IMG/VR virus record: IMGVR_UViG_3300020478_000010
Coordinates: 1 to 55,641 of that record
Length of the DNA: 55,641 bases
Reading direction: 5' to 3' (one strand)
Source: a virus
Made by a program: the position numbers and the translations under genes. The notes under the pieces were generated by a model that made no database searches, had not been told where the DNA came from, and was given only the letters and a program-made list of their open reading frames with translations. Positions 1 through 55,641 of the stretch are shown one piece after another; position 1 is the stretch's first letter, and each line of letters opens with the position of its first letter.

Positions 1-65
1 ATCACCGGTGCTGTAAAAAATATAGCAGGGGACTTATAGTTCACAATTTTTTGTAGAAACTTTGT

Positions 66-94
66 TTGGTTAGTGGGCGATTCTTTGGTATTAT
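66..94 (+). promoter_or_regulatory. Early promoter copy 1 (TTGGTT-N17-TATTAT)
   Basis: A -35-like TTGGTT (66-71) is separated by exactly 17 bases from TATTAT (89-94), with TGG directly before the -10 (extended -10). The same arrangement, including the AG after TTGGTT, recurs at 1142 and 2654, each time ahead of a + strand gene set. It would drive the three overlapping small genes from 135 to 1086. Host sigma-70-type recognition is inferred from the layout; there is no expression evidence. Confidence 0.8.
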
Positions 95-134
95 ATGTCT
101 AAATCAAAAAGCAACAAAAAACACGGAGAAAAAA

Positions 135-353
135 ATGATTAAATTATTTGACACATTATTTTACAGAATATACTCACCATTCGTGGGTATATTTGGTTTG
201 TACTTTGGAACTCATCATGGCTTGGCTTATGTCTTGCCACATTTTGTTGATGTTTCATTGGAAGTATGGTTACATATATTCGTTTCATTCACATTACTTA
301 TGGCAGGAGTTATGTTCACAATAATCACAATCACACAATGGAGGAAAAAATGA
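135..353 (+). CDS. Small two-helix membrane protein
   Basis: A 72-aa protein of unknown function. Two hydrophobic stretches (about residues 10-35 and 45-66) are joined by a short loop, and it ends in a basic WRKK tail, so it probably sits in the host inner membrane. I chose the ATG at 135 because GGAG lies 6 bases before it; a longer reading from 66 would begin inside the -35 box of the promoter. It ends in an ATGA overlap with the next gene, so the two are probably translationally coupled. A role in early takeover of the membrane or superinfection exclusion is possible but only a guess. Confidence 0.7.
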   Translation: MIKLFDTLFYRIYSPFVGIFGLYFGTHHGLAYVLPHFVDVSLEVWLHIFVSFTLLMAGVMFTIITITQWRKK

Positions 354-736
354 GCCAGTTATCAAAAGAAAATTATGAGACAATGGTTAGCATTTTAGCT
401 GACCACAATGCCTCTGATGAATTAGCAGGAGCATTAGCCAGTTACTTTGAGCAGGACAATCCATTGTTCAAACGAGAGTTATTTTTAAAAAAGTTTTTCT
501 TAAAACGTGAAGTTTCACAACAATTAAGTCAGGCTCACAAGCATTTAAGTTCAATGCATTCACTAGCCGTCAAATGTTTTAAATGTAACAAACCTCTTGA
601 CGTAGTAAAAATTAATTATGTAATGCTTGATGACAAAGAGGCTTGTTATCCTTGTGCATTGAAAGATGCAAAAGAAAAACTCACTTTGGCTCACAACGAT
701 TACAGAACTGCTTATTTTAAAGGGAGAGGTGCATGA
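350..736 (+). CDS. Small zinc-finger protein
   Basis: A 128-aa protein. The N-terminal two thirds are helical and rich in Glu, Lys and Gln. Near residues 90-120 there is a CxxC...CxxC pair (CFKC and CYPC), which looks like a single zinc-binding knuckle. The ATG at 350 overlaps the previous stop and has GAGG in front. The gene also overlaps the next by four bases, making a three-gene coupled operon from the promoter at 66. The function is unknown; a nucleic-acid or protein-binding adaptor would fit. Confidence 0.7.
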   Translation: MSQLSKENYETMVSILADHNASDELAGALASYFEQDNPLFKRELFLKKFFLKREVSQQLSQAHKHLSSMHSLAVKCFKCNKPLDVVKINYVMLDDKEACYPCALKDAKEKLTLAHNDYRTAYFKGRGA

Positions 737-1086
737 GAATCAAAAAAGATATTCACAAAGGTGTGCTTCACGATAATGGTTGTGAGCATTTGAAAAGTCA
801 ATATATGTTTTCTTGCAAAACTTTTGACCACAATGATGAAGCTGTTGGTTGGGACATATATTTGTTACCTGCCGTAACTGGAACTAATTCAAATAACTTT
901 CAACTCTGCTTACGTAATGGTGATGAAGGTCATGCTTATTCAAGTGTTAGCCTAGAAATAGTTATAAGAGATTATCTTAATAGACAACAAAAAGAAGATA
1001 ACAAACTTAACATTGCAGAAGATATTCTTTTTAACGACCAACGTAATAGAGATATAAGTTTAGAAGAACTTTCTGAACTTATTTAA
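733..1086 (+). CDS. Hypothetical early protein
   Basis: A 117-aa soluble protein with no family that I recognise. It starts at an ATGA overlap with the zinc-finger gene and is followed within 20 bases by a strong terminator, so it is the last gene of the first early operon. The C-terminal third is acidic and probably helical. Confidence 0.65.
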   Translation: MRIKKDIHKGVLHDNGCEHLKSQYMFSCKTFDHNDEAVGWDIYLLPAVTGTNSNNFQLCLRNGDEGHAYSSVSLEIVIRDYLNRQQKEDNKLNIAEDILFNDQRNRDISLEELSELI

Positions 1087-1106
1087 AGAGTTTCTCCCCC
1101 AAACTG

Positions 1107-1132
1107 CCCCCACTTCGGTGGGGGTTTTTTTT
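1107..1132 (+). terminator. Rho-independent terminator
   Basis: A perfect 7-bp GC-rich stem (CCCCCAC/GTGGGGG) closed by a TTCG tetraloop and followed by eight T. It closes the first early operon and insulates it from the next promoter, which starts only ten bases later. Confidence 0.95.
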
Positions 1133-1141
1133 GTGCTTTGT

Positions 1142-1170
1142 TTGGTTAGTAAGGGGGTTTGTGGTATATT
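1142..1170 (+). promoter_or_regulatory. Early promoter copy 2 (TTGGTT-N17-TATATT)
   Basis: TTGGTT (1142-1147), a 17-base spacer and TATATT (1165-1170) preceded by TGG. It is the same design as the copies at 66 and 2654. The expected start of transcription (about 1177) falls just before a 10-base stem arm, so the RNA would begin in a folded leader. Confidence 0.8.
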
Positions 1171-1176
1171 ATGAGC

Positions 1177-1303
1177 ATGGAAAGAGATTGGTTTTTTGTC
1201 TCCAAAATCTCCTTGGGGTTCGGCTAAAAAATTAAATGGTGTGTTGTTAGCATAATAACATACGTCAATCTCTTTTCAAATCTTAGAAAGGAGGACTAAA
1301 TTA
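1177..1303 (+). promoter_or_regulatory. Structured 5' leader with possible anti-Shine-Dalgarno element
   Basis: Bases 1181-1190 (AAAGAGATTG) are perfectly complementary to 1266-1275 (CAATCTCTTT). Inside this closing stem lies a second hairpin, TGTTGTT (1242-1248) with AATAACA (1254-1260), extendable by GU pairs. An unpaired CTCCTT at 1209-1214 is complementary to AAGGAG at 1288-1293, the ribosome binding site of the next gene. The layout (promoter, folded leader, sequestering element, ribosome site) resembles a cis-regulatory switch, but I recognise no known class. Confidence 0.55.
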
Positions 1304-1747
1304 TTGACAAGTATATCACTTGATATGTCTTTGCCAAAAGACTGGGTAGATACACCACTCACTCAATGGTTGGTACGTAATGATGTTCGTAGTGTGAACA
1401 AATTCATCACGTACTCTGGCATTGGTTGGGACACTGGCATGAAGATTGTTCGTGGTTTTAATCAAGGTTACGGCATTTCTACACCAACACGTAGAAAGCT
1501 AATTAATCTTGGATTACCACGTGCTGCGATTACGGCTCACGAGAAGGCAGTTGCCAAATTACCTCGTGCATCAATGCTTCAGAAAGTCGCCAAGACTGTC
1601 CCTAATAATCCGATTGGTTTATCTTTCACAGGCTCTGTGAGCAAAGATACAAAAGATGATGCACTCGCTAAAGAGGTTGCAGACATCAAAAAATTACTTC
1701 AGTCTATTGGTTCAAGGTTATTACACTTTGACCTTGAAAGGAAGTAG
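1304..1747 (+). CDS. Putative HTH regulator (TTG start)
   Basis: A 147-aa protein. I place the start at TTG 1304 because AAAGGAGG lies about nine bases upstream; the first in-frame ATG (1325) is too far from it. Residues about 28-70 look like a helix-turn-helix segment of the lambda-repressor type, ending in TPTRRKLINLGL. The C terminus is a predicted coiled helix. It is expressed from promoter 1142 behind the structured leader, so tight control of its level is likely. An early DNA-binding regulator is the best guess. Confidence 0.65.
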   Translation: MTSISLDMSLPKDWVDTPLTQWLVRNDVRSVNKFITYSGIGWDTGMKIVRGFNQGYGISTPTRRKLINLGLPRAAITAHEKAVAKLPRASMLQKVAKTVPNNPIGLSFTGSVSKDTKDDALAKEVADIKKLLQSIGSRLLHFDLERK

Positions 1748-1765
1748 ATAAGCAATTATCAAACA

Positions 1766-1868
1766 ACTCTTACGAGTCAGTCCGTGGTTAGCAAATTTAT
1801 AGACTGGGTCGATAAAGACAAGAGCAGGACGGTTTCAGCAACCCACAGCTGAATGGTCTTGCTCTTGT
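1766..1868 (+). other. Hairpin array directly upstream of the tRNA
   Basis: Three stems lie between the HTH gene and the tRNA: ACTC/GAGT (1766-1777), CAGTC/GACTG (1778-1806), and a long one in which 1818-1830 pairs with 1856-1868 over 13 bp (one GU), topped by TTCAGC/GCTGAA (1834-1839 with 1848-1853). There is no T-run after the long stem, so it is not a standard terminator. A processing site for the tRNA precursor or a small structured RNA are both possible. Confidence 0.5.
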
Positions 1869-1877
1869 TTCCACTAT

Positions 1878-1953
1878 GTCCCGTTCGTCTAGTGGTCTAG
1901 GACATCACCCTTTCAAGGTGACAACGTAGGTTCGAATCCTGCACGGGATACCA
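1878..1953 (+). tRNA. tRNA-Glu (anticodon TTC)
   Basis: A 76-base cloverleaf. The acceptor stem GTCCCGT pairs with ACGGGAT (first pair G-U). The anticodon stem TCACC/GGTGA holds the loop CTTTCAA with anticodon TTC, reading GAA and GAG. A GGTTCGAATCC T-arm is present, and the 3' end has an encoded ACCA. All expected parts are visible and intact. It is the only tRNA found in the window. Confidence 0.96.
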
Positions 1954-1984
1954 ACATTACTTTAATTATATAGGAGAAAGGCAT

Positions 1985-2230
1985 ATGTCAAGTGTCGAAT
2001 GCCAAAAATGTGGTGCAGACTATCCGTCTGTACGTAGAGAAGTCGCAAAGTATTTCCCTAATCTTTGCATTAATTGTGCTACTGATATGGATTATCTTAT
2101 CGAGATTCCTTATTCTTCAGTACCAACTCATAAAGGTGCGTATTTCCCGGTGAGGACTAAAAAGGACGTCTACAACCTTACGTGCAATCCCAAAAATTAT
2201 GACCATGAGCATTCGGAGAATCTATCGTGA
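1985..2230 (+). CDS. Small zinc-ribbon protein
   Basis: An 81-aa protein with CxxC at the N terminus (CQKC) and a second CxxC about 20 residues later (CINC), a probable zinc ribbon, followed by a stretch containing HKGAYFPVRTKKDV. AGGAG precedes the ATG by ten bases. Its stop overlaps the start of the wall hydrolase (TGATG), indicating coupling. The function is unknown. Confidence 0.7.
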   Translation: MSSVECQKCGADYPSVRREVAKYFPNLCINCATDMDYLIEIPYSSVPTHKGAYFPVRTKKDVYNLTCNPKNYDHEHSENLS

Positions 2231-2652
2231 TGTCGGCTATCGCTTGCTTGGCGACGGCAGTTTATTTTGAAGCCAGAGGTGAACCTATGGTTGGACAAGT
2301 AGCCGTTGCACAAGTTATTGTTAATCGTGTTTATGATGAACGATTTCCCGATACTGTGTGTGATGTAGTAAAGCAAGGCGAATATTACACATGGAATAAA
2401 TCAATACCAATAAAACATAGATGTCAATTTTCTTTTTGGTGTGATGGCAAACCTGAAGTTATGCGAGATGAAACTGCAAAACAATGGGCATACAATGTTG
2501 CTGAATCCACATTACAAGGAATATTTTATGACACAACGTCAGGTGCTACACATTATCATGCAGACTATGTTGTGCCTGATTGGTCAAAAAATTCTATGTT
2601 CACAAAAACTGTTCAAATCAACGCTCACATTTTTTACAGGTGGGAGCGTTAG
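2230..2652 (+). CDS. SleB/CwlJ-like cell wall hydrolase
   Basis: A 140-aa protein matching the SleB/CwlJ hydrolase family, which cuts peptidoglycan. Visible motifs are the opening CLATAVYFEARGEP with the conserved catalytic Glu, the VAQVIVNRV helix, CQFSFWCDG, and THYHADYVVPDW. I chose ATG 2230 (TGATG overlap) over GTG 2227. There is no signal peptide, so export or virion incorporation would be needed. It lies among early genes, far from the late lysozyme at 52677, which is unusual for a lysis gene. Confidence 0.88.
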   Translation: MSAIACLATAVYFEARGEPMVGQVAVAQVIVNRVYDERFPDTVCDVVKQGEYYTWNKSIPIKHRCQFSFWCDGKPEVMRDETAKQWAYNVAESTLQGIFYDTTSGATHYHADYVVPDWSKNSMFTKTVQINAHIFYRWER

Positions 2653-2653
2653 T

Positions 2654-2682
2654 TTGGTTAGCAATGTCTTATTTGGTATAAT
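2654..2682 (+). promoter_or_regulatory. Early promoter copy 3 (TTGGTT-N17-TATAAT)
   Basis: TTGGTT (2654-2659), 17 bases, then a perfect TATAAT (2677-2682) preceded by TGG. It is the strongest match of the three early copies. It begins right after the hydrolase stop and would drive the coupled operon 2715-7201. Confidence 0.88.
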
Positions 2683-2714
2683 ACTTCAAATCAAAAATTA
2701 ACAAGGAGATAAAA

Positions 2715-3155
2715 ATGCCTAGAAAATACAAAGATGGCGATATCGTCAAGGTGTACTACAGCACACGCAGTAGACACCTCGCTTTTATTGGCAGAGTCAC
2801 AGACTATGTCGATAAGAAATATCGTGTCCTTTATCTGTGTGAATCCAGTGGTAATGAACGTGGCACATACAGATTCTCAAGTGACATGATATTTTCATGT
2901 TGGGTTTATGAAATTTCTGAACTACCCAACGACCATGAGTATATGTACAATGTGCAGAAATCAATCAAACGTATGTATTCAAGTTTCTGCGAAGATATGC
3001 TCGTAAAAAGAAATTGGTATTCCACTCCTGAGAACAAAGTAACTAAAATGGTTTACCAAGCATTCAAAGTAAAACGACTATTAGACTGGGATTTCACAAG
3101 GGTATTTCCAGTTGTACGATTTAGCGAGAGAGGAGAATACTTCTATGATTATTAG
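2715..3155 (+). CDS. Hypothetical early protein
   Basis: A 146-aa protein, first gene of the operon driven from 2654. The start has a clear AAGGAG. The N-terminal 60 residues look like a small beta barrel (DGDIVKVYY..., then a VTDYVDKKYRVLYL segment). The rest is rich in aromatic and basic residues. There is no family that I recognise. It overlaps the next gene by 11 bases. Confidence 0.7.
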   Translation: MPRKYKDGDIVKVYYSTRSRHLAFIGRVTDYVDKKYRVLYLCESSGNERGTYRFSSDMIFSCWVYEISELPNDHEYMYNVQKSIKRMYSSFCEDMLVKRNWYSTPENKVTKMVYQAFKVKRLLDWDFTRVFPVVRFSERGEYFYDY

Positions 3156-3705
3156 CCCTTACAAAGTAAATGATGTTATCAAACGTAGTGATATTTCTAC
3201 AGGTAACATCTTCACCTACCAAAATGGTAATGGCACTCGTTATGCCTCACTTGGCAGAAACAACGGCTTTTACTATGGTTTTAAACTTCAAAGTTTTGCA
3301 GAGTACACGCCAAGAACAGCTACGAGTTCTGACGACCCTGTAATCCACAAGCCTATTAAAGCAGTGGTTACACCTGTAACTTCACAGACTGTAGATAAGA
3401 TGTGTGTGATTGTCGGCTATTTTACTCTTGACCTTGCATTTGACAATATGCCAGAGATACGAGCCTACGACGGCACGTCCGTTCCATCATTTGGTAAACT
3501 TATATCTACACCAAATTCTGTAAACAAAGATGGTAAACCGCATTTGTTTATGAATCTCGGTCCGTCTGTACACACCGACAGAGGCATTGACTTGTATCCA
3601 TTATCTGAAGGTGGAAACGTCAAAGTGCTAGAGTTCGGTAATCTACTGGCTATCCGTGGCGACGTTACTTTTATTACTCATGAACAGAAGGAGAAAAAAG
3701 CATGA
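3145..3705 (+). CDS. Hypothetical early protein
   Basis: A 186-aa soluble protein, probably mostly beta structure. I chose the ATG at 3145 because GAGAGGAG lies just upstream, in place of a longer start at 3112. It is coupled to the next gene by an ATGA overlap. No family recognised; its neighbours suggest a part in the same early function as the 693-aa zinc protein and the peptidase. Confidence 0.7.
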   Translation: MIISPYKVNDVIKRSDISTGNIFTYQNGNGTRYASLGRNNGFYYGFKLQSFAEYTPRTATSSDDPVIHKPIKAVVTPVTSQTVDKMCVIVGYFTLDLAFDNMPEIRAYDGTSVPSFGKLISTPNSVNKDGKPHLFMNLGPSVHTDRGIDLYPLSEGGNVKVLEFGNLLAIRGDVTFITHEQKEKKA

Positions 3706-5783
3706 GAAAAACTAAACTCAAAAAAGTGATTGAGGAGGCTGAGGAGGTTAACTCCTCTATCCTTGCTTTCGCTAAATCACACAAAATACCGAATGAGTAT
3801 TTTGAGTATATCCCAGTTGAAGCACACCCTGTTGTTGTTTCAGCTTCTCGTAAACTAAAAATCTTAGCTCCACACTTTGAGAAACTTGTTTCAGATATTA
3901 TTGTTGGTATCAGTAGCTTGAGACACTCATCAGCCGTGTTGAGCAAAGAGCATGATAACCGAGACCTTTGTCATGCACATAACTACACACTAACTGGCAT
4001 TGCCATATGGTCTAAAGACAACCAAACAGTATGGTCTTATCCTAATCTGTGGGTAACTAAAAGACACGTTTACGCAAGTGCCTATCAGTATCAAAATGAC
4101 GGACTTGCTACAGAGATTGCTTTGTTTCCAAAAGTTACTGCTAGACTCCGTGATAAAATTAATCTTGATATATCAAATGGTAGGACAGAGTCATGGACTC
4201 CAGTTAGTCGTGGCATCAAACGACTAGGTGCAAAGCGTGAACAATCTTTGTCAGGCTATCTTGCCAAATGTCTGATGTTTAGTGGTAAGAGTATGCAAAG
4301 CATTCATGGTGGTTCTCAAATCGTTGATGCAATCTCTGCAAAAGTTCATGAGTTGTATGCACCCACTGAGTTTCACTTTGCTGATACTGTAGAAGATATA
4401 CGTTATATGTACAAAGTAGTTAGCAGAGAAACCCCTACTTCATGTATGGATAGCAAGCATTCATTTGGTCTCAGGTACGAAGATGGTTCAGAGGCTAGAC
4501 CAGTTGACTTCTATGCTCATTGTCCAATCACACGTGGCGCCTATCTTAAACGTGGCGATACTGTTCTTGCTCGTACAATCTGTTGGCTGGATACTTTGAC
4601 CGACAGATGGTTCTTTGGCAGGGTGTATGGCAACAGGAGTGCTTATCAGACTAGCTTGATAAACAAACTCAAAGCAGAGATAAATCCTGAAACAAACTAT
4701 GGTTACACACAGTTATCTGACGACAGAGATTGGTTTCCCGGTCGTGGCAACTATGACTATGCTCCGTATCCAAATCGAGCAGTTGATACGTTTACTGTGC
4801 CGTATGCTCGGACAGATGATGACTACGAAGTTGCACTCATACCATATCTTGACCAACTGCCGTTCAACTCAATCAAGGTTGACGAAGGTAAGGGCGAGTG
4901 GACATATCACATCAATCACTCTGACAACCACGAGAAAGGCAATCACCCTATTGATGTTCGTGCTACCTGTGGTTACTATTATCCTGAGGGTGGTAGCAGT
5001 GATGACTATATCTACTGTGCTGAATGTGATACTGAACATTGGCATGAAGATGCTCTAGAAATTTCAGGTGAATATTTCTGCGACTCACACTGTGCCGTTG
5101 ACTATGGTTTGTGTCTCTATGTGCAATCAGATAATTCTCGTTGGCGACGACGAAGTCAATTACATGAGATTATACCTGTAGCAGATTATATTCCTGCCTT
5201 TGGTCAAGATGCGTTGTTTAGCAACTATCAGGCTGCGATAAATAATATGAATACTGCTATTTATCGTCCATCTTTGTTTGCGGAAACAGAGCTTGATTTT
5301 TTTGTCTATATTCGCAGGATAAGCTTACCATTTCTTGGTAACGAGTTACTTGTAGACGAAGATTCAAGTATGGCAAAAGATTATCAGGGACTTGGCAATG
5401 TTCATTTGTATCATCACCCTAGAGATGTGTATCTTGCAGAAACTAAAAATGTTGACATGACTTTTACTAAATCAGTTGTGAGCCAAATGACTCCAGATTA
5501 TCTTACTAAGATACAATGTAGACACGCAAATACAACGAGTATCATTGATACTGTATCTTGTACTCGTAACATTGAAGATAATTTACATATCAAAGACTCT
5601 TATAAGCTAATATCACATACTAGATATCGCAGTGACAATATACTTGACTTTGACATGGATAGAGAAGACAAAGCAATCTTTGAAGCTTTCTCTCAAAAAC
5701 TAGGAGATTTACCAAAACTACTTACTGGTGAACTTCCAAAACTAGAATTAATTGTAACAACCAATAAAGGAGAAACCAAATGA
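3702..5783 (+). CDS. Large early protein with zinc fingers
   Basis: A 693-aa protein, the largest of the early arm. A central region contains SCMDSKHSFGLRY, PVDFYAHCP and a GDTVLARTICW...FFGRVYG block. I recall similar blocks in uncharacterised proteins of other phages, but no assigned function. Around residues 440-475 there is a cysteine/histidine cluster (YCAEC, HWHED, YFCDSHC) that looks like a LIM- or treble-clef-like zinc finger. The gene overlaps both neighbours by four bases, so it is made together with the peptidase. No enzyme motif is visible. Confidence 0.75.
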   Translation: MRKTKLKKVIEEAEEVNSSILAFAKSHKIPNEYFEYIPVEAHPVVVSASRKLKILAPHFEKLVSDIIVGISSLRHSSAVLSKEHDNRDLCHAHNYTLTGIAIWSKDNQTVWSYPNLWVTKRHVYASAYQYQNDGLATEIALFPKVTARLRDKINLDISNGRTESWTPVSRGIKRLGAKREQSLSGYLAKCLMFSGKSMQSIHGGSQIVDAISAKVHELYAPTEFHFADTVEDIRYMYKVVSRETPTSCMDSKHSFGLRYEDGSEARPVDFYAHCPITRGAYLKRGDTVLARTICWLDTLTDRWFFGRVYGNRSAYQTSLINKLKAEINPETNYGYTQLSDDRDWFPGRGNYDYAPYPNRAVDTFTVPYARTDDDYEVALIPYLDQLPFNSIKVDEGKGEWTYHINHSDNHEKGNHPIDVRATCGYYYPEGGSSDDYIYCAECDTEHWHEDALEISGEYFCDSHCAVDYGLCLYVQSDNSRWRRRSQLHEIIPVADYIPAFGQDALFSNYQAAINNMNTAIYRPSLFAETELDFFVYIRRISLPFLGNELLVDEDSSMAKDYQGLGNVHLYHHPRDVYLAETKNVDMTFTKSVVSQMTPDYLTKIQCRHANTTSIIDTVSCTRNIEDNLHIKDSYKLISHTRYRSDNILDFDMDREDKAIFEAFSQKLGDLPKLLTGELPKLELIVTTNKGETK

Positions 5784-7201
5784 CTGGTTCTTATTTCTAT
5801 AATATAAAACCCAAAGTAGAACTTGACGAGACAACTCGTCTACAACGAGGCGACGATAAGATGAATACTCTTCTATTCGACTTACTAACCAATGCTTCAC
5901 CAAATGGCACAGAGAAAGTTATTGCTGACATCATTACATCTTATGTCAATAAAAATTTACCTGCCAAGGCATATGAGATTATACCTGACAAGGAAGGAGA
6001 AAATCTTATTATTCGTGTCGGCAAAGCTAACAATGTAATGTTCAGTTCGCACATGGACACAGTTCATACAAGTAACAGACATAATATTAATCTTCATGTT
6101 ACTGATGAGAATTATGTCTATGGCTCTATCGACGATATGAGCAAACTGTATTACAATGATGATGACGAACACGTTACTCAACATCAGATTGAACAAGAGG
6201 CTAAAAAGCATGGTGCGTCATACGACCACTACATTATGTGGAGTGGCAAACTCTATGGTTCAGATGATGACTTTGACGGGTGGTCTGACCTCAACATGGA
6301 ATATACACACAAGCATGAAGTTATCACCAAAAATTCTGTACTTGGTGCTGATGACAAACTAGGTTGCTACATCATGTGTCGCATGATTGAGAAACGAGTT
6401 CCCGGTCTGTATGTCTTTCATGTAGGCGAAGAGTGTGGTGGTATCGGTTCTACTTATCTTTCTACATCTCGTAAAGAACTATTTACTAATATTGATTACT
6501 GTATTGCTTTCGACAGAAAAGGCTACAATGATGTCATCTATCGTCAATCAGGTGGTCAATGTTGTTCAAACATCTTTGCTAAAACTTTGTGTGATGAAAT
6601 CAACAAGTATCTTCCTCCGAAAGAAAAAGCTGAACCATCACCAAACGGCTCATTTACTGACTCAGCAAACTATACTGACTTGATTGCCGAGTGTACTAAT
6701 ATGCCAGTTGGTTACTTTGACCAACACAGTTCAGGAGAACACTTTGACCTTGAATGGCTTGAACGATATGCGATACCTGCTTACACCAGTATCAAATGGT
6801 CTTCCCTGCCTGTCAAGAGAAATCCTGACGAGCCAAAAGTCAACAACTACACGAGCCGTTTTAGTAGTTACAACAGACATGGCTATCGTGGTTACAATTC
6901 AGGCTACGGAGACTACCAAAATTCTTTTTGGGACGAAGACGAGTTTGAGCAACGACACTCTAGGACAAAGTCAACAAACAGAAACAAGCATCAATCAACT
7001 CTTGACAAGATAAAACATCTTGTAGAAAACAAGGTTGATAAGTATGAACCTGATATTGGCTTTGAAAGTGAAGAAACTCATGGACAAAGAGTTCAACGTG
7101 TGCTATATTCGTTTATAGCTTCTGACTTAACTTTAGAAGAGATTGCTGAACTTGTTGTAGACACCTATGACAATGCACAGGCAAATCATTATGATTGGTA
7201 A
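5780..7201 (+). CDS. Di-zinc metallopeptidase, M20/M28/M42 type
   Basis: A 473-aa protein with a full set of co-catalytic zinc peptidase motifs: SHMDTVH (H91, D93), GADDKLG (D191/D192), GEECGGIGS (E217, E218), AFDRKG (D245) and HSSGEH (H316, H321). The family removes residues from peptide ends or splits small amide substrates. The spacing between D245 and H316 leaves no room for the usual M20 dimerisation domain, so the fold may be nearer M28 or a minimal M20. About 85 residues are inserted between the first two motifs. The last 120 residues are disordered, rich in Tyr, Asn, Arg and Gly. It is the last gene of the coupled early operon; the substrate is unknown. Confidence 0.85.
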   Translation: MTGSYFYNIKPKVELDETTRLQRGDDKMNTLLFDLLTNASPNGTEKVIADIITSYVNKNLPAKAYEIIPDKEGENLIIRVGKANNVMFSSHMDTVHTSNRHNINLHVTDENYVYGSIDDMSKLYYNDDDEHVTQHQIEQEAKKHGASYDHYIMWSGKLYGSDDDFDGWSDLNMEYTHKHEVITKNSVLGADDKLGCYIMCRMIEKRVPGLYVFHVGEECGGIGSTYLSTSRKELFTNIDYCIAFDRKGYNDVIYRQSGGQCCSNIFAKTLCDEINKYLPPKEKAEPSPNGSFTDSANYTDLIAECTNMPVGYFDQHSSGEHFDLEWLERYAIPAYTSIKWSSLPVKRNPDEPKVNNYTSRFSSYNRHGYRGYNSGYGDYQNSFWDEDEFEQRHSRTKSTNRNKHQSTLDKIKHLVENKVDKYEPDIGFESEETHGQRVQRVLYSFIASDLTLEEIAELVVDTYDNAQANHYDW

Positions 7202-7233
7202 GTCATAAGCTGTTTATCTCTTGTTTGACCCTT

Positions 7234-7271
7234 ATCCCTCATCTGCTTTTGCAGGTGGGGGATTTTTTTTT
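7234..7271 (+). terminator. Strong rho-independent terminator
   Basis: A 13-bp stem (7234-7246 with 7251-7263, two GU pairs) with a TTTT loop, followed by a run of T. It ends the early operon. The next promoter's -35 begins two bases after it. Confidence 0.93.
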
Positions 7272-7272
7272 G

Positions 7273-7301
7273 TTGACAGATTAATTTTAATATGCTAAAA
7301 G
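7273..7301 (+). promoter_or_regulatory. Replication promoter, second family (TTGACA-N17-TAAAAG)
   Basis: A perfect TTGACA (7273-7278), 17 bases, TAAAAG (7296-7301). The segment TA-N3-TAAAA twelve bases after TTGACA is shared with 11393 and 55144. The -35 is canonical but the -10 is not, which would suit a promoter needing an activator or a modified host polymerase. It drives primase, helicase and DNA polymerase. Confidence 0.75.
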
Positions 7302-7329
7302 CAAGCTACTTGCCGAGGGGGTACACCAT

Positions 7330-8106
7330 ATGGATAAGCTAACTAAATTTATTTTAGCACATTCTCCTAATGAGGGAATGTCTTTTAGAACTAACTGCCC
7401 AATGTGTGGTGGTCGAAACACATTTACAATTTCCAAACTACAAAGTAGATTATTATGGAACTGTTACAAAGCCAGTTGTAAAATTCGTGGCACAAAAGAA
7501 ACAGACAGAACAAAGCATGATATCGTGCAGAAGTTGCAAAACTATCATCCTTCTTTCTATCATAATTTTCAAATCCCTGATTATTTCACATCAGTCACAA
7601 ATAATGACAGAGCCTTGCGTTATTTAAAAAATAATAATTGTATAGATGCTTACGAAAATCGCCTTGCTAATATCATGTACGACCCTAAACAAGATAGAGT
7701 TGTGTTTATTGTAAAAGACGGAGTTCACATTGTTGACGCAATAGGTAGAAGTTTAAATTATAAAGTTAAACCAAAATGGTATAGATATGGTAAATCAGAA
7801 AAGTTATTTATTTGTGGCGATTCACAAGATGCTATACTTGTAGAAGATGCGGCAAGTGCTTGTGCTGTGTCTAAAATATTTACAGGGGTAGCTTTGTTAG
7901 GCACAAACTTAAAACACGCAGACCTCACATTTCTTAAGAAATTTCACAAAGTTCACATCTGTCTTGACCCTGATGCTACAAGAAAGTCGCTTGACATACA
8001 AAAGTATTTGTGCTATCTTGTTCCTAGTAATGTAATAAGGATAAAAGATGATTTAAAATATTTTGGGTCACAGGAGATTAAAAAATTAGTATCGAACAAC
8101 AGCTGA
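7330..8106 (+). CDS. DNA primase (zinc finger plus TOPRIM)
   Basis: A 258-aa T7-gp4-like primase lacking the helicase part. The N terminus has a zinc-binding motif (CPMCGG, then C and C in NCYKASC). The C-terminal half carries TOPRIM elements: a conserved Glu in LVEDAASACAV and the DxD in HICLDPDA. It lays RNA primers at the fork and would work with the separate helicase encoded next. Its 3' end overlaps the proposed helicase start by 22 bases. Confidence 0.88.
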   Translation: MDKLTKFILAHSPNEGMSFRTNCPMCGGRNTFTISKLQSRLLWNCYKASCKIRGTKETDRTKHDIVQKLQNYHPSFYHNFQIPDYFTSVTNNDRALRYLKNNNCIDAYENRLANIMYDPKQDRVVFIVKDGVHIVDAIGRSLNYKVKPKWYRYGKSEKLFICGDSQDAILVEDAASACAVSKIFTGVALLGTNLKHADLTFLKKFHKVHICLDPDATRKSLDIQKYLCYLVPSNVIRIKDDLKYFGSQEIKKLVSNNS

Positions 8107-9302
8107 TAAAGCTTCTGTTGCAGAAAGATTTTTATCAAGAGAATAAGAATCGTGTAATGCCATCAATGTTCCCTGAGGAACTGTCTGATTTGTATGACAC
8201 TATCGTAACAGGACATAAACAATATGAAAGAGATTTAACCGTATCAGAGGTTCGTGAACTCTTTAAAGTTCACAACCCTACGATTACACGTGCCAAGCAT
8301 CAAGTAATCTCTGATATGCTCACAGACATTCACAACATTCCTGCAATCGGTAAGGACGTTGCCAAAGATGTTTTACAAAAAATATGGCAACAAGAGATTG
8401 GGCGAAATATAGCTGACATGGGTTTAGCTATTATGGAAGGCTCACCGGAAAAGATTGCTGATGTAAAAAGACTTGTAGAAAAATCAGAAGAAGGCTTTGT
8501 GCCTGATGATGATGTAGAGCCTGTAACAACAGATTTAGATACGCTTTTAGAGTTCACAAAGAATGAAGATTGTTGGCATTTTAATATACCAAGTTTAAGT
8601 AAAGTTGTACGTGGTGGCAAAGCAGGTGAATTTATGATTACCTTTGCACGACCTGAAATTGGCAAAACAGCTTTTTATGTTTCACTGGTAGCATCACCAA
8701 ATGGTTTTTGTTGTCAAGGCGCTGATGTTCACATTATTACAAACGAAGAACCTGCAAGACGGACTATGCTTCGTGCAGTATCGGCTTACACAGGATATGA
8801 TGAACATAATATCTTTGTCCACAAAAAACAGGCAAAAGAAAAGTTTGCTGAGATAGCCGCAAATATCACAATGGTTGATAATGTTGATGCTTCAATAGAA
8901 TGGCTAGATAAATATTGTGCAAACAAAAAACCACATATAATAATAGTTGACCAACTAGATAAACTTAACGTCATGGGTTCATTTGCAAGAACAGATGAAA
9001 AGCTACGTGAGATATATACTAAGTTTAGAGAAGTATGTAAACGTAGAGATGTTTTTGGTATAGGTGTTAGTCAAGCTAGTGCTGATGCTGAGGCTAGAAC
9101 TAACGTAACTTATGCTATGATGGAGAATAGTAAAACTGGTAAAGCCGCTGAAGCTGATTTAATTATTGGCATAGGTAAATCAGATGTTACAGATAACAAC
9201 GATAGCCGTCGATATCTCACAATATCTAAAAATAAGTTGACAGGTTTTCATGGTAACATAGTATGCAACCTAAATACTGACTTGAGCAGGTACACGGCAT
9301 GA
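8085..9302 (+). CDS. Replicative DNA helicase, DnaB/T7-gp4 type, probable ATT start
   Basis: A RecA-fold hexameric helicase of about 405 aa. Motifs: a Walker A variant (ARPEIGKTAF, near residue 187), IITNEEPA, Walker B (HIIIVDQLDKL), and GIGVSQASADAEART. The usual start codons give only TTG 8118, which has no ribosome site. The frame stays open back to 8082, and ATT 8085 has AGGAG exactly eight bases upstream. The extra residues (SIEQQLIKLLL) look like the amphipathic start I recall for related phage helicases. The ATT start is inference; the helicase identity is firm. Confidence 0.85.
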   Translation: MSIEQQLIKLLLQKDFYQENKNRVMPSMFPEELSDLYDTIVTGHKQYERDLTVSEVRELFKVHNPTITRAKHQVISDMLTDIHNIPAIGKDVAKDVLQKIWQQEIGRNIADMGLAIMEGSPEKIADVKRLVEKSEEGFVPDDDVEPVTTDLDTLLEFTKNEDCWHFNIPSLSKVVRGGKAGEFMITFARPEIGKTAFYVSLVASPNGFCCQGADVHIITNEEPARRTMLRAVSAYTGYDEHNIFVHKKQAKEKFAEIAANITMVDNVDASIEWLDKYCANKKPHIIIVDQLDKLNVMGSFARTDEKLREIYTKFREVCKRRDVFGIGVSQASADAEARTNVTYAMMENSKTGKAAEADLIIGIGKSDVTDNNDSRRYLTISKNKLTGFHGNIVCNLNTDLSRYTA

Positions 9303-11401
9303 TTACTGTATTAGATGTAGAAACAACTTTTATTATTAAAGAGAATAGACGTAGTGACCCCTCACCTTTTTGTCCTGATAACAAACTTGTATCTGTTCAA
9401 TATTCACAAGGTTCACAAGACCCACAATTTGTTTGGTTTTATCATACTAGCAAAAAATTTGATGTTCACAAATCTTCACAACAAATTCAAAATATATTGG
9501 ACACAACCACACTTTTAGTTGGGCATAATATAAAATTTGACTTAATGTGGCTATGGGAAACTGGATTTACCTATGACGGAGCAGTATATGACACCATGAT
9601 TGGTGAATATATGTTACTTCGTGGGCAAAAATGGGGCATAAGTTTGGCAGATTGTTGTGAAAGACGTAATATAACCCTAAAAAAGTCACAACTTGTAGAT
9701 GACTTTTTAAAACAAGGCAAAGGGTTTGATGTCATACCTATGGAAATAGTTGAGGAATATGGTCTAGGCGACATAATATCCACAAGAGAATTGTATCATG
9801 AGCAAACTCGCCTGTATAAAAAGGCAGGATATTATGACCTAACTAAGCATTTGAATTTGATGAATAAATTTCTTATTGTGCTTGCTTATGTAGAACAAAA
9901 TGGAATTAAAATAGATTTTCCACAACTTCACAAAGTTAAGGAAGATTATGAAAAAGAGAAAGAAAAGCTAGAGCAGACAATGCGAAATGTGGCTGAAGAA
10001 GTTATGGGCGACACTCCTATAAATTTTGCTTCACCTGAGCAAATGGGACAGCTTATATATTCTCGTAAAGTTAAAGATAAGAAACAATGGGCAAGACATT
10101 TTAACATTGGATTAAATGAAAAAGGCAAGCCTTTATTACGTCCACGTATGTCAACTTCACATTTTGTTGGTTCAGTTAAAATGATGACTAGCCGTATGCA
10201 TAAAACAAAAGCTAGGCAATGTACAAAATGTTTTGGCAAAGGCACTCTTTACAAAATTAAGAAGGATGGGACACGTTGGAAGAATCCCACTAAATGCAAG
10301 TCTTGCAGTGGGAAGGGTTACACACTTATCCCACTACACAAAATTGCCGGACTTCACATGAACCCAAGAGATGTTTCAGATGTATCAGCAAATGGTTTTG
10401 CAACAGATAAGACTACACTAATAAGATTATTGGGTGTAGCTAAACACAATGGTAACGAAAATGCTGTCAAATTTTTGACATCTGCAGTTAGGTTAAATGC
10501 AGTTGACGTCTATCTGTCTAGTTTTGTAGGTGGCATTGAAAGAAATACACGCAGTAATTTATTATTGCATCCTAAGTTTAATCAATGTGTTACAAGAACA
10601 ACTAGGCTATCGTCATCTGACCCAAACTTTCAAAATCAACCTAGAGGCTCAACTTTTCCTGTTCGTTCTGTGGTTGTATCACGATTTGAAAATGGTAAAA
10701 TATTACAAGCTGACTATAGTCAACTAGAGTTTAGAGTAGCCGCACAACTATGTGGTGATGAAAAAATGATTAAAGACATATTGGAAGGGCAAGATGTTCA
10801 CAAATACACAGCATCAATTATATTTGACAAGGCTGAAGCTGACGTTACTAAAGAAGAGCGAACTGCAGCGAAGGCACATACTTTTAAGCCCTTGTATGGG
10901 GGGTTTTCGGGTACGCCACGTGAGATGGCATACTACAAGGCTTTTGTGGAAAAGTATCCTAAACTTGGAGCATGGCATGCAGATTTACAAACTGAAGCTA
11001 TTTCACATGGTATTGTTAGGTTATATACTGGTCAACAGTTTGCTTTTCCTGATACTAAAAGGCTTTCTAGTGGTGCAGCAACAAACGCACCATCTATTAA
11101 AAATTACCCTGTACAAGGAGTTGCAGGGGGTTGCATTGTTCCACTTGCACTGGTGGATTTATATAATAAGCTTAAGAATAGCAAGAGCAAATCTCTTATC
11201 ATTAATACAGTCCATGATTCGGTTGTCGTCGACATATATCCCGGAGAGGAATTACAAGTGGCGAACATGATGTATAATTCAATGACTAAAGTTTCACAAA
11301 AATTTGAAGAGTTATATAATGTAAAATGGTCCGTGCCATTAGAGGTTGATTTAGAGATTGGAAATAATTGGTTAAATATGAAGAATTATAGCTTGACATA
11401 A
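9299..11401 (+). CDS. polA: DNA polymerase A with DnaJ-type zinc-finger insert
   Basis: A 700-aa family-A polymerase. The 3'-5' exonuclease domain shows VLDVETT (residues 4-10), VGHNIKFDLMWLW and YDTMIGEYML. The polymerase domain shows motif A (ADYSQLEFRVAA, near 468), motif B (RTAAKAHTFKPLYGG, near 522) and motif C (NTVHDSVVVD, near 637). Between them, residues about 306-345 carry CTKCFGKG and CKSCSGKG, two CxxCxGxG repeats as in DnaJ; this insert is the recognised signature of HMO-2011-type phages. There is no 5' nuclease domain. The start overlaps the helicase by four bases, and the -35 of the next promoter sits in its last codons. Confidence 0.95.
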   Translation: MITVLDVETTFIIKENRRSDPSPFCPDNKLVSVQYSQGSQDPQFVWFYHTSKKFDVHKSSQQIQNILDTTTLLVGHNIKFDLMWLWETGFTYDGAVYDTMIGEYMLLRGQKWGISLADCCERRNITLKKSQLVDDFLKQGKGFDVIPMEIVEEYGLGDIISTRELYHEQTRLYKKAGYYDLTKHLNLMNKFLIVLAYVEQNGIKIDFPQLHKVKEDYEKEKEKLEQTMRNVAEEVMGDTPINFASPEQMGQLIYSRKVKDKKQWARHFNIGLNEKGKPLLRPRMSTSHFVGSVKMMTSRMHKTKARQCTKCFGKGTLYKIKKDGTRWKNPTKCKSCSGKGYTLIPLHKIAGLHMNPRDVSDVSANGFATDKTTLIRLLGVAKHNGNENAVKFLTSAVRLNAVDVYLSSFVGGIERNTRSNLLLHPKFNQCVTRTTRLSSSDPNFQNQPRGSTFPVRSVVVSRFENGKILQADYSQLEFRVAAQLCGDEKMIKDILEGQDVHKYTASIIFDKAEADVTKEERTAAKAHTFKPLYGGFSGTPREMAYYKAFVEKYPKLGAWHADLQTEAISHGIVRLYTGQQFAFPDTKRLSSGAATNAPSIKNYPVQGVAGGCIVPLALVDLYNKLKNSKSKSLIINTVHDSVVVDIYPGEELQVANMMYNSMTKVSQKFEELYNVKWSVPLEVDLEIGNNWLNMKNYSLT

Positions 11402-11421
11402 GGTTCAAGATATAGTAAAAA
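11393..11421 (+). promoter_or_regulatory. Second-family promoter before the SSB gene (TTGACA-N17-TAAAAA)
   Basis: TTGACA (11393-11398), 17 bases, TAAAAA (11416-11421), followed by GTG as at 55172. It overlaps the polymerase stop codon. An own promoter for the SSB-like gene makes sense, as such proteins are needed in large amounts. Confidence 0.75.
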
Positions 11422-11447
11422 GTGTGTTCTAGAAGAAGGAGTCAAAA

Positions 11448-12320
11448 ATGACAACACAAACATTACCTACGATAAATACAGACGTAAACTTTGAACAAAT
11501 AGCATCTATTATAGGACAAGATGAGCCTAAAGCATCAAATGAGGGCGATAGCTTAGCTTTCCTACGTATTAATTATAATACAGAAGATGATAATGAAAAA
11601 CAGTTGCCTGTTGGTTACTGGACTATCGCTACACCTGAACATGGTGCTATATTTTCTAAAGAAATAGAATTTCAAGTATTTCTACAGCGATACCAATATA
11701 CACATTGGGATGAAGAAGCTGAGGAAATGGCTAATAAATCTATTTTTGCACAAAATTTGTATCCACAAACGGAAGTTCCTGACATGTTAGGCACAATGCG
11801 TTGTGGTTCTGTTCCTTACTCACAACGAGAAGGATTGAATGCTGAACAAGCACTCAAACAAAAAAGTATTCGGTGTTTTAGAATGTTATTCGGTAGGGTA
11901 ACACTCAAGGATGCCGTGAACGTAGACGGGGAGAAAGTTGAAGCTTCTAACCTTCCTTGTCTATGGAGAGCTAGAGGAAGTAATTTTATGACCATCTCTG
12001 ATGCCATGGATTCACTTTCTGCTCAGAAGAAACCTTTTATCTTTTACAAGTTAAAAAGTGGTCTTGAAAAAAGAAAAAATGGTGGAGTAATTTATTATGT
12101 TAGCAACTTTGAAGTTAGCGAAGGTCCGCTTTCTTTTGGTGAAGAAGATAATAACTTATTGAAGCTATTTTGCGAGTACGTTGATAACGAAAATAAGGAT
12201 ATTATGAAGGCGTATGATAAAGCGTTGATGAAAAAAGCTGGTTCAACCCCTAACGGACAAGGTGAAGTCATTGACATAGATGATGCGTTAAATGATGATT
12301 TACCTGATTTTAGTAAATGA
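11448..12320 (+). CDS. Putative single-stranded DNA-binding protein
   Basis: A 290-aa protein placed directly after the polymerase, with its own promoter and a good AAGGAG. The C terminus is strongly acidic with an aromatic near the end (DIDDALNDDLPDF), the tail type that SSB proteins use to bind polymerase and helicase. The body looks beta-rich. Assignment rests on the tail, the position and the size, somewhat larger than T7 gp2.5 (about 230 aa); I see no diagnostic OB-fold motif. Confidence 0.65.
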   Translation: MTTQTLPTINTDVNFEQIASIIGQDEPKASNEGDSLAFLRINYNTEDDNEKQLPVGYWTIATPEHGAIFSKEIEFQVFLQRYQYTHWDEEAEEMANKSIFAQNLYPQTEVPDMLGTMRCGSVPYSQREGLNAEQALKQKSIRCFRMLFGRVTLKDAVNVDGEKVEASNLPCLWRARGSNFMTISDAMDSLSAQKKPFIFYKLKSGLEKRKNGGVIYYVSNFEVSEGPLSFGEEDNNLLKLFCEYVDNENKDIMKAYDKALMKKAGSTPNGQGEVIDIDDALNDDLPDFSK

Positions 12321-13198
12321 ACGTAAAAGAAGCTTCATTAATCTCCTACTTGGTTAATGTGTTAGATGGGAAGGCAGAAATGCCTTCCTATTTATTTGAC
12401 GAGTTTGCAGATTTATCTAGAAAAGCTTTAGAAAAACATTTTACAAGAAAAAAAGAAGACTTTAGGCTTCGCATGAGTAATGTGGGCAAACCCTTGTGTC
12501 AGCTACAAATGCAGGCAAAAGGTGTTGAGCCGGAAAAACCATCTCATGATTTTATTGTAAGAATGATTATAGGAGATATGCTTGAGGCTCTTGTAATTGT
12601 TTTACTTAAAGCTGCTAAAATAAAAGTTAAGTCACAACATCAGAAAGTATCTTTGGGTGTTGGTGATAGACAAATTGAAGGCGAATATGATATCGAACTT
12701 GATGACGGTATTTACGATATAAAGAGTGTATCGCCTTTTTCATTCACAACTAAATTTAATGCCGATAACGGCTATGATAAAATAAAACAATCAGATTCTT
12801 TTGGCTATATTTCACAAGGACATGGTTATGGTATGGCGGTTAACAAACCATTTAAAGGTTGGATTGCCATAAATAAAACAACTGGTGAAATAGTTTTTAC
12901 TGATGCAAAACATACTGATAAAGAAAAGAAAGAAGTCTATTCAAAGATATATAATACTAGTGTAGCTTTGTTAGATGAAAAACCTTTTGAAAGATGTTTT
13001 ACAGATATTGAAGAAGTATATTATTCTAAACCAACAGGCAATCGTACATTAGGTATTGAATGCAGTTATTGTCCATATAAACATAATTGTTGGGAAAATC
13101 TTGAGTTTAGAAGACAGTTGCCAAGCAAAGGTAAAAATCCTAAATGGATGTGGTATACTAAAATTGACCCTAAATGGATGGAAGAGAATGTACAATGA
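12317..13198 (+). CDS. PD-(D/E)XK exonuclease with Fe-S cysteines (Cas4/AddB-like)
   Basis: A 293-aa nuclease. The catalytic core is visible as GEYDIELDDG followed by IYDIKSVSPF (D...D-x-K, residues about 121-141). Four cysteines are placed as in Cas4 and AddB iron-sulphur nucleases: C61 and the C-terminal cluster ECSYCPYKHNC. The role is probably end resection in phage recombination, or host DNA breakdown. ATGA overlaps with both neighbours tie it to the replication operon. Confidence 0.85.
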   Translation: MNVKEASLISYLVNVLDGKAEMPSYLFDEFADLSRKALEKHFTRKKEDFRLRMSNVGKPLCQLQMQAKGVEPEKPSHDFIVRMIIGDMLEALVIVLLKAAKIKVKSQHQKVSLGVGDRQIEGEYDIELDDGIYDIKSVSPFSFTTKFNADNGYDKIKQSDSFGYISQGHGYGMAVNKPFKGWIAINKTTGEIVFTDAKHTDKEKKEVYSKIYNTSVALLDEKPFERCFTDIEEVYYSKPTGNRTLGIECSYCPYKHNCWENLEFRRQLPSKGKNPKWMWYTKIDPKWMEENVQ

Positions 13199-13620
13199 CA
13201 CGAGTACAAAAGTTTGTAAATCTGCAACGTAGAAAAAATTTAAACTACACACCTAAAAAGAAACCTATGTCACCAAGGTCAGCAAAAGCAAAAGGCAGAA
13301 AATTACAAACATGGGTTGTAGATAAAATATTAGCTTTGTTTCCTTCATTATCTTCTTTGGATGTTAGGTCAACACCTATGGGGGTAAATGGGGTTGATGT
13401 TCAATTATCTAGTTTAGCACAAAAGTTTTTTCCTTATGATATTGAATGTAAAAATACTGAAAGAACAAAAACAATTTATAATTACTATGAGCAAGCTATA
13501 GACCATACAAATGGGGGCGAGCCACTTGTTATTATAAAAATGAATAGACAAAAGCCTTTGGCTATTGTAGATGCAGAACACTTTATGGAGATGACATTAT
13601 GTCAGAAAAAGAAACTATAG
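13195..13620 (+). CDS. PD-(D/E)XK endonuclease, resolvase-like
   Basis: A 141-aa protein. I chose the ATG at 13195 (ATGA overlap with the upstream gene) over a longer in-frame start. The core reads GVNGVDVQLS...FPYDIECKN, the G-D...E-C-K pattern of small Hjc-like or phage PD-(D/E)XK nucleases, with a basic N terminus. Probably a junction-resolving or debranching endonuclease that clears replication intermediates before packaging. It overlaps the next gene by 22 bases. Confidence 0.78.
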   Translation: MTRVQKFVNLQRRKNLNYTPKKKPMSPRSAKAKGRKLQTWVVDKILALFPSLSSLDVRSTPMGVNGVDVQLSSLAQKFFPYDIECKNTERTKTIYNYYEQAIDHTNGGEPLVIIKMNRQKPLAIVDAEHFMEMTLCQKKKL

Positions 13621-13856
13621 ATTTAAAATCAGGTGACTCTGCTGTTGTTATACGTCATGATAAAAACCTTGAAGGCGGATTTATAGTAGAAGTTTACCAT
13701 AACATGGATAGGAAAAAACTAACCGTATCAGATATTGCATTTTACGCTTTACTTACACGAGGAATGGCTTATCATGTAACAACAGACTTGCCTTCCGTAC
13801 TTGATTATGGAAGACAGAGTTTTGAAGAATCAGAATCAACATTAACAATTCATTAG
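13599..13856 (+). CDS. Hypothetical replication-operon protein
   Basis: An 85-aa acidic protein with a beta-rich N terminus (SGDSAVVIRHD, GGFIVEVYHNM) and a helical middle. Similar small proteins are, in my recollection, common beside nuclease genes in marine phages, but no function is known. It overlaps the endonuclease gene by 22 bases. Confidence 0.65.
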   Translation: MSEKETIDLKSGDSAVVIRHDKNLEGGFIVEVYHNMDRKKLTVSDIAFYALLTRGMAYHVTTDLPSVLDYGRQSFEESESTLTIH

Positions 13857-13865
13857 AGAGAAACT

Positions 13866-14126
13866 ATGGCAGAACAATTAGAATTGTACAGCAATGGTAA
13901 AGATGCTGTAAACAGTCCTTCTCATTATACCGTATCTAAATTAGAATGCATAGATGCTATCAAAGAAGCTACAGGAGAAGGTTACGAGTATTATTTACAA
14001 GGTGTAATTATGAAATACTTGTGGCGATACCGCTATAAAGGCACACCTGTAGAGGATTTACAGAAAGCCGAATGGTATCTAAAGAGGCTTATAGAAGTAA
14101 CTCAACATGCAAAAGAACACAGATAA
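13866..14126 (+). CDS. DUF3310 family protein
   Basis: An 86-aa protein matching the DUF3310 pattern: VNSPSHYT near the start, then LECIDAIKEATG, GVIMKYLWRYRYKG and LQKAEWYLKRLIE. The family is widespread in phages and is sometimes annotated as nucleotide-kinase-like, without firm biochemistry. Its place between nucleases and ribonucleotide reductase suggests a link to nucleotide supply. GAGAGAAA lies upstream of the ATG. Confidence 0.88.
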   Translation: MAEQLELYSNGKDAVNSPSHYTVSKLECIDAIKEATGEGYEYYLQGVIMKYLWRYRYKGTPVEDLQKAEWYLKRLIEVTQHAKEHR

Positions 14127-14280
14127 AGTTGTTATTAAGATTATAGCAGATGTAGAAACAAAAGAATTTGTTCTTGACAAAGAAGAATTGCCTTATATTT
14201 TAGAAGATATATTAATAGATTTATTACATGAAATATCAGGCGTAAAAACAAAAGATATAACAGTAAAGGTAGTAAAATGA
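14107..14280 (+). CDS. Small hypothetical protein (57 aa)
   Basis: A short frame from ATG 14107 to TGA 14280 fills the gap between the DUF3310 gene and the reductase. It overlaps the first by 20 bases and the second through ATGA. The peptide begins MQKNTDKVVI and ends ITVKVVK, with an acidic helical centre. The tight overlaps at both ends, typical of this operon, support it as a real gene. Function unknown. Confidence 0.6.
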   Translation: MQKNTDKVVIKIIADVETKEFVLDKEELPYILEDILIDLLHEISGVKTKDITVKVVK

Positions 14281-16202
14281 ACGTAACAAATCTCCCGACA
14301 TATTATCAACAATTTATTCATAAATCTCGCTATGCTCGTTGGGTAGAAAGTGAAAACAGGCGTGAAGAATGGGATGAAACTATTAGTCGTTATATGGCAT
14401 TTATGAGTGCCCATCTTATGGAAAAGCATGACTATAAAATAGATAACAAATTATATCATCAGTTGTATGAAGCTATCGTAAAACAGGATATTATGCCATC
14501 TATGCGTTGTGTTATGACAGCAGGTAAAGCTTTAGAAAGAGACAATACTGCAGGATATAACTGTTCATACCTGCCTGTAGATGACCCTAAGTCATTTGAT
14601 GAGGCTATGTACATACTAATGTGTGGCACAGGCGTTGGTTTTTCTGTTGAAAGAAATTATGTTAACAAGTTGCCCGAAGTGCCGGAACAACTATTTAGAG
14701 CAGAAGAAATTATCATAGTAAACGACAGTAAAGAAGGCTGGGCAAAAGCATTACGCAAGTTATTAGCTTTACTATGGTCTGGTGAAATACCAAACTGGGA
14801 TTTAAGCCGTGTACGTCCTGCAGGTTCTATACTTAAAACATTTGGTGGTCGTGCATCAGGTCCTGCACCTTTAGAAAGCTTGTTTAATTTTATTGTATTG
14901 ACATTTAAAAATGCAAGTGGCAGAAAATTATCTAGTTTAGAATGTCATGATATTATGTGCAAGGTTGGCGAAGTAGTTGTATCAGGGGGTGTAAGACGGT
15001 CTGCTATGATTAGTTTATCTAATTTATCTGATGACAGAATGCGTCATGCAAAAACTGGCGAGTTTTATAAATTACAACCACAACGACAAATGGCTAATAA
15101 TTCTGTAGCTTACACAGAAAAACCTGACATGAAGACATTTTTACGTGAATGGTTGTCCTTGATTGAGTCTGGTACTGGTGAACGTGGTATGTTTTATAGA
15201 GGTGCTGCAAAAAGTAAAGCAGAAGAAAATGGCAGAAGAAATAGCGATTGGGATTTTGGAACTAATCCATGTTCAGAAATAATACTGCGTCCTTACCAAT
15301 TCTGTAATTTATCCGAAGTTATTGTAAGAGGCGACGACACTATAGACGATATATCAAAGAAAGTAGAACTGGCTACTATACTTGGTACTTTCCAATCAAC
15401 ACTTACAAACTTTCCGTATTTAAGAAAGATATGGCAAAAGAACACAGAAGAGGAAAGACTTCTTGGTGTATCATTAACTGGTATCATGGATAATAGTATA
15501 ATGAATGGTCGTGAAGCAGATAATTTGAGCAAAATACTGCAAGAGTTGCGTGAAGTTGCTATTGACACAAACAAAGAGTTTGCTGAAGTGTTAAACATAA
15601 ATCAATCTACTGCTATAACTTGTGTTAAACCAAGTGGCACAGTTTCACAACTCACAGATGCTGCATCAGGTATACATGCACGGCATAGCCAATATTATAT
15701 TAGAACTGTTCGTGGTGATAAAAAAGACCCAATCACACAATTTATGATGGAAAATAATATACCTTGGGAAACAGATTTGTGGAATAGTAACAACGCTGTA
15801 TTTAGCTTTGCTATTAAATCACCTGAAGGTTGTATAACAAGTAGTGATATGACTGCTCTTGAACAACTAGAGTTTTGGAAAGTGTACGCTGATAATTGGT
15901 GTGAACACAAACCATCTATTACAGTATCAGTTGGTGCAGAAGAATGGTTAGAAGTAGGAGACTGGATATACAAAAACTTTAATATTGCATCAGGTCTTTC
16001 TTTTCTACCAAGAAGTGAGCATGTATATCAACAAGCACCATATCAAGAATGTTCTAAAGAACAATACAATAGTTTAGTTAAAACTATGCCAACAGAAATA
16101 GAGTGGACAGAATTGACAAAGTATGAAAAAGATGATAACACAGTTGGGTCGCAGACACTTGCGTGTTCAGGTGATAGCTGTGAAGTAGTGGATATTACGT
16201 AA
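14277..16202 (+). CDS. nrdJ: Ribonucleotide reductase, class II (B12-dependent)
   Basis: A 641-aa monomeric class II reductase, which makes deoxynucleotides from ribonucleotides using adenosylcobalamin. Seen motifs: CGTGVGFSVER, SGGVRRSAMISLSNLSD, the active-site NPCSEIILRP (near residue 330), CVKPSGTVSQL, and a C-terminal cysteine pair (ACSGDSCEV) that re-reduces the enzyme. The length is somewhat below the usual 700 or so. It allows DNA synthesis from host RNA pools; the cofactor must come from the host, which implies a B12-using host. ATGA and TAATG overlaps couple it to its neighbours. Confidence 0.94.
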   Translation: MNVTNLPTYYQQFIHKSRYARWVESENRREEWDETISRYMAFMSAHLMEKHDYKIDNKLYHQLYEAIVKQDIMPSMRCVMTAGKALERDNTAGYNCSYLPVDDPKSFDEAMYILMCGTGVGFSVERNYVNKLPEVPEQLFRAEEIIIVNDSKEGWAKALRKLLALLWSGEIPNWDLSRVRPAGSILKTFGGRASGPAPLESLFNFIVLTFKNASGRKLSSLECHDIMCKVGEVVVSGGVRRSAMISLSNLSDDRMRHAKTGEFYKLQPQRQMANNSVAYTEKPDMKTFLREWLSLIESGTGERGMFYRGAAKSKAEENGRRNSDWDFGTNPCSEIILRPYQFCNLSEVIVRGDDTIDDISKKVELATILGTFQSTLTNFPYLRKIWQKNTEEERLLGVSLTGIMDNSIMNGREADNLSKILQELREVAIDTNKEFAEVLNINQSTAITCVKPSGTVSQLTDAASGIHARHSQYYIRTVRGDKKDPITQFMMENNIPWETDLWNSNNAVFSFAIKSPEGCITSSDMTALEQLEFWKVYADNWCEHKPSITVSVGAEEWLEVGDWIYKNFNIASGLSFLPRSEHVYQQAPYQECSKEQYNSLVKTMPTEIEWTELTKYEKDDNTVGSQTLACSGDSCEVVDIT

Positions 16203-16423
16203 TGGCAACAGTAGATAGATTTTTTAAAGAAGGTCAGTCTGCTTTTTATAAACCTAAAAAGTACGGAAGGTTTATGCACCATGCCTGTAATCCGTACACA
16301 AGTACCTCGTTTCGTGGTAAAGAGTGGCAAAGAGGTTTTAATAACAGTTATGGCAAAAAATTAAAAAAACGCCATAAATTTCCGGGTACAAAGACACACG
16401 GGCATGTCGTTTCACCCCTCTGA
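16202..16423 (+). CDS. Small RMF-like protein
   Basis: A 73-aa very basic protein. The segment ACNPYTS...KEWQRGFNNSY resembles the core of ribosome modulation factor and CrpP-like proteins (NPY/CPY, then W..G). RMF pairs ribosomes into inactive dimers in stationary cells. If the likeness holds, the phage may tune host translation, but the family is loose and other roles are possible. It is coupled to the reductase by TAATG. Confidence 0.55.
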   Translation: MATVDRFFKEGQSAFYKPKKYGRFMHHACNPYTSTSFRGKEWQRGFNNSYGKKLKKRHKFPGTKTHGHVVSPL

Positions 16424-16431
16424 CGGGCTTT

Positions 16432-16449
16432 AAAACGAGACGTTTTTTG
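16432..16449 (+). terminator. Weak terminator-like hairpin
   Basis: AAAACG, an AGA loop and CGTTTT, followed by TT. The stem is only six pairs with two GC pairs, so it would be leaky at best. It is the only structure seen in the gap between 16423 and 16476. Confidence 0.3.
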
Positions 16450-16475
16450 AACAATATAGTCGAAAAGGAGCAAAT

Positions 16476-16730
16476 ATGCGAGAAATACTAATTGGAGCCG
16501 CAAGAGCCTATTATATGGGTTTAATCAATAAACACATAGCAAATGTGGAAATATTATTGACTAATCCTGTTGGAATAGGAGAAGATGCTCACCAAGATAT
16601 ACAAGCTGCTATTGAATTAGAACTCGGTAAGATAGCTGATTATCATGATAAGCTAGAGATGCTACAAAAGTTTTTTGTAAGGTCTCAAAATAAAGAAGAA
16701 AAACCTGCTGAAGAAAAATCTAAAAAGTGA
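16476..16730 (+). CDS. Hypothetical helical protein
   Basis: An 84-aa protein, almost all helix, ending in a charged Lys/Glu tail. An AAGGAG lies seven bases before the ATG. It couples to the next gene through GTGA. Function not recognised. Confidence 0.68.
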   Translation: MREILIGAARAYYMGLINKHIANVEILLTNPVGIGEDAHQDIQAAIELELGKIADYHDKLEMLQKFFVRSQNKEEKPAEEKSKK

Positions 16731-17149
16731 AACCTTCAGTAAAAGACAGAAAGAAGTTTGACCTCGATTTACAGTACGGACAGGTTCGTGAGGACATGGT
16801 AGCAGAAATGTTACAAGGCTGTAAAATCGAGGTTAAGTCTGAAAGAGATTTGTGGCAGAAAACAGGAAACATTGCTATAGAGTATGAATCATATGGCAAA
16901 CCTTCTGGCATAATGGCAACGGAATCTGAATACTGGTTTCACAATCTTTGCATGGGCGACACTACATATGTTACCCTTGTATTTAAAACACAAGTATTAA
17001 AAGATTTAATAGAGTCTTTAGATTATATTAAAACGGTACGTGGTGGAGATAACATGGCATCTAAAATGTACCTAATTAGTTTGCAAAAACTCTTTTCGGG
17101 TGATGCAATAAAGACATTTGGAAATAAGAATGACAAACAAAAGACTTGA
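16727..17149 (+). CDS. Putative PD-(D/E)XK nuclease-like protein (GTG start)
   Basis: A 140-aa protein. The segment CKIEVKSERDLWQKTGNIAIE shows an E-x-K strand with a glutamate downstream, as in small PD-(D/E)XK nucleases; DLQYGQVREDMVAEML fits the preceding helix with its glutamate. GTG 16727 is taken as start because it overlaps the upstream stop (GTGA). It would be the third nuclease of this fold in the left arm. Confidence 0.6.
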   Translation: MKPSVKDRKKFDLDLQYGQVREDMVAEMLQGCKIEVKSERDLWQKTGNIAIEYESYGKPSGIMATESEYWFHNLCMGDTTYVTLVFKTQVLKDLIESLDYIKTVRGGDNMASKMYLISLQKLFSGDAIKTFGNKNDKQKT

Positions 17150-17426
17150 ATTAGTAAATGAATTTAGTGTGCATGTATCCCCTACTGTAAAAGGTGTTGG
17201 TATAACTATAATGGGTCAAGAAACTGACCCTTCTTTTCATGAGTTTGCGTGGCACAATCTTATAGAGGATTTAATAGAAGAACATACTGTTACAGTATTA
17301 AAAACAAGTGATGTTCGTGTTACTAAAGATAGCAAAGAAGCTTTGTTACGGATAGCTGCTGCTTTACGTTTATGTTCTTATACATTACATAAAAAGGTTC
17401 TACAACTTAACGTGGTTGATGTCTAA
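17130..17426 (+). CDS. Hypothetical protein, last gene of the left arm
   Basis: A 98-aa soluble protein with mixed structure and no recognised family. I chose ATG 17130 over TTG 17118. Its stop codon overlaps, tail to tail, the stop of the opposing virion gene, with no clear terminator between them. Confidence 0.6.
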   Translation: MTNKRLELVNEFSVHVSPTVKGVGITIMGQETDPSFHEFAWHNLIEDLIEEHTVTVLKTSDVRVTKDSKEALLRIAAALRLCSYTLHKKVLQLNVVDV

Positions 17427-20400
17427 GAACCAAGTTGAGCATCTAGAAGTCCCATATTCATAAGTATTTTTTGTGAGGTTGTAGGACGACCAAATATAGT
17501 TTCTTTATTATTTTTTTCTTCTTTAGAAACTCTAGGTAAAATACTATTAGTAAATAAGTTAGTTTTATACTCCTGTAATTTTTTTATGTTTTCAGGAGTA
17601 AGTTTTATTCTTAAAAACTCTTCTACAGCATCTTCTGTATATGTTTTTTGTCCTGCTATAGACATACGAGGGACTTTAATAATTTCTGTTTCTACATTTG
17701 CCTGTTTAAATATATTAGGTATTTTATCTGTGTAAGTATCTACTAATCCACCATAATTTGTTTTTTTGTATCCCGTAATCATGTCTTCTTTAAAAGTAGA
17801 ACTAAAAAAATTATTATGGGTTAAAAAGTTATGCGCTTCTTTATAATGGTCCTGTAATTTATGTAGTTCTTCTATAATATTGTCCATACTTTTATAAGAT
17901 GAATTTGTACCTTCAAAAATTTTATCTAAATTAATAGTAGCAAGGCGATTGTCGTAAGCATCTACAGCTACATTGTCAATTTTATCTACATAAACTTTAT
18001 ATTTTTCTGTTTTAGCCAGCTCTTCAGCACTTGCAATTTTTTGTCCTGCAGAATCTACAAGGTTTTGTATTTGTGTCTCTTGCATTTGTTTAAAGTCTTT
18101 TTTAACATTGTTATTAAATGCTTTTAAATGTGATTTTTTTCCTTGAAGTATTTTAGATAATTCTTCATATATAACTTGGGGATTATCCGTATTAAAAATA
18201 GTTTTTAGTACCCCTTCTATAAGTACATTATGATTTTCAACATTATCAACTTGTTTAGCTGAATGGGCAGCAAGAGTTAATATAAATTCAGGATTTTTAA
18301 ATTTCTCCCTAAGCTCTTCGGGTATTTTTAAATAATCATAAGAAATACCGGAAGAGCTTGGGGAGAAGTTTAATAACACTTTTTTATGAAATGCACTTCG
18401 TTGAAAATAGGGGTCATTTGGTTTTTTATAAACAGGATTAACATCACTTGTTTTTCCCATAATGACAAAATTTTTAAAAACTTTATCTGCAGATATATCA
18501 GCAGCATCTGGCATTTTATTTGTTGAAATTAATCTTAAATACTCCATTTCAGAAAGAATCATTCTAGCAAAAGACGTTCCTAAATCTTTATTTACGTCGT
18601 AGTCTTTAAAATTTTTAAAGGTATTTTGTACAAGTATGCCGTCTATGTATCTTGTTCCTTTTTCTGAAATTGTATCAGTTGGTTTAATAAATGGTCTTCT
18701 ATGTTGGTAACTTAGGTTAATAAGGTCTGTTATACTGGTAGAATGTCTCTTTACTTGTGCCATATCTTGTTCAACTATATCAATTATTTGGTTAAAACTC
18801 TTTTTGTCAAATGCGTGTATTCCGATTCCATCATAAAGGTTTACATAATTAAATCCTGTTGTTTTGTTGCCAACTCCCGATTGAAAAAATTCTTTAATAT
18901 AAGGTTTTGCATTTTTTGTTATTGCATTATTATATTTGTTTAAATTTGTACCTTGTAAAGTCCATGATTGTAATTTTTGTGCAGTATGTATGGTTGGAAA
19001 AGCGATATATTTATTCCCTTGTTTAATTGCTTGCGCTATTGCAGCTTCTACTACTAAACCTGTAGCAATAGAATCTTTATTTTTTCCAGATACAGAAATT
19101 ATTTTTTCATTTAATGTTAAAGGAAACTCTTTTTTTAACAATTCTGCTTCCCGTTCATTAAAAAAAGAATATGGGTCTAATTTATTTACTTCTTCTACAA
19201 AATTTGGATTGACTTTACCATCTTTAAAATAATATTCACCATATAGTTTTTGTCTAAATTCTTTCATAAATGTTCCTATAGCATCGTCACTTACACCACC
19301 CGATACAACAAAAGAAGGGTCTGATATTTTGTTTTCCTTAATTATTTCTTCCATACTATGTCGTGCTGAAATAACTGAAGGGTCTTTAACAAATGACAGC
19401 TGACCCTCTACTATAGGATTATTTTTATAATAACTATTATAAAACTCTTTGGACAAGGCTTTGTTAAGTAATATGTACACCTGTGTTTCTAGTGTAGTAG
19501 GCGTTGAGTTTATAGTTACAGGACCTCTAGCAGTATTTACTGCAAGTTTAAAAGGTTTAAATGCATCTTGTTGTATTTCAAACGCAAACATTGTTTCTGG
19601 TATGGTGGAGTCATAGGCTTGTATTTTACTTACGTACTCTGGAGTATTTAAATTTAATTTTCTAAAATGTCCAAAATATCCTAAATTAGGCATTATGTTA
19701 GAGAGTTGTCCAATATCAGACATAGATTTAGGAAATTCTCCTGCTATTACTGTATGTTCAAAGCTATCCCCCATAGCTTTTGAATAGAAAAAAGGATGCA
19801 CACCTGCATACCCAACTGCGATTGCTGATGGGTTTTGTTCTATTGTTCCGGCACTAGAAGTAAAAACTCTAGGGTCATCTCCCGGACGCACCGCCATATT
19901 TTCAAAAACTTGTGATGTGCCATAAAGTGTCATATGTTTATTCGCACTTACAGAGGGCGATAGTTTTGGTTGCAAATCTGCAATTCTTTCTAATACATAT
20001 TTTTCAAAATCAGCACCAGTAACTTTTTTTTCTGCAGGTTTAATAAATCCTAAATTTTCAAAAAAACCTGTTGCTGCTTCTCTTTCAGCCATAAAATCAT
20101 CTATAAGCGTCTGTAGTATTTCTTTTTTTTGTTGATTTTTAGATATATCTGATGTATTTAATAAACTTTGTATTGCATTTGCATCAAATTCTCTCTCTAC
20201 ATTGTTCTTTCCTGATGTCTTACTTCTAAACCAGTTAGACAATATAGGACGACTGCCTAATGTTGCACCTACTCCTCCGGGTACAGGTAAAAGTAAATCT
20301 ATTTGTGGAAATGCATCAAAGAAAGCAGGAAAAGCTAGCTGAAATTTTTGTGCAAACCCTTCGCCTTTCTCATATTTTTCAATTAGTTTTTGTTTAGCTT

Positions 20401-20671
20401 TTTCAGGTAGATAGAGATTGTCTATATTTTCTAATTTTTCAGGAACACTTTTTTTTAATTTTTCTATTTCTTCTTTTTGTGGAATTTTAAAGGGGAAAAC
20501 AGTAGAAACACCCTTTTCTTTTGCTTCTTTAAAGTAAGCAGCTGGATTTAAAAATCTGTCTATCATAGAGATAGACATAGCACTTGCAGGAGACATCATA
20601 CCAGATGATTGATTTTCTTCTTCATTTGTTAAAGGGGACATAAGACCAGAGGATTTGTTTTCTTCAGCCAT
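17423..20671 (-). CDS. Very large putative internal virion protein
   Basis: A 1082-aa protein, last gene of the late transcript. The N terminus has two copies of an SSGxMSP motif, then a proline-rich region. A central block (YIAFPTIHTAQKLQSW, NKYNNAITKNAKPYIKEF, GFNYVNLYDGIGIH) resembles a block I recall from large multi-domain phage proteins. By position and size it may be an ejection protein comparable to T7 gp16, but no lytic transglycosylase motif is visible. The start overlaps the upstream stop (TAATG). Confidence 0.7.
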   Translation of the reverse strand: MAEENKSSGLMSPLTNEEENQSSGMMSPASAMSISMIDRFLNPAAYFKEAKEKGVSTVFPFKIPQKEEIEKLKKSVPEKLENIDNLYLPEKAKQKLIEKYEKGEGFAQKFQLAFPAFFDAFPQIDLLLPVPGGVGATLGSRPILSNWFRSKTSGKNNVEREFDANAIQSLLNTSDISKNQQKKEILQTLIDDFMAEREAATGFFENLGFIKPAEKKVTGADFEKYVLERIADLQPKLSPSVSANKHMTLYGTSQVFENMAVRPGDDPRVFTSSAGTIEQNPSAIAVGYAGVHPFFYSKAMGDSFEHTVIAGEFPKSMSDIGQLSNIMPNLGYFGHFRKLNLNTPEYVSKIQAYDSTIPETMFAFEIQQDAFKPFKLAVNTARGPVTINSTPTTLETQVYILLNKALSKEFYNSYYKNNPIVEGQLSFVKDPSVISARHSMEEIIKENKISDPSFVVSGGVSDDAIGTFMKEFRQKLYGEYYFKDGKVNPNFVEEVNKLDPYSFFNEREAELLKKEFPLTLNEKIISVSGKNKDSIATGLVVEAAIAQAIKQGNKYIAFPTIHTAQKLQSWTLQGTNLNKYNNAITKNAKPYIKEFFQSGVGNKTTGFNYVNLYDGIGIHAFDKKSFNQIIDIVEQDMAQVKRHSTSITDLINLSYQHRRPFIKPTDTISEKGTRYIDGILVQNTFKNFKDYDVNKDLGTSFARMILSEMEYLRLISTNKMPDAADISADKVFKNFVIMGKTSDVNPVYKKPNDPYFQRSAFHKKVLLNFSPSSSGISYDYLKIPEELREKFKNPEFILTLAAHSAKQVDNVENHNVLIEGVLKTIFNTDNPQVIYEELSKILQGKKSHLKAFNNNVKKDFKQMQETQIQNLVDSAGQKIASAEELAKTEKYKVYVDKIDNVAVDAYDNRLATINLDKIFEGTNSSYKSMDNIIEELHKLQDHYKEAHNFLTHNNFFSSTFKEDMITGYKKTNYGGLVDTYTDKIPNIFKQANVETEIIKVPRMSIAGQKTYTEDAVEEFLRIKLTPENIKKLQEYKTNLFTNSILPRVSKEEKNNKETIFGRPTTSQKILMNMGLLDAQLGS

Positions 20672-23600
20672 TAGTTACTATAATACTTTGATACTGCAGG
20701 AGAAATATTTTGAGTATTTAATACTTCATCTGTTTGTTCATCTAAAGACTGTGCCGTTGTTAGAGAAAAAGAAGCAATAATATTTCCAAGAGCACCTTTT
20801 CCAAAAAACATTTGTCTTAACTTTTGTGCTGTAGATAAAGGTTTTCCTGTTCCTGTGACTGCTTGCACGAAGTTTTTATTTGTAAATAAGCGAGCTATTC
20901 TGCCTTGTGCGTGTAGTCGTGCAAGACCATCAACAAATTTACCGGGGTCAAGCGTAAATAAATTACCTATAATTTGCGCACCTGCTAATGCTGAACCTGC
21001 ATCTGCACCAGAGGACGACGTTGTTCTAACGTATTCTACTAATCTGTCAAGCATTTTTTTGTCATCAAAAGTAAGAATAGTCGATACATCACCTTTATTT
21101 TTACCAAATGCATTTCCTTGTTTTAAAAGCTGCACCAAATCACCAAAAACTTGAACGTCAATTTCTAGGTCTCCTACATCACCATAAGGACTATTCTGTT
21201 TTATTTCTTTAAGAACGCCACTTTTAGTAGATATTATGTAGTTTAATAGCCCTGCCCTTAAATTATCTTTTTCTTTCTTTGTTTTTGCATTTAATATTAG
21301 GTTTTTAAAATTTTGAGCTACATCAATAACGTCTGTATCTTTTAATGTTTTTTGAAACATATCGTCCATGCCAATTTGTGCATTTGACCTAACAGCAGAC
21401 TTTTCTAAAAATTTAGTTTCTTCAAGTCTTTCCAATATAATTAAATCTTTATCAATTCGTTTAAATGTTTCATCATCTATACCTAAAGCTAATCTTTCTT
21501 CTTTAGTAAAACTATTAAGATAGTCTCTCGCATTTTTTACAGAACCTAGTTTAGTGCCCCCCATATCTAAAGAGCCTTTCATTTTTTGGCTAATAATTTC
21601 TGCAAAAGCACTTTGTAATCTGTCTTTTGCAAGAGGGTCATCTGCACCTATTTGTTTTAAAACTGTTTTGTTCTTTAAAATATACTCACTCATTGCATTT
21701 ATATTAGAAATTGTAGAGGCAAACCTTTGTTTAGGTCCTGTGGCTGCTTCTGGTGTAGGTCCTAAACCAAAAATCTGTGCAAACTCAGCTTTTTCGTAAG
21801 ATTCTTCTCCAATAATTTTTCTTTTTGTTCTTTGTTGTATTTGTATTTCAGAACCAGTTAAATCAAAGCCTCTTTTATAGTGTTCGTTAGCTGTGAGTAA
21901 ATCTTTTGCAATTTTATCATTGTCAAATACAACTTTACTTCCTTTTGGTGCAATAGGATTAGATATTTTATTTAACAAAGATTCTCCTAATTCATAAGTA
22001 AAAGTAGCTAGCTGGTTATTTGGTGCAGTGCCTATTTCACCGTATATATCACGTGACATCTCTCTTAATTTTGAAGAATATAATTGTAGTATTTTAGCAG
22101 GACTATCGTAGTACTGGTTTTTAAAATCTTTTCCAATAGATTCAGGATGGTCTTTCTTAAACTTATTTATTGCTGCTTTTAATGCTTGAGGATTTAATAC
22201 TTTATTCCCATTTTCTAAATTTTTACCTAGCAGCATAATGTCTTCAAGAATAGAGTTTAATTTTACATTACCCTCTGAAGCGGCTTTTGCCAGTGATGCA
22301 TCATATTTAACATCTCCTGTTTTAACTACTCCTTTAGGCGTAGTAGGAATTATTACTGCGCCTCTGTTTTTAATTGTAGTAACAATATCTGTTAAATCGT
22401 ATGACGCATTTTTTACTTGGTCAAAAACTTTATTGTATAAGGCTAAACTTTCAACTCTATATACATCTTTAAATACTTGTTCTAACTTTGCAATAGATGT
22501 TCCAAGTCTTTCAGGAGTTTCTCCTGTTTGCGTTATTTTTGTTTTTAAAGAATCTATTTGGTTTCGTATTCCTAATACAGACTTACGAAATAAATTAAAA
22601 TCTCCTGTGCCTACTTTTTTAGCTTCTTTTTGTAAAAAGTTTACAGCAGACTGCATTTGTTCTTTTAGTTTGTTTGGGATAATTATAGTGGTCTGTTCTG
22701 ATAAAGAAGTTAGACGTTGAATAATTTTGTTAGAATTAATTTGAGATAAAATTAAATCAGAAAGTCCGTAGCGTTCTGCTGTTATTTGAGAACTTATAGA
22801 ACTTTTATATGTTTGTCCAATTTTACTTTTTCCGCCTAGTAATCCTAATTCTCTAGCTCTAGCCATAGCCAGTACTATCCTATCAGCTATAGCCCCCGGA
22901 AAAGAGAAAACAGTTCCTAATAAAGCTTCAAAATTTTCATTCCACGAATCTTCATCTGCATCATTTTGAAAAAATACTTTTGCACTTGTTGGGTCTATAA
23001 CTTCTGCAAGTCCGTCCATAGCTCTAATAAAACTATTTGCTTCATCTTCTTTTAAGTCTAACTCTTCTCTAAGAAAATTTTTACCTTTTGCCGCCCCTTG
23101 ATTTAATGTATATAAAGTGTAAAGAAATGCAGCTGGTGCTGTAATAACTGCTGCATTTCCTGAAACACTTCCTACATAAGCTCCTGCAGCTAATGATGTT
23201 CCTACAGCTGCAGTGTCTATTCCTATATCCACACTAAAAGATGGTGCATATCTTTTTACTTGTTGTTTAAAAGAAGGTGTTACAGGAGAAAATTTACTAA
23301 ATTCTCCAGTATTTTCATCTATAACACTAACATAGTATTTAGGACTAAGAAAAGGTGCTTCCTTATCTATGATATATCTGTACTTACCTTCTCCTAAAGA
23401 AGCATTAAGACCATTTATAAACTGTTCGTCATCTAGCACAAAACCTAATCTAGCTAAATTTTTAAAACCAAGTTTTTCTGAAACTTGCGTTCCTTTTATA
23501 TCTATATCCTCTTCAGTATACCCTGCATCAATCGCTGCTTTTTCTGCACGAAGTTGTTGTCTTTCTTGTAGTGCTTGGGAATAGGGTGTGACGGCTTCTT

Positions 23601-23799
23601 CAGGAACATCAGCAAGAAAACCAAAAAGATTTTTAAAAGATGGTTTAGGAGGGGGAAATTCGGCTGCTTTTTTTGTATCTACAATTTGTAGCTGTCCGTC
23701 CATAAAGACAGGAACTTGACCAAACTTTTCTTCAGGTTCAGATGATTGTTGTTGAGGTACAGGTTGCCCATAGTAATTTGCAATATTTTGTGATGACAT
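20671..23799 (-). CDS. Large putative ejection protein
   Basis: A 1042-aa protein, mainly helical, with a glycine- and alanine-rich hydrophobic region near residues 192-240 (SLAAGAYVGSVSGNAAV, then TAPAAFLYTLYTL) that could cross a membrane. Long Lys/Glu-rich helices follow. This looks like the internal core proteins of T7-like phages that pass into the host at infection (gp15/gp16 type). Assignment is by size, order and composition, not by a specific motif. Confidence 0.65.
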   Translation of the reverse strand: MSSQNIANYYGQPVPQQQSSEPEEKFGQVPVFMDGQLQIVDTKKAAEFPPPKPSFKNLFGFLADVPEEAVTPYSQALQERQQLRAEKAAIDAGYTEEDIDIKGTQVSEKLGFKNLARLGFVLDDEQFINGLNASLGEGKYRYIIDKEAPFLSPKYYVSVIDENTGEFSKFSPVTPSFKQQVKRYAPSFSVDIGIDTAAVGTSLAAGAYVGSVSGNAAVITAPAAFLYTLYTLNQGAAKGKNFLREELDLKEDEANSFIRAMDGLAEVIDPTSAKVFFQNDADEDSWNENFEALLGTVFSFPGAIADRIVLAMARARELGLLGGKSKIGQTYKSSISSQITAERYGLSDLILSQINSNKIIQRLTSLSEQTTIIIPNKLKEQMQSAVNFLQKEAKKVGTGDFNLFRKSVLGIRNQIDSLKTKITQTGETPERLGTSIAKLEQVFKDVYRVESLALYNKVFDQVKNASYDLTDIVTTIKNRGAVIIPTTPKGVVKTGDVKYDASLAKAASEGNVKLNSILEDIMLLGKNLENGNKVLNPQALKAAINKFKKDHPESIGKDFKNQYYDSPAKILQLYSSKLREMSRDIYGEIGTAPNNQLATFTYELGESLLNKISNPIAPKGSKVVFDNDKIAKDLLTANEHYKRGFDLTGSEIQIQQRTKRKIIGEESYEKAEFAQIFGLGPTPEAATGPKQRFASTISNINAMSEYILKNKTVLKQIGADDPLAKDRLQSAFAEIISQKMKGSLDMGGTKLGSVKNARDYLNSFTKEERLALGIDDETFKRIDKDLIILERLEETKFLEKSAVRSNAQIGMDDMFQKTLKDTDVIDVAQNFKNLILNAKTKKEKDNLRAGLLNYIISTKSGVLKEIKQNSPYGDVGDLEIDVQVFGDLVQLLKQGNAFGKNKGDVSTILTFDDKKMLDRLVEYVRTTSSSGADAGSALAGAQIIGNLFTLDPGKFVDGLARLHAQGRIARLFTNKNFVQAVTGTGKPLSTAQKLRQMFFGKGALGNIIASFSLTTAQSLDEQTDEVLNTQNISPAVSKYYSN

Positions 23800-23811
23800 T
23801 TTATACTTTCT

Positions 23812-26097
23812 TTATTGTATATCAGATACGCCAGTTGTTACAAAATTTTTCCTATATGCTTTTTCGTCTTGTCTGTAAGCATATATTGCTTCCATAGCAA
23901 GAATAGCACGCTTGTGAAGTATATCAAATTCTGTTAAATACGCATCTTTTTCTTTTTGTGTTGTTAAATTATTAAACTCTTCTTTTGTTAATATTTTACC
24001 TGTAGAAGAAATACCACTAGCCAATACCATTTTATTTAATAAATCACGGGCTATAGAATCTTCATCAAAATCAATGCCTCCATCTTTTTTAACAATAATC
24101 GTTTTATTAGGCATTAAGTCTGACAAGCCAATTGCTATTCCTGTTGTAAATATTCTTTCTACCCCAACTAACGCAGCTTGTGCAGCACTTGAACCAATAG
24201 CATTATTGTTAATAATTCCAATAAAATTTAATACTAATTTTAAATCTTGGTCAGATAGACGGGGGTCTTCAAATAATCTCCCTTTAACATTAGTTATAAA
24301 TCCGGTTTTTCGCTGTTCTGCATCTTGTAGCATACCTGTCATTCGTCTGTCTGCTAGGTCGTAACCTGTTACTGTTGCTTGAATATCTGAAATGTTACCA
24401 AAAAAACGTCTAGCATTTCCTATTGCATTATAAGCATTTGGAAATTCTCTTAGTAATCCTAATAAGAAAGATACATCTCCCAGTCCTGTTTGATTTCTAT
24501 TAAGATTATTATTAATTTCTTTTATAATTTCATCAGTGGGTTCACTTCGTTCTCCCGGACCAATATTAATTTGTTTTACAAAAACTTTTATTTGTCCATC
24601 AACTCCAACTACTACATCTTCAGCGTACAGTCTGCCATCAAGAATATGAGCATCCATAATAGCAAACTCATTTGCTTTTGTTCTTACTTCATTTGCAATT
24701 TGTTTTTGTTTTTCTTCATTCCCCGCTGCGTTAGAAAGTAATTCTGCGTAATAGGGAGATGTAATAATTGAATTATAAAACATATCCGATTTTACTTGTT
24801 CTTTTGCACTAAGTGTTTTTTCCTCTTCTGGATATGTTGGTTTTAAATTTTTAACCAGCAAATTAACAACTTGCCAAGCCTCATCATTATCAAGATTCCG
24901 TTGTGCATGTGTAAGAGCATCACTTAATTCTTCTATTTTACCTGCAGGATATTCAACTCCTTTAGATATACTTTTTTCAAGATGTTTAACGGCTAAATCA
25001 TTTATAGTTTTTTGATATGGTGATAATTTCTTTTCAGTGGTTTTTTGTTTTATTACTTTATTTTGTGTTATATCAAAATACAACTCTTCTACTTTTTGCC
25101 AATCTTCATCTTCACCACTTCCTATAGCCTCAGCTTGTGCTTTACCTAGCTGTAATATTTTTGCGTTGTCAAAGGTTATATCTTTATTATTTATAACAGA
25201 GCCTAGTAATGTTTCTGTATTTTTAGATAAGGTTTGCCATTTTAAATCTATTTTAGCGTTTTCTGGTTTAGATATAGGTACAATTTTTTCAACTCTGCCA
25301 CTAATTAACGCCATACTAACTGCATCATCATTTTCCATAGCAGTTATCATGTTATTAATAGCACTTTGAGCAAACGTAACATCTCCTTCTTTATATTGTC
25401 CTTGATTATCAGGACTTAGAACACGATTGATAACAGTTTTTACATTTAAAAACATTTGTCCGGAAGGAGAATCTGTTGAAAATATGCTCTTCTCATCTTG
25501 TTTTTCTAAAGCAGCTAACATAGCTTCAGGAGCAGGTTTAACCTTGTATTGTACTTCAGGTAATAAATCACCAAATGTACCAGATAACATACTTTTTACT
25601 CTGTCAACAGATACCCCTCGTCTTTTTGCAAATATTTTTATAGCCTCTTCAGTACCATACTGCTTAAATAAACCTGCAAAGTCGCTAAGCATAGAAGTTT
25701 CAACAGCTTCTTTAGGTGCAGCATCTACTTGCATTTGGTCAGTCAAAGTTGTTTCTTTAGTGGGTGCAATAGCTAGAGTAGGAATTTCTTGGTCGCCATA
25801 GGTGTCAATCATGTTTTTTAGTTGTTCTCGTGTTTTGCTTTCATCTCCACCGTTAGCTGCATATACAGAATTTACTATACCTTTCTCTACACCAAAATCA
25901 CTGGCTATACGTTCTATATTAGCAATGTTAGCTTGGGCTGCTGACATTTTAGTTTTAAACTCTTTTTCTGCATTATTATACAAAAGTCCCATTTCTTTTA
26001 AATCTTCTTCTAACTTTGCCGGTACAGCTTGCAGTCCGGCTGTACCCATATCGGCAGCCCCCTTTATTAATCCTGCTGCAAATGAACTTAATGCCAT
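23812..26097 (-). CDS. Large putative virion protein
   Basis: A 761-aa helical, acidic protein. The first 30 residues are glycine- and alanine-rich (SSFAAGLIKGAADMGTAG) and may form a membrane-active segment, followed by coiled-coil-like regions. It is one of three consecutive very large genes at the end of the late operon. Probable internal or ejection protein. There is a one-base overlap with the gene before it. Confidence 0.62.
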   Translation of the reverse strand: MALSSFAAGLIKGAADMGTAGLQAVPAKLEEDLKEMGLLYNNAEKEFKTKMSAAQANIANIERIASDFGVEKGIVNSVYAANGGDESKTREQLKNMIDTYGDQEIPTLAIAPTKETTLTDQMQVDAAPKEAVETSMLSDFAGLFKQYGTEEAIKIFAKRRGVSVDRVKSMLSGTFGDLLPEVQYKVKPAPEAMLAALEKQDEKSIFSTDSPSGQMFLNVKTVINRVLSPDNQGQYKEGDVTFAQSAINNMITAMENDDAVSMALISGRVEKIVPISKPENAKIDLKWQTLSKNTETLLGSVINNKDITFDNAKILQLGKAQAEAIGSGEDEDWQKVEELYFDITQNKVIKQKTTEKKLSPYQKTINDLAVKHLEKSISKGVEYPAGKIEELSDALTHAQRNLDNDEAWQVVNLLVKNLKPTYPEEEKTLSAKEQVKSDMFYNSIITSPYYAELLSNAAGNEEKQKQIANEVRTKANEFAIMDAHILDGRLYAEDVVVGVDGQIKVFVKQINIGPGERSEPTDEIIKEINNNLNRNQTGLGDVSFLLGLLREFPNAYNAIGNARRFFGNISDIQATVTGYDLADRRMTGMLQDAEQRKTGFITNVKGRLFEDPRLSDQDLKLVLNFIGIINNNAIGSSAAQAALVGVERIFTTGIAIGLSDLMPNKTIIVKKDGGIDFDEDSIARDLLNKMVLASGISSTGKILTKEEFNNLTTQKEKDAYLTEFDILHKRAILAMEAIYAYRQDEKAYRKNFVTTGVSDIQ

Positions 26098-26636
26098 TAT
26101 ATAGTCTCCTTTTTAGCCATAATACCTTGTGGTTGTATTTCTTCTTTAATTTCTTGTGTTTTTTGAGGTGCTGGTGTAATTTTACCTTCAAACTCTTTCT
26201 TTTCTTTTTCCCCTCTAGCTAACTGATGGAACACGTCTTCAACATCTATTTCATCTTCTGATTCTGAAACTTTATATTTAATCCCTGCTGAGTCAGCTAA
26301 ATACATAATCAACATGCCTAAATCTTCTACTGCAAGTATAGCTACGTCAGGAGTAAACATACCCTCTGAAAAACCTGCTAGTAGCATAGAATCCACCAGT
26401 GTATCTACAGGAATACCGGAAGATAATAATCCAATAAGATGTTGTGCAGACTCTTCGTTGTTAAATTTAGATGCAAAATGGTCCATAACCTCATCTGCAG
26501 TATTAAACATAGGAGGTTTGTCCCATGGGTAAAGCCCCGGTGCTTTTGTCCAAGACTGTCCGGGTATATTTGTGTCAAATGCAGAACGCTCTGCACCGCT
26601 TGGTAAAGTGATTTTGTCAGATAAAATTGGTTTCAT
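26097..26636 (-). CDS. Hypothetical virion-cluster protein
   Basis: A 179-aa acidic protein. The first 40 residues are loop-like and rich in proline and tryptophan; the middle is helical; the tail is charged and probably disordered. No family recognised. It is packed between virion genes with almost no spacing. Confidence 0.65.
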   Translation of the reverse strand: MKPILSDKITLPSGAERSAFDTNIPGQSWTKAPGLYPWDKPPMFNTADEVMDHFASKFNNEESAQHLIGLLSSGIPVDTLVDSMLLAGFSEGMFTPDVAILAVEDLGMLIMYLADSAGIKYKVSESEDEIDVEDVFHQLARGEKEKKEFEGKITPAPQKTQEIKEEIQPQGIMAKKETI

Positions 26637-26637
26637 A

Positions 26638-26886
26638 TTAGCTATACTTTGTTATATTAAGCATTTTACGTAAAACGGAATTATATTTACTTGTTGCTGT
26701 TAATGCTGAACCAACAACAGGTGCGGCTTTGCTTTTAGGGCTATATCCTGTTCTTTTTCCGCTTCTTGCCATAAAAGGTCGTAGGTTAACTGATGGAGGT
26801 TTAGGCACAGGTTGTGCTTTAGTGCCTCCTATTAATTTATCTTTGGCTATTCCTAGCATCATACTTGTTACTAATTGTCCTAACAT
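26638..26886 (-). CDS. Small basic virion-cluster protein
   Basis: An 82-aa protein. The first 20 residues are hydrophobic (LVTSMMLGIAKDKLIGG) and the rest is basic, with SGKRTGYSPKSKAAP. It could be a small internal virion protein of the gp14 kind; this is inference from position only. Confidence 0.6.
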   Translation of the reverse strand: MLGQLVTSMMLGIAKDKLIGGTKAQPVPKPPSVNLRPFMARSGKRTGYSPKSKAAPVVGSALTATSKYNSVLRKMLNITKYS

Positions 26887-26887
26887 A

Positions 26888-28822
26888 TTACTTACCTGTA
26901 TCCTTTTGAATTTTAGCTATACCTAGTGCTGTTAAAAACTCTCCAATAGAGGTAGCAGCTGAAGTATTTACATATTGGTCATACATATCTTTATTTACTT
27001 TTGATTCTAATATAGCCATAGCATAATTAAATGTTCTATCTTTTGAATTTTCTGCCGCTGAATATGCATAATCAGCTTCATCTCTATATTGTTGCCATAT
27101 ATTATTTAATGCAGTATTTGATATAGATAAATAATTTGTAGCGTTAATCTGATTAGCAGCATTTACTGCTGCAGTATTAGCTGTATTAACATTTCTACGC
27201 CAAGCGGCATTACTTTGTGCAATTTCTACAGAGTTTTTAGTATTAAACTGTTCACGTTGATTTTGCATTGTTGCTTTAAATTGTTGTAATGCGTTAGCTT
27301 GCCCTGCATTAAACTGTTCTTTTGCATTATTTTGTGCAGCATTAAACTGCGATATATTTGTAGATAACGTATCATAAAATTGATTTACTTGATTTTGACT
27401 TGTGGCATTAAACTGTTCAGCAGCATTTAAAGATGCTTGGTCAGATAACATACCTTGCATACGTGCCTGTTGATTAATTACTTCTGCCTGTTGTGCATTT
27501 GTTAAATTCGCCATTTCTATTTGCATAAAGTTTTGTGAAGATAGCACAGCGGCTTGTTGTCTATTATTTAAATTAGCTGTATCCATACTAGCAAGAGTTG
27601 CTGCATTTTGCAAGGTAGCCGCCTGTCTATTTGACAAGTTTTGTAATTCCATTGTTTCAATCATTTTAGAGTTAGCAAAAACTCTTTGTTGTTCTTGTGT
27701 AAAATTAAGATTGGCAGCTTCAGCAAATCTCTCAGCATTGAGGACATTTGCTTGTTGTTGGTTTGAGAGGGATTGTCCTGCTAAAGCTGCCTCTACCTGC
27801 ATTTTTGCTAACGCAGTTTGTTGACGATTTGAGGTATTCGCCAAATCTATATTCATATTATTTTGAGTATTTGTCAACCTTGCTTGCTGCTCATTATCCA
27901 TTATCTTAACAGCAGTTTGATAATACGTTTGTGCATCTTGTACAGCGATTGGTACAGAAGCTTCCATAACAGCTTGTGTTATTGCAGCTCCTGCCATTGA
28001 AGAAGCAGGTATCCCTCTTGCCGCCATTTGAGCATTTGCTGTTCTAACAACACCCGCTGCCCATGGTGGTACTTGTCCTTCATCAAATTGTTCAGATAGT
28101 CGTGTAAGCTGTCCTTCTACAGTCATGTCTGGAGTAACCTGCATGGTTGCTCCCTTCATATCACTTACAAATCCAGATTGTGCAGCCTGATACTTGTCTA
28201 AAAATCTAGTGTCTCCTATTGCAGCAACAACTTTTTCATCATCTCCAACTTGTCTTTCAGTTAAATCGCCCCTTTCAATAGTTTTAGCAGTTCCTGTTTG
28301 ACCCTCTGCAAGTGTTCCTATTTCTCCTTGTGCTGCATCTACCCCAACGGCAGTTCCTGTTTGTGCTTGTACCTCCGGGGTATCTCCTAAAAGAGCAGGA
28401 TTCATAGTTGCTGCAGGTACTTTACCTGCGGCTGTAGCAGTTTGTACACCAGCTTGTGTTTGTTCTACAGTAGGCAATCCAGTAACTTGCCCTAAGCTAG
28501 GGTCTAAAGTTTCATATCCTTCGTAAATTAATTGTTGTTGGGGGGTATATACACCTTGAGCGGGCATTAATGGATTAACTGCTTGTTCGCCCATGTAAGT
28601 TGCAACAGATGTAGGTTGAACTTCTGCAGGTGGTTGTTCTACAGGTGGTTCTGGTTGAGGACCCGGAGGTCCATCATCTTCCCCTATCATTAAAGTTTTT
28701 ACAACACCGTCAATCGGACCTATACCAGGCGGAAACTGTGGGTTTTGATTTGGGTCCATATAAGTATTATCTGCTGGAGTTTTAACTGGTTTGTCTGTTT
28801 GTTTTGGTGTATTTTCTGCCAT
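26888..28822 (-). CDS. Gln/Asn/Ala-rich repeat protein of the virion cluster
   Basis: A 644-aa protein in two parts. Residues 1-130 are proline- and glycine-rich and probably disordered. From about residue 300 to 560 it is built of imperfect repeats of roughly 30 residues with the core NRQQAAxL (NLSNRQAATLQNAA, NLNNRQQAAVLSSQ, NLTNAQQAEVINQQ), later grading into EQFNAxxxNAxxQF units. These should form long helices. Probably a structural or ejection protein; no enzyme motif is seen. Confidence 0.7.
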   Translation of the reverse strand: MAENTPKQTDKPVKTPADNTYMDPNQNPQFPPGIGPIDGVVKTLMIGEDDGPPGPQPEPPVEQPPAEVQPTSVATYMGEQAVNPLMPAQGVYTPQQQLIYEGYETLDPSLGQVTGLPTVEQTQAGVQTATAAGKVPAATMNPALLGDTPEVQAQTGTAVGVDAAQGEIGTLAEGQTGTAKTIERGDLTERQVGDDEKVVAAIGDTRFLDKYQAAQSGFVSDMKGATMQVTPDMTVEGQLTRLSEQFDEGQVPPWAAGVVRTANAQMAARGIPASSMAGAAITQAVMEASVPIAVQDAQTYYQTAVKIMDNEQQARLTNTQNNMNIDLANTSNRQQTALAKMQVEAALAGQSLSNQQQANVLNAERFAEAANLNFTQEQQRVFANSKMIETMELQNLSNRQAATLQNAATLASMDTANLNNRQQAAVLSSQNFMQIEMANLTNAQQAEVINQQARMQGMLSDQASLNAAEQFNATSQNQVNQFYDTLSTNISQFNAAQNNAKEQFNAGQANALQQFKATMQNQREQFNTKNSVEIAQSNAAWRRNVNTANTAAVNAANQINATNYLSISNTALNNIWQQYRDEADYAYSAAENSKDRTFNYAMAILESKVNKDMYDQYVNTSAATSIGEFLTALGIAKIQKDTGK

Positions 28823-29580
28823 TATTTTAATCCGTTTACTATTTCAAAAGATATTTGATTATTTACTTCTTGGTCAAAAGCTACAAACATTGGGTTTGTG
28901 TTTGTCTCTAGATACCAAATACCACTTTCATCTTCCATAAAATCACTTGCACTAAAATTTAAATTTAATTTTTTTACAAGTTGTTTTGTTTTATTTACTA
29001 TATCATCACTAAATTTAGATTTTATAACAGTTGAACTTTCATCATCCCTATAGTCTAATTTATCTGTTACTATTTCAAATCCAAAATGTTTATCATTAAC
29101 TATATACAATCTTTTATTTTTGCCTGTTATTTTCTTTTGAAATATTACAGGAAACTGTGCCATAGTTACTTCTTTAGTGTGTTCTCCACCTGTTATGGGT
29201 TTGGCTATAACATTTTCTTTACTTGTTTTATCTGTACACTCTGTTTCTAAAATAGGTAATCCTATGTTTTTAGCATGTAATAAATTATGTAACTTCATAG
29301 GTGTTTCGTAATTATAATTTTTATTGTACATTTTTACATTATTATATTTAATATAATTTTTTATTATATGCCAATTATTATACATCAAAGTGTTATCTTT
29401 TTTAAAAACATTATATCTTAAAAATATGCTTGTTATGTTAACATTTTGATGATTAACTAATAACTTATTATTTAGTACGTCCCAATATATATTACTTTCT
29501 TGGTCAATAAAATTAGTAAAATAAGGTCTTAGAGTTTTTATGTTTGGGTCAGTAAGTTGACCAAATAAATAATCAGACAC
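28822..29580 (-). CDS. ATP-grasp ligase, RimK/MvdD-like
   Basis: A 252-aa protein with the ATP-grasp order. A pre-ATP-grasp helix (TPMKLHNLLHAKNIGLPILET, near 93-113) precedes the first ATP-binding strand (VIAKPITGG, near 122). Then come a QKKITGKNKRLYIV strand and, near residues 212-232, DFMEDESG followed by IWYLETNTNPMF, where the E and N would bind magnesium. Such enzymes join a carboxylate to an amine or hydroxyl on proteins and peptides, as in RimK glutamylation and graspetide ring closure. The gene is far richer in A+T than its neighbours, a sign of separate origin. The substrate is unknown; a nearby virion or tail protein is one candidate. Confidence 0.82.
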   Translation of the reverse strand: MSDYLFGQLTDPNIKTLRPYFTNFIDQESNIYWDVLNNKLLVNHQNVNITSIFLRYNVFKKDNTLMYNNWHIIKNYIKYNNVKMYNKNYNYETPMKLHNLLHAKNIGLPILETECTDKTSKENVIAKPITGGEHTKEVTMAQFPVIFQKKITGKNKRLYIVNDKHFGFEIVTDKLDYRDDESSTVIKSKFSDDIVNKTKQLVKKLNLNFSASDFMEDESGIWYLETNTNPMFVAFDQEVNNQISFEIVNGLK

Positions 29581-29810
29581 TATTTACCTATTAATATCTT
29601 ATCTAATTTATCTTCTAGTCTTTGTAGTGCATCCATTACTGTATGCATATCTTCTTTTACGTCATCACGCTTTGCGTACTCTTCTCTTGTCTTGTTAATA
29701 AGTATATCTATACGTTTTATTTCTGATAGCATACTACGAAACATCCATATAGCAGGTGCTATTACAAGTGTAAGCACACCATTCCAAAATAGTATTGGGC
29801 TTATTTCCAT
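29580..29810 (-). CDS. Small membrane protein with coiled coil
   Basis: A 76-aa protein. One N-terminal transmembrane helix (GVLTLVIAPAIWMF) is followed by a charged coiled coil. This layout fits a spanin- or holin-associated protein, though it lies far from the lysis cluster. It overlaps the ATP-grasp gene start by one base. Confidence 0.65.
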   Translation of the reverse strand: MEISPILFWNGVLTLVIAPAIWMFRSMLSEIKRIDILINKTREEYAKRDDVKEDMHTVMDALQRLEDKLDKILIGK

Positions 29811-29812
29811 AA

Positions 29813-30109
29813 TTAACCTTTAGGATATTTATCTTTTACTGCTTTAATAGTTTTTTTCCAACCATCAATTCCATTGTGATATAAATCATCTAGTTGGTCT
29901 TTAATTAACGGATAAGCTACTTCTCTATCTCTTTGATATTTGTTATTATCGTAAGCAGTTTGAAGTTCTGCTTGTTTATCGGTAATTTGTTTTGTTGTTA
30001 TATTAGTTGGATTGCCATCATGCCAAGTAATTTGATTTATATCTTCAGCATTTACACTGACTTCTGCATCTGATTTTATTGCTAAAATTGCACTTATAAT
30101 ATCAGTCAT
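29813..30109 (-). CDS. XkdW-like tail-fibre-associated protein
   Basis: A 98-aa protein. The C-terminal half shows the pattern REVAYPLIKDQLDDLYHNG followed by GWKKTIKAVKDKYP, which I recall from small phage proteins next to tail fibre genes (XkdW-like). The N-terminal half includes a W-x-D-G-N-P segment. Probably a fibre assembly or cap protein. It overlaps the upstream gene by four bases. Confidence 0.65.
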   Translation of the reverse strand: MTDIISAILAIKSDAEVSVNAEDINQITWHDGNPTNITTKQITDKQAELQTAYDNNKYQRDREVAYPLIKDQLDDLYHNGIDGWKKTIKAVKDKYPKG

Positions 30110-30630
30110 CCTGCTATCTCCATTACTGTAATTGATGATGTTCCTCTACCTAAATAGGTTTGATTACCGTCATTTGCACTTCTATTTACTGTTAAAGTGC
30201 CACTAGATTGAATTGAGCCTTGAAGTTTATATGTAAGTTCTTCTGTAGAATTTGGTGAATCTAAGTAAGTAATATTCCAAACTTGTCCTCCAATATCAGA
30301 TTCATCTCTACCCCATATTGAACATTCTCTTTTATTATCTGATGCATCATCACCTTTAAAAATACTTGTTGAACCTCGAACTAAATCAAAAAACTTTACG
30401 TATGTTTGAGTAGCATTATTATTTACTTGTACTAGAACAAGAATTTTACTTGATGTTGATGAAGGAGTAATATTCACAGACATTCCTGTAACATCTGTAA
30501 AAGACGTAGACGTTGTTGTAAATGTATCTGTTTTTGTTGTTTGAACAACTTGTAACACTGAGCCAGTGCTATTTAAAATAGGTTTATTACCAGTTGTCTT
30601 AATTGAATTAACTCTTAATATACTTGCCAT
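30106..30630 (-). CDS. Tail-tip/fibre-like protein 3
   Basis: A 174-aa, threonine- and serine-rich beta protein. The start at 30630 (MASILRVNSIKTTG) overlaps the upstream stop and matches the openings of the next two upstream genes. The C-terminal part looks like a beta sandwich typical of receptor-binding tips. It probably decorates the tail or fibres. Confidence 0.68.
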   Translation of the reverse strand: MASILRVNSIKTTGNKPILNSTGSVLQVVQTTKTDTFTTTSTSFTDVTGMSVNITPSSTSSKILVLVQVNNNATQTYVKFFDLVRGSTSIFKGDDASDNKRECSIWGRDESDIGGQVWNITYLDSPNSTEELTYKLQGSIQSSGTLTVNRSANDGNQTYLGRGTSSITVMEIAG

Positions 30631-31078
30631 TACGCTAAATCTCCTGCACAAATTAAATCTACTGAGGAATAATCATAATTTGTTCTATTTGCACTTGTCC
30701 ACACATAAACAGATTCACAACGAATAGAACTTGTTAATGTCATAGAAGTTGATGAATCATCATTATCTGCTCTCATGTAATTGTGTATAATTACTGTTGA
30801 ACCTATACCATAAGTAGCTGCACCAAAATGTCCATAAAGAGCATCTGAAAAATTATTAGAAAAATTATGTGTATAATCCCCTGTTCCATTATCTGTTATT
30901 GATGAACAATTTAAAGAACCAGAAGAGAGTGTACCTGCAAGATGATGTGCTCTATGTTTTATCATTCCTGCTTGTAAAGTTGTTGTAGCACTTCCTGTAG
31001 TGACAGAAATCACATCAGCCGTACTAACACCTGTAAATTTATCTACTTTAAGTTCACTTGCCATTACGCTAAATCTCC
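30622..31078 (-). repeat. Pair of 23-bp direct repeats flanking a tip gene
   Basis: An identical 23-base sequence occurs at 30622-30644 and 31056-31078. On the coding strand it spans the end of one gene (codons for GDLA and stop) and the start of the next (ATG GCA AGT). The gene 30630-31064 is therefore bounded by the same sequence at both ends, like an exchangeable cassette. Confidence 0.9.
30630..31064 (-). CDS. Tail-tip/fibre-like protein 2
   Basis: A 144-aa beta-rich protein beginning MASELKVDKFTGVSTADV, with the same N-terminal design as its neighbours (short strand, VD, then G/T/S-rich). The C-terminal domain contains GHFGAATYGIGSTVIIHNYM. It ends in GDLA like the upstream gene. Probably a virion surface protein; the shared N terminus suggests a common anchor. 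Confidence 0.68.
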   Translation of the reverse strand: MASELKVDKFTGVSTADVISVTTGSATTTLQAGMIKHRAHHLAGTLSSGSLNCSSITDNGTGDYTHNFSNNFSDALYGHFGAATYGIGSTVIIHNYMRADNDDSSTSMTLTSSIRCESVYVWTSANRTNYDYSSVDLICAGDLA

Positions 31079-31468
31079 ATGAATTACTACAGCAGTATCA
31101 ACATTATCATCTGTTAAAGAACCACTATCTGCAACAAATGCTCTAGTTATAAATGCTGAAGCTGAAGCATCATTAACATTAATTGCTCTAGAATAACTGC
31201 CATCATGGATAGTCGCACTAGGCACTGCAGCTTTTGCCGCTGAAAAAGGATTTGCTACTGTTATAGTATTTAATCCAGTAGAACCATCTGCTATACCACT
31301 TATATTAAGAGATGCATCAGCATTTGCAACTGTTCCATCTAAAGCAGCAGAAACAGTAGCTTTAGCTACTCCTTGTTGTAATACTTGACTGTTATCATTT
31401 TCAAGTGAAAGAGTAATGCTACCAGCAGTTTGTCTACCACTAATTTCATCTACAGATAATTTACTCAT
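31064..31468 (-). CDS. Tail-tip/fibre-like protein 1
   Basis: A 134-aa protein beginning MSKLSVDEISGRQTAGSITL; the start at 31468 is an ATGA overlap. It is rich in Ala, Ser, Thr and Asp and ends VVIHGDLA. It shares the N-terminal S-L-V-D-I-x-G module with the next two genes. Probable tail-associated surface protein. Confidence 0.66.
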   Translation of the reverse strand: MSKLSVDEISGRQTAGSITLSLENDNSQVLQQGVAKATVSAALDGTVANADASLNISGIADGSTGLNTITVANPFSAAKAAVPSATIHDGSYSRAINVNDASASAFITRAFVADSGSLTDDNVDTAVVIHGDLA

Positions 31469-31653
31469 ACGATTGTCCACTGTCCTTTAACAGTTACTTT
31501 GGCAGGGTCTACTATTGTTATATCTCCAGCAGAAACTGCCCTGTCATCTGTATCAATTAAAACATTTGTTAAAATTTTATGAGAATTAATTCTTACAACC
31601 GGTTCATATGATTTAGCATCATAATTTTTACCTTTATATGTTTGATTTGACAT
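31465..31653 (-). CDS. Small hypothetical tail-region protein
   Basis: A 62-aa mostly beta protein (TYKGKNYDAKSYEPVVRIN...). There is no recognised family. It sits between the fibre-associated genes and overlaps the downstream gene by four bases. It may be a short tip or connector subunit. Confidence 0.6.
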   Translation of the reverse strand: MSNQTYKGKNYDAKSYEPVVRINSHKILTNVLIDTDDRAVSAGDITIVDPAKVTVKGQWTIV

Positions 31654-31661
31654 ATTATCTC

Positions 31662-32033
31662 CTATGCATAAGGGTTAGTGCCAAGCACTGATGTATCCCA
31701 AGCAGCTTTTAACTTAGTAATTGTATCTGCATTTGTTATTGCACTATTAGCTGGTGCATCTCTTAATGCTTTCTTCTTATTTACACTTGCAGTCTTGGCA
31801 GAACTATCATCTGCTTCCATTGCTTTCATATACACAACATCTTCAGCTTCCAATAAAGGTTTTCTTACTTCCCTTATCTTATCTTTAAATATTTCTTTAG
31901 CCTTAGTCATGTCTTCAGCTATAACTTTACCTGATATTGCCCAAGCATTTCTAAAATGTCTGTCTGATGGCTTTGATGAAACACTTGAAGCATCAATCTG
32001 GTTGCCATCTTTATCTATAATTAAACTTGTCAT
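31662..32033 (-). CDS. Putative fibre assembly protein
   Basis: A 123-aa protein. The segment RHFRNAWAISGKVIAEDM, then helices with REVRKPLLEAEDVVYMKAME, resembles helical proteins I have seen next to phage fibre genes. Probably a chaperone or connector for fibres. The basis is resemblance and position only. Confidence 0.6.
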   Translation of the reverse strand: MTSLIIDKDGNQIDASSVSSKPSDRHFRNAWAISGKVIAEDMTKAKEIFKDKIREVRKPLLEAEDVVYMKAMEADDSSAKTASVNKKKALRDAPANSAITNADTITKLKAAWDTSVLGTNPYA

Positions 32034-32041
32034 ATTAACTC

Positions 32042-32515
32042 CTATGCTACTAATTTAATGTCATCTCTAATTTGCCATGCATCTCGCCATTGACGGTGTT
32101 TAGGCAGTTGATGTGCTCGGCATATAACCATTTTTGGTTTATTACCCTCATTCCATGTTCGCCATACACGTTGTGGAATATCTTTTTGGATTAAGTATTC
32201 TATTGCTTGTTCTTCTGTCATTGCTTCAACAGGTTTAGTGTTATGCAATAAATACCCTCTTGTATGCTTTACAAAGTTAGGTTGTGCTTCATCTTTTGCT
32301 AGTTCCCAATATACTTCTACAGGTGGCAAAATACCACCTTGAATTGCACAAGCCATCCAGTTAGGGTCAGGAGATAACACCTTTGCTGGATTTTCCATGT
32401 CTTTTGGGTCTTCATATACAACTTTAATATCACTTTTAACAGGCTCAAGATTTTCTTTTGCCCAACATAGTCTATTCCATAAATGAGTGCCTTGAAAATT
32501 TGGTGTTTTTATCAC
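32042..32515 (-). CDS. Hypothetical tail-region protein
   Basis: A 157-aa protein rich in Trp, Pro and charged residues (GTHLWNRLCWAKENLEP, PDPNWMACAIQGGILPP, PQRVWRTWNEGNKP). It lacks the Thr/Ser-rich beta character of its neighbours, so it may be an assembly factor. No family assigned. It overlaps the upstream gene by four bases. Confidence 0.62.
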   Translation of the reverse strand: MIKTPNFQGTHLWNRLCWAKENLEPVKSDIKVVYEDPKDMENPAKVLSPDPNWMACAIQGGILPPVEVYWELAKDEAQPNFVKHTRGYLLHNTKPVEAMTEEQAIEYLIQKDIPQRVWRTWNEGNKPKMVICRAHQLPKHRQWRDAWQIRDDIKLVA

Positions 32516-32862
32516 GTAATTTCCATTATTGATAAAGAAGCATCTAACATACCAGCAACAGAACTTGAAATTTTTAAAACATCTGTTGTCTGTAAAACAT
32601 ATTTATTGCCTGTCATCATCTCAACACTACCACCACCACCAACAACTATATCTTTCTGTATATTAACATCTGTATTTGTTTCAGTATCTGAAGTATTACT
32701 TTCAATATTAACTGTTGCCTTTACTGCTTCACTATGATTGTTGCAAAGGTTAAGAGATAAGATAATTGTTGTAGTTGAACTTGGAACTGTATATAAAGTC
32801 TGCAAAGTAAAGGCTTGTGTACTTATACCTGATTTACTTTTTAATTTAAATGTGTTTGCCAT
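32512..32862 (-). CDS. Small beta-sandwich virion protein
   Basis: A 116-aa protein with alternating hydrophobic strands and a glycine run (IVVGGGGSVEM). It looks like a tail or head decoration subunit. No specific family recognised. Confidence 0.6.
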   Translation of the reverse strand: MANTFKLKSKSGISTQAFTLQTLYTVPSSTTTIILSLNLCNNHSEAVKATVNIESNTSDTETNTDVNIQKDIVVGGGGSVEMMTGNKYVLQTTDVLKISSSVAGMLDASLSIMEIT

Positions 32863-32864
32863 AT

Positions 32865-33314
32865 TTAAGCAACATCATCTAATAAAGCAGCAACTACACA
32901 ATCAACTGTTCCTGTTGATGTAATCGCATGAATATTTGCTACTGTTGTATTTGGTAAATTACCAAACCACGAATGTCCAGCAGCTATTTTAATTCCATCA
33001 GCTACTGAAGTTGAAGCTGTACCTCCATCAATAACAATATAAACATCTGCACTTGCATCCGTATTTTTAATAAATAAAAAATTTACTTTGTCATTTGCAT
33101 GAACTGCTGTAGGAGATGTATCATCATCTATCCCAGCATAATCTAAAAAATATCCAGCTATTAAATCTGTTGATGAATTAGATACATTGGTAAATTTATA
33201 ATACCATTTATCATTAGCATCAGCAGGACTAATAGTTGTACTGCCCTCTATAACTTTTGATATTGTGTCAGGCAGCAATGTTGCAGTTATATTAACTGTT
33301 GCCGAATTTGCCAT
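32865..33314 (-). CDS. Small beta-sandwich virion protein
   Basis: A 149-aa Thr/Ser/Ala/Asp-rich protein, similar in style to the previous gene, with YYKFTNVSNSSTDLIAGYF and DVYIVIDGGTAST. It has a good AAGGAG and a possible own promoter at 33337. Probably a tail or surface protein. Confidence 0.6.
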   Translation of the reverse strand: MANSATVNITATLLPDTISKVIEGSTTISPADANDKWYYKFTNVSNSSTDLIAGYFLDYAGIDDDTSPTAVHANDKVNFLFIKNTDASADVYIVIDGGTASTSVADGIKIAAGHSWFGNLPNTTVANIHAITSTGTVDCVVAALLDDVA

Positions 33315-33336
33315 TTTATTTTCTCCTTTTTATATA

Positions 33337-33365
33337 ATTAAACACTAAAATTAGTAATTTGTAAA
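33337..33365 (-). promoter_or_regulatory. Candidate internal late promoter
   Basis: On the - strand TTTACA (33365-33360) is followed after 17 bases by TTTAAT (33342-33337), in the only sizeable gap of this part of the late region. It does not carry the core of either promoter family described here, so it is weaker evidence. Confidence 0.35.
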
Positions 33366-33370
33366 GCAAA

Positions 33371-36300
33371 TTATCCTAGTGCTATTGCTAATGCCGTCGC
33401 ATCATCTGTTGTTGCTTTTGCATCAATTTGTGTTTGAATACTAGATGTTACACCATCTAAATATCCTACTTCTGTTGAAGTAACATCACTTACTGAAACA
33501 TCCCCACTACCATCAGACACCAAAGCCCTTCCAGTTGTAAGGTTTGCCATCTTGCTAAAGGCTATCGCTGCACCTGATGCTACACTTGCGTTGACTACAG
33601 CATTTGATGCTAATTGGTCTGCACCTACAGCATCATCAGCTATCTTTGCCTGTGTAACATTATCATCAACTATTGAAGCTGTTACTACGGCACTAGCAGC
33701 AAGTTGGTCTGCACCTACAGCATCATCAGCTATCATAGATTGTTCTACTGCATCAGCCTGTATTGTAGCACTGCCTGTTACATTACCTGACCCATCAAAA
33801 CTAGCAGATGTCCACGCAACATCTCCTGTCATTGCAATAGTTCTACCTGTAGCTAACGCTGTAGCTGTATCTGCATTACCTGTTACATCACCTGTCAAAG
33901 GTCCAGCAAAAGCATCAGAAGTTACTGTTCCATCAAAGAAAGCATCTTTAAATTCTAAACTAGAAGTTCCTAAGTCTATTTGATTATTAGTTTCAGGTCG
34001 TAAAGCCCCTGTTGTTAATGTTAATCTTACTGCATTATCAACTTTAAAATCTATTTCATTTGCTGTTCCAAAATCAACAGCAGTTTGTGAATCTTCACCT
34101 ATAATTAAATCAGTTGCATGAATTGAAGTAATATCTGTCTGTGCTGCCTTTATAGTAAAAGTTAAATCGTAAGGGTCAGCATCTGAACCAGTTGAAGTGT
34201 CTGTCCAGTTAATGTCAATACCACCACCCTCAACAAATTTAACCTCTTTACCATCAGCTACAGTAACTTCTGTTCCGTCACCATCTTCAAGGATAAAGTT
34301 ACTCATACCCCCAGCATTGTCATCAACATAAGCCTTAACAGATTGTTGGGTAGGAACTAAAGTAGCACTGTTACTATTCATATCGTCTTCATCAACAAAC
34401 GCTGTAATCGTTATTGTGCCATCACTGAGACTGCCGTAGGTAACTGTTCCTGTGGTTGTAATAGCAGATGAACCGTTATTAATACTTCCAAAATTACTTG
34501 TAATGCTACCACTATCTAATGCACCAGTTGTGGTAATAGAACTACTTCCTGCAACAGGAGAAAAATAAGTTTTGAGAGTATCCATCCCAACTTTTTTAAG
34601 TGTTCCACCATCAGAATAAAGCAACTCATCTGCATCAGCTAAACCACTAGTGATTTCTGTTTGACCAGATATTACATTGTTATTTAAATGCTCACTTTCA
34701 ACAGCATCATCAGCAATTTTAGCTTCTGTTATTGCATCTCCAGCAATCATTGCAGTTTCAACTGCACCACTAGCGATTGTTACAGCACCTGTGTTAGCTA
34801 TTGTAACGTCACCTGATACTGCTACTTCTTCATAACTTGTTCCATCTGATACTAATATTTTAGCATCTGTTACATCAGGCATAATTAATTTAGCACCTAA
34901 TGTTAAATTACCAGTTACACCAAGAGTTGTTGCCATATCAACAGCACCATCTATATCAACTACATCTAAATTAGTTGTACCATCAACATCTATGTTGCCT
35001 GATATATCAAGAGAAGCTGCAATAAGTTGGTCAACTTGTAAATCTTCGTAATCTGAACCTAACTTCAATTCAAATTTAGGACCTGATGTACTATATAAAA
35101 ATGTAGCATCTGTTCCTGAACCACCTTCGATTGTAATACCTGCACCATTAACTACAGCAGATGTACTGTTACCACTGTCAAGTACAATGTTATGGTCATT
35201 TAAATTTACAGTAGTTGAGTTTACAGTGGTTGTTGTACCTGATACTGTTAAGTCACCTGCAAGTGTTACATCAGCACCAGAGAATGTCATAGCAGTTGTA
35301 CTACCTGATTTAACAATAAGATTGCCACTAGAGTTTGTAAAGGCTGCATATTGTGTGCCGTCATCTTTAAGTATAACATCTGCACCACCTGCATCTAAAT
35401 TAATATCAGCCGCAGCATCAACTGTAAGATTGTTTGCTGAGATTGTTAAATCCGTACCATCTCCCTCAATCTTCTCGCTGTCACCACCAAAAACGATACC
35501 AACATTGTTTGGTACATGAATATCAGATGTAGCTGTTAAATTTAATTTAGCACTTGATGCAATCGTGAGGTCAGTTCCATCCCCTTCTATCTTTTCCCCA
35601 TCATTACCAAGTGTTAGCCCTACATTAGCAGGAATATTAATATCTGTTGTTGCTGTTAAATGTAAATCATTGCTGGATGCTATTGTTAAATCAGTACCAT
35701 CGCCTTCTATTTTTTCTCCATCATCACCAAAGGTCATACCTATATTAGCAGGTACGTTTATATCAGAAGTAGCTGTTAAATTAATATCAGCTCCAGATGT
35801 TACTGTTAAATCAGTATTATCCCCTTCTATTTTTTCTCCAGTACCAAATGTTACACCAACATTAGCAGGGATAACTACATCTGTTGTAGCTGTTAAATTA
35901 ATCGCACCTCCTGATGCAAGGGTAAAATCTGTACCATCAGAAGATATATATTCTCCACCCTTATCAAAGAAATAAAGTCTTCTGTCATCAGCTATACGAA
36001 CAACTTCATTACCATCGTATTGTTGTAGTATGACATCTTTAGCATCTGTAAGAGGTTTAAAGATTACATCACTGGAAGAATTTGCTATATTTAATTTATT
36101 TCCTACTAAACCTAAACTAGCATTATCTTCAATACGAATAACTTCTGTTCCATCATATTGTGAAATAACTAAATCATCAGAATCTACGGCAGGTTTCATT
36201 ATAACTTCACCTGCTGTACCATCTAAATCAAAAGCAATTTGGTCAACCCCACCATCTTGAAGTTTAATATCGCCTATAGTTGAGTTTAAGTGTAACTCTC

Positions 36301-37369
36301 CAGTTGAGTCAATTGATATTGGTGTGGCTGCAATAGTTAATCCTGTAGTACCATCGTGTGTAAAAGTAATATCATTTCCTGCACCTAATGAAAGCACAGC
36401 AGAGTCTGATAATAATTTTACATCATTACCTAATATAGCATCTTTAGCTACAGATAATCCACCATCTGTTTGTAAAGAACCATCTGTGGTAGTTGTAGCA
36501 TCTGTAGTATTATCTGTTTTTATAATACCAGTAGATGTAATAGCACCTGAAGCAATAGTACCTAAACCACTAACATTACCACTTGTATCAAAAGTATAGT
36601 TGCCATCGGAAAATGTACCATCTATGGTTAGGTTACGAACTGTTCCTATATCTTTATTAGCATCTACAACCATAGCCTTACTAGCAGCAACAGTACCTGC
36701 AGTAATGCCATCAAGCATTTCTAATTCAGCTTCAGCTAACTCTGCACCTGAACCTAGTGTTAATGTTCCACCTACAGTTAAGTTACCTGCTACAGCTAAT
36801 GTAGAGTTAGCTACTGTAGAATTAGGAGTTAAAGTAAGATGTGTTACATAACTTCCTGCACTCGCTATATCATTACCTAATGTTAGTGTGCCACCATCAG
36901 CTATATTTAATTTCCATTCATCTCCTGCATCATCCCCTTCGTCAGCCATTAATGTAATAGCTAAACCTGCACCTTCAGTTGCAGCTATTTTTAGAGAATC
37001 AGTTGTAGTTTCATCATAACTAATTGCAACATTTGAATCTGAACCAAATATTAATTGTTCATCATCTATAATTAATATATCATCTGAAAACTTAAAATAG
37101 TCTTCGTCTTCCATCCATGTAAGCACACCATCATTGCTCTCTCCATCAAATGTAATTGCAATGTCTGTTCCTGATGTACCATCGCCAAGTGTGAGTGCTG
37201 TACCCAACATTTTAGTTATAGGACCACCTTCATTGGCAGTGCCATCGTGAGTGTGTCCACTACTTGCCTGAAAGGCTGCTAAGAGTTGGTCAAATTCATC
37301 ATTAGTATGTGCTGCAGTAATTGTATCGCCATCTGTATAAGATGATTGTCTTGTATACGTTGCTCCCAT
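33371..37369 (-). CDS. Long repeat-rich tail fibre
   Basis: A 1332-aa fibre. The N terminus (YTRQSSYTDGDTITAAHTNDEFDQLLAAF, split here as YTRQSSYTDGD and NDEFDQLLAAF; then HTHDGT) is a common attachment module of podovirus fibres. The shaft is Thr/Ser/Asp/Gly-rich with tandem repeats near residues 470-643, and the C-terminal part has KIADDAVGADQLASNAV-like repeats ending in a coiled segment. It would bind the host surface. No chaperone or peptidase domain is visible at the C terminus. Confidence 0.85.
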   Translation of the reverse strand: MGATYTRQSSYTDGDTITAAHTNDEFDQLLAAFQASSGHTHDGTANEGGPITKMLGTALTLGDGTSGTDIAITFDGESNDGVLTWMEDEDYFKFSDDILIIDDEQLIFGSDSNVAISYDETTTDSLKIAATEGAGLAITLMADEGDDAGDEWKLNIADGGTLTLGNDIASAGSYVTHLTLTPNSTVANSTLAVAGNLTVGGTLTLGSGAELAEAELEMLDGITAGTVAASKAMVVDANKDIGTVRNLTIDGTFSDGNYTFDTSGNVSGLGTIASGAITSTGIIKTDNTTDATTTTDGSLQTDGGLSVAKDAILGNDVKLLSDSAVLSLGAGNDITFTHDGTTGLTIAATPISIDSTGELHLNSTIGDIKLQDGGVDQIAFDLDGTAGEVIMKPAVDSDDLVISQYDGTEVIRIEDNASLGLVGNKLNIANSSSDVIFKPLTDAKDVILQQYDGNEVVRIADDRRLYFFDKGGEYISSDGTDFTLASGGAINLTATTDVVIPANVGVTFGTGEKIEGDNTDLTVTSGADINLTATSDINVPANIGMTFGDDGEKIEGDGTDLTIASSNDLHLTATTDINIPANVGLTLGNDGEKIEGDGTDLTIASSAKLNLTATSDIHVPNNVGIVFGGDSEKIEGDGTDLTISANNLTVDAAADINLDAGGADVILKDDGTQYAAFTNSSGNLIVKSGSTTAMTFSGADVTLAGDLTVSGTTTTVNSTTVNLNDHNIVLDSGNSTSAVVNGAGITIEGGSGTDATFLYSTSGPKFELKLGSDYEDLQVDQLIAASLDISGNIDVDGTTNLDVVDIDGAVDMATTLGVTGNLTLGAKLIMPDVTDAKILVSDGTSYEEVAVSGDVTIANTGAVTIASGAVETAMIAGDAITEAKIADDAVESEHLNNNVISGQTEITSGLADADELLYSDGGTLKKVGMDTLKTYFSPVAGSSSITTTGALDSGSITSNFGSINNGSSAITTTGTVTYGSLSDGTITITAFVDEDDMNSNSATLVPTQQSVKAYVDDNAGGMSNFILEDGDGTEVTVADGKEVKFVEGGGIDINWTDTSTGSDADPYDLTFTIKAAQTDITSIHATDLIIGEDSQTAVDFGTANEIDFKVDNAVRLTLTTGALRPETNNQIDLGTSSLEFKDAFFDGTVTSDAFAGPLTGDVTGNADTATALATGRTIAMTGDVAWTSASFDGSGNVTGSATIQADAVEQSMIADDAVGADQLAASAVVTASIVDDNVTQAKIADDAVGADQLASNAVVNASVASGAAIAFSKMANLTTGRALVSDGSGDVSVSDVTSTEVGYLDGVTSSIQTQIDAKATTDDATALAIALG
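35440..35960 (-). repeat. Tandem repeats inside the tail fibre gene
   Basis: About five tandem units of 36-40 codons with the core GEKIEGDGTDLTI, followed by LTAT-DI and PANVG. The DNA repeats are imperfect but clearly related (recurring CCATCNCCTTCTAT-type blocks). Such arrays change length by recombination and would alter fibre length. Confidence 0.85.
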
Positions 37370-39091
37370 TTATCTTCTTGCTCCTAACTGATATTCTAAT
37401 TGAAATCCTTTTAATGAGTATGGTGCTGTTGTAGCATTATCATTTACTCTTAATGCTACTGCAAAACCTGAACCCTCTACGGATTGTCTTAATAATGGTT
37501 GTGATGCACCCCCATACGTGGGCGTTCCATATGTTGATGTTCCATATATAGCAACCACATCTTCAGAATCTAATGGATATGCTGCGGGTCTTGCAGAATT
37601 TCTGTCTTCATAGTCATATCTTACAAACATATCAGCATTAATAGCTGATTCAGGTTTGTAGTTAACTATGACCCTTTGCATATGTTTTCTTATACCGGGG
37701 TCTCCAAAAGTTAAATCAGGACTTCTATACCTACCTGATACTTTTGTTCCATCAAAATCATTGCCCTTTTCTTGCCTGTATATATATCCGTCATACCCAC
37801 CATGTAAAACTAATACATTACCTGCTTCTACAAACGTATCTGTAGCAGATGGTTTTATCCCTTTTAATTCTGCAAACTCAAAGGTCTGACCTTTCATAAC
37901 GCAGATAACACCTCTTGTGTTATCTTCGGACGTCCCGTCTTTTGCAAAAAATATTCTATATTGCGTTTTATCAGGTATAACTATTGACTCAAATAGTGCC
38001 GCATCAACTAAATTTTCATCAAATATAGACTGCACATTTGCACTAATAGTTCCAAGTTCAACGTCCCCAATTCTTGCTGTACCTGCAACTGTACGTAATC
38101 CATCTGGTCCTAAAAATATTAAGTCACCTGCAAATTCTTGTATGGTATCTCCGTTTATACAACCGATATTTCTTGTGACAGGCGTTATTGCAAAATCACT
38201 TGAGGAACTTCCTGTTAGTTTAAAAATTCTGTTTTCGCAAAATATAAATAAATCATTACGAAAAGCTTTCATTCCTACAATAGTATCATCAATTTTTATA
38301 CTACCTGCACCACTACCACTATTAAATGCATCTTCATCAAAGGGCTGACTAAATACTAAGGTTTGTGGTGTGCTAGACATACCAGCATAGAACATATGTT
38401 CCCTAAATGCTGTTACAAATTTTGCACCTTCTACGCTTGATTCAGTAACATCTGTTGCTGAAAAAGATGTATTAAAAACTGTAGGGTCGTTTGTGCCATC
38501 TGTAACGATTATTTTATCATTACCATCAAAATTAAATCTTTCAAATGCGTATTTACTTGCATTAGTCCTGCCTGTGTCTCTTTGTGTCCAACTTTCAGAA
38601 ACTGCACTATTAACTATATGTGCTGCAGCAGTTGTAGAACTTTGTGCCCTTGTTACACCTGTAAAAGTTGTTGATGTAACACCTGTATAAGTAAATATTT
38701 CTGAGTCAATTTGTAATGTACCACTTGAACTAAACCCTGTTGTGCTATCTACAGTTATAGTTCCTGACCCTGACATTGTTGCACTTGATGTTATTGCAGA
38801 TGCTAATTCAGTTGAAGCTGAACTAAATATTTTTTCACCTCTTGCAGCAACAATATTATTATTAAAAAATGCTACCATCAAAACTTTTTCAGAACTAGTT
38901 GATGTTTGAGGTACGATATGATTTATATGTTTTCTAAAACCATTTATTCTTCTGTAGCCACCCTCTATATCAGGTTCAAAATTTAATAGCTCTATTGCTT
39001 GACCCGCTTGCATAATAAATGTTGAACGGCTTTTAATTAAACCTCCTTCACACACAAATGCTGAAGGTTGTGTTTGAGATAAATCTGGCAT
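37370..39091 (-). CDS. Tail tubular protein B-like (T7 gp12 type)
   Basis: A 573-aa protein. It begins PSAFVCEGGLIKSRSTF and contains NFEPDIEGGYRRINGF and later propeller-like repeats (AFRNDLFIFCENRIFKL, FLGPDGLRTV), as in the tail nozzle proteins of short-tailed phages. Residues about 104-162 form a Thr/Ser-rich module (GFSSSGTLQIDSE, TTFTGVTRA) also found in the upstream tail tube gene. It lies one base after that gene and before the fibre, as expected for gp12. Confidence 0.8.
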   Translation of the reverse strand: MPDLSQTQPSAFVCEGGLIKSRSTFIMQAGQAIELLNFEPDIEGGYRRINGFRKHINHIVPQTSTSSEKVLMVAFFNNNIVAARGEKIFSSASTELASAITSSATMSGSGTITVDSTTGFSSSGTLQIDSEIFTYTGVTSTTFTGVTRAQSSTTAAAHIVNSAVSESWTQRDTGRTNASKYAFERFNFDGNDKIIVTDGTNDPTVFNTSFSATDVTESSVEGAKFVTAFREHMFYAGMSSTPQTLVFSQPFDEDAFNSGSGAGSIKIDDTIVGMKAFRNDLFIFCENRIFKLTGSSSSDFAITPVTRNIGCINGDTIQEFAGDLIFLGPDGLRTVAGTARIGDVELGTISANVQSIFDENLVDAALFESIVIPDKTQYRIFFAKDGTSEDNTRGVICVMKGQTFEFAELKGIKPSATDTFVEAGNVLVLHGGYDGYIYRQEKGNDFDGTKVSGRYRSPDLTFGDPGIRKHMQRVIVNYKPESAINADMFVRYDYEDRNSARPAAYPLDSEDVVAIYGTSTYGTPTYGGASQPLLRQSVEGSGFAVALRVNDNATTAPYSLKGFQLEYQLGARR

Positions 39092-40029
39092 TATGAAGTT
39101 ACTTCACTAGTAAAGTATCCTGCCATGCTATCGGGTTTAAATATAACTGTAGAACGAACATATTGATACTTATTAACTAATAAACTTTGCATGTTTTTTA
39201 TGCCTTGTTCAAAACGAGCAAAATTTAATTGATATTGTTGAATTTCTCCTCTGTATTGATACGCATATGCTGTAGCACCATCTACAATTACTGGAGCAAA
39301 TCTATCGGGTATTGAAGTTGTATCACTATGTGCTGACAAACTAGATGAAAAAGTAAAATAGTCATACTTTAAAGCGTATGTTTTATTAGGAAAAGGATAT
39401 AATAAATAATTATTATCTAATGTTCTAATAACGTATAGAGGAACTCCTCCGTTATCAAACTCTGCTACTTGTACATCATCTGAATGAGCAGCGGCTGTAG
39501 TTGAATTAGCACCTCTTGTTACACCTGTAAAAGTTGTAGAAGTTGTGCCTGTATATGTTACTTGTTCATTTGCAATATGCAAAGTTCCAGAAGATGAAAA
39601 TCCTGTTGTGCTATTAACTGTAATTGTTGTAGCAGAATCTGTTAGTGAACCATCTAAATTAGTAGTAGTTACATCATCTTCCTGTGATATGTATTTATCA
39701 ACATACTCATTATAATTTAACATGGTAAGACTGCTACCACTTGTACCTAAATCTGTATCTTTAGCTATTCTAAATGTATTATAATCTGCATGTTTTGCAT
39801 CTGTAGGCAAAGAATATCTAACTGTGCCCGGAACTAAAGTTTCTGTTTTAGCCGAATGATTAAAAGGATAATTAAATTCTCTTTGATTAATATAACGTAT
39901 GGCTTCATTAACTGCATTTTGTGCTTGTGTTTGTATGCCTCTAGCACTCGTAAAGTTACTAGAAGTAAGTTGTACTTCATTCATTCTAGATAGAACGCTA
40001 TTAGTTAATGTAAGAAATGTTTCTGCCAT
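39091..40029 (-). CDS. Tail tubular protein A-like (T7 gp11 type)
   Basis: A 312-aa protein. The N-terminal helices (NSVLSRMNEVQL, NAVNEAIRYINQREFNYPF) and the PGTVRYSLPTDAKHADYNTF segment match head-to-tail adaptor/gatekeeper proteins of podoviruses. It carries an inserted module (residues about 125-183, GFSSSGTLHIANE, TTFTGVTRG) shared with the next gene. It should sit between portal and nozzle. Confidence 0.8.
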   Translation of the reverse strand: MAETFLTLTNSVLSRMNEVQLTSSNFTSARGIQTQAQNAVNEAIRYINQREFNYPFNHSAKTETLVPGTVRYSLPTDAKHADYNTFRIAKDTDLGTSGSSLTMLNYNEYVDKYISQEDDVTTTNLDGSLTDSATTITVNSTTGFSSSGTLHIANEQVTYTGTTSTTFTGVTRGANSTTAAAHSDDVQVAEFDNGGVPLYVIRTLDNNYLLYPFPNKTYALKYDYFTFSSSLSAHSDTTSIPDRFAPVIVDGATAYAYQYRGEIQQYQLNFARFEQGIKNMQSLLVNKYQYVRSTVIFKPDSMAGYFTSEVTS

Positions 40030-40040
40030 GGTTAATTCGT

Positions 40041-40072
40041 ATTAAAAGGGTGACAAGTTTCCCTGCCACCCT
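40041..40072 (-). terminator. Terminator after the capsid gene pair
   Basis: On the - strand AGGGTGGCA pairs with TGTCACCCT (nine pairs, one GU) around an eight-base loop, followed by TTTTAAT. The T-run is short, so read-through to the tail genes is likely. It would give higher message levels for the capsid pair upstream. Confidence 0.78.
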
Positions 40073-40087
40073 ATAAAAGTTAAGCCG

Positions 40088-40618
40088 TTAAGCTAATTGG
40101 TCTCTATCGACTTCGTCAGGCTTATCGTCTAATCCATGCCCTGCTAAATCAATAACAGTTGCATAGACTCTGAGTCTACCTGTAGCTGGAGCAGCACCTG
40201 CAATCGTACAATCAATAGTATCAGTAGTAGTGATAAATTGAGTGTAAGTTGAAGCTGCACTTCCTACAACAGTGTTAGTTTGACCATTAGTTCCTGCCGC
40301 ACAAAAACCTGTAGAGGTTATATCTGCACCATCAATAATGTCATCACCACCACCAAAGTCCATGTCAAGAGTACAACTTGAAGTAAATGCTTTCATTACT
40401 TCTGCACCTGAATTTAAGACTAAAGTGTTTGCAGGGATTTCTAACACCTGAAAGACATCTCCGTCTGAAAAGCTACCACCTGCTGCTACTAACGCATCAA
40501 TATCAAGGTAAGCCTCAATATTTCTCATAACATTAGTATTCTTAGATGATGGCATAGCCACGATAGAGTCGGAAGATACACCAGTGGTATCTTTAGAAGT
40601 TAAATCATAAGTTGCCAT
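40088..40618 (-). CDS. Putative capsid decoration protein
   Basis: A 176-aa beta-rich, Thr/Asp/Ala-rich protein directly after the major capsid gene and before a terminator. It contains VFQVLEIPANTLVLNSGAEV, a pattern I recall from head-associated proteins of marine phages. Probably an abundant head protein made together with the capsid. Confidence 0.68.
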   Translation of the reverse strand: MATYDLTSKDTTGVSSDSIVAMPSSKNTNVMRNIEAYLDIDALVAAGGSFSDGDVFQVLEIPANTLVLNSGAEVMKAFTSSCTLDMDFGGGDDIIDGADITSTGFCAAGTNGQTNTVVGSAASTYTQFITTTDTIDCTIAGAAPATGRLRVYATVIDLAGHGLDDKPDEVDRDQLA

Positions 40619-40628
40619 TTATACCTCC

Positions 40629-41702
40629 CTACGCTACGTTGTATTTAGCAGTTGCGATTGCTTCAGGTCGAAGAATCTTTCTGCCATATAAATGCATTCC
40701 ACGAACAATGTCCGCAAAAGAATCCGGGTCTCTATAAGACTCAGTCTTTGTAATCTGAGAAGCCGAAGCTATAGCAGATGAATGCCCTGCCACGATAACA
40801 CCATAGTTACTATTTTGGTTTGCAGAACCTGAAGTTCCCGGACCTGTACCAACTGAAGGTAAGTTATTTGACATATAGATATCAAAGCCGTGAAGCTGAC
40901 CAACAGCTAAACCTGACCTTAATCCACCTGACTCACCGAAGTCTGCATTGAGAAGTCTTGAGTCTTCATCTTTGAGAACTTCAATAAATGTTGGATGTAG
41001 GACAAGCCATCTGCCATCTGAATCCACGAACTGAGTATCAAGCAATCTAGCCATTCTAGCAATAACCTGTAAAGGTGTTGCTGTAGCAGTTGCTTGTGCA
41101 GTTGCACCGCCCATTCTTGGTGCAAGTGGAATAGAGTGGTCGCCTGCACTAGAAGTTGTGATGTTGCTAAAGCTATCTTTTCTTAGCTTCATGGAAGTCA
41201 ACAATTCATCAGAACCTGCTGTTGATACTGCTTTTGTGCCGCTAACGACATCATTTGCAGTTCCAGCTAAAGAACTAATTGATGCTTGCTTGAAACCAGA
41301 TAAGTAACCAAGAACTTCCATATCATGTTGGTCTTTAAGTCTATATCCTGCTCTATCTGATGCAAGAGACTCAAAGTTTACATGACTATGTGCTTCTTCG
41401 ATATCATCTATTTTAAATGCAAAATAATTTGCTTTGTCAACGACAAGAGAAAAATCTTCGTCGTCGAGGTCTTGTGGTTGAATGTTTACGCCACGGGCGT
41501 ATTCCTTCACGGTGATTTCTGGTTCTTTAATAATCTTAACAGTATCACCAAAGTTTGCAATTTCTCCGAAGTAATCACTATTAGTAATTGATTCAGCTAC
41601 GGAAGATTTGCGGAAAGCCTGCTGAACTTTCTGGGAATAAATAATTGGACTGAAATTACCATTAGGTAGATTCCCGTATCCAGCAGCAGTTTTAAAAGCC
41701 AT
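40629..41702 (-). CDS. Major capsid protein
   Basis: A 357-aa protein with features of HK97-fold capsids of short-tailed phages: a flexible N terminus (NLPNGNFSPIIYSQKVQQAF), FGDTVKIIKEPEITVKEY, and a late domain with GRWLVLHPTFIEVLKDE and HGFDIYMSNNLPSV. It follows portal and scaffold in order, has GAGGAG eight bases before ATG, an own promoter at 41873 and a terminator after its partner gene. All of this fits the most abundant virion protein. Confidence 0.92.
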   Translation of the reverse strand: MAFKTAAGYGNLPNGNFSPIIYSQKVQQAFRKSSVAESITNSDYFGEIANFGDTVKIIKEPEITVKEYARGVNIQPQDLDDEDFSLVVDKANYFAFKIDDIEEAHSHVNFESLASDRAGYRLKDQHDMEVLGYLSGFKQASISSLAGTANDVVSGTKAVSTAGSDELLTSMKLRKDSFSNITTSSAGDHSIPLAPRMGGATAQATATATPLQVIARMARLLDTQFVDSDGRWLVLHPTFIEVLKDEDSRLLNADFGESGGLRSGLAVGQLHGFDIYMSNNLPSVGTGPGTSGSANQNSNYGVIVAGHSSAIASASQITKTESYRDPDSFADIVRGMHLYGRKILRPEAIATAKYNVA

Positions 41703-41866
41703 AATATTTCTCCTCGGGCTATAATACTACAATTTCTGAACACATATGAAAGACCAGACGTACAGGTATCCGAAAGGGGCTGAACAAAACTGGGTAGTTT
41801 CTCAGAGTCTAAAATCGTTTTTATGTAGGGTAAGAGTAGTCGTCCAATGAACGAGGTCTATTGTGA
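41703..41866 (-). promoter_or_regulatory. Long 5' leader of the capsid message
   Basis: About 160 bases lie between the expected start of transcription and the capsid ATG, with no open frame. A small hairpin (AAACT-ACCC-AGTTT) and two GTTCAG copies are seen; the rest shows no strong fold by eye. Leaders of this length often add stability to capsid messages. Confidence 0.45.
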
Positions 41867-41872
41867 TACTAT

Positions 41873-41900
41873 ATTTTACCACATTTTTCTACATTTGCAA
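41873..41900 (-). promoter_or_regulatory. Second-family promoter before the capsid gene
   Basis: On the - strand TTGCAA (41900-41895) is followed after 16 bases by TAAAAT (41878-41873). The GGTAAAA core, placed 14 bases after the -35, resembles the copy at 55144. It lies in the gap between the scaffold stop and the capsid gene, where an extra capsid promoter is expected. Confidence 0.65.
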
Positions 41901-41909
41901 AGAAAAAAA

Positions 41910-42773
41910 TTAAGTAGCAGGTCTACTTACGTCATAAATAAAGTCTCCTGACCTTATTGCAGACATAATTGCATCCTCATTTTTTTCAAACTGTTGAGCT
42001 GTCATCTTAGCAACTTGCGATTCTTTAAATTGATTTGACTGCTTATCTTTAGTAGGTGCAGGACTTGCAGAAGCCCCTTTTGATACGGCTTTTGCAGCAT
42101 CTTTATTACTAAAAGTTTTTTTAGTTTGCGTCATACCCATATCAGATTTATACAAATCAATCGCTCTTGCAGCAGCTTTTGCATCACTATCGTTTTCATA
42201 TAGTGCCTGTTGTATAAGCTTTGGTTGAGTTTCAACCCAATCATGAAACTTTTGGTCATTTCTAATATCATCAAAATCAGGATGAGATGACATAAGCTCT
42301 ACTTCTGCTCTAGCTCTGTCTGCATATGCTTCTTTTTCAGCTATAATTTTCATGCGTTCTTCTAACGAAGAATCCAATTCTTTTGCTTTTTTAGTTGCAA
42401 TAGTTTCTATAACTTGTGCAACATCAGGATACTTTGATGACCAAGCAGCCAATTCTTCTTCAGATTTAGGCATTTTAATTTCTTTATTAACTGTGCTTGC
42501 AACTTGTTCTTTTAGTTTAAGTATTTCTTTTTTATAGTCGTCTTCTTTTTGTTGAGTGTATCTGCGTAAATCGCCATATCTCTTTTTAAATGTTTTTTCT
42601 TCAGGATTTAAAGAGTCTGTTTCTTCAGCATCTTTCTTTTCTTCTTCTTCCTGTTGCAATGTCGCATCTCTTTCAGCGACTAATGTTTTTAAATTCTCTT
42701 CTTCAGAGTTATCATTACGTTTATATTTAATAGGTTTTTTTACTATTTCTTTTTTAACAGCCTGTTCAGCCAT
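41910..42773 (-). CDS. Capsid scaffolding protein
   Basis: A 287-aa, highly charged, helical protein rich in Glu, Lys and Ala, with long coiled-coil stretches (EEEEKKDAEETD, KKRYGDLRRYTQQKEDDYKKE). It lies directly upstream of the major capsid gene, the classic scaffold position, and its length fits T7 gp9 (about 300 aa). The C-terminal helix may bind capsid. Confidence 0.85.
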   Translation of the reverse strand: MAEQAVKKEIVKKPIKYKRNDNSEEENLKTLVAERDATLQQEEEEKKDAEETDSLNPEEKTFKKRYGDLRRYTQQKEDDYKKEILKLKEQVASTVNKEIKMPKSEEELAAWSSKYPDVAQVIETIATKKAKELDSSLEERMKIIAEKEAYADRARAEVELMSSHPDFDDIRNDQKFHDWVETQPKLIQQALYENDSDAKAAARAIDLYKSDMGMTQTKKTFSNKDAAKAVSKGASASPAPTKDKQSNQFKESQVAKMTAQQFEKNEDAIMSAIRSGDFIYDVSRPAT

Positions 42774-42851
42774 AGTCTTCTCCTCTTTAGAGCCACCAGT
42801 TGCCTGTTAGGGGTGATGGGTAGCCAAAGTACGACCTAAGTCGTGAAAGTA

Positions 42852-45005
42852 TTATATGTCTTTAGAAACAAAAAGTCCAGTAATAAAAAACTGTACAGTT
42901 CTAAAGTAGTAATTTAATCTCAGTTTTAAACCCTTTTTAAGTCCTCTGCCAAAAGAAACAAAGTCCTTAAACTCTTGATAAAATTGTGACGCAGTATCTT
43001 GTTCAACGTGTTTGCCTGCTAAGTACCTATAACCACGTCTAAATGCTTCACCATACCATTTACCATGATATGTTTTTTCGCACCATATCTCTGCTTTAGC
43101 TTTTTCCATTGGACTAAAGCCACCATTAGCTACACCATGTGTTGCAATAACACATTTTTCATCTTTTTCTTGTTTTTCTTCTTTCTCTTCTTTGCCAAGA
43201 TTAACCCCTAATATTTTTCCGCCTGTGCCTGTTGTAATAGTAACCGGCTTAGAATCTTCATGTTTAGATTCTATTGTAGTGCCTTGGACTGGGTCTCGTT
43301 TAACCACAGTTCTAGGCTCAGGTTCAGGTTTAGGTTTTATTGGAGCACCATAGTCTTCGTCTCTGTAGGGCGTGTATGGTTCTTCAGCTTGTTGGGCTAA
43401 AATTTGTTGAGTTTGTGTATTTACTTCTTCTCCCGGAAAAGAACCTTCATCAACTTTTTTAGATAACGCTTCATCAATACTAATTTCTTCAGGCGGAGCT
43501 TCTTTTCTTGCTTTAGCAACGTCACTTTGATAATATCGTTTAACCGCTTCGTCTATTGGTCTAGTGCCATCAGGTCGTTCTGCATTGTTAAATAAAAATC
43601 CGGGTAAACCAAATGAACCAAGAGGTGTGTTGGCTTTAATATTACCCCCTTGTATATATAGTGCTATTTCTTCAGGTGTAGTAAACCCTGCAGCAATAGC
43701 TTGTGTTACAGCACTATCGTAACTTCTGTCCATATCTGCACGTGCCTGTGCCATACTTTGGGGTGACGTAGCATCATCTCTTGGGTCGACTTTTGGAGGT
43801 TCAACTAAAGGAGCCAGTGTTGTTGTAACTTTAGGAGCTTCAGGTGCACCATCATCTTCTTCAGGATTAATAATATCAGTATAACTTCCTACATTAGGTG
43901 CAACAATAGGTGCATTAGGATTTGTTACTGGAGCATAAGCAAGTGTCAGAGGATTAGATGGAGGATAAGGCAGATAAGGGTAGGGGCTCATGTAACCGGG
44001 AAAAGGACCCATTCCCGGAAGGGCATTAACGCGTCGGGTGTTGTTTGTGTTTGATGTGTTAACCAAACCTTTATTTGCTTTTTTTATACCAGTATCGTAA
44101 TTAATCTGTCCAGAGTTCTCCATTTCTGATAATCCCATAAGAGCTTCTCGTCTTAGTCCTTCATATGTACCAAGTCCATGATATCGTACAACATTAGCAG
44201 GAACGACTAACTCACCTTCACTCATCAACACATGCTGGTCATCAGCTACTTCATCTGCTGTTGCTCCCGGAGGTGGGTCTTTTGGTGTACCCATAGAAGC
44301 TTCTTCATAAGCTGGCATAGGAGAACTACCAAGTCCAATAACAACAGACATGCCTTCTTTATCTGTTTTTGTTCCGCCACGTTTTGCCATCATTGGTTTT
44401 TCAGGTGGCATCATATCTAAAGCAGGAGCAGCTAAACCTTGAGCTCCTTGTGCTACAAGACTATCTGATGTAAGAGGAGCAGGGGGAGCAGGAGAAGTAG
44501 GGGGAGTAGGGGGAGTAGGAGGTTTCTGCGCCTGTTTTTTTTGACTTTGTTGCATTACAAGTTGTATTGCTTCATCTCTTGGGTCAGTTCCCGGTCCTGC
44601 CTTTGGTTTTGGAACAGGTGGGGGTGGCATTAATGTAGCAGGATTACCTGCTTTTGGTGCATTACCTTGCGGTGCAGCCTGTGCTTCTGTCATTGGGTTT
44701 GCCATTATCTCTCCTCCTCTGGCTTTTCTCTGTGGTACAATATCACTTAGTGCCTTTGAAAATGCTGTAGGGTCTAGCCCTTCAGGCACTAATAGTGCAT
44801 CACCTAATTCTTCTGCTTTTTTTATAGCTTCTTTATCTTTTAATTTATAAAGTTTTCCATCTTCTCCCATACGAATAGTTGGTACTAAATACATTTTACC
44901 ATCTATTTCTACATCAATGGTTCTCATGGTTTCATTATCATCAGTCATTGGTGTACTAGGGTCAAAAGCCCTTTTTAACCAAGATGGTAATTTATCATTT
45001 GCCAT
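42852..45005 (-). CDS. Proline-rich portal-region protein
   Basis: A 717-aa protein. After a short folded N terminus (LPSWLKRAFDPSTP, EIDGKMYLVPTIRMGEDGK, ALLVPEGLDP) comes a long proline/alanine-rich disordered region. The C terminus has CVIATHGVANGGFSPMEKA and WYGEAFRRGYRYLAGK, like the Cys-Ile-Ala-Thr motif region seen in some phage proteins. It is probably a head-internal or assembly protein; no enzyme is evident. It overlaps the gene before it by 11 bases. Confidence 0.68.
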   Translation of the reverse strand: MANDKLPSWLKRAFDPSTPMTDDNETMRTIDVEIDGKMYLVPTIRMGEDGKLYKLKDKEAIKKAEELGDALLVPEGLDPTAFSKALSDIVPQRKARGGEIMANPMTEAQAAPQGNAPKAGNPATLMPPPPVPKPKAGPGTDPRDEAIQLVMQQSQKKQAQKPPTPPTPPTSPAPPAPLTSDSLVAQGAQGLAAPALDMMPPEKPMMAKRGGTKTDKEGMSVVIGLGSSPMPAYEEASMGTPKDPPPGATADEVADDQHVLMSEGELVVPANVVRYHGLGTYEGLRREALMGLSEMENSGQINYDTGIKKANKGLVNTSNTNNTRRVNALPGMGPFPGYMSPYPYLPYPPSNPLTLAYAPVTNPNAPIVAPNVGSYTDIINPEEDDGAPEAPKVTTTLAPLVEPPKVDPRDDATSPQSMAQARADMDRSYDSAVTQAIAAGFTTPEEIALYIQGGNIKANTPLGSFGLPGFLFNNAERPDGTRPIDEAVKRYYQSDVAKARKEAPPEEISIDEALSKKVDEGSFPGEEVNTQTQQILAQQAEEPYTPYRDEDYGAPIKPKPEPEPRTVVKRDPVQGTTIESKHEDSKPVTITTGTGGKILGVNLGKEEKEEKQEKDEKCVIATHGVANGGFSPMEKAKAEIWCEKTYHGKWYGEAFRRGYRYLAGKHVEQDTASQFYQEFKDFVSFGRGLKKGLKLRLNYYFRTVQFFITGLFVSKDI

Positions 45006-45210
45006 TTGCTAATACTTCATCTCGTAGAGTCTTTAATCTTTTTAATTCTCTAATTGCACCTTGTGCCATGTGAACTTCTCTAATATCTTCTGTCTGTTCT
45101 AGCACCTTGTGCATATCTTCTATACGTGACTCCATATATATCTCTAATGAGTCCATATTCTTTTTTATATTTACAAACGACGCTAATTTACGTGCAACAT
45201 CTACTATCAT
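44995..45210 (-). CDS. Small coiled-coil protein next to portal
   Basis: A 71-aa, almost fully helical protein (IYMESRIEDMHKVLEQ, AIRELKRLKTLRDEVL). It overlaps the portal gene by four bases and the next gene by 11. Probably a head assembly helper; function unknown. Confidence 0.65.
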   Translation of the reverse strand: MIVDVARKLASFVNIKKNMDSLEIYMESRIEDMHKVLEQTEDIREVHMAQGAIRELKRLKTLRDEVLANGK

Positions 45211-47315
45211 TGTGCTCCGCCAAGTAACTGTTCTAATCCTTGTGCAGCTTGTGGTTCAGCTTGTGTCTTCGGTGCACTAAATCCTTGTTCACCCGGAGCA
45301 GGAGCTTGTCCAACACCTATGTTGCCTCCACCACCACCAGATGGGTCAGCAGCATTTATACCTTGTGCCCCACCTTGTTCGCCACCATCATCATCTTTAA
45401 CACCACCTGCAGCTTTAATTATTTCTGCTTGTACAAAAGCTTCACGTTCGTCATTAATTAATTTTTCTGAATCAAGGTCCATAGCTGCACCTAATTCTCT
45501 TAATATAACTGGTATTTTTAAATAGGGTGCTACAGCAGGGTTGTTACCAATTTGTAATAGTTGTAGTAGTCTTTGACTTCTAACTTCATTCTTCATTAAA
45601 CTTTCTGTACCACGGGCTTTAACTTCTAAATCACCACGTGCTTCAGGGTCAAAATCAAACTGCATATTAAATGCAAATAATGCTTCTCCTAAAGGTTGTA
45701 ATAAATAATCATCTAAATTTTTTACTACACTTTTTATAGATAACTGTGCCGCACCCATCAACATACTTATACCAGCTGCTGTTCTTCCTGTACCTGCTAC
45801 GCCTGTTTGTCCATGTGAGTAAGATGGTATGCCTGTAGCATCATCCGCTAACACACGTGCTTTGTCAAACATCATCATATTCTCTTGGCTGACGTTGGGG
45901 TATTTAGTTCCGAACAGAGCTTGACCGGGTGCTCCACCTTGTCTTCTAAATACTTTGCCGGGATATACCTGTAAGTCTTGTCCCGGAACTAAATTAGTTT
46001 CATCTATTTCAAACACTAGGTTACCTGATAATACAGCATTATCAACAGCCATTCTCATAAAGCCATTCATAAGTGTTTGTGAGTCTGTCATATTTTCAGC
46101 AAGTCCTACACCAAAAAATGAATATGGATTTGTTTCATAAGGTGTAGCAAAGTAAGGTATTCTTTTTGGGCTAAAAGGATTTATAACCATGCGTAGTATT
46201 TGATTGTTACATACCCAAATATTTACTTGTAGTGTGTCAACATCTTGTAGTTCGTTTGGTACATCAAGTCCAGCTTCTTCTGCTAAACTTTTATCTATGT
46301 TGCCCCAAAACTCTAATATTTCAAATCTGTCAACATCATACTGTGTTTCATTATCTCGTAAGTCTGTTTCCCACCATTTACGAGTATAATTATATCCCAT
46401 TTCAATACACTCATTAATTGCATCTGTATTAAAATAAGGTCGTCTTTTTAAATTACGTAATTCAGAATGGCTCATCTTATGTCGCTGTATAACATACTCA
46501 ACCTCTGACATATTATTTGCATCATAGTCAGGATAAAAATTCCATATTGAAACAGCTTCAACTTTAGGAACTGTTTTACTTTCAGGACTATACGTGCCTT
46601 CTTCGTCCCAATTAGCCAATTCTTTATCAAAAGCAAAAGGTCCCTTTAATATTCCTGTACCAAAAAGAGCCATTTCAAATGCTACATTACGTAAATGTTT
46701 AGACGCACTTGATTCTTCTAGTTGGTCAAGTATCTTTTTTTCCATTCTTTTAGCTGCTTTTTGTGCAGGATAAAAAGTTTGGGATGTTGGTGTTTTACCA
46801 ACTCCCATATTTAATTTTTCATTAATTGGTTCTAGGTCATCAGTAAATGCCCCTAAATTTTTTTCCTTATCCAATGTTTCTTTAGTTGCTCCCGGAGCTA
46901 AATCTTTTCCGTCCCCCGGAAACCCATAAACATTTTTTAATTCTTCCATAGCATTTTCAGGGTCTTTAGGGTCAAAATGTACAGCTTCTGTAACACCATC
47001 AGGTATCCTTGTCGGGTCGACTCCTAGAGGAAATCGTTGTCCTGCAAACAATACGTCAATTATCTGTCCGTACGCTGCAAGAACTTTTGTTTTAGTTATC
47101 TTAATAAATACTTTAGACCTTTCAGTTTCAGTAAACTGCATGTCTGTGCTGTAAAGACCTCTATATTGTCTATAAGCATTTAGCCAACGCTCTTCATCAT
47201 ATCGTCTTGAATCTTCAGCTGAATCAAATTTTTCTTTTACGTAAGCTGCTAATTCTTCTTTTGGAGACTTTGGTTCAAACACCATAGCTTCAATATTTTC
47301 ATCTTCTTCTGCCAT
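45207..47315 (-). CDS. Portal protein
   Basis: A 702-aa protein, the expected size for a podovirus portal. Recognised stretches: YDEERWLNAYRQYRGLYS near the start, KVFIKITKTKVLAAYGQIIDVLF, FNPF/PFSPKRIPYFATPYE-like core, and TGRTAAGISMLMGAAQLSIK near residue 510. The last 80 residues are Gly/Gln/Pro-rich and disordered. It forms the ring through which DNA enters, working with the terminase encoded just upstream. Confidence 0.92.
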   Translation of the reverse strand: MAEEDENIEAMVFEPKSPKEELAAYVKEKFDSAEDSRRYDEERWLNAYRQYRGLYSTDMQFTETERSKVFIKITKTKVLAAYGQIIDVLFAGQRFPLGVDPTRIPDGVTEAVHFDPKDPENAMEELKNVYGFPGDGKDLAPGATKETLDKEKNLGAFTDDLEPINEKLNMGVGKTPTSQTFYPAQKAAKRMEKKILDQLEESSASKHLRNVAFEMALFGTGILKGPFAFDKELANWDEEGTYSPESKTVPKVEAVSIWNFYPDYDANNMSEVEYVIQRHKMSHSELRNLKRRPYFNTDAINECIEMGYNYTRKWWETDLRDNETQYDVDRFEILEFWGNIDKSLAEEAGLDVPNELQDVDTLQVNIWVCNNQILRMVINPFSPKRIPYFATPYETNPYSFFGVGLAENMTDSQTLMNGFMRMAVDNAVLSGNLVFEIDETNLVPGQDLQVYPGKVFRRQGGAPGQALFGTKYPNVSQENMMMFDKARVLADDATGIPSYSHGQTGVAGTGRTAAGISMLMGAAQLSIKSVVKNLDDYLLQPLGEALFAFNMQFDFDPEARGDLEVKARGTESLMKNEVRSQRLLQLLQIGNNPAVAPYLKIPVILRELGAAMDLDSEKLINDEREAFVQAEIIKAAGGVKDDDGGEQGGAQGINAADPSGGGGGNIGVGQAPAPGEQGFSAPKTQAEPQAAQGLEQLLGGAQ

Positions 47316-47317
47316 AA

Positions 47318-48919
47318 TTAATATCCAAATATGTTATCTGCAGGTTGCCATTTTTGCATTGTTTTCTCAGGGTTGTAATCAAATATTGATTGTGACCTTG
47401 GTCTTGACATAACTCCATAACGTAAAGAGTCGTATAAATGGTCTTCTGCTTTTGTATCAACATCCTCTTTGTTTGTTTTATCAAGAGGTAATGTTGGTAG
47501 TTGTGCAATTAAATTAGTGCACGAACTAAATATTACGAGACCTGCTTCTTCTGTCTCTTCATCTACTTGCAGGCGTCTATGTATTTCGTTTTTACCTGCA
47601 ACACGTGACCCTCTGCTTCTGTCAGAAGGTCGCCATCGACAACCAGTAGCAATCATCTGTTCTGCTAATGATGGTCCTGTGTCCCCTCGTTTATGCCAAC
47701 AAGAGCTATCCAATACACCATAGCTAATCTGCCCATCATCTATTTCGTTTTCCAAGACAAGATACGCCAAATCTTTTGCAGTATATTTAGACACGTACAA
47801 CTCACGGTATACAATAAGCTGCTCATTAGCCGGATTAACTGCAAACCATAATACTCCACTGTACGAAGAATAACCGTAATCGCATGAACGAAACCTTCTC
47901 CAACTAGCTGGAATTGAATAATCATCCACCACATGGAATTTCCTATTAAACTCAGCAAACGCTGCACCTTCTGCAACATCCCAACTCCCTTCTAATAACT
48001 GTTTACGTTGCGTCTCTGGTAAAGAGAGCAACATGGCTTCATAATCCCCTGCGTTATACAAGTATGGATTATCAAGTAGTTTTGCCGGTATGAACCTTCT
48101 TTTAAAAAGGGGCATTCCTGCTCTGCTATGGGCTTTTGGGTATCTAAGTGTTTCACCCGTTGAAATATCTGTTGCCCAAAATGCTTTATTAGGTACAGAG
48201 GGGTCAATAAACATTTTTTTAACCCAACTGTGTCCCGGACCTCCGGGGTTTGTTGTGCCTCGCATGTAGACTGGTAATGAGGCATCTGCTGTTCTAAGAC
48301 GTGAACGTAAATAATCCCAAGCATAAGGTGTCGGATACTGTGTTAATTCATCAAAACCAATATATGTAAAAGCCTGACCTTGATAACGTAAAACATCTTT
48401 TTCTTGCTCCAAATAAGTCATCCATACACGTGCTCCCGAAGGGAACGTCCACTGACTTTTTCGTTCTTGCCATTTAGCACCCGGAAAAGCCCTTGGATAT
48501 ATTTCTTGAGATTTATGTATAATCTCTCTTAGTTCATCATTTGTACGTCTGAGTATCAATGCATTCGTTGCACCGTTACCACAATAACGTAAAGGGTCAA
48601 TAATTAAACTATAAGTCTTGCCCCCTCCAGCTGCCCCACCATATAATACTTCTCTTTCAGGCGCAGCTAAAAATTCTGTTTGTGGACCGGGATTAGGTTT
48701 AAATAATATTTCCTGTTCCGGTTGCTCACTTGTTGATGTAGCATCTGGTTTAAAATATGCTTCATCCTGAATTATATCATCTTTTGTTAGATTTTGCAAC
48801 TGTCGTTGCGTATGACGCAACTTCATTTTAGCAGACCTAACTTTTGTTCCTCGTGTGCTTTTAGGCTTCGACGCTGCTTTCAGCTTCGTACGAGGTGGTA
48901 TAGCGTTTTCGTTGACCAT
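47318..48919 (-). CDS. terL: Terminase large subunit
   Basis: A 533-aa packaging motor. The ATPase domain has Walker A (YGGAAGGGKTYS, residues 93-104) and Walker B (YIGFDELTQYP). The nuclease domain shows its acidic triad in CDYGYSSYSG, GVLDSSCWHKRGD and AEDHLYDSLRYG. The first 70 residues are basic and disordered. The start lies within the end of the upstream HTH gene (59-base overlap), preceded by a GAAGAAGAG purine tract. Confidence 0.96.
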   Translation of the reverse strand: MVNENAIPPRTKLKAASKPKSTRGTKVRSAKMKLRHTQRQLQNLTKDDIIQDEAYFKPDATSTSEQPEQEILFKPNPGPQTEFLAAPEREVLYGGAAGGGKTYSLIIDPLRYCGNGATNALILRRTNDELREIIHKSQEIYPRAFPGAKWQERKSQWTFPSGARVWMTYLEQEKDVLRYQGQAFTYIGFDELTQYPTPYAWDYLRSRLRTADASLPVYMRGTTNPGGPGHSWVKKMFIDPSVPNKAFWATDISTGETLRYPKAHSRAGMPLFKRRFIPAKLLDNPYLYNAGDYEAMLLSLPETQRKQLLEGSWDVAEGAAFAEFNRKFHVVDDYSIPASWRRFRSCDYGYSSYSGVLWFAVNPANEQLIVYRELYVSKYTAKDLAYLVLENEIDDGQISYGVLDSSCWHKRGDTGPSLAEQMIATGCRWRPSDRSRGSRVAGKNEIHRRLQVDEETEEAGLVIFSSCTNLIAQLPTLPLDKTNKEDVDTKAEDHLYDSLRYGVMSRPRSQSIFDYNPEKTMQKWQPADNIFGY

Positions 48920-49163
48920 CTCTTCTTCTGTTGGCTCTGTCTTTCTTTATACGTTTCCACAGACCCATAGAAGTAATCTTTCTTCCTGTATAATCTGTCA
49001 ACCATCTAGCTACTTCTTTGTAAGATGATTGTTTTAGATATTGTTCTGCCTGTTCCAGAGCGTCCAACTGCTCTTCAATAGGTTCTAAAACATAACTATT
49101 CTTGTCAGACTGCCTGTATCCCCAAGGAACAGTAGGTCCTTTTAAACTATTGTAGTGGTTCAT
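48861..49163 (-). CDS. Small HTH protein between terminase genes
   Basis: A 100-aa protein. I chose ATG 49163 (MNHYNSLKGPTVPWGYR), preceded by AAGAAGA, over a longer start. Residues about 45-75 (SYKEVARWLTDYTGRKITSM, then GLWKRIKKDR) form a helix-turn-helix with a basic tail. It may bind the packaging site together with the small terminase. It overlaps both neighbours. Confidence 0.7.
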   Translation of the reverse strand: MNHYNSLKGPTVPWGYRQSDKNSYVLEPIEEQLDALEQAEQYLKQSSYKEVARWLTDYTGRKITSMGLWKRIKKDRANRRRDGQRKRYTTSYEAESSVEA

Positions 49164-49566
49164 CTTCTTCTTTTTTTGCAGGTAAAACAAATAAACCAAC
49201 TGGCTTGTTTGTTTCTACATTTATCTTTTCTACCTTAGAAAGACCAACTCTGTCAAGGATTTGTTGTGATGCAAGTAATTTTTCTCTAGTTCCAATCTCT
49301 GTTGGGTCATCTAAAACACCTACCATTGACATTACAGCTTTAGGAGCATGTGCTGCCATTTCCAGTTCAGCACGTTCAATAATCTCCTGTCGTAATGATT
49401 GAATAATATGATGTGGATTAGTGTTTTCTGAATAACCTGCAAGACGCATGGCTTTAGCATAATTACCTTTTGCTTCTCCAAATAGATTGTTTAAAAAGTT
49501 TTGTTGTAATTCTGTTAATTCTTTACGCACGTTTATTCTTCTTTCTTGCTGTTTTAGTTCTGGCAA
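49147..49566 (-). CDS. terS: Terminase small subunit
   Basis: A 139-aa protein with LTELQQNFLNNLFGEAKG, then NYAKAMRLAGYS, the DNA-binding helix pattern of small terminases, and a helical middle for ring formation. It lies two genes before terL. It recognises phage DNA for packaging. Confidence 0.82.
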   Translation of the reverse strand: MPELKQQERRINVRKELTELQQNFLNNLFGEAKGNYAKAMRLAGYSENTNPHHIIQSLRQEIIERAELEMAAHAPKAVMSMVGVLDDPTEIGTREKLLASQQILDRVGLSKVEKINVETNKPVGLFVLPAKKEEDEPLQ

Positions 49567-49777
49567 AAGAACGATTATTACTCTTTGATTTTACAGACAA
49601 TTTTTTATTATTCATAGGATTGCCTGTTGTATGATGTACGTCTTTGCCATCACCTTTAGTTACCACTCCCCGTTTAGCCATAATAGCTCTAGCTTTATTA
49701 CGTGATGCCCTTCTCTTTACTTGTGTAGGACGTTTGTGATATCGGTCATATTCTTTTCTGTAATTACGTTTAGTCAT
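49523..49777 (-). CDS. Small HNH-like basic protein
   Basis: An 84-aa basic protein. GDGKDVHHTTGNPMNNKK, followed by SKSNNRSF, is a pattern of short HNH-like proteins (DVHH, then N and N/R) that often lie beside terminase genes and can aid DNA cutting at packaging. The catalytic H pair is present. The gene overlaps terS by 44 bases. Confidence 0.7.
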   Translation of the reverse strand: MTKRNYRKEYDRYHKRPTQVKRRASRNKARAIMAKRGVVTKGDGKDVHHTTGNPMNNKKLSVKSKSNNRSFARTKTARKKNKRA

Positions 49778-50049
49778 TTCTTTTTTCGTACTTGTTTACG
49801 CTTGCGTCCAGAGGGTGATACGGACCATTTAATACTGGTGGGTTTTCCTCCGGGATTTCCAGCTTTTCGTTTCTTACGGACGGCTGCAGATTTTTGTCCT
49901 TTGGACATCTTGTCCGCAACTGCTTTCGGACGACACGCTGGATATTTTCTTTTTGATTTACCAGCCGATTTACGCCCACATGGTTTCCCTGTTGCTACGT
50001 CTCGCCAATCTTCTTTGAACCATTTTCGTAGTCCACCTTTGTATGCCAT
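49774..50049 (-). CDS. Small Lys/Arg-rich protein
   Basis: A 91-aa very basic protein (GGLRKWFKEDWRDVATGK, CGRKSAGKSKRKYPACRPK, MSKGQKSAAVRKKRKAG). Proteins of this design are common near terminase genes in marine phages, in my recollection. A DNA-condensing or virion-associated role is likely but unproven. Confidence 0.68.
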   Translation of the reverse strand: MAYKGGLRKWFKEDWRDVATGKPCGRKSAGKSKRKYPACRPKAVADKMSKGQKSAAVRKKRKAGNPGGKPTSIKWSVSPSGRKRKQVRKKK

Positions 50050-50055
50050 TTATGC

Positions 50056-50361
50056 TCACTTTCTAAATTGGTCTTTTATACTTTTAATTACACTTTTTAA
50101 ATCAAAAGGTTTTTCATTTGGTCTGTACGGACATTGATATTCTCTTGGGCATTCTCCTGCATCATAAGGTACATACTCTCTGTACTGTGTATGATTTGCT
50201 CCAACGAATATACAGATTCTAGTATCTCCTTCTAGCAAATGGCTTGCCAATCGGCAAGTTGTCATTTTACTTTCTTCGCCTCTTGCTTTATTTACTCCTG
50301 CAAAAATATAACATATAAAAGCAAGAGCAAGCAATGTTAAATAGAAAGACTTATTATCCAT
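50056..50361 (-). CDS. Small exported or membrane-anchored protein
   Basis: A 101-aa protein. The N terminus has one hydrophobic helix (FYLTLLALAFICYIFAG) that could be a signal anchor. The rest has several cysteines (TTCRLASHLL, RICIFVG, CPREYQCPYRP) that may form disulphides in the periplasm. I prefer ATG 50361, with AGGGTGG upstream, over GTG 50370. Confidence 0.65.
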   Translation of the reverse strand: MDNKSFYLTLLALAFICYIFAGVNKARGEESKMTTCRLASHLLEGDTRICIFVGANHTQYREYVPYDAGECPREYQCPYRPNEKPFDLKSVIKSIKDQFRK

Positions 50362-50816
50362 ATCATCCACCCTATTGCACTAGCCCCTATTAAACAGGCT
50401 ATACCAATAATGGTGTAATCTCGTATCTGTCTACTTTTTTCTTGTCTAGCATATACGGCTTCCCTTCTAGCTTTTCGTATACGCCCTTCTTCCCGTATCA
50501 GGTCGTCCCATGCCTGAACGCCATAATGTGCAATTAGAAAATTTTTTAATTCTTCTCTTTGTTTAGCAAGTTTCTTTTTACTAGCAAAACTTTCTATTGC
50601 AACTTGTTCAATCGAACCATTAAACAGCTTATCTAAAGTTGATGGATTGTTAGAAGTCCTGTGTATATTATCAACATCACTAACTGCTGACATCCAACGA
50701 CCCAGTTCACCTGACAAATCTTCAATCTCTTTGCCTAAATATATGGCTTTTTTTATGCCGTTATAAGCAGCTGTTGCCCCACTGACAGCAGCTGACAAAG
50801 TTATTGGGTCTAACAT
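50337..50816 (-). CDS. Membrane-associated helical protein
   Basis: A 159-aa protein. The start is ATG 50816 (MLDPITLSAAVSGATAAYNG). An Ala/Gly-rich N terminus is followed by a long basic helix and a C-terminal transmembrane segment (TIIGIACLIGASAIGWMIWI). I recall this design in other marine phages, without a known function; it may be a minor virion or lysis protein. Confidence 0.66.
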   Translation of the reverse strand: MLDPITLSAAVSGATAAYNGIKKAIYLGKEIEDLSGELGRWMSAVSDVDNIHRTSNNPSTLDKLFNGSIEQVAIESFASKKKLAKQREELKNFLIAHYGVQAWDDLIREEGRIRKARREAVYARQEKSRQIRDYTIIGIACLIGASAIGWMIWIISLSI

Positions 50817-50823
50817 ATTTTTA

Positions 50824-51006
50824 TTATTTATCTCTAGGTAAACAAACTGCAACTATTTTATGTTTTGTCTTGCCGTCGTTGCTAGGGACAAGAGGCTGGT
50901 TATTTATCCTTTCTGCAAAATATTTACAATCGTTAACATTTGCAAATGCTTGAGTGTTGTTTTGAATTACTGTGCCAATGTAAACATATAGCACAAATTC
51001 AATCAT
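50824..51006 (-). CDS. Small secreted-like protein
   Basis: A 60-aa protein. It has a weakly hydrophobic N terminus (IEFVLYVYIGTVI) and two cysteines in NDCKYFAERI and VAVCLPRDK. It overlaps the upstream gene through ATGA. Function unknown. Confidence 0.58.
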   Translation of the reverse strand: MIEFVLYVYIGTVIQNNTQAFANVNDCKYFAERINNQPLVPSNDGKTKHKIVAVCLPRDK

Positions 51007-51179
51007 GACGAACGCCAGCCACCACCCATTGCTTTATATCGTTTTGCAGCAAAAGCATTTGCGTAAGCCGAAGGATATACCTTAAACTTACGCTTTGCTT
51101 CAGCTTTTGCTTTTGACCATAAAGCTGGCTTAGTAGGTTTTGGCTTAGACGAAGATTTTTTCTTCTTCTTTGCTGCCAT
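51003..51179 (-). CDS. Tiny Lys-rich protein (58 aa)
   Basis: A frame from ATG 51179 to TGA 51003 fills the gap between two genes with overlaps at both ends. The peptide starts MAAKKKKKSSSKPKPTKP and continues LWSKAKAEAKRKFKVYPSAY, ending GGGWRSS. The VYPSAYAN and GGGWR segments recall a small basic protein type I have seen in many phages. Translational overlap supports it. Confidence 0.72.
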   Translation of the reverse strand: MAAKKKKKSSSKPKPTKPALWSKAKAEAKRKFKVYPSAYANAFAAKRYKAMGGGWRSS

Positions 51180-51367
51180 TACACTTTAACCAATTTATAG
51201 CCTTTAGCTTTAGCCATTGACCTAATCTGTGCCAATGTCATTGCTTTTTTAGAACCGCCTCTAGCCATTCCTTTTGACTTCATTCCGCCTCTAGCATAGC
51301 CTTTGGATTTCATTTTTGCTCCACCTCTTGCCATACCTTTAGCTTTTTTCTTACCATGCATTGCCAT
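51179..51367 (-). CDS. Tiny KGMARGG-repeat protein (62 aa)
   Basis: The start is at ATG 51367 (MAMHGKKKAKGMARGG), preceded by AAGGAG, rather than a longer in-frame start. It contains about three tandem copies of a K-(S)KG-M/Y-ARGG unit, then a helical tail (MTLAQIRSMAKAKGYK). It is strongly basic and likely to bind nucleic acid; it may be a virion-internal protein. Confidence 0.72.
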   Translation of the reverse strand: MAMHGKKKAKGMARGGAKMKSKGYARGGMKSKGMARGGSKKAMTLAQIRSMAKAKGYKLVKV

Positions 51368-51368
51368 A

Positions 51369-52034
51369 TTATTTCTCCTTAGCATATAAATTGTTAAATA
51401 CTCTAGCAGTGTCCTCAACATAGTTGGGGTCTTGCTTTGAGTGATGAGTCCATTGACTCGGTACAAAATCAGGTGGACCTTCACCTGTTACAAACCATGC
51501 AGGATTTGTCACCCTTACACGATTATTCGGTAACGCTACTATGTTACCTGTCCATTTTCCTGCATCCATTAATTCTAACACATGACTCTGTTTGTGTTGT
51601 GCAGGGTCATCAGCTACTTCAGTATCCGTATAGTCAATAGTAAAATAATACTTTGCCGGATAAAACTGGTTATCTATTTTTGCCTGCCAAGGACAAGGCG
51701 TTGCTCTATTCAATACAAAAACCGAATGATGGTGCGATTGGCAATCCCAAGGCTGAGCCAAATATGTAGGCAAAGGTTCTGCCCATTCATCATATGGTGT
51801 ATCTCCTACAAGGGCAGTTAGTGGCATTCTCGCCCACATAGCACCCCCGTGTACATTCTCTTCTTCATCGCAACCTGTAAACAATATCTGAAAACTTAAT
51901 GTTTTCATTGGTAAGGTTGTTACTGCTACAGCCATACCATGTAAAAACTCGCCATGGTATCGCTGAAAATTGGTCGTATATTCTCTACGAACCCATACCT
52001 TAAAATAAGGTATGTTACTTGTTATATAGTTCAT
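51369..52034 (-). CDS. Hypothetical protein with many aromatic and His residues
   Basis: A 221-aa folded protein, unlike its small basic neighbours. Notable parts are LFTGCDEEENVHGGAMWARM, QPWDCQSHHHSVFVLN and YYFTIDYTDTEVADDPAQHK. The HHH and scattered acidic residues could bind metal, but the set matches no enzyme I know. No family assigned. Confidence 0.68.
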   Translation of the reverse strand: MNYITSNIPYFKVWVRREYTTNFQRYHGEFLHGMAVAVTTLPMKTLSFQILFTGCDEEENVHGGAMWARMPLTALVGDTPYDEWAEPLPTYLAQPWDCQSHHHSVFVLNRATPCPWQAKIDNQFYPAKYYFTIDYTDTEVADDPAQHKQSHVLELMDAGKWTGNIVALPNNRVRVTNPAWFVTGEGPPDFVPSQWTHHSKQDPNYVEDTARVFNNLYAKEK

Positions 52035-52331
52035 TTATTTCTTCTTACGTTTAGTTATCCGTTTTTGTTGTTCAATAAATGCTCTATAAATGCGAGCTGC
52101 ACCAGTTTTGCCAGCAACTCTCGCTCTTTGTTCCATTGCAATAGCAGCCTGCGTTTTATGAGCATGGCTCCTATTTGACCTTTTAATTTTAGCTACTGAT
52201 GCTTTAGCGTCAGCGGCTGTAGTAAATTTTAATCCCCTAATTGTACCTTTAGGGTTTTCATCAGTATATAGGTCGCTATGTTTCTTTGACCTTGCGGGCT
52301 GCCCCTTTTTCCTTGGTATTCGACGAGCCAC
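52035..52331 (-). CDS. Basic phage protein (KGTIRGLKF family)
   Basis: A 98-aa protein: KKHSDLYTDENPKGTIRGL, then ADAKASVAKIKRSNRSHAHK, and IAMEQRARVAGKTGAARIYR. This series is well conserved among many phages as far as I recall, but has no proven function. It starts one base from the upstream stop. Confidence 0.72.
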   Translation of the reverse strand: MARRIPRKKGQPARSKKHSDLYTDENPKGTIRGLKFTTAADAKASVAKIKRSNRSHAHKTQAAIAMEQRARVAGKTGAARIYRAFIEQQKRITKRKKK

Positions 52332-52684
52332 TATTTATTTCTTTGGGCTGCCATAGATTTTTCAATAGCTTTCTGTCTAACTTTTTCATAGCCTGACATT
52401 TTGCCATCTTTATTTAAATCACCTAATTGTCCTCCTTTTTTTAATCTAGGCACATTAGTCTTTAATTCCATAACATGTGGTGTTTTCTTTTTTGCAACTT
52501 TTTTCTTTTTCTTTTTAGGTAAAGTTGTTTTACCACGTTTGTTTTTCAAATCTCTATCTGATTGTGCACTTAACAAATATTCATCTAAACTCATATAATC
52601 ATCTCTTCCTAGATTAAAATAGTTTTCTCGTTTCATTTGTTCAACGTCAACAACCTCTGGTTTAATATCGCTATCTTCAGCCAT
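52331..52684 (-). CDS. Lys-rich protein with EF-hand-like segment
   Basis: A 117-aa protein. The N-terminal part is acidic, the middle is a lysine run (KKKKKKVAKKK), and the C terminus has DLNKDGKMSGYEKVR, which has the D-x-N-x-D-G pattern of a dockerin or EF-hand calcium loop. It overlaps the lysozyme stop by eight bases. Confidence 0.68.
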   Translation of the reverse strand: MAEDSDIKPEVVDVEQMKRENYFNLGRDDYMSLDEYLLSAQSDRDLKNKRGKTTLPKKKKKKVAKKKTPHVMELKTNVPRLKKGGQLGDLNKDGKMSGYEKVRQKAIEKSMAAQRNK

Positions 52685-53135
52685 GTAATGGTACTCCCTT
52701 CATTCTATGAATTAGTCTATCTGCTCTATTGGTTACTTGTTTGTACCATCTAGAATCCTGCATTTGATTTCCGGCTTCAATCCACTCGCCATCTCTAACA
52801 GCCTGTATCATTTTTTTAAATTTGGAAAATCTTGGATAACCGAGATTGAACATCATATTTGCCATGATTAATCTTACTTGCTCAGGCATAGCCTCCCAGT
52901 CATCAAATATCTTTTTACAATCCGTTATAGTCGTTCGTATATCCTGCTCAAAACATTCAAGCACCCGTTCTTTGCTAACGGCTGTTCCAATAGGTTTGTT
53001 ATACTCCGGGTCAGTGCCTTTGACCAAGTGCCCGATACCAAAAGTGGGTAAACCAAGATGGTCCAAATACGTTTCATATTTACATCCCTCATCAATCTCA
53101 AGTTCTTTTTGCAGTCGTTCAACAAAATATTCCAT
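52677..53135 (-). CDS. Endolysin, T4-type lysozyme (GH24)
   Basis: A 152-aa muramidase. The catalytic set E16, D25 and T31 (DEGCKYETYLDHLGLPTFGI) has the same spacing as in T4 lysozyme (E-8-D-5-T), followed by GIGHLV. MANMMFNLGYPRFSKFKKM and SRWYKQVTNRADRLIHRM are the conserved C-terminal parts. There is no signal peptide, so a holin is needed; candidates lie just upstream. Confidence 0.94.
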   Translation of the reverse strand: MEYFVERLQKELEIDEGCKYETYLDHLGLPTFGIGHLVKGTDPEYNKPIGTAVSKERVLECFEQDIRTTITDCKKIFDDWEAMPEQVRLIMANMMFNLGYPRFSKFKKMIQAVRDGEWIEAGNQMQDSRWYKQVTNRADRLIHRMKGVPLHG

Positions 53136-53149
53136 TATTTAAATAATCC

Positions 53150-53392
53150 TCACTTTTTATTATGTAATTGAAATAAAGATTCTATTTTTTTCTCTGTTTC
53201 CTTTACAGCACTTTCAGTTCTTACAGAACTTACAAAGTTGTTTTGTATTTTTTCATTTGCACTTTTACAGTCTTCTTCTAACTTATCTACATCTTTTCTT
53301 AACGTGGTTACTTCAGTGTGTAATTTAACAGCTACAACTAAAGCCCCTAAGAAAAAAACTAATTGTTCCCAATACTGTAGTATCCCTTCCAT
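53150..53392 (-). CDS. Membrane protein with coiled coil (spanin/holin candidate)
   Basis: An 80-aa protein. One N-terminal membrane helix (LVFFLGALVVAVKL) is followed by a long coiled coil. It lies directly before the lysozyme, in the lysis cluster. The shape fits an inner-membrane spanin, but no outer lipoprotein partner is seen. Confidence 0.7.
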   Translation of the reverse strand: MEGILQYWEQLVFFLGALVVAVKLHTEVTTLRKDVDKLEEDCKSANEKIQNNFVSSVRTESAVKETEKKIESLFQLHNKK

Positions 53393-53399
53393 ATAATCA

Positions 53400-53570
53400 T
53401 CAATGTATCTTTTCTTTTTTAATTTTTTTAATAAGCTTATAATAAGCTTCTGTTATGTGTTTTAAATCGTCTTTTAATAGTAGTATCATCTGTTGTGCAG
53501 CTAAAAGTTCTCTACGTAAGGCTTCCTCAAAAGTATCTTCGTGATTATCCCATCCGTTACCTTTAAGCAT
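53400..53570 (-). CDS. Tiny helical protein in the lysis cluster (56 aa)
   Basis: A frame from ATG 53570 (TAATG overlap with the upstream stop) to TGA 53400. The peptide starts MLKGNGWDNHEDTFEEALRR and ends in a Lys-rich tail, all helix-forming and without a membrane segment. The clean overlap and lack of any other gene in this 180-base gap support it. Confidence 0.65.
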   Translation of the reverse strand: MLKGNGWDNHEDTFEEALRRELLAAQQMILLLKDDLKHITEAYYKLIKKIKKEKIH

Positions 53571-53860
53571 TATTTCTTTCCACTCAAGGCACTAAAACCA
53601 AAATAAGCCCCTAATAGTCCACACATTGAAAGATACTGGGTCATTAAAATGCTTTCTGCCTCTGCCATTCTGGTAGGGTCGTAAATTGTAGCAACAGTAG
53701 TGAAAAGCATCATAGCCAATAAAATCCAAGCCATCCTCCGTTTGTTTGTTTGATAAGTCAACTTATCAGGTACTAAGTCAGTGCTGGACTTATCTGTATT
53801 TATATACTGCAAATCATTATTGCAAGTACACTTTTTATTTTCGCCACACTTGCAGGTCAT
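53570..53860 (-). CDS. Two-helix membrane protein with Cys-rich N terminus (holin candidate)
   Basis: A 96-aa protein. The N terminus holds five cysteines within 14 residues (TCKCGENKKCTC), followed by a linker and two transmembrane helices (AWILLAMMLFTTVATIY and YLSMCGLLGAYFGFSAL). Size and place before the lysozyme fit a holin. The cysteine cluster is unusual for one and might bind metal. Confidence 0.68.
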   Translation of the reverse strand: MTCKCGENKKCTCNNDLQYINTDKSSTDLVPDKLTYQTNKRRMAWILLAMMLFTTVATIYDPTRMAEAESILMTQYLSMCGLLGAYFGFSALSGKK

Positions 53861-54240
53861 TATTTCTTTTTAAACTTATCTAAGCCACGAATACCCAATG
53901 CTGCTGAAACAGTTAAAAATAATAAATAGGTATACCACTCAGGTAACTCATTTAGTCTTGCAAAACCATTTTTTACAACATCTTCCATTCCCGGAATAAA
54001 AACTAACACAGTCGGTATTAGAATAACAATAGTAACCAGCTCGTCTTTCCACGAGTTCTGTGTACCCTGCGCCATAATAATTTCCCATTTTGAATCATGG
54101 GTTGCGGCAGTTCTCATTATCTCTGCTTCTGCAGCAGCTTTTGTTTGTGCTAAAGTAGCTTTAGCTTTCTGCTTTTCTATCTGTCCTTGCATAAATGAAC
54201 CAGCGAGTTCGCTTATTGGTCCTATCAAAGCTTGAAACAT
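53860..54240 (-). CDS. Holin-like membrane protein
   Basis: A 126-aa protein. An amphipathic N-terminal helix (KAKATLAQTKAAAEAEIM) precedes two hydrophobic segments (LVTIVILIPTVLVFIPG and YTYLLFLTVSAALGI) and a Lys tail. This layout is common for holin-like proteins in marine phages. One-base overlaps tie it to its neighbours. Confidence 0.72.
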   Translation of the reverse strand: MFQALIGPISELAGSFMQGQIEKQKAKATLAQTKAAAEAEIMRTAATHDSKWEIIMAQGTQNSWKDELVTIVILIPTVLVFIPGMEDVVKNGFARLNELPEWYTYLLFLTVSAALGIRGLDKFKKK

Positions 54241-54449
54241 TACGTATTCTCTCCTGTAGGGCTACCTATATATACACAAGTACTATATCCATTTAAGTAT
54301 TGAGGGTCTTGCGTTATTTTATTTCTTGCATGCTCTATATAGGTGTAGCATTTCTCTGATGATGAAAAGGGAAAATTAACCATTGGAAAATTTACCCATG
54401 TCGCACTTTCACCAAGTGCCCATAATATTGTTATAACTGGTATCCACAT
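54240..54449 (-). CDS. Small secreted-like protein
   Basis: A 69-aa protein with a hydrophobic start (WIPVITILWALGESATWV), possibly a signal anchor, and two cysteines (EKCYTYIEHARN, YSTCVYIG) that may pair outside the cytoplasm. It resembles in style the protein at 50824. Function unknown. Confidence 0.6.
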   Translation of the reverse strand: MWIPVITILWALGESATWVNFPMVNFPFSSSEKCYTYIEHARNKITQDPQYLNGYSTCVYIGSPTGENT

Positions 54450-54734
54450 TTAACACTTCCATCTTCTCCTAGCCTGTCTTAAACGACTGTTAGGATTTTT
54501 TGCGGCTTTTGGAAACTTTTTCATCTGTCCTGCACTTCTTGCACAAAACGATTTACGTCTCTTTGCTGCTTTGCTTCCTTTTTTAACTTTACCAGTTACT
54601 GCTGTCTTTAATTTACTACCCGGGTTCTCTCGTCTATATCTTTCTACGCCAGCTTTAGTCATGCCAGCACCAGATTTAGTAGAACGAAAGTATTTTTTTG
54701 TTTTTGGGGGCTGTTTATCTCTTTTTCGTGCCAT
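54450..54734 (-). CDS. Basic protein, DUF6321-like
   Basis: A 94-aa strongly basic protein. The order TKAGVERYRRENPGSKLKTA, AAKRRKSFCARSAGQMKKF and a closing RRRWKC matches the small phage family I know as DUF6321. Function is unproven; such proteins are probably packaged or bind nucleic acid. A promoter or processing hairpin lies upstream. Confidence 0.75.
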   Translation of the reverse strand: MARKRDKQPPKTKKYFRSTKSGAGMTKAGVERYRRENPGSKLKTAVTGKVKKGSKAAKRRKSFCARSAGQMKKFPKAAKNPNSRLRQARRRWKC

Positions 54735-54754
54735 ATTATCTCATTATATTAATT

Positions 54755-54787
54755 AAGGACGGAATCCATTGGTATAACTCCGTCCTT
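54755..54787 (-). other. Perfect 9-bp hairpin in the late leader
   Basis: AAGGACGGA (54755-54763) pairs perfectly with TCCGTCCTT (54779-54787) around a 15-base loop. Neither side carries a clear T-run, so a terminator is unlikely; RNA processing or message protection between the first and second late gene is possible. Confidence 0.6.
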
Positions 54788-54861
54788 TGTACGTTAGATT
54801 GGCTGTAGCGAACCCCTCAAGTATAAGTACAGCTTCTTTACGCTTGTGGTAGGGCAGGTTT

Positions 54862-55065
54862 TCACCTGACATACTCAGACAATCCCTCTGCTACCAATGC
54901 TTTTTCAATGTCCTCAACGCTGAAGTCCTGTCCAGTACGTTCTCTTAAAGCCGCACGTATATAATATACATGATGGCTTGGTATATGCGTTGTAAAACGT
55001 CCCTTTTCTTCGTATTCGGCACTAATTTGCTCTAATAATGAGTTAAATTGACGTTTTTTTCTCAT
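54862..55065 (-). CDS. First gene of the late transcript, small helical protein
   Basis: A 67-aa protein. I chose ATG 55065 (MRKKRQFNSLLEQISAEYEE) over an upstream start that would overlap the -10 box. It is basic at the start and helical throughout. It may bind DNA or a regulator, but no family is recognised. The -10 lies so near that the message would be nearly leaderless. Confidence 0.62.
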   Translation of the reverse strand: MRKKRQFNSLLEQISAEYEEKGRFTTHIPSHHVYYIRAALRERTGQDFSVEDIEKALVAEGLSEYVR

Positions 55066-55074
55066 GGTATACAT

Positions 55075-55083
55075 ATTATAACA
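55075..55083 (-). promoter_or_regulatory. Extended -10 promoter facing the late genes
   Basis: On the - strand TGTTATAAT is a perfect extended -10 (TGnTATAAT). No good -35 is found at 17 bases. Transcription would begin within a few bases of the ATG at 55065. It would open the 37-kb late region. Confidence 0.55.
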
Positions 55084-55143
55084 CAAAAATAGAGATTTAG
55101 GAAGGGATAAGTTGTCAAGAAAAATTTATTTTTATTTAGGGGG

Positions 55144-55172
55144 TTGACAAGAGTCAAAAAATACGGTAAAAA
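55144..55172 (+). promoter_or_regulatory. Second-family promoter at the right end (TTGACA-N17-TAAAAA)
   Basis: TTGACA (55144-55149), 17 bases, TAAAAA (55167-55172), then GTG, closely matching 11393. It faces away from the late genes and drives the short unit to the terminator at 55331. Confidence 0.75.
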
Positions 55173-55219
55173 GTGCTTGTTTTTCTTTTTTCCCTTTTTT
55201 TCTTTTTCAGGAACAACTA

Positions 55220-55387
55220 ATGGTAAGTAGCCGAACTCGTAAAAGAAACCCTGTTGCGGCATCCGTACGCAAATTCAGACCTAAAATAATACCCAACAAG
55301 AAAAAAGTAGTGCCCCGAAAGGCTAAACACAAGCTGGTTTACAATGCCAGCTTTTTTTATGCCCAATATCCTAGCTACTGTAAGTAG
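55220..55387 (+). CDS. Tiny KRNP-type basic protein (55 aa)
   Basis: The frame starts at ATG 55220 with AGGA upstream. The first 38 residues (VSSRTRKRNPVAASVRKFRP, then IIPNKKK and PRKAKHK) match the pattern of a small basic protein found in many phages (KRNP-A...R...K.KK...RK; I recall the name DUF7230). The last 17 residues lie in and beyond a terminator hairpin, so the natural end may have been lost or the terminator is leaky. Confidence 0.6.
   Translation: MVSSRTRKRNPVAASVRKFRPKIIPNKKKVVPRKAKHKLVYNASFFYAQYPSYCK
55331..55358 (+). terminator. Terminator overlapping the tiny ORF
   Basis: AAGCTGG (55331-55337) pairs perfectly with CCAGCTT (55347-55353) around nine bases, followed by five T. 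With the promoter at 55144 it defines a transcript of about 180 bases. Confidence 0.85.
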
Positions 55388-55641
55388 CCGCACTCTGGTT
55401 TACAAACCCATACCCCAAAATTATGCAGGAGTCAAGCACATATAACGTGTAGGGGTGGGGTGGGTCATGCGTATGCCTATGCTAAAATATGTAATAAAAT
55501 CAATGACTTAAGTTATTCCGTCGGAGAAAACTAAGTACTTGTTTTTGTTGTGTTTTTTGGTGTCAATTTTTTGACGCACTGGCTCTTTTTATTGTCAGTT
55601 TATTGACTATTTGAAATATAGGCAGGTAGTACAAATTTGTG
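55388..55641. other. Right-end region without a recognised gene
   Basis: No frame of note on either strand. It holds repeats of two nearby words: GTAAGTAGCCG (55223 and 55380) and CTGGTTTACAA (55334 and 55394), plus the small palindrome GTCAA-TTTT-TTGAC and a G-rich patch near 55450. The region may contain a packaging or replication site, but nothing diagnostic is visible. It does not repeat at the left end of the window. Confidence 0.5.

Follow-up and report, generated by a model that had tools for sequence, protein, structure and literature searches.

Which function is encoded by four overlapping genes that lie ahead of the replication genes of a marine phage? The window analysed here is the whole IMG/VR virus entry IMGVR_UViG_3300020478_000010, which comprises 55,641 bases. 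Its family A DNA polymerase shares 47% identity with that of the Pelagibacter phage HTVC033P over 99% of its length and 39-42% with those of HMO-2011 (40%) and the Roseobacter CRP phages over nearly the full length, and the order of primase, helicase and polymerase corresponds to that of the HMO-2011 group. Polymerase identity and replication gene order together identify the window, as judged from its sequence, as an HMO-2011-type marine podovirus. The slot of the four genes, here designated A to D, is occupied in the reference relatives of this type by an integrase or by small genes without assigned function.

Genes A (2715..3155, 146 aa), B (3145..3705, 186 aa), C (3702..5783, 693 aa) and D (5780..7201, 473 aa) are located on the plus strand and form the overlapping run that a previous sequence-only reading had described, with overlaps of 11 bases between A and B and of 4 bases each between B and C and between C and D. 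Gene B starts with ATG at 3145, and an alternative TTG start at 3112 is possible. The overlaps are kept in relatives: the 11 bases shared by A and B recur in L013, L014, L023 and L024, B and C overlap by 4 bases in most relatives, and C and D overlap by 4 or 1 bases. Chance is excluded as the source of the gene layout. The run is closed by an intrinsic terminator (7234..7271, plus strand), whose stem (7234-7263) has 13 pairs, seven of them G-C, and is followed by eight T; none of the other terminators detected in the first 10 kb is as long, in agreement with its earlier rating as the strongest, and most relatives likewise have a terminator after D. The upstream end is less sharply defined. The promoter-like site on the plus strand (2656..2682), which had been ranked as the strongest early promoter, does contain the extended -10 element TGGTATAAT (2674-2682), but its -35 element TTGGTT is poor and the motif occurs at chance frequency (five occurrences of TGNTATAAT in the window versus 5.4 expected). 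A promoter is plausible here because a TATAAT-like box recurs at the equivalent place in relatives (TATAAT in L015, L016, L023 and L024; TATACT in L021). Likewise, the proposed insulation of the module applies to its terminator end but not to its start, since gene A of L013 overlaps the upstream gene for an 81-aa zinc-ribbon protein and the transcription unit may therefore begin before A. This neighbour (1985..2230, plus strand) is kept in 11 relatives, shares 50-54% identity with its counterparts, weakly matches phrog_54 (DksA-like zinc finger) and is possibly the first gene of the unit.

The order A-B-C-D is conserved in 11 related contigs (L013-L021, L023 and L024), two of which (L013 and L014) are nearly identical; L022 was left out of this count, as the contig ends inside C. 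Beyond the HMO-type group just C and D occur together. As to whether the four genes are freely split in other phages, A and B were seen only in one marine lineage, and C and D are rarely separated. A and B belong to no known family, and A, B and C have no match to replication or structural families, as had been stated before. Identities among related contigs are mostly 25-55% for A, B and C, compared with 62-93% for primase, helicase and polymerase and 69-93% for the latter two alone, and are intermediate for D. The dN/dS ratios of A to C are mostly 0.2-0.45 versus 0.02-0.15 in the replication genes, with one contig pair uninformative for its near lack of substitutions, and all of these genes are under purifying selection. 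The fast change of A to C is as expected for proteins that meet variable host factors, and A and B may be lineage-specific, fast-evolving partners that set the target of the module.

The peptidase gene D has retained its complete set of zinc and catalytic residues (H91, D93, D191/D192, E217/E218, D245 and H316), just as claimed from the sequence, and these metal and catalytic positions are invariant in comparison with four other phage peptidases. The pattern HxD, D, E-E, D, H, which comprises the metal ligands and the acidic catalytic residue, is that of clan MH and is shared with peptidase T, M42 and M28 enzymes. D matches the profile of phrog_4191 (E 9e-63) and is a member, with all metal residues, of this family of phage proteins labelled "putative peptidase" (KP34 p11, VP93 gp7, PhiM1_10), from which it differs by a longer middle insert and a C-terminal extension. 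A profile of D compared with solved structures retrieves peptidase T (3gb0, E 8e-10) and also M42 aminopeptidases, whereas its scores stay below the curated cut-offs (22.7 versus 274 bits for PepT-like; 21.1 versus 23.2 bits for M42). The interval between D245 and H316 comprises only 70 residues and is too short to accommodate an M20 lid domain. The best label for D is a predicted two-metal exopeptidase of clan MH (PepT/M42/M28 type). Of the earlier proposal that it acts on a specific peptide or conjugate, the intact enzyme stands, and a conjugate as substrate is compatible with the findings.

Gene C belongs to a family that we recognize by its SCM motif. The zinc-finger character ascribed to the 693-aa protein is reflected by four zinc-ribbon-like cysteines (Cys439, Cys442, Cys460 and Cys464; 5016..5093), and among 54 relatives Cys439 and Cys442 are invariant and Cys464 nearly so. 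The further invariant residues of the 54 members are Cys248, Arg291, Pro381, Asp384 and Gly424; within the SCM motif (Ser247-Cys248-Met249; 4440..4448) Ser247 and Met249 are conserved in at least 90% of them. Sequence comparisons place C in no functionally characterized Pfam or NCBIfam family; some members match PHROGs without assigned function. No GNAT profile of the Acetyltransf or FemAB type is present among the Pfam matches of the 54 members, an hhalign comparison of the core with FemAB-like proteins was no better than the negative control, and a sequence search of the PDB with C returned chance matches only.

The AlphaFold model of C from the window has a good core (residues 220-340, 4359..4721; pLDDT mostly above 80-90), and the model of the compact relative L054 is far better (mean pLDDT 89.6). 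All Foldseek matches listed for both models against the PDB are enzymes of the GNAT superfamily, with E-values from 1e-3 to 1e-1 and with TM-scores of about 0.5 or less, and the L054 list is rich in proteins that use aminoacyl-tRNA, namely, FemX, MprF, the peptide synthases Sba18 and Sbb17, and ATE1. A fold search of the BFVD with C gave weak and mixed matches, including some acetyltransferases. Ordinary GNATs bind CoA by a loop (Q/R-x-x-G-x-G/A) that joins strand 4 to helix 3; in C the corresponding region varies in length and lacks conservation, which fits the tRNA users better than acetyltransferases. Neither the Foldseek matches nor the secondary structure revealed a second GNAT domain beside the single GNAT-like region. 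On the basis of these models C is probably GNAT-like, and we infer that it may use aminoacyl-tRNA.

The C-D pair extends far beyond the marine lineage. According to profile searches, 69 of 80 peptidase loci from IMG/VR have C immediately before D, as do 136 of another 155 loci; this second set partly repeats contigs of the first one, and many of its misses come from contigs truncated close to the peptidase. The ends of the two genes usually overlap or nearly touch, and the pair is also present in seven of ten matches in bacterial genomes. In Vibrio phage VP93, Pectobacterium phage Peat1, Pseudomonas phages C171 and Ep4, and Rhizobium phage Pasto the gene preceding the peptidase aligns with C and has the invariant motifs SCM, P..Y, R, YG, PY and C in common with it. 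The Escherichia coli phage Minorna and the Klebsiella phage F19 harbor the pair as well, and its lineages include KP34-like phages, Phimunavirus and Maculvirus. These relatives were reached by alignments, which are required here, as queries of IMG/VR with the C or D protein by itself, a tblastn of C and a megablast of the region against phage genomes all returned zero matches. A peptidase without adjacent C is found in some jumbo-phage contigs and in Thermus phage P23-45; a few contigs contain a C-like gene elsewhere than beside the peptidase. C and D represent one tightly linked pair in hundreds of diverse phages.

The core genes of KP34-like phages include both that of the hypothetical protein p10 and that of the putative peptidase p11 (PMC4411677), and they equal C and D as a pair, in their order and in their location ahead of the primase (PMC4411677). 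Unlike the window, these phages lack A and B, and no tRNA was seen in the members tested. A toxicity screen of a KP34-like phage confirmed toxic products of 69, 182 and 146 aa (PMC7291057), and on account of these differing sizes C was dismissed as one of them. The passages found in a review of jumbo phages mention neither the peptidase family nor the pair (PMC7824862). The pair as a system, or its link to a tRNA, was not found in the open-licence literature, and an earlier description is possible.

ARAGORN detects one tRNA in the window, a tRNA-Glu upstream of the module (1878..1953, plus strand), which folds as a cloverleaf with a TTC anticodon, a 7-base anticodon loop and an encoded CCA. 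It is a possible amino-acid donor for the module; as it is canonical, it could equally be an ordinary tRNA of this phage. The same kind of tRNA lies upstream in L013 and L014, and other relatives (L016, L021, L023 and L024) have a tRNA with a Glu-like D arm but a CCA anticodon. Their assignment as ordinary tRNA-Trp was set aside on account of the D arm, and charging with tryptophan is possible; the amino acid may thus not always be glutamate. Within an interval from 2 kb upstream of C to 1 kb downstream of D, with one locus per cluster, 22 Glu-like and 4 other tRNAs were counted, in comparison with 6 and 18 in the rest of the flanks (Fisher p = 4e-5; p = 1.4e-4 after clustering at 60%), p-values that are optimistic because the limits were set after a first look and some loci contribute several tRNAs. 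All near-pair tRNAs lie on the same strand. The copies detected by a covariance model built on the acceptor, D and T arms have a density of 8.3 per 100 kb within 2 kb upstream and of 6.5 per 100 kb in the first 1 kb downstream; the 843 kb of sequence beyond contain no copy on the same strand.

Many of these tRNAs have an aberrant structure. According to a simple parsing script, the anticodon arm is abnormal in 29 of 42 parsable copies (about two thirds), one of them solely for the absence of U33; the faults are loops of 6 or 4 bases, the absence of U33 and extended arms, and a few copies have long inserts in the D loop. The acceptor stem, on the other hand, has seven pairs in 35 of 43 copies, CCA is encoded in 41 of 43, and the D and T arms are retained as well. 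To judge from these features, the abnormal tRNAs look chargeable but unfit for decoding. A nearby tRNA-Glu-like gene was found in 25 of 104 clusters, corresponding to about a quarter of the lineages, and the whole genomes of VP93, Peat1, C171 and Ep4 contain no tRNA. Six HMO-type genomes that lack the pair have no R1 match. BLAST searches of isolates with two of the tRNAs found no pair-bearing isolate with an abnormal tRNA; the matches were large phages with tRNA-Glu annotations, and the one that was checked is located in a big tRNA array.

The association was also approached from the opposite side, namely, from the abnormal tRNA to the pair. A DNA pattern for the class with a 6-base loop, applied to 2.9 million viral contigs without regard to proteins, matched ten contigs, and all ten hold C and D close together. 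Four of the ten had not been used for establishing the pattern, one of these being apparently near-identical to a used one. The nearest abnormal tRNA of two matched contigs lies about 8 kb and about 18 kb away from the pair, so that proximity alone does not account for their co-occurrence. Among 47 control contigs with an ordinary tRNA-Glu a clear D relative is absent; two weak partial matches reach E-values of about 1e-20, compared with 1e-75 to 1e-145 in the test set, and many control contigs as well as some test contigs are fragments.

The reading that we tentatively prefer, with a probability somewhat short of even, is that C and D constitute a tRNA-dependent system that transfers aminoacyl groups and includes a corresponding peptidase, with A and B as partners. 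C, a GNAT-like transferase without the usual CoA loop, would use aminoacyl-tRNA as the source of an activated amino acid, glutamate being the likeliest, and would put this residue onto a target in the infected cell. The donor would be a phage-encoded tRNA-Glu-like RNA in some phages, often one unfit for decoding, and the host tRNA-Glu in phages without such a gene. D would remove or trim the added residue, or expose the receiving site, and A and B may set the target of C. A more specific version, in which a charged non-decoding tRNA-Glu derivative serves a phage conjugation pathway, C, as a new class of GNAT-like zinc protein, marks a host or phage target and D edits or reverses the mark, is possible but less probable. 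The transfer by C and its direction, the choice of glutamate, the action of D on the product, a target in the host and the roles of A and B are the parts that we infer. The conserved pair, the fold lists, the unconserved CoA loop, the tRNA clustering, the abnormal anticodon arms, the ten out of ten in the converse test and the absence of R1 matches without the pair argue for such a transfer. Against it stand the roughly three quarters of lineages without a tRNA near the pair, a GNAT assignment from predicted folds with modest E-values and zero sequence-level matches, the single GNAT-like region compared with two in FemX-type enzymes, the canonical tRNA of the window, the CCA anticodon of some relatives and the post hoc limits of near and far. 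C resembles the FemX, MprF and ATE1-type transferases in its predicted fold and unconserved CoA loop, and a further parallel is provided by the tRNAs of some genomes with the pair, which would be dedicated ones not intended for decoding. Staphylococcal FemABX uses a dedicated tRNA-Gly. In contrast to these transferases, C lacks detectable sequence similarity to them, harbors an invariant SCM cysteine and a zinc ribbon, has one recognized GNAT-like region, is paired with a peptidase, is phage-borne and is associated with tRNA-Glu-like rather than tRNA-Gly genes.

The completeness of D, the position of the pair before the replication genes and the majority of lineages without a nearby tRNA would also be explained if the pair processed proteins or peptides without recourse to tRNA, C as zinc-binding adaptor or scaffold and D as protease jointly inactivating a host protein or defence peptide and the tRNA genes being separate cargo. 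This explanation leaves both the confinement of the abnormal tRNA to contigs with the pair and the GNAT-like core of C unaccounted for, and we regard it as unlikely. The same peptidase could simply recycle host peptides to amino acids, with C as an unrelated housekeeping or structural partner, and D does resemble peptidase T and the M42 aminopeptidases; a recycling enzyme, however, would not require a constant companion whose Cys/Arg/zinc core is invariant across 145 clusters, and this is the least probable of all readings. Host takeover or defence counteraction had been the central proposal of the sequence-only reading. The module exists and has an intact peptidase, and such a role is conjectured from the pre-primase position and the fast divergence of A to C, the only observations that favour it. 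Known defence and anti-defence modules are likewise composed of several genes without assigned functions ahead of the replication genes, but A to D, unlike them, have no match to the PADLOC models.

Two further scenarios accept the tRNA genes as part of the system. The GNAT-like fold, the tRNA-Glu-like partners and the placement ahead of the replication genes would suit a protein C that modifies charged host tRNA in the manner of TacT or AtaT and stops translation, the phage tRNAs being resistant copies or decoys. Those toxins use acetyl-CoA, whereas the CoA loop is not conserved in C; tRNAs unfit for decoding cannot rescue translation, and a role for D is not obvious, all of which renders this scenario rather improbable. 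Alternatively, the tRNA genes alone could be decoys or sensors against host anticodon nucleases that share the module as anti-defence cargo. Cargo genes often cluster and altered anticodon arms would escape normal cutting, but the co-occurrence in ten of ten contigs, including the two with the distant tRNA, is at odds with such an assemblage, and extended arms and D-loop inserts are unexpected in mimics of tRNA-Glu; we attribute very little probability to it.

The link between the pair and the tRNA suggests a phage system, apparently not described before, by which amino acids would be added and taken off again with a tRNA as donor. KP34-like and related phages are widely studied, and two of their conserved pre-replication genes are without a known role; in lytic podophages of E. 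coli and Klebsiella the pair genes are annotated as "hypothetical protein" and "peptidase". If the aminoacyl-transfer reading is true, they would represent a new way in which phages mark molecules in the infected cell, and it would explain why some phages keep tRNAs that are apparently unable to decode. Whether or not the chemistry turns out to be another one, the pair and its tRNA partner represent one defined system rather than two unrelated unknowns.

In the interval between the terminator of the four-gene module and the primase gene (window 7263-7330), one stretch resembles a promoter (TTGACA ... TATGCT), and after it comes a TTGCCGAGGGG element that the related phage contigs L016-L024 conserve. 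The replication operon probably has its promoter or leader here. Among the early genes of the window, a cell wall hydrolase gene (2227-2652; Hydrolase_2 match, E 1e-27) follows the zinc-ribbon gene and precedes gene A, and its equivalents in relatives are placed further upstream. The window also encodes a ribonucleotide reductase (14277-16202; phrog_367, E 3e-184) and a ferredoxin-family protein (51369-52034; phrog_3704, E 5e-27).

In three contigs, gene C, which encodes the GNAT-like zinc protein, is present as two tandem copies or halves ahead of a single peptidase (L030 5112-7759, L034 5211-7751 and L091 5070-7623). The peptidase of three jumbo-phage contigs occurs without gene C; a 129-aa gene that is similar among them and exhibits the pattern ...NDxLTxE...DLWFHAKGVPGSH... 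is located just upstream (L036 6958-7347, L059 4804-5193, L066 6254-6643) and is a different recurrent neighbour of the peptidase. In Pseudomonas phage C171 (L005 5899-6701) the peptidase is annotated in two pieces, gp21 and gp22; the split stems either from disruption of the gene or from an error in sequencing.

Long D-loop insertions, ranging from tens to about 150 bases, are present in tRNA-Glu-like genes of L249 (4957-5185 and 6150-6281), L146 (6091-6207) and L178 (2350-2465), and the acceptor, D-stem and T arms of these genes are still matched. Contig L029 harbors three tandem tRNA-Glu-like genes directly upstream of gene C (5161-5535), each with a different abnormal anticodon arm. Immediately upstream of gene A, four contigs carry a tRNA that combines a CCA (Trp) anticodon with a Glu-like D arm (L016 4916-4989, L021 2638-2711, L023 1799-1872, L024 2794-2867), which may represent a tRNA-Glu with changed identity.
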